Origin: Onthophagus taurus
Taxonomy: Eukaryota > Arthropoda > Insecta > Coleoptera > Scarabaeidae
Assembly: GCF_036711975.1 (NCBI RefSeq)
Contig: NC_091971.1
Coordinates: 7,199,501-7,263,500, forward strand
DNA length: 64,000 nucleotides
Direction: 5' to 3'
Below the pieces are notes generated by a model. It saw nothing but the letters and a program-made list of their open reading frames with translations. It was not told the origin of the DNA and did not search any database. Made by a program: the position numbers and the translations under genes. Below are positions 1 through 64,000 of this stretch, piece after piece; position 1 is the stretch's first letter, and each line of letters opens with the position of its first letter.

Positions 1-120
1 TTTATCAAAACATTATCGTCTCAAATCGCTGAGGTCGCTTGATTGTAGCGCCTCGCCCGCAAGCGACCTCGGCGGTTTGAGGGTAAATATCGTCTTATAA
101 GAGACTTTGTATTTTTACCA
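1..120. repeat. Family B hairpin repeat, copy 1
   Basis: A GC-rich inverted repeat: CGCTGAGGTCGCTT faces AAGCGACCTCGGCG, with GCGCCTCGCCCGC between. It stands out in AT-rich surroundings and is followed by a TCTTATAAGAGACTTTGTAT-like stretch. The same module recurs at 9236-9690, 29900-30210 and 37351-37440. No coding signal. Confidence 0.8.
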
Positions 121-1340
121 AGATATATAAGGAACTTTGAAAGACTCTAGTGCTGTAACATAACTTCAACGAAAAATAAGCTTATGTAAAGCCAAATTTG
201 TAATAAAGCAAAAATGGATATATATTTAACATGTATATATTATCGCATAAACAAGTTATTTATAACTTAATAATAATTATTAATCGATTAGTTACTCACC
301 CTCGAAATCGTTCATTAATCGTACAAATCCCACTTCAAAAGCAACGTGGTCATATTATCCCTTGTAATTTAGTTTGATGTAGTAAATTATTATTTTTAAT
401 TAATTATATTAATTATGTTTTAAGAGAATAAATGAATAATATATTTTCCTTCTTTCTTTCACGAATTACAACCAACAACTGAACCTTAAACAAGGTAAAC
501 GTGTTTCAACATAATGAGTTTTTATGTTGTTTGTTTTGGGTTGATACTTTTTATTTAAAAATGGCATTTTAAATAAAAATCCTTTCTCATCAACAAAATA
601 TAATAATACTAATAATTTTTTACTTAATGTAATTACAACACGAACTCAACCACACCTCGCTCCCTTGACTATTAAACTCTCGGAATTTTCATTTCACCCG
701 TCCGTAAGAATCTTCCAGTCCAGAAATCGATAAGGACCCGCTCGGATTCGTTTTTTTCAAAGTCGTAATTCGCAATCACGTTTTCAACACAGAAAAAAAA
801 CCGTATCTAATATAAAACTTTATTAAACACGTTCATAATAAAAGAAAAAGGGAACGAGATGAGAAAAAAAATAAATTTAAGCGATGTATTATCAGAGTTC
901 GATGGTTATCCGAACGAAATCTCCCCCTTTGGCGATTGTTCAGTATTTAACGACGACAGAATAGCTATATTTTCAAATAACGTGCCGCAACCGCTACCTC
1001 CGAATGCCGAATTTCCCACAGGATCTCCGGCGATACATAACGATTTAGATTGTTAGGTAGATGCGGGTTCCGCTTATTTCACTTTCATCACTCCCCAAAA
1101 TAGAAAACAGTATCTCCCCGCGGATGGTTGCGGGGAAAGCCATTCCCCAACGAACCACATTATAAATTATCTCGTTTTCTCCCCGCTCATCCTCAAGCGA
1201 TGTACGAACGCGATCTTTACTTGAGAACAGAACATCTGTAAAGCAGTGTGTTATATTCAATGACTACTTTTTTAAAGTGAAACAATAATAATCACGATAA
1301 TGTCGATAAGAGATTTTATATTGATTTTGGTGTTAGTTCA
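121..1340. other. No gene seen; AT-rich intergenic DNA
   Basis: Only short, unrecognisable reading frames are present. I see no splice-bounded coding stretch, RNA gene or known transposon motif. Confidence 0.5.
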
Positions 1341-1344
1341 ATGA

Positions 1345-1825
1345 AAAATTTATTACAATCTAACGCTGAATAACAATTAAAACTAGAACTAACACTAGAC
1401 CTAGAACTAGAAAGTTCTAGTTTTAGTTCAATAAAAATATGCAACAACCTGGTGCTGATTAACAACTAGAACAACACCAGCACTCCCACTACAAGGCACT
1501 CTGCACGATTTCGGGTTTAGCCACATGTCTCTAAAGACGGCTAAACCTATGTATATGTTTCTAAATCTAGTGTTAGTTCTAGTAATAGTGCTAGTGTAAA
1601 ACTAGAACCAACACTGGAACTAGAAACATTCAGGTTTAGTCGTCTTTAGAGACGTGCGGCTAAACCCGAATGTTTCTAGTTTCAGTGTTGGTTCTAGTAA
1701 CAGTAATAGTGTAAAACTAGAACTAACACTAATCTAAAACTAGAAAAATTCAGGTTTAGCCACACGTCTCTAAAGACGGCTAAACCTGAATGATTTTAGT
1801 TCTAGGTCATTTAATTCATTAAAAA
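1345..1825. repeat. Family A palindrome cluster 1
   Basis: Several stem-loop modules: CTAGAACTA words, a core ATTC(A/G)GGTTTAG, a short loop resembling GTCTTTAGAGAC, and the reverse complement. In the copy at about 1604-1690 both arms carry the variant AACCAACACTG instead of the usual AACTAACACTAG, so the arms match each other better than the family consensus. Flanking words such as ATGCAACAACCTGGTGCTGA recur at other clusters, which suggests a mobile unit rather than simple sequence. Confidence 0.85.
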
Positions 1826-2647
1826 TATGCAACAATTTACCAACAAGAACCGTATTACATCATATAATTCAAAATAAGTTTCTTTGTTGATAAAATGATA
1901 TTCCTTTAGGGATCAATTTTAGGGGGTCTCTGTAAATCTACCACCGAAACTATCCCGTCATGTGCAATGACAATGGGTTCGCCGCGGTGAACTTTAATTG
2001 CATTTTCCGGCATTCAGAAAGGAGACCCTTTAATCTCATCCATATTCCCGAAACGGTTTTATAACAAAGAGATGCGATGGCGCCGTCGGAAGATAACATT
2101 TTATAACGGTCGATTTCGGCCATTAGGATAATAGGTTAATATTAGGTCTAGCTAAAACTAGACGGTTCGAATAGGATTGGAGCTGTCATTGTTTTAGTGT
2201 ACGGTCGAAGACCTTGTAGCGATCCCCTAGGATCCCAATTAAAAAGATAAGAATGGATTAGGACCGGTAACGGGGTAGTTCCTATAAAGCCTTTTCGTAA
2301 TTAACGAGATCTGTCATTGTTGGATTTATCCATTTATATCCTTCGTTCGGAAGCGATCGATAAGATCTCGTCTCTTCAGTACTCTACTTATAAATATAAT
2401 TACGAAGAAAAATTTTGTATTCAACACTTTTTTATTTTTATCCTAACAAAGAGTGACTTGAGAAGCTTGTAACTAACAAAAAAATCGATTTATATTCAAA
2501 GCTTGTCTCCGGGACGATTTTATTAGAGCTTCTATAATCGAATACAATATTGGCATATTGAACGATTCCAAACTTACCCGAGCTTCGAGTTTATCTGACC
2601 TGTTATGACCTTACAATATTTTCTCGTATTTCATTCCTTTTAGAAAA
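1826..2647. other. No gene seen
   Basis: No supportable coding, RNA or repeat feature found by eye. Confidence 0.4.
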
Positions 2648-3131
2648 ATATTCTTGTTTATTCTGCATGATAGGAGCGACGTGGACCAGTTTTGTGACAA
2701 GTCACTTATTGTTACACGCAATGCAGTATTCTACCCGAACACCTGGTGATTGTTGAGAAATTAAGAGTTAATAGCCTAAAAGTCTTTGCAGAAGCTCTCC
2801 AGAAGGCGACCAAAATCCCTCTTTGTCGAAATTTTATTTTTGGTGAGTAATGGAAACATTAGCCGAGGCAGCTCAATTAAGAATTTTTATAACAAGAATA
2901 TTCTTGTTTATGCCGCATGAAAGGAGGGGGATTGACCATTTCTGTGACAAGTCTCTTAGGCGCATTGCAGTATTCGACCCGAACACCCCCGGGTGGTTGT
3001 TGAGGAATTAAGCGTTAATTATTGGAGGGGATGTGAGCCCCAAATGTCCATCCTTTGCAGCCGGTGGCGGGGTCACCTCCCTCGAGAAGGCGACGAATGG
3101 TCCCTTGGCGACCAAAGTCCCTCTTTTATAG
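2648..3131. repeat. Diverged direct duplication
   Basis: Two copies in the same orientation, about 2648-2832 and 2898-3131. Shared words are ATATTCTTGTTTA, GACAAGTC, GCAGTATTC, CCCGAACACC, TTGTTGAG and GCGACCAAA.TCCCTCTTT. The second copy has an extra GC-rich segment around 3025-3105. No coding function recognised. Confidence 0.7.
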
Positions 3132-6100
3132 ATTTGCGGTCACCAGCTATCTCTAAAGTCGACCCAAGCAAAATCCTCGATTAACTGTTATGAATACCCT
3201 TATATTTAGAGGGGGAGTGTATTTTTAAGAAAATATAAATTCTAAATAAGATAAATTTCGTGGCAGGATTAATAATAATAGTGTATAATGATGATACTTT
3301 GAGGTTTACATGTTTATAACAGACGTATTATGTTCGTCGCTGAAACTTTATGGTCTAGAGACTTGAAGTTCAAAGGATTTACGTCCTGGAAGTGTCTGCT
3401 TTATGTCCGGGTTGGATAAGCTGCAGTATTCATTGTCCTTATTAACACAAATACGATGGCGTAAAATAATCTTATCTTAATAAATATTCACGACTCTAAA
3501 ATACTTTGTTACCATAATGTTCTGCGAAAAATTAGTTTTTGGGTATACAAAATATCAAAGTTCAGAAATTTTAGAGGCATATTAAGTCCCTTGCGTGTAG
3601 AACATGTACCTGTGTTGTGCATGTTAATAGTAAATTGGCTTTCGCTTTACTAACCAAGGTGCAAAGGAGCCCATTAATGTGGAATAATTATCCCTTGTAG
3701 CAGATCGTGTTATAGGCAAACATTGCAATCTGAAGTTTTGCACTTCCTTTGAGAATTTTAAAGGACCTTGTTAACTTAACTTTGGCGTCATTACTAAATA
3801 GACACATTACCTTAAGTATCTTCCATAATAAAAATGGCTACTAATGGCAATCTCTTCACAGCACATTTTCGAAGTAATTTCGACTAAAACATCATAAACT
3901 TTTTTACGATGTTATAATGGAATTTACAAATAGCTTATTCTTCAATATACCAGGTTATATAAAGTTATTTACTACCTTTCGCTACTAATTAATGTTTATA
4001 TTAGAAACTTTCATGAAGGTTATAAAAATGTTTAATACAGTTTAATAGCAACGATGATTTCCTAATTGCTAGTGTTATCTAGGTTTGCGAAATCGATCTG
4101 ATATCCGGTTGTTGTCTAATTTAATTACAGCTTTAGACATGAACCTCCTCAATTGGGCATCAAATTGGCCCCTGTACGTTTGCATTACACTGCTTGTCTG
4201 TATACAAGCATCCATCTAAGAGAGGGTTGTCATCGGGAGCTTGAGAAAGTGCATTAACGTAATTAGGGCATTATTCATAGTGTATTACACCTACGTGACA
4301 CGCCAACATGTACCATATACCTAAAGCCGGATGAGCTTTCTACCTAAATTAACTTGGATTTGATCGTATTATGCACAAAATTTACGCTAGCACAAAATCA
4401 ATTTTAAACTTTAATTTTTTATGGTGGTTTTTGATGTTGAATTTCGGTCAATATGACATGTAATATAAAACGCAGGAAACGTTAACGTAAAAACGATTTA
4501 TTTGTCATAAAATACACTTGACGATGAAATCGATACTCAATCAGTGTTGGCTGTATGTAATTTTTGAATGATTACGCAACAGTGTTTACGATAAAAGGCA
4601 ACTTTAAATTGCCCGATCATGTAGCAGGTTGGTTTACGAGTCGATGAAATCGCGGCTATTTTTCAAGTATCTATGACAGTTTTCTAATAACTAGCTGTAT
4701 GTGTTAACTATGCAAAATAAAATAAAATAAAACATACCTAATCTCTAGAAATATAGATTCGTAGAAATTCCCATCGCAAAGAATACTTCAATTCAGTCCA
4801 ATTATGAATATCTATACTGATATAAATAGATATTGTGTACTGAGGCAATGATATTTTATTTTTTTGAAATTTGGGAAATTAATTAAAATAAATTTTAGGT
4901 TTCGTAGAATAGTTTCTATAGTAACTTCTCAAATAGAACGTGCCTCTGTGGTGTAATAAAACGGCCAATTATTCTTCGTCGAATTGAGCGCTAGGTACGC
5001 GATTTGCATTTCAAGTATTTCAAGAGAGAGATTTACGAAGGAACTACGTGAAGGTGAAATTTATTAATTTCGCAATTCGAAGTGAAACTTTCTTATTTTG
5101 TGTGTAAAACTCACTTATCATCAGGTGGTTGAGAAATGTACCACTCCAAGCAGGAAATGTCGCGAGTAAAGTTTCTGTAAGAGTTTTTACGCTCGGGGTG
5201 GGACAAGTTTTTAACGTCCAACTCGGTGTATCAATACTACAAGGTGAAATTGCAATGAAACTTTTAATCCAGTTATGTTTCCAAGTTTCGGAGTAATTTT
5301 TTTCCTCTAATTAATTTGATTTAAACTTTAAATGATATTGTTACTTTTATATGAGAACGTTATAAATAGAATTGTCAAAGATATCGTGATACCAAAACGT
5401 GTTGCTAAAGAAAGAACGTCTCTCAAATAACCGGGAGTAATTCGATCTTCGATCGTTCAGCCCTTAAGACCGCTAGAACCCACCCCACTGACCCGAATTG
5501 CTCTCTCCCTCAGTAGGAAGCGAATGTCCCATTAATCACCGGGATATTTTGGGATAAACGGCTTGTTAATTCAATTGCTAGCACAGCTAGAAATTAAGTG
5601 CAATATCCGCGCGTCTCCAGGTCCTTGCATTTTTCGTTGAAAGGGCACCCTGCAGGTTTAGCTAAAACGGTAGAGTGCTTTTCCAACGCATAAATCCCGA
5701 CGGGATACCTCTTAGATGGCAGACCTCTACTAACCAAATTAAAGTAAATTAATATAGTGCGGAAAGTGTTGAGTTTTCCGCCGACGCAGAAAGGCTCGGA
5801 AATTTTCGAGAAAAGTTTTGCAATTACCTCAAGGATCATCTCCAACCATATAAAAGAAAAAAATTTAATCAATTATAATAAAAAAAAAACATAATTCATT
5901 TCTTATGGCTATAGACACACACCCTTTAAGTCTTCCAGGATGATATATCAGGGATGATTATGATGAACGACTTCATAATCTTTTTGAAACGTCGCTATCA
6001 AGGTTCATAACTTCAGCATATTTATACATAGATCAATATCCATCAGGAAATATGAAATTTTTGAGAATATACGTCATCTTATCTTTATTATAATAATACA

Positions 6101-6150
6101 ATAATAAAAAATAAATCAAGCCATTAACACAAAATTTATAATAATTTAAT
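3132..6150. other. No gene seen; intergenic
   Basis: AT-rich sequence without a recognisable exon, RNA gene or transposon domain. The short reading frames show no family resemblance. Confidence 0.45.
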
Positions 6151-6154
6151 AAAC

Positions 6155-6500
6155 TATTCGGGTTTAGCCATCTTGAGAGACGCACGGCTAAACCCGAATT
6201 TTAGTTAGCTAGTTAGTTCTAGTGACAGTGCTAGGTAGCATTAGATATCCTAAGTCTGAAGACACGCGTGCAAAACTAGAACTAACACTAGATCTAGAAC
6301 TAGAAACATTCGGGTTTAGCCGTCTTGAGAGACGTGCGGCTAAATCCGAATGTTTCTAGCCTAGATTTAGAAATGTTTCTAGTGCTAGGTCTAGTGTTAG
6401 TTCCAGCTTTAATTGTTATTTAGCATATAAAGATTCAACAAAATTGATACATTGTTATTGAACTAAAAGTAAGTGTTCATTCTAGTTTTAGTTCAATCAA
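6155..6500. repeat. Family A palindrome cluster 2
   Basis: Two stem-loops with the family core (TTCGGGTTTAGCC, loop TCTTGAGAGACG, GGCTAAACCCGAA) bounded by CTAGAACTA words. The cluster ends in a TTAGTTCAAT-like tail seen at other copies. Confidence 0.85.
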
Positions 6501-9235
6501 TACTAGTGGTGGAAGCTTTAGTATTTATATTTTAAATCATAAAAGAAGATATTGTTGTTGATGTGGGTGTAAAACCTGAAAACGATCACCTACAATATAC
6601 GACGGACTGCAAATGCATTATAAATACAAATTTCAACAAACGAAATTGGATCGAATAAAGAGCTTACCGGGCTTATATTTGTATGTCGCCTTTCCATAAA
6701 TATAATTGAATCGCCCTGTTGAAACAAACAAACGATCCTGTCGTTTCCCAATGCGCCACCGTTCAACGGAAACGGGCAAATTGCTTTCGCCGTATCCAAT
6801 CGCGAAAGTATCACGAAACCGGCCGAGTTGCAACAAACCTTTCTTCTATCCGCCACAATATGTAAATGAACATGTTCCGATTTCGGGAAATGACGAAAAC
6901 TTTTACTAATTGGATTTAAAAAAAGAACATAATTGCTATATTTAAAGATAAATAGTTTAAATCGACTCTATTTATCAAAAAAGAACGAAACTTTAATTAT
7001 ACTTCCTTAATCACTCGTGTCCGAAAAAAAAACATTTAAAGTTTTCCCCTAAAATCGTTCCTGCATTGTGTAGATATACAATGGGTATACTTTTTCGAAT
7101 CCGGGGATTTCATTGAGTCCGCTTCGTGACAGTAGGAGGGGAAATGCTGTCAAGGAAACGAAGTAGACTTCGGTATCGTTCGAGAAGAGAGCAAGAAGGA
7201 ACTTTTCACTTTGGACCATCGAGGGGAAACGAGACTACATCTTTTTAGTTTCGCCTCAATTCCGATCCCTCTTTAATCCGAACGAATTGTTCCCGCTACC
7301 TGGATAATAATTAAAGAAGGTCTTCTCTATTACTGCTACAGAGAACGTTGTCACTTGGGCAAAATTGTGTTATCAAAGAAAGTTTCATTAACAGTTTAAA
7401 AAAAAAATACTAAACTATCAAATTCAATTTAAAAGATGTTATTCTGTAAGATTTACTACATATTCTATATTACATTCTCAAGAAAGAATTGTTGAAGATT
7501 TTTTTAAGAAACTCTTTTAGTAATAATTAATCTATGAAATTTGAGATATTAATCAAAAAATATTGAAAAATATATTTAATAACTGATTGGCTGACTACAG
7601 ATGTAACACTTAACTTTTTACGACAACTTAACGGCCAGGTTATGGAGCAATATCGCGGAGGAAAATTGGTTTTCGCGCTGTTCAGCTGGTTAGATTAAAA
7701 AGTTAACGTCCGGCAAGAAGAATAAAAATAAAATTTAACGACTTGTAAGTCAGTGCATGTGAGACCTATCTTAAACCCGTCCTCTTTCATTTCCACTCTT
7801 CGATATGCTAAAAAGATAGTAAAAGTAAGAAAAAAGTTTCTCATTTATTTTTCTCTCTTATTAAAATCGATATCGCGACAGTCGATTCGAGAAAAGTTAC
7901 GAAACGGAATCAACTCGATACTGAAAACTCGTAAGTACGATACGCTTGGGTTAGTAATAATATTGGAGAAGCTATCGGTTTGGGACAAATACTTGACATA
8001 GTTTAGAAAAGGAGGTAGAAAAATAACCCGAATACGTGAGGCAAAACGGAGGAGTTTCACATTAAAAGCTCTAAAACAATGGGTTTCTTTCACGAGAAAC
8101 AATTGTGAGTGACATTGTGAGCGTAAAGAGCTGCTCGCAACAGGTACAACAACTACAAGAAAATTTCATCGTTTCAAACAACTGCTTTGTTAATTGATAA
8201 GGACCACGATTATTTTATGTTTTGGACGTTGTAAATATCGACGAAACCTCGCCCAGTAATAAATAGCCCTAAGTTGCAAGCACTAAGCACCGTAATTTAT
8301 CATTTGGAAACGCACTTCGTTTTAAACCTACACATCATAATTTATCTGCCGGTGGATTTCAGACAGGGCTCAAAACCGTCCTTGGTAATAATAAGCGAGA
8401 CGTCAGTGTTGAAATATCGACACGCCATTTAGCTCCTGTTTCAAACCTTCCTTATTCTCGTCAAGAGAAAAAATCCGATTCGTCATTCTTCACTAGAACT
8501 TTCATTTAACCAACATTTAATTGAAGTATTTAAACAACTTTATTTAACTTTAATTATCTACAAATCGCTAAACGAAAGCGTAAAGTGGACGGTAGTAAAA
8601 AAAAATGGAAAGCAAGCCAAACAATTTACCGAGCCGGGGGCGTTTTTACCCCTAATGCCCCCCTGTGGAGTAAGCAATTTGCCTTTCCTGTTTCGTGGAA
8701 GTTTCCTTTTCAGGCGATGCAGTTTCTCCCATAGGGATGAATGGTAGAAAAACACGAGAGATTTTTTTTCCTCTCAAAATTGGATCTCGAGCTTGGGGAA
8801 AAAATTAAATTGCGTTTACACCTTAACGATTTATCATGTTACATGATTAAAGCATAAATTTAGTACGAAAGTCTTTTAATAATGTCGTCAATCAAAACAG
8901 TTTTATTCGAAAATTCATTTTGACATCCGCACAAAATCGCGTTATTAATTGGTTTGCATAATGGGTGGCTATAAAATACCTGAAATTTATCGGGAAATTT
9001 AGCTTCGATTATATTCATAAATACACGAATTGTAAGTATTTATCGGGTTCCCTATAAAATATGCTCTGATAGGTGAGTATAATTATTTTATAATGTGTTG
9101 TAGCACGGCTTATGATAGAATAAACCTTTTAATGCACTTGTTCATTTCATTTAATTTAATCAAACACAAACATTTTTATTTTAATTAATACATTTGCGAA
9201 ATATTTGGCAATTTGAGGCCAAATCATACTTTATA
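6501..9235. other. No gene seen; intergenic
   Basis: Reading frames at 6590-6909, 7753-8102 and 8558-8755 are short, unlike any family I know and lack splice context. Confidence 0.45.
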
Positions 9236-9690
9236 TATCTTGTTAAAGATACAAAGGCTCCTATAAGAAAGCGTTTACTCTCAAATCGCCGAGGTTGCTT
9301 GCGGGCGAGGCGCTGGAATCTTTCAAAGTTAACGATTTCATGCTGATTTAACAAATCTAGCGCCTCGCCCCCAAGCGACCTTGGCGAATTTTGTGTTGAT
9401 ACATCAAATGTAGCGCCTCGCCCGCAAGCGACCTCGGCGATATCGTTTTTTCACATCTTTGTAAAGATACAAAATCTTTTATAAGAAACCATTTGCTCTC
9501 AAACCGCTGAGGTCGATTGCGGGCGAGACGCTAAAATCTTTCAAAGTAAGCAGTTTGTGTTGATATATCAAATCTAGCGCCTCGCCCGCAAGCGACCTCG
9601 GCGATTTGAGGCAAAATCGATCTTTATACATATTTCTAAAGATACGAAGTCTCTTATAAGAAAACGTTTACCCTCAACCGCTGATATACA
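9236..9690. repeat. Family B repeat cluster
   Basis: About two units of roughly 240 bp. Each joins AGATACAAAG and TTATAAGAAA motifs, a left arm CCGAGGTCGCTTGCGGGCGAG, a TTTGTGTTGATATATCAAA-like spacer, and one or more right arms GCGCCTCGCCCGCAAGCGAC. The opposed arms can form GC-rich hairpins. Confidence 0.85.
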
Positions 9691-11089
9691 TATCAAAATC
9701 ACGTATCACAAAAATACATATCATTAAATTACCTTGTTTTTGAAGAATCTAAGTTGACGTCAACACTTACTTTATCTATTCCCAAAGAGAGTTAAGCAAA
9801 GTTTGCGTCTGGGATTTTGTTTTATCCTTTTCGAACACCAAACTGACTTTCCCCCTGAATTTTGTATTGCATCCATCCGTATGAAACTTATATCCTCTAT
9901 ACGTCCGTTGCAATTTGGATCTACGTATAGGGAAGCTTCCAATATTCCAAGTGAAAAACTATCGTACTTTAAAATTCGCGTCTGGATCGATAGGTTTAAA
10001 CGGGGCGTATTGAGAGCGGACGCTCTTCCGGTTTCTATTATTAAATTGGACAGCCGAAGCCTGATAGATGTCGAACACGGTTGCAAGGAAAAGACGTCTT
10101 AAGTACATCGTCAAAACCCATCGATCAACGAAATGTTGGCTACTTTGTGAACTATCAACTTATTTTTTGGATAATTTTCAATTCAATTTACTTTTTGATT
10201 AGTTTTTATGGAGTCTATAAAATATAAATTTCCGCAGAATGTGCCATTTTGGTGAATGTGAAAAGCTGACTCTACAAAAAAGACTCGCTTCACCGAGAAA
10301 TAGAATAAATTACATTTTAACAGTAACAAGAGAATTTAAATGTAATGCAACCAAGTTTTTTTAAAACAAAAAAGAAACCAAATTAAAACTCCGAAAAGAA
10401 ATCAGAGTGAAGTTGGAAATAGCAAATCGATTTAAGCGCTTAATTGAACCGGGCGACCTTTTGCAAGGAGACCGAAATTGTTCCGCATATGGAAAGAGTC
10501 TCGTCTCTTCCCAACACACAAAAACACATTTGGCAAGATACACAAAGCAACGGGGGCAGCTTTCCGGGCGCTAGCCGCCGCCGACGACTCCCAGACTTTT
10601 CAAATTGCTTTTTATCAACCAAAGAGATTTTGCCCGCAAATATTGACATTCACTTCGGCGAAGGATGGAAAAAAGGAATGAGGAATCTACGTGGTAAAGA
10701 CGGTTGTGCATGTGAGGGTGTGAGATAGTAGTTCGATAAAACGGTCTTCCACTTTTATCATATTCTCCCTCTTTTTCTACCCACAAACTCAAAGCTTCCC
10801 CATTAGTTACGTCAAATTAAGAGGTGACTCTAAGCTTTTTACCGATAAAATTTTAACGGTTATGTCAGATTACGGCGGTCTGTATCAGTGCTCGTTCCTT
10901 TTTTTCTGATGAATATTCATGGGTTGTAGTATCCATATTAATGAGTTCTGTGAAAGAAAAAAATCGGTGATTTTCGTGTTTTTCTTTTATTCTATAAATT
11001 ATATCACATCCATCATATCAATAAAGAACAAAAAACAAGATTTTAAGTTTATTTTTGAGTTTTATATAGATAGATAAAATTCTTAATGG
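9691..11089. other. No gene seen; intergenic
   Basis: Overlapping frames on both strands at 9772-10102 and 10361-10792 are not recognisable. A moderately GC-rich patch near 10440-10600 could be regulatory or an unrecognised exon. Confidence 0.4.
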
Positions 11090-11830
11090 GAAAAAACTGG
11101 CAATGAAATAAAAAGTGGAAAAAGAGACTATGTCAGGAGAAGGATGTAAAGGTTGGAAAAGATCTCAGATGGAGACGATAAAGGGTCAGGAAAGCGACTG
11201 CTTATAAAGAAAGTGAGAAGTCTGGAAGGATACTGAGCACAAATAAGGAAGTCTGGAAAGAGACTGTAAATCTAAAGAAGGAATTCAGAAAGAGATGACA
11301 AAGTCTGGAAATTTAGATGATTCTGCAGAAAAGTAGGAGACTGGAAAAGCAAGAAAAGGAATTGATAGCAATGAAGGAGACTGGCAATAAAAATCAGAAC
11401 TGAGAAGATAAGAAAGAAAGAGAAGAGAAAGAATGAGAAAGATGCTGAACGGAGACTGGAAAGAAACTGGGCAGAGAGGAACGAGGATAAAAAGGGGCTG
11501 GTAATAAAAGAAAGACAATGAATAACGAAGATGTAGCCTGGTAAAGAAGAAGCACACCGAGGAGAGCAGAAGGAGACTGTTAGTAGTAGAAAAATGCTGC
11601 ATGGAGATTGGAAAGAGATTAAGCAGAGATGAAGGTAACTACAAAGAGACTGGTAATAGAAGAAAGACACTGAACGAGAGGTGTGGTAATAATACAAAGA
11701 ACTGAATAGAGAAGAAGGTAATTGAGAGTAGACGAAAAATACTGCATAGAGACTAGAAGAAACTGGATGAAGAGGAATAAGGTGTCTGAAGGAAGACTGG
11801 CAATAAAAGAAAGACACCAAATAGAGAAAA
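11090..11830. repeat. Purine-rich degenerate minisatellite
   Basis: The plus strand is almost all A and G, with irregular repetition of GGAAAGAGACTG, GACTGGTAATA and AAAGAAAGACACTGAA in units of about 50-60 bases. The strand asymmetry makes a long open frame on the minus strand (11272-11862) rich in Ser, Phe, Leu and Tyr, which is a composition artefact. Confidence 0.75.
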
Positions 11831-13270
11831 AGTAGATTAGTAGTATATATTACAGTTTGCAATATATAAGTTACTAAAAATGTAAAAATTGGAATTAAAG
11901 TTTAAGTAAATAGAAAATTTAGATTCACACATCTGAAACAACTTTTTTTTTAATTTAAAATCCTGTGTTATAAACGATAATATTTGTTTTGCCATTTTTT
12001 TGCATTGTTTTACGTTACCAATAAGTAATTAATTTTAGATTTAAACAGAAAAATAAATAAATATTTTGCATTTTCAATAATAGAGAGAGAACAATCTTTA
12101 TTGGTTTTCAACCCTATGGCTATTTTGAAATTATTTTATGTTGTAAAGAATTAATTATTTGTGAACTAGCACGGAAAATATCATCACAAAGTCCGTTTTA
12201 ATAAATTTAACGAAATCAATTAACACGAAAATTAAATTTTGAAACGAAAATTTTTGTGAATAAAAAGAATCACGATTTCTTGATTTCGGTTTATTATGGA
12301 ATAATAGCTGTAACGAAGCTTGGTCGGTCGCAATTAGAAGCATATACGCAAATTAAAAATGTTGTAAAAGTTTCAAGTGGAAATATTTTTCAGTGCATTA
12401 AGAGAATTACGTAAAAAATTACACATTAGTTTTGTAGAAGCCCTAGTCGTATATTCTCCTCCTTTGTACCTCGTATTTCGAAAAAGCCATAGAAAATCCG
12501 GATTGCTACGGTTTAAAAGTTTCATCTTGTACAATTGAACATACGGTTGTGTAACGGTGTTGAATGGAGGAAATAACGGCGCCTGAATTTCAGTGACAAC
12601 GACGCTATTCGAATGGCGCTTCGCCTTCAGGCCATGCCATGTTTCATCGTTAGCGTTGAAATAAGAAGGTCGCGGCGTCGGCAGTCGTTGGTTGCGGCGA
12701 ATTAACGCCGCCGCGGTTGCCCCATGAAACCTCCCGGCGAGGTGGTTGTAAAAGTGCTCTTTATCTACCGTGGTTGCCCTGGATTTACCGTCGCCCAACT
12801 AAATTGTAACTCGAATCTGTGCCCGGATCCACCTCCAATCTTCGCCCCAACTCCTTTTCCAACCTTAACGAGTCCCATTATAAACGCCTTTGCAACCATT
12901 TACAATAGCATTGTATTAATAAATACCACATTTTGTTATATTCCACGAATATTATCGAAATATCAACATTTCAAACTTGTTTTTGAAGGTAAAGATTTGT
13001 TGGAAATCTAAATCATTACACATGTACCTATTTGAGATGTTGGTAATTAAATACAAACAACGTAGGCAAATACAACCGTGTTTACGCCACGATTCTATTT
13101 GAACTAGTTCGAAAATAGTGAAACGTTGCGCAACGATCTTTTAATTTATTAACACTTTGTTGAAACAGTTAAAATAACTGAGTTGATAAAATGAGTATGT
13201 CACTAAATAAAATAGTAAAAATAGTATTAGATATGGATACAAAAGTATCTGTTATTTTTTTTTGTTTCAG
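11831..13270. other. No confirmed gene; CpG-rich patch upstream of first CNG exon
   Basis: Most is AT-rich. About 12590-12790 is clearly GC- and CpG-rich and open in both directions (12373-12798 minus, 12724-13011 plus). Neither product is recognisable. It lies about 500 bases before the first CNG channel exon found, so it might be a promoter or 5' exon region; that is inference. Confidence 0.35.
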
Positions 13271-13426
13271 GTATTATCACCAGTGGTGGTGGTCGTATAA
13301 TAGGTGATAGATTAGGAGGAAGCGGAACGATTTGTTCATCATTAGCACCAGCGGTAGGTGGTGCTAAATCCAGCACTGAAAGTGTTCATAGGGCTCTTAA
13401 GTCTGTTTCAAGACAGAGCCTTTTAG
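13271..13426 (+). CDS. Cngl: CNG channel exon a (N-terminal region)
   Basis: Preceded by TTTGTTTCAG and followed by GTAAGC. Reads [16 protein letters not shown] and onward: Gly/Ser-rich, no stops. It joins the next exon across a 75-base intron. No initiator Met lies in this frame, so at least one earlier exon is expected unless the 13504 ATG is used. Confidence 0.7.
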
Positions 13427-16400
13427 GTAAGCCACCCTATTACGCTTCAATTTGATCGAAGAACAAAAGGTTCGTTCCAGAGTTAGTAACCTGTAAGTTA
13501 GGTATGTCAAGGAGTCGTCAACAGCATCTATACTCGTCATCGCATGACAGCATCCCAACACCTTGCGTGACCCGTCCTACAAACGTCGTTAGTTCGGCAG
13601 CCAGCGAGTTGGATTTATCCAGAAAAACAAGGAGAAGAGATTTACGAGGAAGACTCAAATTACCCGCGAGCGTAGCGTTGGCAAGTTCCGGGGAAGCTCC
13701 TTTATTGGGTGGTTGGAGGACTACTCCGGGATCTACCTCCGGGACAAATCCACCATCTTCAAATCATCTCAATTCAACCAGCAGTTGTAACGGAACGGAG
13801 AGGTAAGACTCATTCATTATTAACACATTAATTAGAACACAGTACGTTTGTGTTGAGGAATATAAATTTAATCAAAACGATTAATAACAATATACGTTGT
13901 AATAATTCATATGGTTTGCGTAATTAGTTGCGTACATTATTTAAGGTGGGAATACACGAACATGTTATGCAAAATTTATATCATAAATAAATTATAAGAT
14001 GCATTTAGTACTCTATTAGATAGAAAGCTTTTTGCTATATTAGATTACGTTTTAATATTGATTTTTTTAAATAAAACTTAAAAGTTTATTATTAAAGCTA
14101 AAATTTTGGGTTTAGACATTTTGAGAGACGCACAGCTCTAGATTTAGTTGTTATTCAGCGTCAGATTGTAATAATTTTTGTTCAACAAACAGTACAACTA
14201 ATACTAGACCTAGAACTAGAAACATTTGGGTTTAGTCATGCGTCTCTTACGACGGCTAAATCCGAATGTTTCTAGTTTTAGTTCTAGTGTTAGTTTTAGT
14301 GATAGTGTTAGTTCTAGTTTTACTTCAATTAACATCTGCCGTAAAAGCCATCTTAGTTACAGTATTGATTTATTTAATTTTTAATTATTGATGTGTTTAT
14401 GGTAGGTACTTTAAGTTTATAAATTAGGGAGGAAACAATCTTATTTATTTAGCGGGTGTCTCGAGAATCGGATTATCTTGACAATGTAGAAGCGGGGGCA
14501 GTCAGATTCAAGCTTTATTTATGCATGGTTCCCCGCAAGGTAACAAGCACCGCCTAAGCAAGGCCATACAGTTTTAAAAGTGTTCCATAAAATATTAAAA
14601 GTTGAGCTGCTCGGTTAAATCCGGCTTTTTCTAATTATAAATAAATCTAAGCACATCATTACTTAATCTCATTACTTTTCATGATCAATCCTTTAACTAA
14701 AACTCACGAGACGTAAGAAGATTTACCTTGAAAGATTTTACAAGATTTATTCTGTTAAGTTATCTTTTTCTTCTTTTTCAGTCGATACGGGTTTCGAAGG
14801 GTTGACTCATATACAGCAAGACTCAGACCTGGTGGCATCGGTTGGTCCTTTGTATTCGACCCCGCGGGGAGGCTGTGCTATTACTGGTCAATGATAGTCT
14901 CCTTCGCGTTCCTATACAATTTTTGGGTCATAATATACCGCTTCGCCTTTCAAGAAATAAACAGTAAGTATACTGATATTGCGTTTCGGGTACGCCGAAG
15001 AATAAATAACGACCGAAAGGTAAATTCGACCCTAATATTAAAGAGTTTTCCTTCGCCCCGGTAAATATCGTGTTTGTTCGTCCCTCTCTCGAATTGAATT
15101 TCATTTTACAACGAAATTTTCCAACTAAACTTTTCACCAACAAAATCTACGGCTTGTTATTTCGATATAACCGTACTGGTAATAAACATGTTTTATGTCA
15201 AATAAAATGAAATGATATCAAATTTACTGAACCGTTTAACGACGATTTAGTGCGAGATATAAAACTTACGATTAGATAATTAAACTTTATTACATTCACT
15301 ATTTAACAGTTTATATATATTACACAGTTATTAACTTCATGCATTAGTAAATATTTATTTAAAAAATTAAATATTATTGAGCATATATAAATTGAATACA
15401 AATTCATTTTCATATTTATGAAATGGTTCATATTGTATTTGTTGTAATATTTAAATTACAAATAATTCTCATTATTATCAATTAATCTGCTTAATAGTAT
15501 TGTCAACGATATAATTATGAATCATGTTAAGTATTGATGAACGACATAAAGAATTTAATTACTAATGTCATAAACAGCGTAATTGTGCACGAATTTTTTT
15601 CGTCTTTTAATTTAAATTAATTAAATTGTTAACAACACGGACTGGTCGTAAACAATGGGTGTTTGGCGAATATTCTAACCACATGTGTTAAAATACAGTG
15701 GCACATGTTGTGCGACACAAACAACGCGTATAACAATATTGTAAATTTAGTAAAGTGTGTTGATTTGAATAAGTATGTAATTATTCTAGAATTTAGTATT
15801 AAGTGAAATTCTGGCCTTTCCGTTGGCATATTCATATTATTTCAATATAAAAATTTTATAGATCATTCCAATAGCTCTCGTATGTATTCTAATAAAACGG
15901 ATTTGCTGCCGACGACAGCCCTACTTCTAACACATATTTTACGATGATAATAAAATTTAATTTATATTTTTCCGGTATGGATTTATTAAAATCTCCGCCA
16001 TCGAATGCGACGTGTGGAATAAATCTTTTTATTAAAATTTATTTATTTTGTACTATTGCAATATGGATGATAACGAAATACGATCATTTTATGGATATGC
16101 CTTCAAATTAAATTCGATTCTGGATGAGTTCTTTAATAACTTTTAAAGTATGTGATAAAAAGTTTCATACGTATCTCTACAAATGATGCTCTTACAAAAG
16201 CTTTTATTGTCTTTGTTAGCTTCAATGAAAAGAAGCGCAAGAGGTGATTGAAGATGTGCCATCACATATGATTCTTTGATTTTGTCTGCTTGCGTTTTAT
16301 CAACGATATCAAATTTGCAAGAAAATATTTAAAAAGAGCGAAAGAGACTGACGAAGATGCTTCAATATCCCCACAGTCCTTAATTGAACAAAACAAACCT

Positions 16401-19400
16401 ATCAAAGTGAAAACGTTTAAAGCCGAGGTTCAGTGATTAATGATTAATATCATATTAACCTGAAAATGATCATGATACTTGCTATATGTCTGAAGGTCTA
16501 GTGTTAGTTCTAATATTAATTCAACAGAATTCGTCTGCTAGATATCATAACAGATATACATATTATATTGTAATATCGCTTCTGAGACAAGTTTTACCTG
16601 AGAAAGAAACATAACCTCAATTCAGTTGACAGTTAATTTTTAGTTGCTCATAATTTTCTTAAAACTGTTAATATCCTTTCTAAACGATCCAAAACGGGAA
16701 GATCAGTGTCAGCTACATCTAATTTATTAAATTCCTGAAGATTCTGAACGATTTTGACCTTGAAACTTGGACTTAAATTTGTAAAATTCAAACTTAATTT
16801 GTGGTTGGAGAATCTTGAAACCTCCAATGGACGGCTGGAATAGAAAAATATATGTATCAAATACGAAGTTTCATCGAGATTAGTGAAGAATTAAAGAAGA
16901 TATGAATAAAGTAAGTTTTGGAATTTTGAGTAGTTCGAAAGAAATCCGCTAGATGGCTAGAAAGATTTGAAATTATTTTAAGGGAAGAAATGGCGCGAAA
17001 CCCATCAGCCATGTAGAAGCGAGGGTTAAAAATAGAAGGAAGAAAATTTTCTGGAGAAGGGGAAAAGGGTATATAAGAAGACGAAAAAGTTAAACTGAGA
17101 CAGTCCAATTTAGTAAGACCAAGAATAGGGTTCACTTTTGATAAAAAAAATCTAACCTATAAAAGTCAAAAGTAGTTTCCTAACCTTAAATTGGTTCTCC
17201 AATTCAAAAAGTTTTTCCTCGATAATTCAATCCAAATTTAACGCCGAATCAAAATTTTAACATAACCTATAGAAGAAAAATTTAATAAATTTAAACCGAG
17301 GAGAAATTACCTGTGTTCCTGAAAAAATTCCAAAGGTAGTTACCACACACCAGATCCAAAAAAGTCCGATTGAAGAATAATTATCCGAACCGAAGCTTTC
17401 CGGGTGCCTGTCCATTTTCCATTCCTAAGAGGGACCTTCCAATCCAATAGAGACCTTCGATCGAATTGAGTTACAACATAACCTAAAAGTTATTTATCAG
17501 ATAAGTTGGAATTTTGCTTGTTAATTTTCATGTCAATAATTCAAGATACCTAACTTACGAGTCAGTTGAAGAATTAAAATTACGCGATAACACTTTCATT
17601 TTAATTGAGAATCTATCGATTATTTTCGACCGACTTAAATCTTTAGTAGTTTATTAACGTATGACAAGCATGTGTTGCTATTGTCGGTCCGAGATTTCAT
17701 CCGTTCTTCCTGTTGGTTCCATTTAGAAAGGGGCAGAGCTTTCGCTAAGATCTCACCTGGCATCTTCAGTGTGTTGTCGTAGTCTCCTGTCGGCAGACTG
17801 TCCCTTTCCAAAAGGAACCAACAGGAAGAACGGATGTAATCTTGGACCGACCACAGCAACACATTACATATATTCCATTTAAGTTATATTTTATATATTT
17901 ATTGTAATTTAAATTAATTATATATATTTTCTTTTAATTTTATAGGGGAAACGATACTAGTGTGGTTTTGTTTGGACTACTTCGCAGATTTTATATATTT
18001 AGTGGATATAATGTTCCACTTTAGGACGGGCTACCTCGAAGACGGTGTACTGCAGACGGATTCGACGAAACTGCGTCACCATTACATGAACTCAACGACG
18101 TTTTACATAGACTGTTTGTGCCTACTGCCACTAGACTTTCTCTACTTGTCAATAGGGTTCAATTCGATATTGCGCTCGTTTCGACTGGTGAAAATCTATC
18201 GGTTTTGGGCGTTCATGGACCGAACAGAACGCCACACGAACTACCCGAATTTATTTCGCTCGACCAGTCTCATCCATTACTTGCTGGTGATATTTCATTG
18301 GAACGGTTGTTTGTTTCATATAATTCATAAAAATAACGGGTTCGGTTCTAAAAATTGGGTGTACAGTGATTCGGAAAGTACGGATGTTGTTAAACAGTAT
18401 TTACAAAGTTATTATTGGTGCACGCTCGCATTGACCACCATTGGTGATTTGCCGAGGCCTAGGAACAAAGGTGAATATCTCTTCGTTATCATTCAACTTT
18501 TGTTCGGGTTGATGCTTTTTGCTACGGTGCTGGGCCACGTCGCCAACATCGTAACTTCGGTATCGGCGGCTAGAAAAGAATTTCAAGGTGAGTCCATTTT
18601 TTAATTTCATTTAATTTTATTATTAATTATGTGTTGTTTATCTTAAAATATTATGCATTCCTATTCCATGCTTAACTAAAATAAAACAACATAAAAAGAA
18701 ACACGGCACATTTTCATATCCGGGGGAACATATCTGTTTTATAAAAATTATTCTATGTAGCGATATTTGGCACGTAAGATTTATTGTTAGAAGACGCTAT
18801 TTGTGGTTGTTCGCAAAAATAGCTAAAGGGCATTTTTAACCTGTCAGAATAAACTCAAGATTTATTTCTCTTTTATACTAACACAAACAGAGCCCATATT
18901 TCTTTCCGGTTGAAATAAAATCGGACATCAAACTAAAATATGTAAGATCATAATAACGTTTCGCGGAAATGCAAATGTGCTCAGTGTCAATCTTTTAAGG
19001 ACCATTGGTTAAAAAGATCTAAATCCACATCGAGATCATAAATTATTCCAACAGCTGTAACACGCAAGTCAAACATTTATGCCATGACAGAATCAAAGTG
19101 ATTACCACCATCCATTATTTATGCACGTATACACTGGCTACTGGTGAATGCTATGCAGATCACATACTATTTCGTATACGCCACATACACAAATTTCGGC
19201 CGTAGATTACCACATATCGCGACAGTGATAGACAGAATATGTCGTTACGTTATCTGAACGTTAAATTTTAACCAATCGTCCGAAGAAACATGTTTTTTGT
19301 ATACACCCTCTTTTAGTCCCTTTATAACGTCCACAAACTCGAAACGAAAAATCGATTCCGAAATGGTTGTGGTAGTTATGGAGGCTTGAAAAGGGATGAC

Positions 19401-22400
19401 TGCCAACTAAAAATATAAACACCTTTACGTCCCGCTTACCAACCGAAGCACTCCGAAGCACCGTTTGGCTGGTATTTCCACACTGAAATAACAAACATAG
19501 AGACGAGACGGAGTACCCAACGTACGGTACATATATGATCGGTTAAATATTTACTCACGCGTAAACAAACAGATGGTGTCTAGTCTAGCTGAAAATATTG
19601 TAGAGTGCGAAAATTTCCCCCCTCACATTGTTTATTTACTACTTTATTCAACAAGATAAAAGCTTTATTTTCATTTGCATCATAATAAATAAATTCATTA
19701 CTCTCATTCTCTGGTAATTAGTATAAGTATTACAAGAAAAACTAGATTTAAAATACAATAGATATATCTCAAAACATTTAAATGTAACGATTTTCAACAC
19801 ATTATTTTGAAAGCGTAGAGGAAATGGGATTAGCAAATGCAGTTTGAGCAACCATCAGGGAAGTTCGGCTGTATGGGTAGTGATTCCATTTTGTTAAAAC
19901 TCAGATACTGCACCAAACAGTCACTTTTGAGATGTGCAGTGACTGCTAGGGTTAAGATAACCTAGTGGCCAACTAGCTATTTGGCTTCTTTTTAGGCCAA
20001 GACTCAAGAGAGCTAAAGCCAAGAATGACAGTTCTATTTCATTAAGATAAAAATGAGCTTCATTACTCATTGTGATGGTTAAATCCTCATTTTCATTAAA
20101 CATCGTTGAAGTGGAATCCTGCTCATTCCACTGTTGAATCAATTTTATACGGGTGATCCTATGTCTATGTAATATTCACTGTACAGAGTTTTGAGTTAAT
20201 CGTAAAACTTCGCATTATTGCTTCTTTTACACCATCCGCATTCCCTGGTATTCTGGTGATTTTGACAGATCCGGGTGTTTTTCTTTTCAATACGTATTGC
20301 TAGGGATATCATCATCGTGAAAATTTGTGGTGTTCTCAACTCCACAACGGATACTAAAATGGTAACTCGAAGAGAGTTAAAAGCCATTGTTACTACCTGG
20401 TGCTGAATAACAACTAAAACTACAATTAACACTATCACTGGAACTAACACTAGACCTAGAACTAGAAACATATGGGTTTAGCCGTCTTGAGAGACGCGTA
20501 GCTAAACCCGAATATTTCTAATTCTAAATCTAGTGTTAGTTTTAGTTCTAGTTTTATTTTAATTATTTACCTTTATTGAAATTTAGTTTCTATAAACAAT
20601 GAGAGCGTGTTTGTAACATTACTTGGAAGGAAGTTAACTATAGGGGAAACGCTGAGGTCATGAAACTGCTCAAACTGGTAACTTTATAACATTATTAAAG
20701 TTATCGACGGTGTGTCTAAGAACATGGCAAAGATCAATAATAGAGGAACGGTGTTTGTACCTACGACAATTTCAAAGCTATTGTCTTCAATTACCTTTAA
20801 TGCAAATATCAAAAAAAATTTTTTAAATACCTGTGTATTTTCAGTATTCATTTCGTTAAAATAGTGAATTTAAATTTTAAATGGTTTTGTTTATTTTAAA
20901 ATAATCAACATCGTGTTTTTGTGTGTTTTGATCACAGCAGTTTTTGTTATTATTTTTACAATCAATATCAATGATGTTACAAGCAAAATGTTTTTGTTCG
21001 AACTTTTCTAAGATTATGTACGTGAAGAAGTCATTAGTAAACTATTGGCAATTTACCAAAAGTAGTAATTCTTAAATAATTAAATCCCAAATGTTCGGAC
21101 GCGAAAAGTTAAGAGTAATTGAATTCCCATTGGTACACAAAACTTTCCTAAACTAATCATAATTTCTCCAAGTTTATTAATTTAACAATTACAGAAACTA
21201 TTAAATAAGAATTAAACGCGTTGAAAGATGAATTGGGGATGTCTCTATGTTTGTTAGAGTATGTGTTAAACTCGGGATACGAATACCAGCCTACGCACAT
21301 GTTTTAATTAAATTAAGAATTTGCTCTCAAAAGATATTTGATATAAATAAAAAAGTTCTTTTAAGAGCAATACCTTGTAAAAGTGATAATTCATCACGAT
21401 TTTTGTTGTTTAACTTTCACAGATAACTCGGCCGTATGTGAGTAGGCAAAATGCATTTAAAATTCGTTTCCCGATATTTTTAATATTTCCCTTTTCTTTC
21501 GTTTTGTGTCCACGTCTAGATTTTTTTTAACTTAATAAAACGTAAAAAAATATATTCTAGTTGATTTGTACTGGCTTGTAGAGATGTCTCCCACATTATT
21601 GAAGACATAAATTTGAAATTTTCGTTTCATCTTGAATCAACTTAATCATTTTAAAAAGAACGAAAAATTCAAATTTGATAAACCGCTTTTATATTGATTA
21701 AATATTTTACGTATATGTTGCACCCCCTTGAAAATATGCTTCGTATTCGTCGACGGAGATGATTTATGTCTTCTGAATCCAGCATGATATGACACTCTTG
21801 AAATATAAAGCCCCTAAAAATAAAACTGTTGACTCTGTGTCAACCTTAAAATATTTACCATCCTAATTTTGAGATTTGATTCCGGCCGAAACGCCTCGGG
21901 TTATTTGTTTAAAAGATTACTTTTTCTTGGCCTTATAGGGGTCACCTATAAGGTGTTTGCACAATACAAAGCAATCCGAAACTCGACAAAATTGATCTAC
22001 GTAAAGTAAAACACTCTTCCGTCACCTTTCTCCACTTATTTCTTTGGCGAGCTTTTCCGTATTCAAAATTAAAATAGCCGCAATATAACTTCGTTTGGAA
22101 TTTCCTTTAGAGACGCCACCGTCGCGGTTTAATAATGCAACTGAAATTAGTTTTAAACGTAACTTTCAGCTAAATTTAAAATGAGTTTTAGTTTTAGAGA
22201 TTTAAGTCTATACAACTACGATCGATAAAGCTTTAGCGTCTAACACTTTAAACAACTATCTTCAATCTCGCAAAATACATAAAAGATACATTTTAATCTG
22301 TTGCGTGTATAAAATGAAAGTTTATGCTAATCTAACCGTAATTAACCTGCCAATGGTTGAGGTAATCACTTTACATTAAAACGTTTTGCAATTTTAATGG

Positions 22401-25400
22401 TAACAAACTAATTTCTGCGAATTTCATGATTCTATATATGTAATTAACAAACAGGAAAATTAACCTCGGTGGAATTTATCGGGTTTGTTTTGCCACAACA
22501 AATTTAACAAATTTAGTGGTTCATATCTATCCCTCATTAATTAAATAATTATTTTCAATATTAACTCATCATTTTATCGAAAATCTTAAAAGATTTGAAA
22601 TATTTGAGAAAATCGCAGACATATTTTTCAAAATCGTGTCGACCTTATTTTTGAGAATTAAGAAATCATTTTTATATCAAATGAAAGATAAAATTGTGGG
22701 CTTTAATATGATATACTCAATTCAAAAATCCATTAGATAATTTTGAAGAAAAATGTTAAAATGTAAGACTCCACATTTGGGATTTTTATTTATTAAATTG
22801 TAAAATATTCTTGGAATTTAAATAAATCGTACTGATCTTATTTTTGAAAACTAAGAAATGATTTTTATATCACGTTAAAAATCAAATTGTGGTCTTTTAG
22901 GAGTGTTTCAGAGTCCTCGACTTCGTCTCAGACAATAATATTATTTCTAGTAACTATCGACATCTTCCATATCACTCAATGTCATCTCTGATTAATTCAA
23001 TCCAACACAGCATCCAGGACAGCTCTCAACATCTCAGTATCATGCCTATCTCTAAATATGTAAAAAAAACAATATTTTGATTTCAGATATCTTAAAAATG
23101 AATCAATGTTTTTAGGATTAGATATGTAGCAGTTAATATCGTAGAGATTGAAGTGGAAACCTGTTAATGAGTGGTAAAAGTAATTGTGATAGAACATTAA
23201 CTGGAAAGTTTACGGACTTTACACACAAAGCTTCGGTACGTAGAGCTTTGGTAGCGGCAGGGTAATTACAGGTTCTTCGTACTCGAAGAACATTCATTGA
23301 AACTATTAAGTTGGAATAAGATTAAAAGCCTGACGAAGCTTCACCGAAGTTTCAACGATAAATATTTAGAAAAACAATTTATTTTGCGATAATAAAATGT
23401 GTTGTTTAATTGCCTTATTTTAATACAAACACCACAAAGGAAGTTTAATAACAAAACATCAAATGAGAATCATATTAACCGCTGAAACGGACACGGAATA
23501 TCACGTAAATTTGAGGTAGGCAGATAATTAAGTTAATTAAAACTTTGCTTCGCTATACACAAACAATACCAACCATCATTTTATAAAACAATACGAGTTT
23601 ATATTTAAAAGCTTATTTACAAAATTATAACAGATGTAATATTTAATTGAAATAGGAAGAAAATTATAATGAATAATGTTAAAACTGAAGCTTGGAAACA
23701 TTATCCGAGCTATCAGTGAGATTTTGACGTGGACTAAAAAAGCACAACGTAGAATCAACAACGATGCTGTGTGCCAACAACTTAAGCTTTAAAGGATAAA
23801 CAGCTCCACAGAGAACTCATCGATAAAACCGACCCCCAAAGTGCAGTAAAAGTGGAGTTTAAAGTCACCCAATAAACGGCTGTGCTTGGATGGTTGGAAG
23901 GTAAGCATCGATTTAACCGAGGATGGTTTAATACAAAAGAATGCAAAACGAAAGAAATCCCCAATTCTCTTTTGAAATGGACTAAACGTTTAATCATGAC
24001 TAAGGGGTATATTAAGGAAAACAATTTATCAAACACAGGCGACGATGAAGATCAAAAACCGCGCTTTTTTGTCGAGTCGAGCTTTTTTAGTCAACTCGCG
24101 AATCGGTGCTCTCCGCTTTTCTCGCCACATTAATCCATCTCGCTAACGAACCACAGCTCGGGTTTTAATTTATGGGAGTTGGTGTTCATATATTTTAAAG
24201 TTTAGTTGACTTTTATTTGGTTAAAAAAAATGATTAAGCGCAAATAAATAACGACGCTTAAAGTTACATTTAAATTGCGATGCGTCGTTAATCAAAAAGT
24301 ACTTTTGAAAATATTTTAAGTGCTTATTACATTGTTCTCTTTGTGGGCGCACCTTAACAATTTCTTTTCAGCGTTATTTGAAATTCCATCGTACGAAATT
24401 TCCGTGGAAAATTAATATTTGGACAATAGAGCGCAGCTGGCGACCTTTGTGACAGTTCCCCAAGAAGGACAATCCATCAAAGGGATGCCATCCTCAGGAG
24501 ACGTAAGGCATCTTTCAAGGATAAGGCTCCCCAGGCTTCTTAGCTTCTATCGTTGACACCCGAAACCCGATGGCCAAATTCTACCGCCCATTCCACTTAT
24601 TTCGACCAAAATAGTTTGCGGGCCAGAAAATCGATTCAAGATTCATGAATTTACATTAAAAAAATTAAATTTATAATAAATAAGTCCTTTAATTATAAAC
24701 CAGACGGTACAAAATTAGAAATAGTTTGCAAACTGTACCGCAACCTCCCACCATGTACAAGTTAGAGGGAACTTTGTCATTGTCATAAGTTTTCTATGAT
24801 GCAGCCTGCTTCCATGCAACTCGAAGCATAGAATGGATGCGCAAACGCGAGCTCCACATCATTTCCGGAGCATTGCCTCCTTGTGTAATACAGCGCAAGT
24901 TAATTGTTGTGGAAATCGTTGATAAAAGTCTTTTGTGGCACTATTCAGTGTTACACGAAATTCTACGTCATCATCGCGTGATACATAAAGGTGTTTAAAA
25001 CATCTTTTGTTAAAAATTCATATTATTTATTATTTAAAATTTATTCAACATGATATATGTAAATGTGTTTACGTACAATTGGTAAATCAATATTGATTTA
25101 TCAACTATGAGTACCACGCACAACGTCTACACATCCAGGTCTTTGTGACCCAAATTAGCATATTAATTAAATTCTGCTCTCAACCGGTTTGTTTCCTGGT
25201 GTTGCCAAAGAGCTCCGGGCGATTTTCGTCCATTCCTAATCGCATTTAAACCTCTGCCGGAGAGCTTTACAATACCCAGTTTTACCTTATGAGATGAAAT
25301 TTAATTGAAGTTTGTTTTGTATGTTATAATAGATGGAAAATCTTTTAGTTGGAGAATTAATAGCAAAATACTATATAACATCTTAATGTTTTCCCCTTCA

Positions 25401-28400
25401 GTTATCTGATAAAGTCATTTGATGTCAACATTATTTCTTATTTTCCATAATTCTGATTCACCTTTCAATGCTTTTTCACTTCATTTCCCGATGGAGTTTT
25501 GATTTGAATACATTATCGCAGGGAACACAATTTTAGCTTTAATTTGATACGTTGATAAATTGTCAGAAAAAATCTTAGAAATCCGAATTATTTAGGACTA
25601 TGTTGAGCACTGCCTGGGATGATATTAAAGGAAGTCTGAAAAGATATCGTAAAGTCTTCAAGCGATACTCGAAGATATCTGGAGTACCACGGATGATGAC
25701 ACTCATATGATTAACATTCATTATGGGCAAAAAATAGTAGTGAAAAATTAAATAATGAAGTTTTAAAGATTAATTTTTGTAGTGGAATGTTGTTGATGAG
25801 ATAATGTGGTAAGAAGAGATGTTAACTATTTTGAAGTTAGACAAATTTAACAGCTATCATAAATCGTTAAACGCGGTCTTAATTATTCAACGTCACCGGA
25901 AATTCTTGCGGTTATGTAATAACCGGTTTAATTAAAACTTGCTGTGTAGCAATAATAATTATTTGTTGGTTAAGAATGTGATGATATAAATCTTAATCTT
26001 GCTGTACAAGATGAGTTTTTTAATAATGATTTTTTATCTCAATATTTTATCATACAAGAATTCACGTCGATTAAAGGATCAGATGGAAGCTGTATCTCCC
26101 CATAGACATGTAAATTGCGTGGATCCCTTTTCAGCATTGCGGTACATACATCAGCGTTGTCTCGGTGGCTATAGTCGCAAGGATTCAATCCCCGGACTTA
26201 ATATGTATTAGTCGTTGCAGGTTGATGCCATCAGGTTGCACACCGGCGACGTCAACGCTCAATCGGCGTCGGCGTCGACGGAGGCGGTGGAGGGACGCAA
26301 AGTCCTGAAATAGCTTCCCAACCCCCTGCGCACCTCGATCGATGCCACCCTGACGCTAAAAATAACTTCACGTGCCCTACATACTCTCTCCCCTCGTATT
26401 CTGCATACTACAAACTCCCGGTTATCCATCCGCCCACCGGACCTCTCTCTACCTTTCAAAATCACCACGACCAATTTTTTTAATATCACTTCCTTCTTAA
26501 AAATTAAATTTCCCATATCATCTTAACACCAGCAGATAGTGTTGAAATTTAGTAAATTTATTTAACACTTGTCGTAGTGACGTTAATCCAAAAATCCAAC
26601 AGAGACTATCTTGTACAACGTGAGTTAGCCCAGAAACAGAGTAGTTAATGCCAGGTATTAGTGTAACCGTTGTCTATGTAACATTAAATTTGATAAAACG
26701 AAAATTCAGTAAACGTGTTGGAAAATGTTGCGGGAAAATGCGGGGTCCGTTTAGAGCCCACGGGGTAATAAATTTCAACTTGTTACGCTAATGTTTTACG
26801 AGATTGCGTAAAATACGGGGATGCAAATCCGTATTACCAATTAACCGAACGTCTATTTTAACAAAACTTATACGTCGGCTCTAAATTAATGTCCCACCGG
26901 AACGGGGCAACCGTAAAAGTGCCATTTTGAAAAACCGACGCCACCTTTAATGCCTTTTACACCTTTAAATTGAGATTATCTAAACCATTTCCTACGGGCT
27001 AACGCTCACATCCGGGATTTATACCGAAGCCTCCCGTATACGATGGAGTTTACGGGTGCTGCTCACGCTGAGGATAATTTTATTCCTCCGATAAATCATC
27101 GCTTCAAAACTTTCGATCGTAAATCCGCATAACTGGGCTAATGTACTTTTGGTTATTGTCGTACGAATGCTCCATCTACCTGCCGAGAAGTATGGAGAAA
27201 ACTTTTTAAAGTATCCAAAGTCTTATGATTATTATTCTATGAACCAGTCGAATTCTTTGAGCTGTTATTACCAGAGGTGCTTTTAATCTGTCTAAAGAAA
27301 AGATATCTCTCCCAATTGGTTAGAGCTCAGTATAGATGGAGTATCAGAATTCACGGCCATTAATACAAATCCATTGATTTTGGTGACCTGGATACATTCC
27401 TGGATTTATTTAACTCCCTGGATACACCACTCTTTATCGAAGCATAACGGTGGATTGATCATGCCTTGATAATTCAAACAATATTAATAAGAAGAACAAC
27501 CAAAAACACTTAGTTCATCAGTACTCAAAACTCTCGCTGTTTTAATTGAACTTAAAAAATGTTGATTCACGGCTAAACCCGAAACTTTCTAGAACTAGTG
27601 TTAATTCTAGTTTTAATTGTTATGCTGCGCTAGACCAAGAACTAGAATCATTCGGGTTTAGCCGTCTTAAGGGACGTACGGCTAAACCCAAATGTTTCTA
27701 GTTCTAGGTCTAATGATAGTTCTAGTAACAGTGCAAGTGTGAAACTAGAACTAACACTATACCTAGAACTAGAATCATTTGGGTTTAGCCACACGTCTCT
27801 AAAGACGGCTAAACCCGAATGATTCTAGTTCCAGTGTTGGTTCTAGTTTTACACTAGCACTGTTACTAGAACTAGAGACGTGCGGCTAAACCTGAATGTT
27901 TCTAGTTCCAATGTTGGTTCTAGTAACAATGATAGTGTAAAACTAGAACTAACACTAACCTAGAACTAGACACATTCAGGTTTAGCCACACGTCTCTAAA
28001 GACGGCTAAACCTGAATGATTCTAGTTCTAGGTCTTGTGTTAGTTCTAGTGATAGTGCTAGTGTAAAACTAGAACTAACACTAGACCTAGAACTAGAATC
28101 ATTCAGGTTTAGCCGTCTTTAGAGACGTGTGGCTAAACCTGAATGTGTCTAGTTCTAGGTTAGTGTTAGTTCTAGTTTTACATGCCGTATTGAGAGACGT
28201 GCGGCTAAACCCTAATATTTCTAGTTTCTAGTTCTAGTTACAGTACAAGTACACAGTAGTTTTGTAACGATAGTTACTGCATTCATATATTACGAGTTAT
28301 ATAAAATTCCCGATATTACATTAATACAAAAAGCGCTAATATAGTAGAACAATACAATGTATAAGTAAACTTAGTGTAGTAATAAGAAATGGTAAATTGG

Positions 28401-31400
28401 TGCCATAAAGAAGCACGCCGATAGAACTAATGGGGTAATTTGTTTTGATTAATTTGGGAACACCCGCACGTCGTACGATGATGAATTCTAAGTATCCCAA
28501 CCACATTTTTCATCTGCTTTATTAGTTAGCTCGGTCCCCTTAAATCCAGTCGACTTTTTGTCACCCAAAAAGGTGCCGGTGCTATTCTGGGAAGTTAAAT
28601 TAACCCCAAGCGGAAACCTGAAATTTAGCAATTAAAATTCGAGGAAGAGTAGTAACTTAGCAATTTACCGAGTTTTTAATTGGATGTACCTTAAAGTACT
28701 CGATACGACCCGATCAATTTAATGGGATACTAAAAATGGAAAGCCCTCGGATTAAAAAGAAAATTTTATCGTAATTTTTAAAATGGTCAATTTAAAGTGT
28801 TGGATGTAATATTTTTTGGTAAAGTAAACACCTACCAGAAATAAATCTTATCCCATTTTGATCTCGATTTGATACGGTTCGAGTGGTTTCGACGGAAACA
28901 CATGTTGATAGAACGCGAGGGCGATCTGTCGATTCGTCCGTTGAAGAAACGGGCCAGCGAAAATTGACAATAACTCGCGTGAGATTGAAACTTTTCGCAC
29001 TACCAGACGCCCTCATCGTTTCGAGCACTCCTTTGACTTCGAGGACGATCACGGAAAATTGCACCCCCTAGGGTACTTTCTAGAATCCCGGTCGAAAGCC
29101 AATATTCACCGTTCGTTGCAGTACGGAACGGGACCCTTATGCAAATACTTGGTTTAAACATCGAATATCCCCCGCGGCCGATATTAGTCCCTTATCTTTG
29201 AGAGAATCTCCCCCAACGAAGTTTATTTTTCACCCGGAAAGGATGTCTCCTTTTCCAACCTATAATGACATTTCGTTATCGTTTCCAACAACTTATCCGA
29301 TAATGATGAAATAAACAAGGTGTATCAAAAAAACATTTATACAAAATGTATTTAGATTACCTGTTTGAACAAGTTCTCTCTCAAACGTCACTTTTAAATA
29401 ATTCAAGTGCTTTCAGAGCAACATGTGAGCGTTCGGGGAATAACACCGGCCAGTTTTGTGAAATGTACATTTTAAAATTCAATTACGTTGGTCACTAGCT
29501 GGCAACTCCCAATTAGGCAGACATTTATGGTTCGGCTTCTCTAAAAAAAGATGATAAAAATGATTGTTTCGAAGTTTTTATTTGTTTCATTTTTCGACAA
29601 ACTTTAAAAATCGCGTTAGCCAATTTATTTCACCAATAAATTACGAAACATCAATGTTTGAATTTTACCCAACTATTTGAAGTTGATGTTATTTGAATTT
29701 TTTGGTGTATCGTCTGGGGTGACATTTAATTCGTCCGGTTATACAATTTTTTTTTATTGATTTGTGGTATTTTTAAATTGAAAAATAAATTTATAAAATC
29801 ATTTAAATACTAATTATAATATCTATTAAAATCCGTTACAAAAAAAGTCATTCAATAGGAGTAAAGATAGCATTTAATTTCGTTTTTTACTTTGTGCTAA
29901 TGTATCAAATGTAGCGCTTCGCCCGCAAGTGACCTTGACGGAGTGAGAATAAATGCTTTTTTATAAGATTGTTGAACATTTTGTAAAAAATATATAAGGA
30001 ATGATTTTGCTTCAAACCGCCGAGGTCGCTTGCGGGCGAGGCGGTAGCATCTTATAAAGTTGACAACTTCGTGTTGATATATCAAATCTACAGCCTCGCA
30101 CACAAGCGACCTCGGCGGAGTGAGACTATATGTTTCCTTATAACACTGTTGATGATGTTGCCTTAAAATTGCCAAAATCCTACATAGCTGATGATTTCGT
30201 GTTGATATATCGAAATATAGTTAGGGTTTTAAGAAAAAATAGAATGACAGCGAGATGGAAATAGTTAAAAAGTGATAATTAATTAAAATTAAGTCGCTTT
30301 ATAAACATCATTTTCAGATGTGTCTGTTTCCTCCTAGTATCGTAAAAATAAACTTTAGAAGCTTGTATGTTAGTAATTTTCGGAAAGCCAAGTTGGATAA
30401 CTTTTAAACAAGTTGAAAAATTGAATTTCGAGACGAGTAAAAAATCGTGGAAAACTTTTAAGGGTGGGAAATTATTCGCGGTTTCTGTTTCCTGACAAAA
30501 TTCAGGCCCTTTCAATTCAATTGCGCAACATTGCAAAGGAAACACAAGGACTAAATCGTTACTATGACGAGGCTCATTGTGCGACTACACGTTGTTCAGG
30601 ATAAAGAAAAGGGTGAGTAGAAGTGTTCGTTAGTGGCGAGCATATCAGGGCGTATTCTACCTGGTGTGTTTTTCTTCCGTTAGCAGATAACAACCTCAAT
30701 TAGTGAGGTGGATTTTGCGCTGGGTATTTTCCAAGAACTTTTTACTAAACACGAGTAATTGGTTGATTCTATCTTTTAATTGGAATTTATTGAAATAGTT
30801 AATATTAATATTGTTTTTTAAACCCTTTATTTTTTTTTATTTTATTTTACACGGCATCAACAGGTCCATGGTACATCCGCCTCAGGGTAATAATTCAAAA
30901 GCTTTAAAAGGCGCTTGTTTCATTATTCCGACAAAACGTGAAATTTAAAAGGGTGCTTTTATTCATTGTTTTTATGCCCACTGCACCTCTCATCTAACAC
31001 AAACATACATGTTGCTGCCTTTAAAAATTTTTGAAATAAAAAGATAAAATTGGATAGGCACGCTTAAAATCTGGTCATAAAACGTAGTCAATACAGGTAG
31101 AGTATTCGAGACGTAGTCAAGTATCATCATAAAACGGCGCTTCCTCTTCCTCGGCTCAAAATTTCCGTTAGTATACAGCGGGTCATAAATCCCTCTCGAC
31201 GACGAAGTGAATAATTCGTTTGATAACATTCGCATTTGCAGTTTCAGCGAATCACCGGCGATTTTCGGGACGTTAGTAATAGAGCGTCGACGATTTTTAT
31301 TTCAGAACTCGACGAATTTCATCGCTCGGCGTACGATTAGGCGAATGTTGCGCGCTTTATGGCTCCGGGTTTACGATATGAATCGGCCCTTTTATGACGG

Positions 31401-34400
31401 CGATCGTAAAATTTTGGCGATTTTGTTTCAGAAAAATTTACTTTGTACTGATTGGATTAAGTATCTATCCAGTATACAGACCATTAAATATTAAATTAAA
31501 CGGTTTTTCATATAAGTTAATGGTTCAGAAGAAGTTTTAAAACAAAAAGATTTTTCCTATCGATATGATCTATATGATCTCAAAGTTTTGTACATATCAT
31601 ACAGTGAATTTCACTTAAGATGCAATATACAAAAATATCCATAAAGTGCAATATACAGGGTGACTTATAAGTTCACCATCAAACTTTGTAATGCCCAGAT
31701 ATGTTCATTATGGTAATTATTTATACCATCTCGTGTAAAACATGATTGTTGTTGCTGATTATCTCCTAGCTGTAGAGCTTGAACATTCTGTTTACAATAC
31801 GGATGAAGGAATTCGCGGTTCAATACGCGCCATGCAAAATTTTGACTTACATGTATGCTGTGTGCTATTCTTCGAGTGCTGATGGAAGGATTATCAATGA
31901 CAGCATTAATTACTTCTCGAAGTCTTCTGAAAGAATCGCTAAAAACTGAATAATATGGCAAATGCCGCAGTGGAAATCTTTCTTGATAATCTCGTACTGA
32001 TTGTCGAGAATTTCCATTGCAAAAACAATACACGAAAATTATATCAACATACTCTTCAGTGCTATTAGCGTACATTTTAAGTTTCTTGTTGTATGTAATA
32101 ATTAAACCACACAGCAAACTAACATATTACAATGACAATAATTGAAATAGGACATATGTTCATTAACATTTTTATTTTTGGTAATTGAATTAGCTATCAT
32201 ATGTCAAAGTTTGATGGTGAGCTAATAAATCACCCTTTATATAATTTACCTCATGTTTTGTTTATGACAAATGTTTTTAACTTCGTTGAGATACAATTTA
32301 TGTTTCACTCCGTAAAAGATCTCCACCCTGTATATAATAAAGCGTGGTCTTAAAATTATATATTTGAATATTATTTTTTTAATAAATTTTTCAATTCTCA
32401 TTGTGTTCAGTGTGGAAAATGTAGGCCGATTCCAACACTTCGTTATTCGATTAACCCTTTTTTGGAGTACGGCTGCAAGAGACGCCTTTGAACTAACCGT
32501 TCCATCAAAAATGACAGCAGCGCCGCTCGCCGGTAGCCGTTGAAACGCGAACCGCACGGAAATCTGTTAATTCCGCGCCGATTCGGCCGACATCGGAAAC
32601 TCATTCACTATGCGCGCAGCCAACTCGATTTTGACCGTCTATATATAGATGCGATTTCCAATACCACCGTGTATTTTCCACAAAAAGAATTATTAATTTT
32701 AATCCAAACCCGAATTTTTCAAATTTTTTTCTTTGATTTATTTTATAAATAATTCAATTAATAATAATATAATTAAAAATAATAATTTAATTATAAAATC
32801 TTGAATTTAAAGTACTTTTCGTGATATACATTTTGATAAAAAGAATCGTTAATTTGAATTGGACCGTTTATACTAGAAATTCCAAACGGGCAGCGGAAAA
32901 ATTAATTTTGTGCCGATAACGAACTCGGGCACGTTATTGCCTTCGTTTTACCGGTATTTTTAGTGATTAAAAACGACGAGAATAAGCTTAACAACGCTTA
33001 ATTAAAAATGTTAGTGGATGTGCACTCGTACGATTGAACCATTTTTTTGCTCACCTTTTGATTTAATAACGAGAGGTAGCTACGAGCTGGTATAATATTC
33101 TAAAGAGTCCGCATCCACCGCTTAATTAAAATTATGCTAAAAATGACTAATTTAGTACAAGCACACATGTCTTTTCTTATTACTGCTTGTAGTTTTAACC
33201 CATTTGCATCATTCAGAAAGGAATTATAAAGTGACCTACATATCAATAATTTTTTTTTTCTGTAGAACTATCTTTTCTCTATCTAGAACTAAAAACATTC
33301 AAGTTTAACCGTTTTGAAAGACGCACGGCTAAACCCGAATGTTTCTAGGTCTAGGTGTTTTAGTTCTCTATTTAAATTACTAGAAATATGCAACAACCGT
33401 GAATGACCACTAAGACTGAAGCTATCACTAGAACTAACAGCTCCAGTCTTAATGCTAGTGTTAGATCACTAGAACTAATACTAGACCTAGAACTAGAATC
33501 GTTCAGATTTAGCCGAACGTCTTTTAAGACGGCTAAACCCGAACGATTCTAGTTCTAAGTCTAGCGTTGGTTCCAGTGATCTAACACTAGTACTAAAACT
33601 GGAGCTGACTCTAGCACTATCACTAGAACTAACACTAGACCTAGAACTAGAATCGTTCCGGTTTAGCAGAACGTCTTTTAAGACGGCTAAACCCGAACGA
33701 TTCTAGTTCTAAGTCTAGTATTGGTTCTAGTGATCTAACACTTACACTAACATTCAAGACGCACTGCTAAATCCAAAAGTTTCTAGGTCTAGTGTTAGTT
33801 CTTATTCTAGTATTAGCTCTAGTTTTGGTTGTTATTAAGCACGGCTAAACCCGAATATTTCTAGTTCTAAATCTAGTGTTAGTTCTAGTTTTATTATAAT
33901 ACATTAAACAATAATAATGGTATAAATAATATCAATTTTGGTCCCTATTGTAAGCGTATGTATACAATGGTGATAATGGTCAAGAAAAATTCGTTAAATT
34001 AAATACAACTTATGATGCAAATGTGTTAACATAAATATTCCCATTCCACTTTTAAATTAGCATCCAAAAACTTTAGATTTTTTTTAACTCTCTTCAATAT
34101 TTTAAATAAATCTTTCAACTTATTCTATTATAGTTTTTTTTTTGTCTCCGTGCCTAATGTTTCTTAGTAAAAGCCAATCAAAATGTACTTTACTTTCGCC
34201 CGTTTCCAATGATTTTTGTTCCAGCCAAATTGGACGGCGTGAAAACGTACATGCGCATGAGGAGAGTCCCCAATCATCTACAAGTCAAAGTGATCAAATG
34301 GTTCGACTATTTATGGCTCACTCAAAAGTGTTCCGATGAGGAGAGAGCCGTTTCTTGTCTTCCAGATAAATTAAAAGCGGAAATAGCCATCAACGTTCAC

Positions 34401-37400
34401 TTAGACACCTTGAAACGGGTCGAAATATTTCAAAATACTGAAGCTGGATTCCTCTGCGAGTTGGTGCTTAGGCTTAGACCGGTTCTTTTCTCACCAGGTG
34501 ACTACATTTGTAGAAAAGGTAAAATCTAAATAATAAGTTGATGTGAATTAGATTATTATTTTTTTATTTTAAACGTAGGTGAAGTAGGTAAAGAAATGTA
34601 TATAGTGAATCGAGGTAGACTTCAAGTGGTTGCTGATAATGGTAGAACTGTGTTGGCAACGTTGAAAGCTGGGAGTTATTTTGGAGAAATTTCTATATTA
34701 AACATGGGAACGGCAGGTAAACACCTTGGTAAATATCAGGCAGGCCCATTTTATTGGTGGTTGGAATTAATACTACTACAACCCCTTTTTGGTATTGCTA
34801 TCCAATAGCATGGTGCTTTTGTGGCTTGATCTGTTTAATATTTTTCATTTTTTTATGTAAAAGTAACGTTATCAGCAATTTTTTTTATTATAATATCTAA
34901 ATTTATTTTTGAAAGGCATAAAATAGCCTTAATGATTGAAACATCAAAGGACAACCACAATTTAATTTCCTTTTCTAATTAGTGTTTGATGTAGCTACTC
35001 CCATTTGTTGATTGCATCTATTCACAAAAGGCTTAACTATTTATACCAATAAGAAACTACTTGTACCTTAGTTTACAGTGTGTATGTATTTGTCTGTTTC
35101 ACGGAGGGAACTCAAATTGGAATTACTGTTTGCGGACAATCAGTTAGAATTTGCATGTTGCCAGGGGGAGGATTTGAAGAGAAACTTGTATTTGCATTAA
35201 CCTTTTACTAATAGTAATTCGATTAAGGGACGAAAAGGATGAATTTTGTTTAAAGAAAATTGCTGGTAACCTGTTACTCCGTTCATCTAATATTCTTCGT
35301 TCACCTCGCCGAGAGCATATGCAACCTTCGTTTCGCGATTCAATGCACATCATCAGTATCAATCAGTCTGAATCCCGTAGGCGCGATAACAAATCCGGCG
35401 TAAAAGCCGAATTGTCAAGATCCGTATCTATATTGAATCGGCGGCCAACAACGCGCCTCCAAACTCACCCCCGATTTTAACCCTCCCCAACGGCTCACGT
35501 TGCTGCCGGTTTGTTTGCTCCTTTTTGCCTGCGCTGCACATCTAATGCGAGTTTGTGGCATGAAGCCAAACACGTTAGTGTCAACCCCGCAATTCCATAC
35601 GTACGCCCCGAGCTACCACAATATTTTACCAGGAAATTCAGGGCGGCTATGATAAATGGATTAGCGCGTAATGGCGGACCTCTATTTTCGGGTTTGAGGT
35701 TATTTCGGTGAAAATGATCCCCAGAAGTGCGATAAGTAACACAACATAAACTTAAACTAGATATGAATGTATAATATATGATAGAAAATATATATTCTCT
35801 CTCGTTTCCATGGCAAAGTCTCCAAAAATAGATGACCCAATGTAATTAAAAAATAGATGACGTTTAAGATGACCTCGCATTTATTACTACGCTTACTACA
35901 AGAGTTTTGAATCTATTAAAAGTCTTAAATGGGGATATACAGTGAATTTCACTTAAAATACAATATACAAAAATATAGTTCTATAGAAATCAGGGCCACA
36001 TAAAAAACAACATTTCTGAATGTTTCTAGTTCTAGATCTAATGTTAGTTCTAGTGACAGTGGTAGGTAGCGCTAGTTAATATAAGATATCAGTTACGTCT
36101 GAAGACGCACGGCTAAACCCGAATGTTTCTATTTCTAGGTCTAGTGTTAGTTCTAGTTTTACACTAGCACCTATCACTAGAACTAACACAAGACCTAGAA
36201 CTAGAATCATTCGGGTTTAGCCGTCTTGAGAGACGTGCGGCTAAATCCGAATGTTACTAGTTCTCGGTCTAGTGTTAGTACTAGTATTACACTATCACTA
36301 GAAACATCATAAGACCTAGAACTAGAATTATTCGGGTTTGTCTTAGCTGCCCTCGATACCTTACATTTTTAAATGCTTCCAATTACTCCGAATACCTCCA
36401 AATAGCACGCAATGTCTTTATCTTTTACTGGCGTTAAGTTGTTGCTGATATTTTTAGCTATTAAATGCTCGAAATGTTTGTCAAAGGTTTTTAATTACTC
36501 CGAATGACTCCCAATGGTTCTCACTGACTCCAAAAAGCTTTTAATATCGTTCGTAATTACAACACACACAAAAAGTGTTGTTTTTTAAAGGCTCTCAGTG
36601 CATTAATATCGCTAATTAACTCTGAATTGATTAACTGTGAGCTGACCTCGATACTTTACACTTATAAATGCGAATACCTCCAAATCCTTTAGTGGCGCCA
36701 AGCTGTTCCTACGCGTTGTTCCTGATACTTTTAGGTATTAAAGGTTGAAGAATAATGAGAATGACTCCTCATCCCTTAGTAATTCTGTATCCCAATTTAA
36801 ATTCTTCTCACTGACTCCCAATAGCTTCTAATATCTTTCGTTGTTACTGAGCCTAGTTGCTTACAAAAAGTGTTGGTTTAAAAAGCTATCAAACAGTACA
36901 TCAATATCTCTAATTAATTCTGAATTTACTAGCTCTTAGCTGCCCTCGATACCTTACACTTTTGAATGTCGCAATATCTTTATCTTTTAGTGGCGTTAGT
37001 TGCTCCTAATACCTTTTGCTAAAAGCTCGAAATACCTCTTTCAATTACTCCGAATAACTCCTAATGGTTTTCAGCATCTCTCAAACTCCGAATAGCTTCT
37101 ACTATCTTGCGTTGTTACACGACCTAGTTGCTTCCATAAAGTATTTGCTTATCAATATCTATCGTAGATTCTGAACATACAGCTCTTAGCTGCCGTTGAT
37201 ACCGTACATTTTGTTCCGAATATCTCCAAGTAGCTGGCTGGCTGGCTTTAAATACCTCTCATTAGATTTCAATTACTCAGAATGAGTCCCAATGGCTTTG
37301 GATATCTCAAGATCTCTCAGTAATTCTTAATTGCTCTTAATGCTCAAGATTTACACTTAAATCGCCGAGGTCGCTTGCGGGCGAAACGCTTGAATTCTTG

Positions 37401-40122
37401 AAATTTGATGATTGCATCTGGATATATTTTCTAGCTTATTTACCATTAAGCTCAAAACTTGTGAAGGAGAGTCGTTGCGTGGCTAAACCCATTATTTTAT
37501 TAATATCTTTGCATAACATTCCATTCACAATAGAGATAAATTCAAAAATAAATGAAAAGCCATAATATTTATGATATAATAAATTTGAAGAATTTATTTT
37601 TTAATTTAACTTATTTAATGGAACATCAATAACCTCGTTATTTCAATACTTTGTGGGGTAGCACAGTGATGTAATCCTCTTAACGATAATGTAACAAGAA
37701 GAACACAAGTAACAAAGGAAAATTTAATTCTCTTTTGGCTAACATTTTCCTAAAAAATTTATGTTCTAAGGTTTATTGTAATATGACATATTTTAATGAT
37801 AAATTATACTTGACATTTTATTAAAAATCTAATTTTCACAAACACATTTTTCCCAAAAAGAAAATAAATTAAATCCTTATTGGTACAATTTAGATATATC
37901 ATTTTGATATCGACGTTTGCAGATGCTACAGCAGTATCCTTAAGGAAATTGGAAATGTGACAGTAACAAACACAAACAAGTTAGATTCGACTTATTTATT
38001 TAGTCGAGAAACATTTTTATGGAAATATTTTCCAAAATTAAATAATTTCTCGGAATGTAATGTAATAGGCATGCCACAATTGGAGATCTAATCCAATTGA
38101 AGAGTAGGTTTTTAATCACATTAATGCTTCACAGCACGTCACCACATTGCACGTTCTCCATAAATTTAGTTCGAATCGTTTCAATTATTCCGCAATTTCA
38201 ATGTTATTTAGTAAGCCCTCGTATATTTAATTGATAGGAAACAGGAGGACAGCTAGCGTTCGATCGGTTGGTTATAGCGATCTTTTCGTTTTGAGTAAAA
38301 AGGATATGTGGGATGTTTTAAAAGAGTATCCAGCGGCGAGGGTACGTCTGGAAGCGATTGCTGTGAAGAGATTAGAAAAGTATAAAAGGGCGCCGTTGGA
38401 GAAAGGTCAGTATTGCGGGTCAAATCAAACCAAATTTGATCCTCGATTATGCAAACAGATGTGCGTGATGTACTCACTATTCGGATATTAATTGGATTTG
38501 TAACTAGCAAACGCTGATAGATTAACACCGATTCCATTTGGATTTGTTTTAATTATGAAATTCATAAATCGGGGGAGTGCTCCGTATTATTAAATTGCTA
38601 TTTGTACGCGCCCCAAATTTCAATAAAATCGGTATTTATTTAAAAAATTTGTTTCGGCCGAAATTAATTTTCTGTTATATAAAAAAAGAGAATGATACAT
38701 TTTTAAAACAACATAAATAAACAGTTTGTTTGAAAATTATTTTTTTAGCTGCAATGGGTCGAAGTCAATCGACTCCCGGCCTCGTGGAATCAAGGGGGAA
38801 AATCCCTTTAGAAGAAATGTGGGTTCCACCGGGTTTGGTGGGCTTAACTCCTGTCTATCAGAGATCCTTGTTAGGTTCACCACCGAGGCCGCCACCGGAT
38901 AGCCCTGGATCTACAAGCAGCGGGAGAAGTCGACATCATACTCCAGCTTCCCAAGCTAGATCAGGTATATCTATTATTAAATTTTATAATAATTCAATTT
39001 CTTTCTTTAAACTATAAATATATTAAAAAAGATTTTTTTATGTATCCTACTACAATTTATAACTTTACAATATTAAAAAAACCCAAAAGTTTGAAATATT
39101 TAGATTGCTCAGCTTAAGTAATGTTGAAAGAACACACGATGACATCACGTTAAGAAGCAATACATGATAGGCAAAAAGAAAATATCTTTGGCAGAAACAA
39201 ATTACTATGAGAAAAAGCAAAAAAATATAGCGACAAGTTATATCAAAGACTTGTGGAGAAAAAAGTATCATGTGCAGAAGCGAAATATCAAAAGTTCAAG
39301 CAAAATATGTTTATAGCTTAAATAACAAAGACAAGAAACCATGTGCAGAAACATTTATCAAAAGAAAAAGCAAAAAATTTGTGCCATAGACTTATGCAGA
39401 AATTATAACAAAATCCTTAATGTTCCCCCAAAAAAAAGAAATCACAGATCTAATTTTTGGTATAATTTATCAAGAATAATAAAAATTAATAATTTGCATT
39501 AAATTTTACAATAATTTTACAATATTAATTATTTTATAATTGAATAAAGCACCATTTGGTTCCATGGAGAATAATTTTGGTGAAATCGTGCGTGATTTGT
39601 TCTCAGAGCAATTTCCCGGGTGTCCTATTCCAAAGTGCAACTACTATTTCAAACATAATCAAGAGTTTTGCGAAAGTGCAAAGTCAAAAAGTTATACGAA
39701 AACCTCCTTCTCCTTTTACCGTAATTTTCTTGTGTTTTTATTTATTTTGTTTGTTGTAATACAATACTGTATACATAAAGCGAAAATGTAACGCTATCGA
39801 TTTCGTCGTTATCGAGAAAAAGAGAAGTTATATTTTAGTTTCCTTCGCAGGCACAACGTTACAGTGTGACAGTATGACACAGTTAGTGTCAGGAGCTGCA
39901 ACGCCACTCCTGGGATCTCACGAAGCCCTAGAAACGGAGATCAAACGTCTGAGGGAAAGGCTACAAACTGTGGAATCGGAAAATGCTGCGATGAGCGTCA
40001 AATTGTGTCAACAGCAGTGGGAATTGGAAAATCGTCTGGCCGACATCGAAATGCAAATTTGTGGTTCGCGATCGACTTCCAGCTTAGAAGACAACGAGAG
40101 GAACCGCGAGAGCATTATTTAA
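13271..40122 (+). CDS. Cngl: Cyclic-nucleotide-gated cation channel, Cngl type (5' end not found)
   Basis: Nine exons join in frame: 13271-13426, 13502-13802, 14782-14963, 17946-18587, 34225-34518, 34579-34716, 38238-38405, 38749-38964 and 39851-40122, giving 788 codons plus stop with the N-terminus open. Order: Ser/Thr-rich N-terminal region; S1 ([16 protein letters not shown]); S2; S3; S4 with spaced basic residues ([12 protein letters not shown]); S5; pore helix and filter TTIGDLP; S6; C-linker; cyclic-nucleotide-binding domain with [13 protein letters not shown] and NRRTASV; Pro/Ser-rich linker; C-terminal coiled coil. CNG family channels are tetramers that admit Na+ and Ca2+ when cGMP or cAMP binds. 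The conserved Thr in RRTAS favours cGMP in relatives. The sequence resembles insect Cngl more than vertebrate CNGA or CNGB; orthology is from memory. The 13504 ATG is a possible internal start (736 aa). Confidence 0.88.
13502..13802 (+). CDS. Cngl: CNG channel exon b (cytoplasmic N-terminus)
   Basis: Acceptor GTAAGTTAG, donor GTAAGA. Contains an ATG at 13504, a basic run [11 protein letters not shown] and a Pro/Ser/Thr-rich tail typical of disordered channel N-termini. Confidence 0.75.
14100..14335. repeat. Family A palindrome in CNG intron
   Basis: One full stem-loop at about 14205-14330 (arms CCTAGAACTAGAAACATT, loop CGTCTCTTACGACGG) plus a half module at 14100. It is flanked by TTCAGCGTCAGATTGTAATA-like sequence also seen at cluster 1. 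Confidence 0.8.
14782..14963 (+). CDS. Cngl: CNG channel exon c (S1)
   Basis: Strong polypyrimidine acceptor (TTTTTCAG) and donor GTAAGT. Encodes [13 protein letters not shown] and the first membrane helix, ending at FAFQEIN. Confidence 0.9.
14964..17669. other. CNG intron, no further feature
   Basis: AT-rich. A short family A fragment (GGTCTAGTGTTAGTTCTAAT) lies near 16495-16530. No exon or RNA gene recognised. Confidence 0.5.
17670..17864. repeat. Inverted repeat with 67-bp arms near a CNG splice acceptor
   Basis: Left arm 17670-17736 and right arm 17798-17864 align without gaps with 7 mismatches in 67, around a 61-base loop. Outer ends read ATGTGTTGCT; a central run TCCGTTCTTCCTGTTGGTTC is identical in both. 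The hairpin ends about 80 bases before the exon at 17946. It could be a small foldback transposon or a structured RNA; no coding signal. Confidence 0.85.
17946..18587 (+). CDS. Cngl: CNG channel exon d (S2 to S6 and pore)
   Basis: Acceptor TTTTATAG, donor GTGAGT. A 642-base exon carrying S2, S3, S4 ([14 protein letters not shown]), S5, the pore TTIGDLP and S6 ([15 protein letters not shown]). The filter has Asp where vertebrate CNGA has Glu and CNGB has Gly. Confidence 0.95.
20390..20585. repeat. Family A palindrome
   Basis: One stem-loop: CCTGGTGCTGAATAACAACT lead-in, AACTAGAAACATATGGGTTT, loop GTCTTGAGAGACG, then the reverse complement ending in CTAGTGTTAGTTTTAGTTCT. Confidence 0.85.
22641..22899. 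repeat. Small diverged direct duplication
   Basis: About 65 bases at 22641-22704 and 22833-22899 share CTTATTTTTGA, AAGAAAT.ATTTTTATATCA and AAATTGTGG, about 192 bases apart. Confidence 0.65.
27555..28250. repeat. Family A palindrome cluster, largest
   Basis: Five to six stem-loops in a row. They alternate loops of type CGTCTTAAGGGACG and CACGTCTCTAAAGACGG, and alternate core spellings ATTCGGG and ATTCAGG. The 3' portion is a near-perfect palindrome of two modules (27937-28181). Confidence 0.9.
29900..30210. repeat. Family B repeat cluster
   Basis: Contains CGCCGAGGTCGCTTGCGGGC, flanked on both sides by diverged opposite arms (AGCGCTTCGCCCGCAAGTGA and ACACAAGCGACCTCGGCGGA), with GTGTTGATATATCAAAT spacers as in the 9.3-kb cluster. 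Confidence 0.85.
30211..31595. other. CNG intron, no further feature
   Basis: Frames at 30279-30545, 30990-31235 and 31207-31494 are unrecognisable and probably chance. Confidence 0.45.
31596..31645. repeat. 45-bp dispersed repeat, copy 1
   Basis: ACAGTGAATTTCACTTAA followed by CAATATACAAAAATAT. A near-identical copy lies at 35937-35985. Confidence 0.75.
31656..32237 (-). mobile_element. Deleted mariner-type DNA transposon with intact ends
   Basis: The terminal inverted repeats are about 33 bp: 31656-31688 begins CAGGGTGACTTATAAG and the far end at 32205-32237 reads back as AAGGGTGATTTATTAG, then CACCATCAAACTTTG in both. TA dinucleotides flank both sides, the expected target duplication for the Tc1/mariner superfamily. 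Inside, on the minus strand (32117-31665), is a transposase piece: an N-terminal helix-turn-helix ([38 protein letters not shown]) that jumps to [17 protein letters not shown], so the catalytic core is deleted. Non-autonomous. Confidence 0.85.
32238..33269. other. CNG intron, no further feature
   Basis: CACCCTGTATATA near 32322 resembles another transposon end without an obvious partner. Nothing else recognised. Confidence 0.4.
33270..33900. repeat. Family A palindrome cluster
   Basis: Four modules or part modules. Two neighbours (about 33482-33590 and 33640-33750) are near-identical direct copies, and both have the rare spelling AATCGTTC in the left arm matched by GAACGATT in the right, with loop AACGTCTTTTAAGACGG. 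GATCTAACACT and its complement flank them. Confidence 0.88.
34225..34518 (+). CDS. Cngl: CNG channel exon e (C-linker)
   Basis: Acceptor TTGTTCCAG, donor GTAAAA. Encodes the C-linker ([20 protein letters not shown]) and the start of the nucleotide-binding domain through GDYICRKG. It follows the 15.6-kb intron. Confidence 0.95.
34579..34716 (+). CDS. Cngl: CNG channel exon f (binding-domain beta roll)
   Basis: A 60-base intron precedes it. Encodes [13 protein letters not shown] through [14 protein letters not shown], including the Gly-Glu pair of the phosphate-binding cassette. Confidence 0.95.
35937..35985. repeat. 45-bp dispersed repeat, copy 2
   Basis: ACAGTGAATTTCACTTAAAA followed by CAATATACAAAAATAT, matching 31596-31645 at almost every position. 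Confidence 0.75.
36010..36340. repeat. Family A palindrome cluster, right end broken
   Basis: One full stem-loop (AATCATTCGGGTTTAGCCG, loop TCTTGAGAGACGTG) and two partial ones. The last left arm stops at TTCGGGTTTG where the satellite array begins. Confidence 0.82.
36341..37345. repeat. Tandem satellite, units of about 250-300 bp
   Basis: Unit starts marked by CTTAGCTGCCCTCGATACC-like sequence fall at about 36341, 36635, 36934 and 37184. Shared inner words: TTACTCCGAAT, ACTCCCAATGG, CTTTATCTTTTA, GACTCC, AAAGTGTT. Units are diverged, so the array is old. Confidence 0.8.
37351..37440. repeat. Family B half module
   Basis: AAATCGCCGAGGTCGCTTGC followed by GGGCGAAACGCTTGAATTCT: the left arm and spacer start without the partner arm. 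A family A half arm (CGTGGCTAAACCC) follows at about 37478. Confidence 0.75.
38238..38405 (+). CDS. Cngl: CNG channel exon g (binding cassette and C-helix)
   Basis: Acceptor TTGATAG, donor GTCAGT. Encodes [16 protein letters not shown] and the C-helix ([17 protein letters not shown]). The Arg and Thr that contact cyclic nucleotide in relatives are present. Confidence 0.95.
38749..38964 (+). CDS. Cngl: CNG channel exon h (Pro/Ser-rich linker)
   Basis: Acceptor ATTTTTTTAG, donor GTATAT. Frame continues with [20 protein letters not shown] and then a Pro/Ser-rich tail, a region conserved among insect homologues as I recall them. Confidence 0.88.
38965..39850. other. Cngl: CNG intron
   Basis: A-rich plus strand at 39160-39430 with loose repetition of AAAAAGCAAAAAA and GCAGAAAC words. 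The frame at 39540-39791 looks like chance. Confidence 0.5.
39851..40122 (+). CDS. Cngl: CNG channel last exon (C-terminal coiled coil)
   Basis: Acceptor CCTTCGCAG, stop TAA at 40120-40122. Encodes a heptad-rich helix around [19 protein letters not shown], resembling the leucine-zipper segment that sets subunit stoichiometry in CNGA channels, then a short Ser/Glu-rich tail. Confidence 0.88.
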
Positions 40123-40320
40123 CAACAAAATGTGCTGCCTTACAATATATTACAGACGCATTCCCACGCGTTCGTACAATATATTGTATAATGGTGGCAA
40201 AAATTTGCGCTAAATAACTTTAAATTAGTTTGTATGAGGTGGAGCGGACGTTAATACGTGAAATTAAAGCAACAAAAGAAACAAACAAACGAATTTAACT
40301 CATAAGCGCGTGTCTTTCTA

Positions 40321-40326
40321 AATAAA
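40321..40326 (+). promoter_or_regulatory. Possible poly(A) signal of the CNG channel
   Basis: First AATAAA after the stop codon, about 200 bases downstream. Other candidates lie farther on, so 3'-UTR length is uncertain. Confidence 0.35.
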
Positions 40327-41469
40327 TTAATTAATGAGGAAAAAATTCATTAATGTTGTTGAGGTAAAAAACAGTGAGAATTATTGTAATAATGATAAAA
40401 TGATGAAAAATGATGAAACCGAGTATTTATTTCAACGTTGACAGAAAACTGCCAATCCCGTGTTTGTACCCCAAAGTTTCATAATAATTAATTATTTCTT
40501 TCTTAGCTCGGTACCTTGTAAATACGTTATTAGGAAAATTGGAAAGAAAATGCGATAACCAAATCAGCACGAAATAAAATTTTGTGGAGACAAAACCCCC
40601 GTAAGTGTTATTAATGTCGTTTTGCTTCAGGTATTCGCCAATATCAATGTATGAAACTCCTTGCAATGAGTTAAAAAATAAAATACAAATTCCTATAATA
40701 ACATGCAGGGTTCATTTTCATTTCAATTTTACACCAAATTTTTTATTAAACACTGCATTTTAATATAAAAATTAGTATTTATTTGTATTTCAAATTGCAG
40801 GAGTTTTGTTACAATTACTTTTAATTCTGCAATTTGAAATACATAAAATCAGTAGTAATAAAAAAAAACGAAGGATGTTAGTGTGCTGGGACCAAACAAA
40901 CGAATTCAATATAGAACAAAAAAATGAAACGTTCACATCCGTGTGTCCTGATGCTTCCCACTTTGCTGAATCGGTCTGTTAACCCTTATCACTCCTAACA
41001 CACTTTAAAGGAGTCACAACTGCCAAGTTTTAAAACTTTCATCATCGTATAGAAAAAAAAAATGATCCTAAAGATCTTAAAGGTCCTAAAGATCCTAAAG
41101 CGCTGTACCCCATATAGAATAGCGACGAAGAAAAAAAAATAATTAAAAAGAACATGATAATCCATAGACATTTTTTCTCTCTTAGGGCGATTACTTAGTA
41201 AATAGAAATGAAAACGTTATATTTATCTTTGTGTTTGTTTAAATTTATCAAATAATGAGAAGGAGAATTAAATAATTACAAACAAAAAAAAGGAAATGAA
41301 AAGAAAATGTTAAAGAGACCAAATATTATTAAGGAGTTTCACGAATAAATTTTGCTTCCTTAGTCGAATTAATAAAATAATTGCTACTGTGCAGGGTGAG
41401 TACAGCTTGGCAAATCTATCTTGGCTAGCTGCGCAAAAGAAGGAAAAAACTTAGAACATTCATTTTAAT
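40327..41469. other. No gene seen (3' UTR or intergenic)
   Basis: AT-rich. Near 41060-41100 a 9-base word (CCTAAAGAT and CTTAAAGGT variants) repeats four times. Confidence 0.45.
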
Positions 41470-41845
41470 ATTACAGCTTCTCAGAAACACAATCTCCAAC
41501 ATCAAATGAAGACTATTTACTGCTTCCAAAACACGAGATACTGATGGAAAATATTGCTATGTATTTGGAAAGACGAGATACTGCTTCTAAAAGACTACTT
41601 ACTGCTTTCAGAAGACTAGATACTCCTAGCAAAAGGCTAATAGTTGCTTGAAAAGAGAAGATATTATAATGCTTCCAGAACGTTAGATATTGCTGGAAAA
41701 GATTTCTGTCCACTTGGAAAGGCTTCCAAAAACTATTTTCTGTTTTCAGAAGACTAGATACTGCTTGAAAAAAAAAAAGATATTGTTTCCAAAAGGCTAC
41801 TTACTGCTTCTAGAACGCTGAATACTGCTGGGGAAGATTTCTATC
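41470..41845. repeat. Degenerate minisatellite
   Basis: About a dozen irregular 20-26 base units of type ACTAGATACTGCTTCCAAAA, with longer higher-order units that include GGAAAAGATTTCTGTCCACT (twice, near 41693 and 41834). Confidence 0.75.
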
Positions 41846-42894
41846 TACTTGGAGCTATTTCGAAAACGGCCGTGGTTACTCTTTTCATCCATTTCAAGCA
41901 AGATGACAAATGACAGCCAACAAATCCTTGAAGAAAAGGTCTTCAAACATGTTTTCTAGATGTTTCCTAATATCATCGTACCAGCGCAAAATGGGACTTC
42001 CTGAGTTTCTTTTCTCTTCTCACTGTTTTCATTTATTGTCGCAATATCCCATACGAAATCCATACACGAATACATTCACAAGCTAAGATAGATTTACCAA
42101 GCTATAGAAAATATTCGATTATATTATCAAAGTTATTACAACTCACCTTGTATAGTGTAAATTTCTAGCTTCTAAATAATTTTATGTTAATGCCTGTATT
42201 GTTCACATCAAGTGTTAAGACGTCGTATAAAAAGAGATTGAGAAAAAAAACTATACTGACTGCCACTAACATTAAGATTGTATATTTAAAAGAAATAAAA
42301 ACCCAGAAATAAAAGAAAAACTTTACGGGACTGTTTTGTAATTGTACGGATTAAATTAAAAAGGAAATATGGTGAGGTGTTAAATAAAAAGGATATAAAT
42401 AAAAAAAAATTAAAATAAAATATTTGTTGCTAAATCGTTACGATTATATTGAGATGTAATTTATATTATTGTCATTAATATTGTATGTAAATGTTACGTT
42501 TTCCACCGAGCATGCGAGAAATCTTATGACAACCATGATAACACACTGTTACACACTCATATCATGTGGGATGTAAATTCATTAAATCGAATGTCACCGG
42601 GAAAGATCGGTAAAACATGCGTAAGGGCGAATAATCAATGACACAAATTAATAAAAAAGAAACTAATAAATAAATAAAATAATAAAGCGAAATAACATGA
42701 AAAAAATTACTGTACATTTTGTTCGAATTGTACAGATAGACTGTAAACGGTTCTTTGCAATTTTGTCCCCCTTAGCTAATTCCATAATTGTATGATCACC
42801 GTTTTGTCATGTTATTCCTAACATTTAATATAATTAAATAACAATTAAATAATTTAAATATAATGTTTCGTTTTATTTTATACCTAAAACAATT
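41846..42894. other. No gene seen
   Basis: AT-rich, no recognised feature. Confidence 0.45.
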
Positions 42895-42960
42895 ATTATT
42901 TTGACCTAGAACTAGAAACATTCGGGTTTAGCCATCACTTGAGAAGGCTAATGTTTATAA
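42895..42960. repeat. Family A fragment
   Basis: A left arm CCTAGAACTAGAAACATTCG and GGGTTTAGCCATC, then a decayed right side. It abuts the LINE fragment. Confidence 0.7.
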
Positions 42961-42984
42961 CAACGTCACTATAAAGTGGCGAAA

Positions 42985-43660
42985 AGGACATACCAGAAAT
43001 AAATTCCACAGTCGCAGTCCGGGCTATCTCTTTGTCCAGTCTTGTACAGATATGATTCAGTTGTAGCCTGTACGCTTCTCAGCCTATTAATCAAAATGTA
43101 AACATATGGAATTCTCTCAAACCAGGCAGGTTTTTCAAAGCTTAGCTCCATCTCAGCATACCATCTTGCTTTGTACAATATTGTTTCTCGCCAATCAACC
43201 ACCCACTCCTCATTTATTCTATGTCGGAGACAAGGATATGTGTCCATGACGTCAATACACAGTCGCCGCGGAGTTAGCTTGACATCCTCACGAGCCAAAC
43301 GGTCTGGTGTCTCATTACCATGTATTCTGCAATGGGATGGTACTCAACATAACTTAACCTCTAGTCCCTTACTAACAATTAGACTCAGTTTCTTCATAAC
43401 GGAGACAAGTAAGTAATGAACCAATCTAAAATTTTGGAATAATTCAAGAATAGCAGGGTCGTCTAAAAATCGACGATTTTTTTTTATCGATAGGAAATGA
43501 CCCAAAAAGACATTAATATAAAAGAAAAAAGTGCGGAAAAGTGTAGAATATACCGAAAAATCACTTTAAAGTTTCGATGTGACGTCACGTTCTAGGTTCG
43601 TGTTAAAGAGAGCCGTCGGTAAAGATGAATGCGAAGCCGTTCCATCTGCCTTCCACATAT
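42985..43660 (-). mobile_element. LINE (non-LTR retrotransposon) fragment, RNase H and C-terminal region
   Basis: The minus strand encodes pieces of the 3' part of a non-LTR retrotransposon: FTDGSL near 43635-43610 (start of the RNase H domain), then HCRIHGNETPDRLAREDV around 43330-43265 (its last motif), then an open stretch to INRLRSVQATTESYLYKTG and SPDCDCG near 43010, the cysteine motif at the C-terminus. The RNase H part is interrupted by stops and shifts, so it is inactive. RNase H suggests the I or Jockey group; I cannot choose. Confidence 0.78.
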
Positions 43661-44037
43661 TCCATAAACACGTTATTAGCTCCAGCCACCCCTTAATAAT
43701 GCTCTTGTAAATAAGGAAATCTAAGACGAGTCCAAATGTTCGGCAATATACCTCATATGGGACTGTAAAACTGATATGCTTTATGTCCTGCTCAAGACAT
43801 TTTTAAAATTTACTATACGAAATGTCAATATGACATATCTTGTTCTCTAAACATGAAATAACAAAATTCCCTGTTAATGTTACCAACTGTTGTTATAAGA
43901 AAAGTTTATTGTTTACTTAACGTTACTTACTTTAGTTTACTTTAAATCAAATATTAAAATTTAATAAAATGGTTACGAATAATAAAAAGATTAATTAATT
44001 TAAATTTGATTGATAAAAAAATAAAAAAAAAAAGATT
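43661..44037. other. Probable LINE remnant, then AT-rich spacer
   Basis: About 43661-43800 may extend the LINE but is too decayed to read. The T-run on the minus strand just below 44038 (A-run on plus at about 44022-44033) would terminate RNA polymerase III. Confidence 0.4.
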
Positions 44038-44153
44038 GTCAGAAGTGGGATTCGAACCCACGCCCTCAGAGAGGACCAGAACGCTCGAAACCCGAACTAT
44101 TCGGGTAAGGTTAACCTTGAGTCTGGCGCCTTAGACCGCTCGGCCATCCTGAC
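44038..44153 (-). tRNA. tRNA-Leu(CAA) with intron
   Basis: The 116-base gene folds as a long-variable-arm tRNA: acceptor GTCAGGA pairs with TTCTGAC (one G-U), A box TGGCCGAGCGG, T arm GTGGG-TTCGAAT-CCCAC, anticodon stem CCAGA/TCTGG. Anticodon CAA lies at 44117-44119. A 34-base intron (44082-44115) sits one base 3' of the anticodon, the canonical place, leaving an 82-base tRNA. Introns are typical of animal tRNA-Leu(CAA). The intron itself contains CCCGAA/TTCGGG and can form a short hairpin. A T-run follows as Pol III terminator. Confidence 0.97.
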
Positions 44154-45237
44154 ATATACCAATAGTACCTTGTTCAAACATATTAATTAACCTTTTTGCT
44201 AAATCACACGATGTTTTAAAAATAAATTATATTAAATAAAAATATAAAAAAGATAATCGAAATATTGTTTTAATATTTATAAAACGATAAAAAACCATAT
44301 TAATTAAAGATATTTAATTTATTGTAATTAATATTTTGCTCTGCAACGTTCTGTAATGTATGGGACGTATATTAGGTTGCCTATCTTTCATATATGTTGT
44401 TTCCTTAATAATTTTCGTCAAAATCTTATTTCAATATAAAAATATTAATAAAATACAAATACTTAAAAAAATAATTAAATTAAATTTATTACTTTCAGTT
44501 ATAGTAATCCTTAGCCCGCAATGTATAATATATTACCGTTGACTATTTTATACCAGACTGCTAACCGCTACGTAAAAATTGGTAACGCGTAAAGTGTTAT
44601 TTTTGATTTGTCCGCTATGGGGGATTTTATAATAATAATGGATATGATTAAGAGATGGCAGCACTATTTTTGATTTATATTCCCCCTCATATCTTCTTGT
44701 ACTAATAATAAAAATTGTTTAGTATTTCTTTTTTAATTAATAAATAAAATTTTATTGTATGAAAACATTATACGTTATCCGTAAAAACCGGTTGTTTCTA
44801 CCAGTTTATTTTCATTAAAAAATAATATTAATTTTTAGAGAAATTTTTTCAATACTTTGAACAATTTTAAGAGTTGTTCTATCTGGTTTTAAGTTAAGTA
44901 CTTGGGGAAATCCCGAGATAACTGACAGGTTGTTTCCACCAGTTTCTACAGAAAAAGTTGGTAAAGGCGGGCTTAACGTCGCAGGCGGAGTTTATTTTAG
45001 TTTATTTGCTTTAAATATCTATAATTTTATTATTATTTAAAACTAGTTATTAAACCTAAAATTATTGGTCTTTAATTGTAAACAAGCTTTATCTTTTATT
45101 AATATTTTGAAATAATATAGTAATTAGACAAGGGGTTAAAAGGCACGGAAACAAAATATATTAAAAGGTCGAGCTTGAGCGGAAAGTAGAGGATTTCCAT
45201 TAAAGTCCATCCTAAATAAAACATTGAAACATTTATT
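44154..45237. other. No gene seen
   Basis: AT-rich, no recognised coding or RNA feature. The 60-codon frame at 44360 is low-complexity Ile/Leu-rich. Confidence 0.45.
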
Positions 45238-45325
45238 ATAGTACTTGAGGTAGAGGTACTTCAGATAGTGATACTTGAGGTAGTGATAGAGGTACTTGAG
45301 ATAGAGATAGAGGTACTTGAGGTTC
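45238..45325. repeat. Minisatellite of GAGGTACTT units
   Basis: GTACTTGAGGTAGAG-like 12-18 base units about six times. It produces a spurious KYLYLYLKYL peptide on the minus strand. Confidence 0.75.
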
Positions 45326-46085
45326 AATGAACTGGCGAACCAGTTCGCGTATCGTGTAGATCTAGCTTTATACAAGCATATGTTGTTTCTTCTAAGAAGA
45401 AAACCTTTCGGAAGAAGAGCTAGAAGTCGAGCTAGAGAAATAAAGATAAATAAATAAATAAACAAACAAAGATAAAATTATTCTTAATTTTTAAAATGTT
45501 ATTTTCTTTGAAAAAAGAAATCCAATTCAACGAGGCCTGCATTTTTGTCTCCCATGGTAACAATACGATTTTCTATTTTAATTTTATGTTTCAGATTTTT
45601 AATGATGAAAGATTTTATGTTGACGTTCTCATTCCCACTCGTTTTCCCTCACTCTTTCACCTTTATCATCTGGCGAACGTTCCTTATGACCTTCAGTCCA
45701 ATTTCATCCCTCATCATGTTGACTCAAGTTATTTAATTTTAAAGGAAATTTTAACGTGTTAATTGTAAGTTTAAAAATTTTCTTTCTTTTTTGATTTCTT
45801 ATATTTAGTTATTATGGTTCTTTCTCTACAGGTTTGGTAATTTGTTTTGTCGTTAATTTTTAACATTTATTTTTAAACACTTTGAAAAACGAGATTTACG
45901 ATGAATAGAAAAACGCCATTTTAATTTTTTGGATTTTTCAATTTACTCTTCACGTTTTTTTTACATTTGAATTTTTCGTAAACGGAATCTTTTTGAAGAA
46001 ATACTCTGAAACAATACTCTCTTCACTCTCAATGCTCCTACACCGACGGTAATTATAATATATTTTTTATCTGTGTTTTTGTTAT
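45326..46085. other. No gene seen
   Basis: Plus-strand frame 45496-45762 is not recognisable; it might be more of the adjacent Penelope-like element but shows no motif. Confidence 0.4.
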
Positions 46086-46505
46086 ATCTGAATGTTCCTT
46101 AGTCCTGCCTGAAGAAGAACGATAATCGTTCGAAATCTTCGAAGATAGCACCGAAATAAAATATTTTCATCGTTTATACGACTTTTAATTTTTTTTAGCA
46201 GCAAAAAACCATACAACTTACCTGGAAAAAAACCACCAAATCGATAATAGAGGCATCTCCAATAGGCCCCGAGATCAAGAAAACCTTAATCCCTCGGGAA
46301 AAATCAAGCAGGTGCCCCAAACTCTATGGTCTGCCCAAAATCCCCTCCCTCAGGAAGGCTGCTCCGGATCGGGGACGATGTAGGACCGTTTTCCAAGTGG
46401 CTGACAAGTGCAGGGCGTCATCTCTCTTGTTGAAGGTACCGTTCTTCTCTATTTCGATGGACTCGCGGATGAGTTTGGTGCTCCAATGTGGAACGTTGGC
46501 TATTT
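46086..46505. mobile_element. Rearranged Penelope-like element fragments
   Basis: Three pieces. About 46105-46175: a tail with CCTGAAGAAGAACGATAATC, GTTCGAAATC and AATAAA, like the 3' end of such elements. Plus strand 46225-46350: a frame ending LIPREKSSRC then KLYGLPKI, the hallmark near the start of the Penelope reverse transcriptase. Minus strand from about 46505 to 46380: IRESIEIEKNGTFNKRDDALHLSATW, the typical C-terminal stretch. Opposite orientations, joined near 46350, mean an internally inverted, dead copy; partial tandem and inverted arrangements are common in this class. Confidence 0.72.
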
Positions 46506-48615
46506 CCATATCTGAAGCTGCTAGTTTTCCATATATACATATACATAGAATAATCATGCAAAATAATTTGATATTAAAATAGTATTATTTAAGTGTTTGC
46601 CTAACCTATCCTTTGATATGGACCCCCTCAGCTGATAGAATGAGAGTCATTCGGCTTGCGCATACTACATATCAATCCTTTTATTCCACGTGGAAAATAA
46701 CCATGATCCTCTGATCTCAATGAGAGTTAGTACTTTCATGGAGGCATTGTCGTTAGTGAGGCTTACAAACCCTCCAGCATGCCTATGAAGTGGGTATATT
46801 TGCATCATGGTTATTTTCCACGTGGAATAATAGGATTGATATGCTGTATGCCCAAGCTGAATGACTCTCATTCTGTCAGCGGAAGGAATCGATATCAAAG
46901 GATAGGTTCGGCAAACACTTAAATAATACTATTTTAATATTCAATTATTTTGCACTAATTTTCTATTTATATGTACATATGGTACACTGGCTCAAGATAT
47001 AGAAGTATTCAATAAATTTTCCACGAGGAATTATAATAAAAATTGCATATATACGTATAACTAAAATATTCGTGCAAAATACTTTAATATTAAAATACTA
47101 TTATTTAAGTGTTTGCCTAACCTACCATTTAAATGACTCCACGTATCTACCGACTGGAAGTCTGGCCCCTAGTTAGAAAAAAAATAATTTCGATTAAATT
47201 CGCTTTAACTAAAGAACGGTTTGACCGATTTCAATGTTCTATATCTCAAACGAAAGCTTGCGTCTGGCTCAATAATTATGTGTAAAGCATATTGAACACT
47301 TCCATATCTGAAGCTGCTAGTTTTCCATATGTATATGTAAATAGAATAATCATGCAAAATAATTTGATATTAAAATAGTATTATTTAAGTGTTTGCCTAA
47401 CCTATCCTTTGATATGGACTCCCCCGCTGATAGAATGAGAGACATTCAGCTTACGCATACTACATACCAATCCTATTATTCCACGTGGAAAATAACCATG
47501 ATGCTCTGATCTCAATGAGAGTTAGTACTTTCATGGAGGCATTGTCGTTAGCGAGGCTTCCAAACCCTCCAGCATGCCTATGAAGTGGGTATAGTTGCAT
47601 CATGGTTATTTTCCACGTGGAATAATAGGATTGATATGCTGTATGCCCAAGCCGAATGACTCTCATTGTGTCAGCGGAAGGAGTCGATATCAAAGGATAG
47701 GTTCGGCAAACACTTAAATAATACTATTTTAATATTAAGTTATTTTGCACGAATTTTCTATTTATATGTACATATGGTACACTGGCTCAAGATATAGAAT
47801 TATTCAATATATTTTCCACGAGGAATTATACTAAAAATTGCATGTATACGTATAACTAAAATATTCGTACAAAATAATTTGATATTAAAATACTATTATT
47901 TAAGTGTTTGCCTAACCTACCATTTAAATGACTCCACGTATCTACCGACTGGAAGTCTGGCCCCTTTAGAAAAAAAATAATTTTGATTAAATTCGCTATG
48001 ACTAAAGAACGGTTTGACCGATTTCAATGTTCTATATCTCAAACGAAAGCTTGCGTCTGGCTGAATAATTATGTGTAAAGCATATTGAACACTTCCATAT
48101 CTGAAGCTGCTAGTTTTCCATATGTATATGTAAATAGAATAATCATGCAAAATAATTTGATATTAAAATAGTATTATTTAAGTGTTTGCCTAACCTATCC
48201 TTTGATATGGACTCCCCCGCTGATAGAATGAGAGACATTCAGCTTGCGCATACTACATATCAATCCTATTATTCCACGTGGAAAATAACCATGATGCTCT
48301 GATCTCAATGAGAGTTAGTACTTTCACGGAGGCATTGTCGTTAGCGAGGCTTACAAACCCTCCAGCATGCCTATGAAGTGGGTATATCTAAATCATGATT
48401 ATTTTCCACGTGGAATAATAGGATTGATATGTAGTATGCGCAAGCCAAATGACTCTCATTCTGTCAGCGGGAGGAGTCGATATCAAAGGATAGGTTCGGC
48501 AAACACTTAAATAATACTATTTTAATATTAAATAATGTTGCACGAATGTTCTATTCATATGTATATATGGTACACTAGCTCAAGATATGGAAGTATTCAA
48601 TATATTTTCCACAAG
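46503..48615. repeat. Tandem array of about 795-bp units, each with a foldback
   Basis: CCATATCTGAAGCTGCTAG recurs near 46507, 47303 and 48095, and CCTATCCTTTGATATGG at 46605, 47401 and 48194 (spacing 796 and 793). Copies are highly similar. Within each unit, about 370 bp (46571-46940, 47367-47737, 48160-48529) is an inverted repeat with arms of about 135-145 bp: ATATTAAAATAGTATTATTT at the outside, TTCCACGTGGAAAATAACCA near the loop, loop of about 90 bp. Between foldbacks: CTATCGACTGG-type spacer with TCTACCGACTGGAAGTCTGG. The repeated 77-codon frames on the minus strand come from the inverted repeats and look non-coding. Confidence 0.9.
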
Positions 48616-49493
48616 GAATAATATTTTTAATATTTTAATAATAATATTTATTAAATTATTAAATTGACGCATAGAGTGCGTCAATTTAACAATAATTACA
48701 TTGTGATATAATACAAATTGAATTCAAACATTAAATTGGAAAAACATGTCAATGGTATATATCGGATTTTCCGTGACAATAGCTTTCAGTCTCCTCCGGA
48801 ATCTTGGAACTGGCAGATTCTTTAAACATGATTCTTCTCTCGTTTGTGCCCATAGTTTAAGCTAGATTTACGCTAAGTTTTCTTTATTTATTCTCGTTTT
48901 CCTCACCATTTTATTTTTATTTTAGTACCTAAATTAGTTTATGTAAGTAGTCGTTATTAGAGTATATGCGATAAGATAATTTATAATAATTAGTATTGTA
49001 GCGTCTATGTTCGAATATATGCCTTAAATATTGTATTTTTTCTTTAATTTATTTAAATAGATTATATTTATTTATTTCTTTCATAATTTGTTTCAATAGT
49101 TGATCCCACGGTTAGGCACGGAGGCCCTAGCGTTTGCTTTACATAACTTTTATTTTATTTAATTTTTTTTTCTTTAATAGATGCGTGCGCCAATTCACGC
49201 CATCAAATCACTAAACAAGTTACACTAAAAGACATTTCCACATTTAAAGATTGTTATTATTTCCTTCAGTAAAATGTTTATTAGTCCTACTTCATTTTGG
49301 TGCGTTTTTAAGATTCTTTCTAAGGAGAATTTTAAATAGTAACGATTGTATCTGAACTTTATGTATTAATTGTTAGCTATCGACCCTTAAACATTAAACC
49401 CTTGAGCAAAGTGAAAGCATTTTATTCCTCGGATAATGAGAGAGATGAAGAAAACTTTTTCAGATGCTATTTCTTTGATGTCATTTAGATACA

Positions 49494-49525
<32 letters not shown>

Positions 49526-49829
49526 GTGACGTCCTTTGAGGTCGGGGCTAATTGATCGTCTCTTTACTTATTATGACTCTATCTCACTTATCTACAATTA
49601 TTCTATTTTTGAGAATAAACAGTACGTGATGCAACCCAACATATACAGTTGCCGACCATATGTATAAAATATGGTTAGCAATCTGGAGTAGTATAATCAA
49701 TGATATTACCTGGAATACTTGTTTACCATTATTATGATAAATGACCAATAACCTTAACTATATAATAACTATATAATATCCGTTGTCTCTTTCAGTACTA
49801 TTCATTACCTTAAACGATAAATATCAAAA
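48616..49829. other. Upstream of ionotropic receptor; no gene seen
   Basis: Has a short palindrome TTAAATTGACGC / GCGTCAATTTAA near 48653-48690 and a TA microsatellite. No other feature recognised. Confidence 0.45.
49497..49526. repeat. (TA)15 microsatellite
   Basis: Uninterrupted TA run of 30 bases, about 300 bases before the receptor start codon. Confidence 0.95.
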
Positions 49830-51464
49830 ATGTTACAATTCCAGCAAAAATTTCTAATTTTCGTAACTTTTGCTATAATTATTAAAACGAATTCTTCACA
49901 TGAAATTAAAAGTTGCATTTCCAAAAACTTACAAGGAAATACTATGATTCTTAACGGTTACATAGAACCACCAAACAAATCGATTTATTTATATAATTGG
50001 AAAAATATTTCAACACTCACCCATATTAACTTCAACAATTACATCATTAAATTTAAAAATATTCAGGAATTAAACTCAACTATAAATGCAATTAAATCAA
50101 TTTCATTTAAGTATTGCGATTCGATATTTATTGTGTACATTGAAGATGATGAATTTCCCGATGCAATCTTAAACTTGCTTAAATTTCACGATGTTTATAA
50201 AGGAATGGTGATCTCTGATGATAAATTATATAGAATTAACCCAAATGAGTTGTCTGCCTTGCCAGAAGAAATTAAATGTATTGATTTTAGATTAAATTGG
50301 GATTTTAGAAATTTATTGGTAAAATTATCTTGGGATATTCGACCACCTTACGCTATAAATGATAATAAAAATTCAACACCAGGAATTTTAATAAGTATTA
50401 TTACAACGATTTCTAAAAAATACAATTTCACCATTTACTTTAACAAACCTTCAAAGATTTATATTGATGAATTTACGCGGGATGGAGCTTTTACAACGAT
50501 CGGTTACGAGTTTAAAAATAAAATAACTGATTTAGCAGCGCATGGGGCAAGAGCTTTAACGTTTCCGCACAACCTTTACTCGTTTGATACGGTTTTTGTA
50601 GTCGAAGATGGAATCGAAATTTTATTCCCAAACCCCGATGAAATCGAAGGGTGGAAAAAGTTCGTTTCAATTTTACCACCAAAGTATTGGTGCTTGGTTT
50701 TGTTGATACACATCGTTTGTATCGTTTTATTCGTTTTGGTTAAATTTAAAGAGAACGAAATGAAGAAAAGCGATTTTATTAATATCTTTTTAATGATATT
50801 TAGTTGGAATTTAAGTTTATCTTCGAACCTTCAAACGAAACGAAACGCATTGATCCCAATAATCTTATTTTATAGCTTAATTTTGAACGTTTACATCCAA
50901 GGAAAGTTTTATAGCACATCAACAGTTCCCGCTTTTGAAAAACCAATTAATACGTTTAAAGAATTATTTTTATCTAAATACAAAATAAAAACGTCTAATA
51001 TGTTTTATAAAATGATTAATATTTATAACATAACCACGAATTATGTTGAAACGAATGATCCCCTTCAACTTGTAATCGATGAATTTTTTAAAACGCGGAA
51101 TTTTATAACACTCGGACAAAACGTTTTCACACAATTTTACCCTCAGTACAAAGGGATGTATAGAAAAATGGGATTGAGTCGTTTTTATTGCGCGATGCAA
51201 ATAAGACCTTCCTTGCCGATACTAAATCAAATGAATAACAACATTTATTTGATGCACCAAAGTGGATTAATCGAAAAATGGCAATCGGATATTCGATGGG
51301 ATCATATCATAAAATCCGAATTTTTTAGCGAAAAAACCGGACCAAAACAATTATCCATTACAAGCGTTGAAATCGCATTTTTCATTATCATATGTGGATT
51401 GATTTTATCAATTATAACATTTTTTATAGAAATAATGAAAGGAAAATTGAAGTTACACATTTAA
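49830..51464 (+). CDS. Divergent ionotropic receptor (chemosensory iGluR family), intronless
   Basis: A single 544-aa frame with TAA stop. Residues 1-22 are a likely signal peptide (FLIFVTFAIII). About 163-270 form the S1 ligand-binding lobe: VKLSWDIRPPYAI, TPGILISIITTIS, DLAAHGARALTF, FDTVFVV. M1 at about 294-314 (LLIHIVCIVLFVL), pore and M2 at about 325-366, second lobe at about 367-505, M3 at about 513-536 (AFFIIICGLILSIITFFIE), then a short tail. This is the IR layout: ligand-gated cation channels derived from glutamate receptors, used in insect taste, smell and humidity sensing, usually with IR25a or IR76b. The glutamate-binding residues are not conserved, as expected. Single-exon structure fits the species-specific divergent IRs; I cannot assign a subfamily. 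Codon use is very AT-rich like its surroundings. Confidence 0.88.
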   Translation: MLQFQQKFLIFVTFAIIIKTNSSHEIKSCISKNLQGNTMILNGYIEPPNKSIYLYNWKNISTLTHINFNNYIIKFKNIQELNSTINAIKSISFKYCDSIFIVYIEDDEFPDAILNLLKFHDVYKGMVISDDKLYRINPNELSALPEEIKCIDFRLNWDFRNLLVKLSWDIRPPYAINDNKNSTPGILISIITTISKKYNFTIYFNKPSKIYIDEFTRDGAFTTIGYEFKNKITDLAAHGARALTFPHNLYSFDTVFVVEDGIEILFPNPDEIEGWKKFVSILPPKYWCLVLLIHIVCIVLFVLVKFKENEMKKSDFINIFLMIFSWNLSLSSNLQTKRNALIPIILFYSLILNVYIQGKFYSTSTVPAFEKPINTFKELFLSKYKIKTSNMFYKMINIYNITTNYVETNDPLQLVIDEFFKTRNFITLGQNVFTQFYPQYKGMYRKMGLSRFYCAMQIRPSLPILNQMNNNIYLMHQSGLIEKWQSDIRWDHIIKSEFFSEKTGPKQLSITSVEIAFFIIICGLILSIITFFIEIMKGKLKLHI

Positions 51465-52135
51465 TAACGGCTTTTTATTTGGACAAATAAGTTAAGAGGA
51501 GTATTTACATACATTCGTAAATGCAAAGATGGATTAGAAGGAAATATATTAAATTTATTTAATACAAAGTGTTTCATACCTTATTTATAACACGAAACAC
51601 TCTATATGAATACTTTTTTCTTAAATCATTTGTCTTATTTTCTAATTTATTTACTTAAAACATTTACAATATTCTTATAACACTGTCGTAAACATTAAGC
51701 ATTAATAGATCGAGTTTCATTCATTTTCGTTTAAGCTGCACTATGCGATCAATGCAGAAAGTAAAATACAAAAATATTTTCTTAAATAAAATATCAACTA
51801 TACATATACATAATGGAGATATTTATATTTATAGATATGGAGATAAAAAGTTGTAAGCCTTTTTATTAACACATTCACAGAGAGCTTTAGGCGACTCCGA
51901 CTCGGAATATAATTGAATGTGTTAATAATTCTTAATATATCCAAGCCGTAATCGATAATTGCAATTTTTACAGTTTATTTCACTTGATCGTAGCATTTAC
52001 CGTTCCCAAGTTTAATGGGTTGATATCTGAAACACCCTACACTTTAATTAAAAAAAACATTAATGATTTACTAGTGAAAGAATAATTTTCAATTTGCACC
52101 TGCAAAGTGGGTAGTTGTTCATAATTGTCTCTTGG
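51465..52135. other. Intergenic or 3' UTRs of the convergent IR and KLHL20 genes
   Basis: The two genes converge here. A near-palindrome TATTAACACATTCA / TGAATGTGTTAATA at about 51865-51930 could fold in both transcripts. Confidence 0.45.
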
Positions 52136-55100
52136 CTACCAGATCCTATTCTCCGATTGCGGGGCCCGCATTACACCGACGCCACCACCTAACCTCCTAT
52201 AATTCATTGCGCCACATAATCGCCACTGATTTTGTTCCGTATCGTACACCTCGATAGTTTTTAAATAAGCTGTACCATCAAATCCGCCAACGGCGTATAA
52301 TTGTCCATTTACTACAGCTAATCCCACCTAAATTCAAAAATAAATAAAAATTATTATTATGAAATATCAATTTGATTTTAACCCTTTGGCGAGCGCGTCT
52401 CATAGGATTATAGGGGCGCCAAGAGAAAAATGGCAAATTAAGTGATAAAATAAAAGTTTTTTGATAACAAAACATCAGCTAAAACAAAAACAAAATGGAA
52501 TAATAGAAAAATATGTCTTCTGCCATTTGCTAAACATTTATTAACAACAAAACATTAAACATTTTTGCAAAAACGTGTACCACATCAAAATGGAAAAACC
52601 GACACAAAGTGTCGCTGCGCGCTCGCCAGAGGTTTAATCAAACTTACCCCACTTCTTCGAGACGTCATCGCAACAATCGGGCTCCAACTATTTGTGAGTG
52701 GATTATATCTCTCCGCACTAGATAATTCCATGCAATCATCTCTGCCACCAACGGCGTATATTAAATTATTAAAAACAGCGCAACCCAAATGTTTTCTTCT
52801 CGTGGACATCGGCGTCACTTGAGCCCACTTATTAATTCTTGGATCGTATTTTTCCACTGTATTCAACGGCGATTGCCCATCTGAACCTCCAATCGCGTAT
52901 AAATAACCACCGAGTACCGCAACTGCGACTCCTAAACGTCTCGTTGTCATTGGGGATACTTTACTCCATTTATTTTCTTTTGGATCGTATCTAAAAATCA
53001 AATTTAATTTTATTGTGGAGGAGTTACTTACAGTGATATCAAAAACTATTCGCTCACCATGCGTATTCCCACTATTAGTTTGATAAAAATAAAGTAAATT
53101 ACAATAGAAAAGAGTTATTATAATACAAACAGACGTTGTAATGTAAGAAATTATAAGAAACTAGCAAGAAAAAATTGTACTAACAATTTCACAATAACAA
53201 TAAAAAATATAGATTTATATATCATTTATCTATATCCGTAAATACCATTCGTAACATCCTGTATGAAGCTGGTTATCATGGGCGAATTGTCAGAAAGAAA
53301 CCAGAAAATTATTCGCTAAAACCTATAAAAATAGTAGAAATGAGTTCTGGGACAAAGTAATATTCACGGATGAGAGTAAGTTTAACATTTATAGATCCGA
53401 CGGTCGACGATATATATCGCAATAATGTGGCAATGTAGGGTATCACTTCAGAAATGTACAAGAAATTATAACACCATAATGGCCAGATAGATGTGCCGGT
53501 TGAAGAATCAAGACACATTTTTCGCAAAAAATTGAAGAAAGGAAATCATCACAATTCTTGAGATATCTCTGATCGTAGGCTAGTTCGTTACACTAGATGA
53601 TATTTCATAGCTTCATAGTCGTTACGGTCGATGTGAAACCCCGATCGCATAGAACAGAAACATGATGTTACAACAGTAGTCAACCAGATTTCAAAAGTGT
53701 TTGACAGAAAATAACTGATTGTGTTGGTATTGGTTGCATTACATGACCAATCGTATCTAGGAAACCAGTGGTGCAAATTTGTGCGTAAATAAATCCTCGG
53801 TTTTAGTTTCTGTCAGGGTTATATTTGGCATTGTGTTGTAGAATGTCAATGTAATGCACATTAGTACAGTAATTGAAATGTGCAACTATAAGAAAGCTTC
53901 GGCGTCTCATTGGAGCATTCAACATCTGCTGTTTACAACTGTAGAGAACGATCTACTGCAAAAAAATCAAATTAAAGAACAGCTTTGTTCCACGAAGTCG
54001 GCACTTCAGTTTTTAGAAAATGGCAAGGAAGCCCTGACCCAAACAACCTGTTGGCCTACTCAATGCCTAATGATCCACTTTTAATTTCATGCAACGCTTG
54101 AGACTCCGTAATCGGTGTAGTCTTGGAACAACAAATTGATCATCCCACAATCATCCCTAGATCTTAGGTTGGGCGGTGGCTCAGCGGTCAAACTCTCGGG
54201 TTGAGACGAAGACGTTCGGGGTTCGAGCCACGGTGTAAACATTTTCACCAAACCGCCCACCCATCCTTCGGAAGGGACGTTAAGCCGTCGGTCCCGGCAA
54301 CCAGTCGTTATCACCCATATGTGTAAGAGGTCTGACCACATGGCTGAATGCGCGTTAGCGCCCTTGATGCTACACCTCGTGGGAGCGTACCCGGATCAAG
54401 GGTTGATGAGCAGCTTTGCTCCACCTTGGTTCGAGGGTGTCAACGAGTGAGTGGTATCATTGAGCGGCACCTGACAGGGGCGAATCCGCACTGGGCCTGT
54501 GCACAAGCGCGCCCGGTGAGAGGGGGGTCGAACAGGAAGCGGAATCAGCCATTTCAGACCTCTTAGAGGGTGGATGTACAAGGGGCCCGTTGAGGCCTAG
54601 GTGCCGCGTATAGAATACGCACTTCCCGTACCATACATACACAATCATCCCTAATTCCATAGTGTTTAGCAATATCATCCTTGTCTGGTATCCAATATAA
54701 CGAGGAGTGTATCCCGATTTTCCCCTACATTAATAATCGTCTTTCAAAATCACTATCTATTCCATCATTAGTGACCACCATTCGTCACACGGCACACTTC
54801 AAGTCGATAACCCAATTCTTTCTAAATGTTGATTAGTGTTCGTTGTGTAATTGTTGCAACAGCTGCCGCAATCCTGTTTCTTAGGTCGGGTAGGTGATGT
54901 TTAATGTGGATTCATTACTAAAAACAACATGATCCAAAAAATCGTCGTGCAACAACATTGGTCGTCCCGTACTCTTCCCTTTACAAAAGCAGTTGGTATT
55001 TTCAAACTGAACTTAATTTGGAACGCACGTTGCACAGTAACTACAGACTCGGACTTTGCAAATGGCAGAACACAAAAAGCTTTCTGTTCTCTAGTCGCCA

Positions 55101-56576
55101 TTTTGGTACTACCACTTTTAAAACGCATGCGCAGAGGCGTTCTAGCGCATGCGCATGCATACAAACAGAACTGTTTGAGTTGCTGTTTTATTTCATATAT
55201 TAATTATGAGTTTAAGTTTCATGTAATAAATACCACAAAGTGTTAAAACCCTGTTTTATAATAAATCTTTTCTATTGCAATTTATTTTATTTTTATTAAA
55301 CTAACAGTGTGAATACGCATGGTGAGTGAATAGTTGTATACCATGGACTGTATTTTCTGTACCTTTCAACATGATTCAAACATTGCACCCCATCTTGTCC
55401 CCCAACAGCATACAACAAATTATCTAAAACAGCCACACCAACACTAGTACGACAAGAAGTTGTAGGGGCAACATCACAACACCACTGATCAGTTTGCGGA
55501 TCATATCTTTCAATGCTATTAAGATAACTTTGCCCATCATGACCCCCAACAGCATATAATAAATCGTTTAAAACGGCGACTCCAACTCCACAACGTCGTT
55601 TACTCATTGGCGCGACCATTTTCCACTCCATCGTTTGTGGATCAAATTTTTCAACTGATGCTATTGCGTCGCCACTGCACCATCCGCCTACAGCGAATAA
55701 GACTTCTCCTCGTCGAGTTGGTTTGCGAGGTCTCGTTCGAGGTCCTTGCATTAACGGTCTTTCTTGCGGGAGAAGTAAATAATTTTTGGCTTCATCGACG
55801 AGATCGCGACATGATTCATCCGATCGAACTAACAAATCGGATCCTACGGTTCCCACTAAAAATTTGGGGGTTAAAAGTGGTAATCGGACGTGTTGGAGAA
55901 CTTGAGGTAAGTGTTGGCGTCGTTCCGAAACGTTATATTTAACCCAAGACATAACCGCGTTAAAAACTTGCTCTTCTGTGCGAACATTCAATTCGTCGCT
56001 TGAAATAATATCGACTAATTGACTTACGGGTAATAATAAAAATTCTTCGCTTTCCATAACCTCTTGAAAGTTATGTTGAGTGAATTTATCGGCAATTCTT
56101 AATAATTCCCGGCATGAATGTGTGTCAGCAAAAGCCCTGATTCCCAAACAATTCGATGGATCTAATTGACGTTTTAAAAATTCGCAACAAATATCTTGAA
56201 TTTCGGTTAATTGTAATAAACAAGCGGCGGGTAAAAGAGTTTGAACGTTTGATTCTTCCACCACAATATGAGATGTATAACAAAAATCTATTAACAAATC
56301 CATCGCTACTTCATCGATATCTCGAATTGTTACTTCTGTTTGTCGTGATTCTGCTAATTCTCCTGTGAACATTGCTCGAAAATAGGGACTGCAAGCGCTT
56401 AATATTACCCGGTGAGCAAAAATCTTTCTCGTACCAACATTAAGGACGACATCGCAAAGTTCACGATGCCTCCTAAGTAACGTTAATTCGGTTAGGGTGT
56501 TTTTTGGATGTTTATCTGATGTGTGGGATAGACGAGCTGGGGATGGAGGCCGATCACCCACAGCCATATCCCCCAT
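52136..56576 (-). CDS. KLHL20: Kelch-like protein 20 (diablo), CUL3 ubiquitin-ligase adaptor
   Basis: Three exons: 56576-55363, 52990-52648 and 52327-52136, 582 aa. BTB domain at about 28-135 ([20 protein letters not shown]), BACK at about 140-245 ([20 protein letters not shown]), then six kelch repeats from residue 290, each with a GG doublet and downstream Tyr/Trp ([66 protein letters not shown]). In the family, BTB-BACK binds CUL3 and the kelch propeller binds the substrate. The ATG at 56576 is chosen because the frame upstream ends at a splice acceptor (TTTTGCAG at 56652) and [16 protein letters not shown] resembles the fly start. A 54-base 5'-UTR intron (56652-56705) precedes. The protein ends at ENRIW, somewhat shorter than the fly protein as I recall; an extra 3' exon is possible. 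The 2.4-kb intron 52991-55362 is full of transposon debris. Confidence 0.93.
53240..53430 (+). mobile_element. Tc1-like transposase remnant
   Basis: In the KLHL20 intron, plus strand: [20 protein letters not shown], then after a frameshift near 53330 [20 protein letters not shown], including the first catalytic Asp (DES) of the DDE domain. Decayed and truncated. Confidence 0.8.
54146..54653 (+). mobile_element. tRNA-derived SINE with 14-bp target-site duplication
   Basis: Body about 54160-54639 (480 bp) between two identical copies of CACAATCATCCCTA (54146-54159 and 54640-54653). The head has Pol III promoter boxes, A box TGGCTCAGCGG (54177-54187) and B box GGTTCGAGCCA (54220-54230), in a tRNA-like setting. 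A body with GGGACGTTAAGCCGTCGGTC follows, and the 3' end is CCATACATAC. An intact duplication points to a fairly recent insertion into already dead transposon sequence. I cannot name the family. Confidence 0.85.
54766..55101 (-). pseudogene. Deleted mariner-type transposase remnant
   Basis: Minus strand, KLHL20 intron. ATG at 55101 starts [20 protein letters not shown], the N-terminal domain often found on insect mariner-like transposases. From about 54900 comes a piece resembling their C-terminus in another frame: [20 protein letters not shown], a stop, then [12 protein letters not shown]. The catalytic middle is missing. Flanking ends were not resolved. Confidence 0.72.
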
Positions 56577-57486
56577 TCTACATGATCCGCGTAACTGAGA
56601 GGCCAGTTGTAGGCGTAAGGGCGGTGACGCCCAACCCCACACCGAGTCTATCTGCAAAATGAAACGTTTTTTATACCATCAAAACTTCAACATCAAATAA
56701 CTTACCTTTACGTTGGATAAAATCAACAAAAAAATTAAATCACACTCTGCTAACACTGAAGTACTCGCCTTCCTTAAGCCAAAGTTTATTCACAACATAG
56801 GTAGTCACTTTTAGTATAATTAATAGGCGGAAAATGATATTTTTAAACGTGAAATGAAATTAGTACGTGTAGAATGTTAAGAAACGAGTTTCGAGGAGGA
56901 TTTTTCTTTTAATGTACGTGTGTAGGCAGTTGGTTATGAAAAGCAATAAAAACAGTGGAATAACAGAACGTCTGTCTGTCGAAAACTGAACTGTCAAATT
57001 AATTTCGGTTTAGGGGAATTTATTTATTTTATGTTTTGATGGTCTTGTTACGGTATTTATTAATATAATAAATAAGTTATTTGTTTAATATAATAATTAA
57101 TAAAATTTTTTTAAATTGTTTGTGATATCTACAACAATTAAAATTAAATTAATATTTTGGTTAGTTTAAGTTAGGTTTGGTTAATTAGGTTGGTATTAGG
57201 TGTCAATAAAGGCGCGAAAATTTTAATTTAAATGTCAAGTATATATTTTGCTAATATTGAATGTAATATCAAATGGAAAAAAACATAAAAAAATAATAAA
57301 TATATGCTATTTTCCACGTAATTTTATTTCATTAACACATTAGTATAATAAAATTATAAATAGTGTTAATAATTTGTACTTTATCATACCAAACTAACTT
57401 TTTTTATTGTTTCCTAATTAAGTTAAATACTTTACAGAATTAATTAAAAGTTTGTTACACTAAAAAGGAGAAAAAAATAAAAAATG
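56577..57486. other. KLHL20 5' region and spacer to SPAG7
   Basis: KLHL20 5' UTR exon ends at 56706 (GTAAGT donor on the minus strand). Promoter somewhere above; no TATA box I would commit to. About 57165-57200 has several GGTTAGGTTTGG-like words common in insect DNA. Confidence 0.5.
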
Positions 57487-59536
57487 TTACTCCTTGGGTT
57501 CTTGCACTTTCGATTCGTTTTCTTGCCTAAGTTTCTTCTTTGCCTTAATATCCGCCATGGTTTGTTCAATAGATCGGATGTCTTTTTTATTTTCACTAGG
57601 AACTAAGACAGTATATTAAAACTAGAATTAACACTTGCCCTATATATTATTAGATCTAAAAGATTCTAGAAACTTTGTAGTTTTAGATCTAGTGTTCAGC
57701 GCTAGGTTGTTGAATATCTTTGTTGTTTTTATTGAAGGAAAAGTAGAACTAACATTAGACCCAGAATCATTCGGGTTTAGCCATAAGTCTCTTAAGACGG
57801 TTCAACAAAAATATGCAGCAACCTGGCGCTGATTAATAACTAGAACTAACACTAGCACTGTCACTACAACTAACATTAGATCTAGAACTAGAAACATTCG
57901 GGTTTAGCCGCACGTCTCTCAAGACGGCTCAACTCGAAATATTTTAGTTCTAGGTAGAGTGTTAGTTCTAGTAACAATGCTAATGTAAAACTAGAACTAA
58001 TACTAAACCTAGAACTAGGAACGTTCGGGTTTAGCCGTCTTGAAAGACGAATGGCTAAACCCCAACATTCCTAGTTTTAGCTCTAGTGTGAGTTGCAATT
58101 TTAATTCAGGAATGTTTCAATTTTCTTTCAAATCTTTTCAAAGCCTTTATATTTATGTACTTGTATACAGAGTGATTCTAAATTGATGCGAAAGATTTCA
58201 AGGGGTGATTTTTCACCAAAAATTAAAGGGTTTTCATATAACTTTTTGTTCAAAACCCCTTCTCCTCCAAGTTATCTCTCCCTCTAAAGTTTCTCTCGAC
58301 ATTTTAAAACTAACAAGTTCTTAGTTTGATCACAAAAAATAAAATAATGCCTAGATCAATTTGACATTACTTCATTTCTTTGATTAATAATAAACAATCT
58401 CTGAATTAATTCACTAGAGCCTGTGTATTATTTTATTTTTTTGTGATCAAACTAACAATTTTAGGAGAAAATGTCTAGAGACAAAAAAGTTGCGTATTGA
58501 ATGCCTCTATTTAAATCAAGTTTTTAAATAGAAAAATCTAGACGCATTAAAAAGTTCTAATGCAAAGTATTATAGGGGTTCATCTTTTCAGCCCTTTTTA
58601 ATACCATTTTTGAGTTATAAAAATCGTCAGTGTCATTTTATTAGCAACAGGTATCTGCCAAATTCCATTCTAAATTCCTCCATGGACTTATTAAATAAAA
58701 ACAATTTTTTCTCCTTACTTTAGAATGCTATAACTCGGTGGGGAAGAAGCTTTGAACAAAAAGTTATATGAATCAATTTAGAAACACCTGTATATATTTG
58801 CAAAATTACCAAATCCATAAGTTTTATTTGTTTCTGTTTTCCTTGCCATTTCAATAGATGATATTTCCCCAATCAAATGAACATATTTGTCTTCATAGTT
58901 CGTATTGGGCACAAATTTCTTAGTCGGTTTTTTATTTAATTCTTCGGATTCCAATTGATCAAGTTTTCTCTTAAAAACATGTAACATTGCTTTCGACTCA
59001 CTCAGCGATTAATTATAATACCTTCTCAATCATTTTTTTCTTGATGTCATCGTTCCAGGGATCACCCCGTTTTCTTGCCAACAATTCATCTTCACACGGG
59101 GGATTCGCTTTTCTGTAAACCCGTACGTATCTATCAACGTCTTCGATTCCAAACGAAAAAGATATTAAATCTAACGATTCTGCCACTTCATGTCTATAAC
59201 AATATATTTAAAATAATAAATAAAATGAATTATTTCATTTTTAATCTTACACAATGCTTCGGTATATTTGATTCATCGGTGTAAACTTCATGTTGATATT
59301 TTCATCGTTTTCAAAAAATACTTTCATTTTTGTTTCGGTGTATTCTTTGAATTTACGTAAGTTTTCCTTTTCAATCGCTTGTCTTCGATCCATTTCTTCT
59401 TTTCTTTCTGAATGGTGTTATTAGAGGTTGTTCAAAAAATAACGCATTTTTACTTACTTTTGATTATGTTTTTTTCTTTTTCACTTAAAGACGGCGGTTT
59501 ATCCATTGAATTCATAATTGATCCTAACAAGTCCAT
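57487..59536 (-). CDS. SPAG7: SPAG7 homologue, R3H-domain protein
   Basis: Five exons: 59536-59458, 59407-59251, 59193-59022, 58969-58810, 57602-57487; 227 aa, the same length as human SPAG7. Start MDLLGSIMNSMDKPPSLS matches the family. An R3H single-stranded nucleic-acid-binding domain spans about residues 45-110 (FTPMNQIYRSIVHEVAESL, with R-x3-H; then SFSFGIEDVDRYV). Later come YEDKYVHLIG and a basic end DIRSIEQTMADIKAKKKLRQ. The vertebrate protein is nuclear and of poorly defined function. Intron 3 is only 52 bases (59021-58970): the frame closes only if the acceptor is GTTTTTAAG. Intron 4 is 1.2 kb and holds family A palindromes and a MITE. Confidence 0.93.
57610..58115. repeat. Family A palindrome cluster in SPAG7 intron
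   Basis: Three stem-loops or parts, with AACTAGAAACATTCGGG / GTCTCTCAAGACGG and a later copy whose arms share the rarer AGGAACGTTCGGG / CCAACATTCCT. It includes the ATATGCAGCAACCTGGCGCT flank word. Confidence 0.85.
58168..58790. mobile_element. MITE with TA target duplication and nested foldbacks
   Basis: Ends: CAGAGTGATTCTAAATTGAT at 58168 and, reading back from 58790, CAGGTGTTTCTAAATTGATT; TA on both sides. Inside, a second inverted pair (TCATATAACTTTTTGTTCAA near 58233 against 58770) and a third (AGTTTGATCACAAAAAATAA near 58322 against 58455). No transposase, so non-autonomous, probably Tc1/mariner-mobilised. Confidence 0.82.
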
Positions 59537-60030
59537 GTTTTAATTAATTTGTGTAAATTTATTTTAGTTGATTTTGGGATTTTATTAAATGACAATGACA
59601 ATTAAATGACAGGTCCGTAAACAAAACGTTTGGAAATGTTCGTATATTACGGTGGATACGTTCTGAAATTTGTTATAACTTTTTCATCCAAAATTCATTA
59701 AATAAAAACAAAATTATTTAATTTCTTAACGTTTTTTTAGTAATAAAATATTTTTGCATGTCTTCTAATTGATTCTAGTTTTAATTCAATAAGAGATAAA
59801 TTCAAGAAAATTGAGAACGTTTTTAATTTTATATTTAAATATTTCTTTTCTTTCTGCCAAATGTATTAATTTTTAGAATTGGGAATAATAATAAGTATTG
59901 TAACAATATCTTTTTATTTTCACAATACAATTTTTTTTTAATACCATATTTTTAAAGTTTAAACTTAATATAAGAAACAAAATTTGAGCATAATACAAGG
60001 ATGTAAAAAGTAAAGAGACAAAAAGACTTC
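59537..60030. other. Spacer between SPAG7 and GOT2; SPAG7 promoter region
   Basis: 494 bases, AT-rich, holding the SPAG7 promoter and GOT2 3' UTR. A tiny family A-like trace (CTAGTTTTAATTCAATAAGA) lies near 59775. Confidence 0.5.
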
Positions 60031-61544
60031 TTATTTAGTAACTGTATGCATGGCATGTGCTAAGTATTCCACATTCTTTGAAGTAACCCCCGCCATCGAT
60101 ATTCTACCATCTTTGGTTAAATATACACTAAAATCTTTAGTTATCTTCTCCACCTAAAAAAATTATGAATTAAAGTTAAAAAGTACACCATTTATTAAAC
60201 TTACTTGTTGTGGCTTCATTCCTGTGAAACAAAACATTCCAATTTGATCAGTAATGTGTTGCCAATTCAAACTAGATCCTTCCTTTTTCAAATTTTCCCT
60301 CAATTTAGCCCGTACAGAAATAATTCGATCAGCCATAACTTTCACTTCTTGAAGCCACTCAGCGCGTAATTCTTTGTCGCTCAAAATCTCAGTGACGATT
60401 CTCGCTCCATTCATGGGTGGATTAGAATACATCGGACGGACCAAAATTTTCAATTGAGACAAAACCTTATCCGCCTCATCCTTGGACGCGGTTGTAATAG
60501 TGAAAGCCCCAGCTCGTTCACCATATAAACCCATGTTTTTCGCGAAACTTTGCGCCAAACCAATTTGATGACCGTCTTTTACAAAGAGGCGTACAGCAAA
60601 AGCGTCCTTATCAATATTTCCAGAAGCAAAACCTTGATATGCCATGTCCAAATAGGGGAAAAGGTTGCGTTTTTTGATTAATTGGGATAATTCCGCCCAT
60701 TGTTGTGGGTTTGGATCTACACCGGTTGGGTTGTGAGCACAGGCATGTAGAAGAATTATTGATTTTTCAGGAATTTTCTATAAAAAAAAATTATCAGATT
60801 AAAAGGATCAAAGTTACTGACCTAATACATAAAGATAACAATGATAAATCAGGTCTTAAGTTTTTGATAAAAAATAAACAATGAGTTAGCAAATTATAAA
60901 TAATACTTACAGAAATATCATCCATAGCACCTTTAAAATCAAACCCACAAGTTTTTGGGTCATAAAATGTGTATGTTTTCACATCTAAACCGGAATGTTT
61001 AAAAATAGGAGTATGATTACCCCATGTGGGTATTGGAATATAAACCGTTTTATTTCCTGGGAAAAATGACTTCAAAAAAGCAGCTCCAATTCTTAAAGAA
61101 CCCGTGCCAGATATCCCTTGTACAGTTGCATTTAAACCATTAGAAACCACAGGATTATTATCTCCAAGAGCCAAGTTAATACTATGTTTACAAAAATCAG
61201 CTGTTCCAGAAATTGGGAGATATTCTTTGTCTAAAGACTTTTCCAACAAACGTTTTTCTGCTTTTCTAACACAAGAAAGTACATAAGGTTTTCCATTATC
61301 ATCACGATAGGCTCCAACACCTAAATTAACTTTTTTTGGATTTGTATCACGTTTAAATGCTTCAGTTACACCTAGAATAGCATCTGGTGGGCCCATTGCC
61401 ACATTGGCCCAAAAAGAACTGCAAAGAGTTTTTTTTAATTAAAATGTTACATACTATATTATGATTAAATCGTTTTACTTACTTTGAGCGTTTGCATACT
61501 TGATTAAAAGTGTTGTATTTAATTAAACCAGCTTTAAAAGACAT
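60031..61544 (-). CDS. GOT2: Aspartate aminotransferase, mitochondrial
   Basis: Four exons: 61544-61483, 61418-60911, 60777-60205, 60153-60031; 421 aa. PLP enzyme that interconverts aspartate and 2-oxoglutarate with oxaloacetate and glutamate, part of the malate-aspartate shuttle. The N-terminus ([20 protein letters not shown]) is basic and hydroxylated without acidic residues, as for a matrix-targeting peptide, and leads into [20 protein letters not shown], the mitochondrial isoform start. Other marks: [38 protein letters not shown], the PLP lysine in QSFAKNMG (K270), [15 protein letters not shown] and the C-terminal RISMAGVT arginine. All catalytic residues appear intact. Minus strand like its neighbours, about 0.5 kb upstream of SPAG7. 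Confidence 0.96.
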
Positions 61545-62476
61545 TTCCTTGCTGAGTAATTATCGAGTAAATGAGTTAACTGTTCACAAGGCAATAGGAA
61601 CTTGACGAAACACAAGTGTCGTGTTGCAATAGGGGGGGTACGATCAATTTAGGTTTAATAAGTACTTGTATAAGGCTTAGTAAAGGTTATCTTAGTTGTT
61701 TTTTTCGTTATCAGCACATTGTCGCATATGTGGTAATCACGTTTTTAAATGCGGATCGTCTATATAATTTCTTATTAGTTTTTAATTTGAACGAAAACGT
61801 TATCTAAAGTACCATTCGATTTCTAGTTGAAAACTGGGATATTTTTCGTGTAACCTTGAAACTTAATATTGTGACCTCAAGGAATTCGGCGCCAACTTAT
61901 TTACGTAAATTTTAAAAGTTCCATCCGATTTTAACGTAAATTTCCATTCTAACTGTTAATTTTCCATTCGCGATTCAATATCAGATATTTAATAATCATT
62001 TTGATTTATTAAATTTTGAATTTCGAAAAATTAACCTTATTGTTTCGTGTCAAATATTTAAACCCAATTCAAAGTTAACAAGTTTCATCAAGTGTATTGT
62101 AGCGAAGCTTTGGCGCCTTTTTTAAACAACAAATTTATAAATAAAGGAAATAATTGCTTTGTTCCAACAAGCGGTCGGACTCGTCCGTTATTCGTCAAAT
62201 GCAATCGCACATGTCAATTAATGTCGTCACATTTCAGCGGATTTCATTGCATTATTTAACTGTGTGATTGCATTCGACGAGTCAAACCGCTACTTGGAAC
62301 AAAGCACAATGTTCTCAAGTTTTATTTTCTTCTTTCCTTTCAGTACATACTTGTTTCCATGTTTCATATTGGGCATAATAAACAAATTTTCTTACAAAAC
62401 GATATTTATTATTATTCACAATCTAAAAATTAATCAATACATTCGGCAGAAAGAAAAGAAATATTTGAACATAAAA
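61545..62476. other. GOT2 promoter region and WDR33 3' UTR
   Basis: No gene seen. The plus-strand frame at 61616-61807 is chance. Confidence 0.5.

Positions 62477-64000
<1,524 letters not shown>

Follow-up and report, generated by a model that had tools for sequence, protein, structure and literature searches.

A near-perfect palindrome in a transposon-associated A/B repeat array of Onthophagus taurus, most likely a recent local inverted copy

In the window, the whole stretch of 64,000 nucleotides analysed here (C6:7199501–7263500), two arms of an inverted repeat are identical over 99 bases, and they belong to a repeat family whose other copies in the window have diverged at many sites, as a comparison of the window arrays bore out. 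The locus raises the question of whether the arms are identical through youth or through upkeep. The original prediction had named both possibilities, a very recent inversion-duplication and active correction between the arms.

Positions 28083–28181 of the window sequence are the reverse complement of 27937–28035 at 99 of 99 positions, which confirmed the exact arms. The pairing reaches outward to 27936/28182 and inward past a lone T:T mismatch (28036/28082) to 28050/28068, and the 15 further inner bases with one mismatch lead to a 17-base centre just as had been claimed. Altogether the palindrome spans 247 bases, with two arms of 115 nt (27936–28050 and 28068–28182; one mismatch in 115, 99%) and a gap of 17 nt. 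Also the description of each arm as a stem-loop in itself was correct, the hairpins of both arms (27958–28033 and 28085–28160) having a 16-base loop and 30-nt stems that are 93% complementary. The focal palindrome was the only exact inverted match of at least 50 nt in the window (100 nt), the next longest being 48 nt. The cruciform that had been suggested for it was assessed through folding as a single DNA strand, which reached -135.1 kcal/mol (z -32.9), a value equalled by none of 200 shuffled sequences. The features of the locus are the following.

27570–28243, no strand: whole A/B array holding the palindrome (limits by eye)
27936–28050, plus strand: left arm, made up of an A hairpin module flanked on each side by half of a B module
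27958–28033, minus strand: A hairpin within the left arm (stems 30 nt, loop 16 nt)
28051–28067, no strand: centre of the palindrome, 17 nt, the asymmetric core of the central B module
28068–28182, minus strand: right arm, the reverse complement of the left arm with 1 mismatch in 115
28085–28160, plus strand: A hairpin of the right arm, 30-nt stems and 16-nt loop, the loop oppositely oriented
28183–28205, plus strand: A module starting within its loop, the array being out of register from 28182/28183
28247–28312, plus strand: right terminal repeat of the transposon that carries the array, differing from the applied right-end pattern by 7 substitutions in 66
28314–28315, plus strand: TA after the right end, with one base (A) between

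The focal array is built of a hairpin module, A, which has an asymmetric loop and alternates with a quasi-palindromic spacer module, B, at a period of ~127, and both modules are found in both orientations. Around the palindrome the modules follow in the order B-, A-, B- and A+, and then comes the A+ that starts within its own loop. The left arm keeps the register of the array; the right arm breaks off in a B module, and at 28182/28183 it joins sequence that starts inside the loop of an A module. The central B module forms a hairpin with a 14-bp stem and a 17-nt loop. According to the ORF list for the focal region, no open reading frame of at least 80 aa overlaps 27570–28312. Beyond the focal array, the window includes nine more A/B arrays or fragments longer than 30 bases:

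1359–1808, no strand: another array of the A/B family
near 6156–6419, 14193–14323, 20407–20547 and 33283–33893: further arrays of the family
near 42900–42938, 57615–58094 and 63638–63800: further arrays of the family
35940–36339, plus strand: array of the family with a transposon left end, TA preceding

Elsewhere in the window, long direct repeats lie ~795 bases apart at 46545–48480 (e.g. 182 nt exact at 47271/48064), as far as seen with no relation to the A/B family, and some of the ORFs resemble insect genes by eye (a kelch/BTB protein, an aspartate aminotransferase and an ionotropic receptor).

An RNA gene was rejected as an identity for the locus: the 36 Rfam rows obtained for 27500–28400 (E up to 1) all stayed below the gathering scores and were mostly of microRNA families, and such weak rows are expected of long hairpins. 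For annotation, the A/B family explains hairpin-rich stretches scoring weakly as microRNA precursors as something other than RNA genes. Also a viral relative was rejected. A 16-base motif led to six stretches of viral contigs, none of them rich in array motifs, and these were taken as chance matches.

The original prediction had the palindrome right but missed the junction of the array with a transposon end, the right end at 28247–28312. The ends of the carrier were recognised at loci retrieved through two linkers of the A/B family; the left end is TA followed by CAGTGAATTTCACTTAAAATGC and the right end is GAGTTATATGAAATTCCCGR followed by TA. TA is present on both sides of all four two-ended copies (352, 470, 517 and 2265 nt), and it directly precedes 10 of the 12 left ends recognised with at most 4 substitutions and stands at most one base after all seven right ends, in addition to which two more right ends were read by eye, a two-base repeat in AT-rich DNA being weak evidence for any single copy. 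The second linker was represented by 14 loci (L048–L061, two of them near-duplicates), and a left end was present in eight, in L050 with 7 substitutions. Alignment of the terminal inverted repeats (TIRs) exceeded 200 shuffles in all four two-ended copies, by unequal margins: clearly in L056 (score 48, shuffle maximum 36; inner block with 27 of 29 positions matching) and in L061 (34 against 27), barely in L003/L062 (32 against 30), and in L058 with 29 against 27, but there the aligned part consists of array-like sequence. The ends are dispersed over several contigs, the first look giving 856 left and 1090 right candidates, of which 40 of each were scored.

Judged by its ends, the carrier appears to be a non-autonomous DNA transposon with TIRs, MITE/foldback-like and resembling Tc1/mariner by its flanks only, and it is presumed to be mobilised by a transposase encoded elsewhere. 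Carriage by a TIR element is established for some A/B arrays, not for every one. No transposon ends were seen at most of the window arrays at the tolerances used, and L063 and L064 had a right end alone in the stretch fetched. The focal copy is a decayed remnant of the element, since its array joins a right end but no left end belonging to it was found within the window at the substitution tolerances used. As a counterpoint, the same arrangement might be an array joined to a stray right end. The segment 31602–32117 of the window has another left end of the carrier (1 substitution, TA before it) and, at most ~60 bases after it, a different insert; an ORF of this insert (31665–32117, minus strand) gave a weak match to a DUF4817 helix-turn-helix (E 1.2e-4, 22.1 bits against a cut-off of 22.6), and the segment therefore looks like a nested transposon. 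The second window ORF scanned with Pfam gave no match.

When the genome assembly (290,825,966 bases in 33 contigs) was searched, A/B modules were found scattered genome-wide. The palindrome as query gave 2211 first-look candidates, of which 40 were scored, and a random sample of 10-kb stretches had nine A/B clusters in six of 18 stretches, covering 1350 of 180,000 bases, the smallest clusters being 24–29 bases. The window is richer in the modules than this random sample. Module identity, stem pairing and compensation were analysed from 235 A modules of 40 loci, with L001, L036, L041 and L055 left out as overlaps or near-duplicates, and orientation frames from 243 A and 202 B modules, with L065–L075 also left out and L063–L064 included.

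The identity of the A modules of the two focal arms is 0.982, compared with at most 0.857 and 0.866 reached by the same modules at other sampled loci, and GGTTAGTGTTAG, carried by both arms, was found only these two times in the sampled sequence. Both observations point to the focal palindrome being, most likely, a recent local inverted copy of an array unit, and the very recent inversion-duplication proposed at the outset is supported by them. Among 20,000 random A pairs between loci the identity had a median of 0.73 and a maximum of 0.973. Within 3.5 kb, 49 of the 558 A pairs in the same orientation had an identity of at least 0.97, as did three of the 290 pairs in opposite orientation, two of these in L027 and one the focal pair. 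L027 includes a palindrome with arms matching at 253 of 253 positions and a 17-nt B core at its centre, and also a second inverted pair of 186 nt with the arms far apart, while L029 has 120-nt arms with an A module as the centre. Direct copies that are exact outnumber the inverted ones and reach greater lengths, e.g. 738 nt in L026, where a four-module higher-order unit of 325 bases is present at 242–1330 and the exact repetition extends over this length. Because recent exact copies, both direct and inverted, are present in other arrays, exact arms need no special upkeep.

The palindromes of other arrays bear also on an artefact of assembly or sequencing, a fold-back chimera in the contig. Chimeras of this kind are known in general. 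The focal arms are short, differ at one position and terminate within the array, all of which goes against a chimera, and with similar palindromes present in L027 and L029 we consider an artefact very improbable.

Active arm-to-arm correction fared less well as a main standing process. With the A hairpins oriented by their loops, pairing at most stem positions was close to the expectation for independent arms. In a set of 49 A modules, one per cluster, one-sided changes numbered ~330 against 375 in shuffled data and compensated changes averaged 31.5 against 21.6; in 95.5% of 200 draws the observed compensated count exceeded the shuffled one. The arms within single A hairpins thus mostly drift independently, and standing correction is not needed; as the main process it was not supported, one-sided changes being dominant. 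The small excess of compensated changes could come from shared subfamilies, but occasional correction may also contribute to it. What comes near to the second of the two possibilities first named, correction between the arms, is a single homogenising template switch, which is possible.

Such a switch, or gene conversion, would be the essential step if an older quasi-palindrome had existed at the locus and its left arm had overwritten the right one, no new unit being added. The units are quasi-palindromic already, neighbouring A modules are oppositely oriented in 65 of the 166 cases, and the slight compensated excess in the A hairpins would fit as well. The lone mismatch at 28036/28082, which adjoins the 14-bp stem in the B module at the centre, is a common polymorphism of the family (GGTCTTGTGTTAG with 78 and GGTCTAGTGTTAG with 118 occurrences), as if it were the edge of a tract. 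Yet one-sided changes predominate in the A hairpins, and plain overwriting would not produce the loss of register seen on the right side at 28182/28183. We regard such overwriting as rather unlikely, and rank it second, after a single fold-back or template switch.

The explanation ranked first, which we hold to be fairly probable, is that the palindrome, lying in the array of a decayed non-autonomous TIR transposon copy, is a young inverted unit produced by one fold-back or template-switch error of replication. The new strand would fold back or switch template at the B hairpin with its 14-bp stem and 17-nt loop, ~100 bases of the left unit would be copied in reverse, and the copied strand would then rejoin with a shift of register at 28182/28183. 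Identity of the arms would be due to the youth of the copy and not to upkeep. The left arm is likely the source of the copy, since it is in the register of the array and the right arm is out of register at 28182/28183, and the mismatch at 28036/28082 may mark the switch point. Template switching between inverted repeats in yeast is described as homogenising the arms and inverting the spacers (PMC8604942), template-switch mutation between inverted repeats is treated also in PMC8794818, and origin-dependent inverted-repeat amplification is reported to give larger inverted copies (PMC10766186). The fold-back or template-switch step itself we infer from the present array and not from a known ancestor sequence.

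A direct tandem duplication of the unit, followed by an in-place inversion of one A module through exchange between its arms, would give a similar order of modules, and direct duplicates form the largest group of young copies (the 49 of 558 pairs with identity of at least 0.97). Isolated flips, single A or B modules opposite between like neighbours, were detected in 13 of the 108 eligible frames, distributed among six loci with six of them in L042; a further 72 frames were otherwise mixed in orientation. However, the left and the central B modules differ at 4 of 33 positions, more than the A modules do, and compared with 1 in 115 between the arms this is mildly against a block having been duplicated directly and then inverted. 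The stem pattern expected of loop-only flips was present in just 5 of the 235 A modules. Neither was copying of in-place flips from neighbours supported: six flipped modules from arrays other than the focal one were tried, together with one in the first array of the window, and in these other arrays a flipped module was not closest to its own neighbours. Altogether we find this order of events improbable.

Apart from the single error preferred here, the B hairpin could be favoured as a pivot, fold-back copying being primed again and again by its stem and 17-nt loop, so that a cut-and-paste element would enlarge its palindromic array through inverted duplications primed by the hairpin. The two longest close-set palindromes, the focal one and that of L027, pivot on a nearly identical 17-nt B core. 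This common pivot is suggestive at most, because the pivot of L029 is an A module and centres that are in register can be of two kinds only. The B core is not the sole pivot, as is seen from L029 (A-centred, 120-nt arms) and from the second pair of L027 (186 nt), and a preferred pivot of this kind seems improbable to us.

MITEs of the Tc1/mariner type have TIRs, TA flanks and no evident coding capacity, and they are present in many copies. The carrier is like them in its TIRs, in its copy number and in its flanks, with TA on both sides in four of four complete copies, and judging by the focal region, where no ORF of at least 80 aa was seen, it may also be like them in coding capacity, but unlike them it has an internal palindromic array of variable length. 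Tetris, the foldback transposon of Drosophila virilis, is described as having 220-bp direct repeats inside its TIRs and target duplications of 8–10 bp (PMC4079207). As described there, it is like the carrier non-autonomous, TIR-bearing and modular, with internal tandem repeats that vary in number and amplify locally, while the array of the carrier lies between the TIRs, consists of quasi-palindromic modules of either orientation and is accompanied by TA flanks. No target duplication of 8–10 bp was found in the four two-ended copies, which share TA or at most TATA, and since the repeats of Tetris are moreover direct and within the TIRs, the carrier was not classed with it. The Helentron-carried arrays reported from the Pacific oyster (PMC7492417) are similarly short, dispersed and satellite-like and are borne by a non-autonomous mobile element, but the carrier there is a Helentron and the one here has TIRs and TA flanks. 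As in the template-switch mutations described in PMC8604942 and PMC8794818, a single event would yield arms that are identical and spacers that are inverted; the yeast cases given in the former have arms of 10–16 bp and spacers of 2–5 bp, whereas the focal tract is ~100 bp, lies in a repeat array and is reconstructed without an ancestor.

The phenomenon is thus of a largely known kind, the distinctive part being the make-up of the A/B array. No published description of the A/B array family was recognised among the papers listed by literature searches, which went by words and not by sequence. Within one genome the arrays provide a natural collection of short inverted repeats that differ in age, and together with alleles or sister species they could reveal how frequently fold-back takes place at hairpins and how long exact palindromes persist.

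Some further repeats were observed in the sampled loci. On contig C4, eight matches to one family linker are present at 1.95–2.51 Mb, ~55–150 kb apart (contig 2.7 Mb), and L054 and L055 of this contig also have their flanks in common, which points to large duplicated blocks. In random samples with no A/B cluster there were exact inverted matches of 279 nt (L023, 3718/5572) and 175 nt (L024, 760/1342), and exact inverted repeats of other kinds are therefore not rare in the genome. Telomere-type TTGGG repeats, which few insects are known to possess, were present at the end of C6 (L071, 1–400), at the start of C1 (L072, 1–400) and near the start of C11 (L074, about 217–400); of five contig ends, three had TTGGG repeats, one N and one no TTGGG. 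As a telomeric motif, TTGGG has been reported in some scarabaeoid beetles (PMC8233369) and, sporadically, in insects of other orders (PMC12564400).
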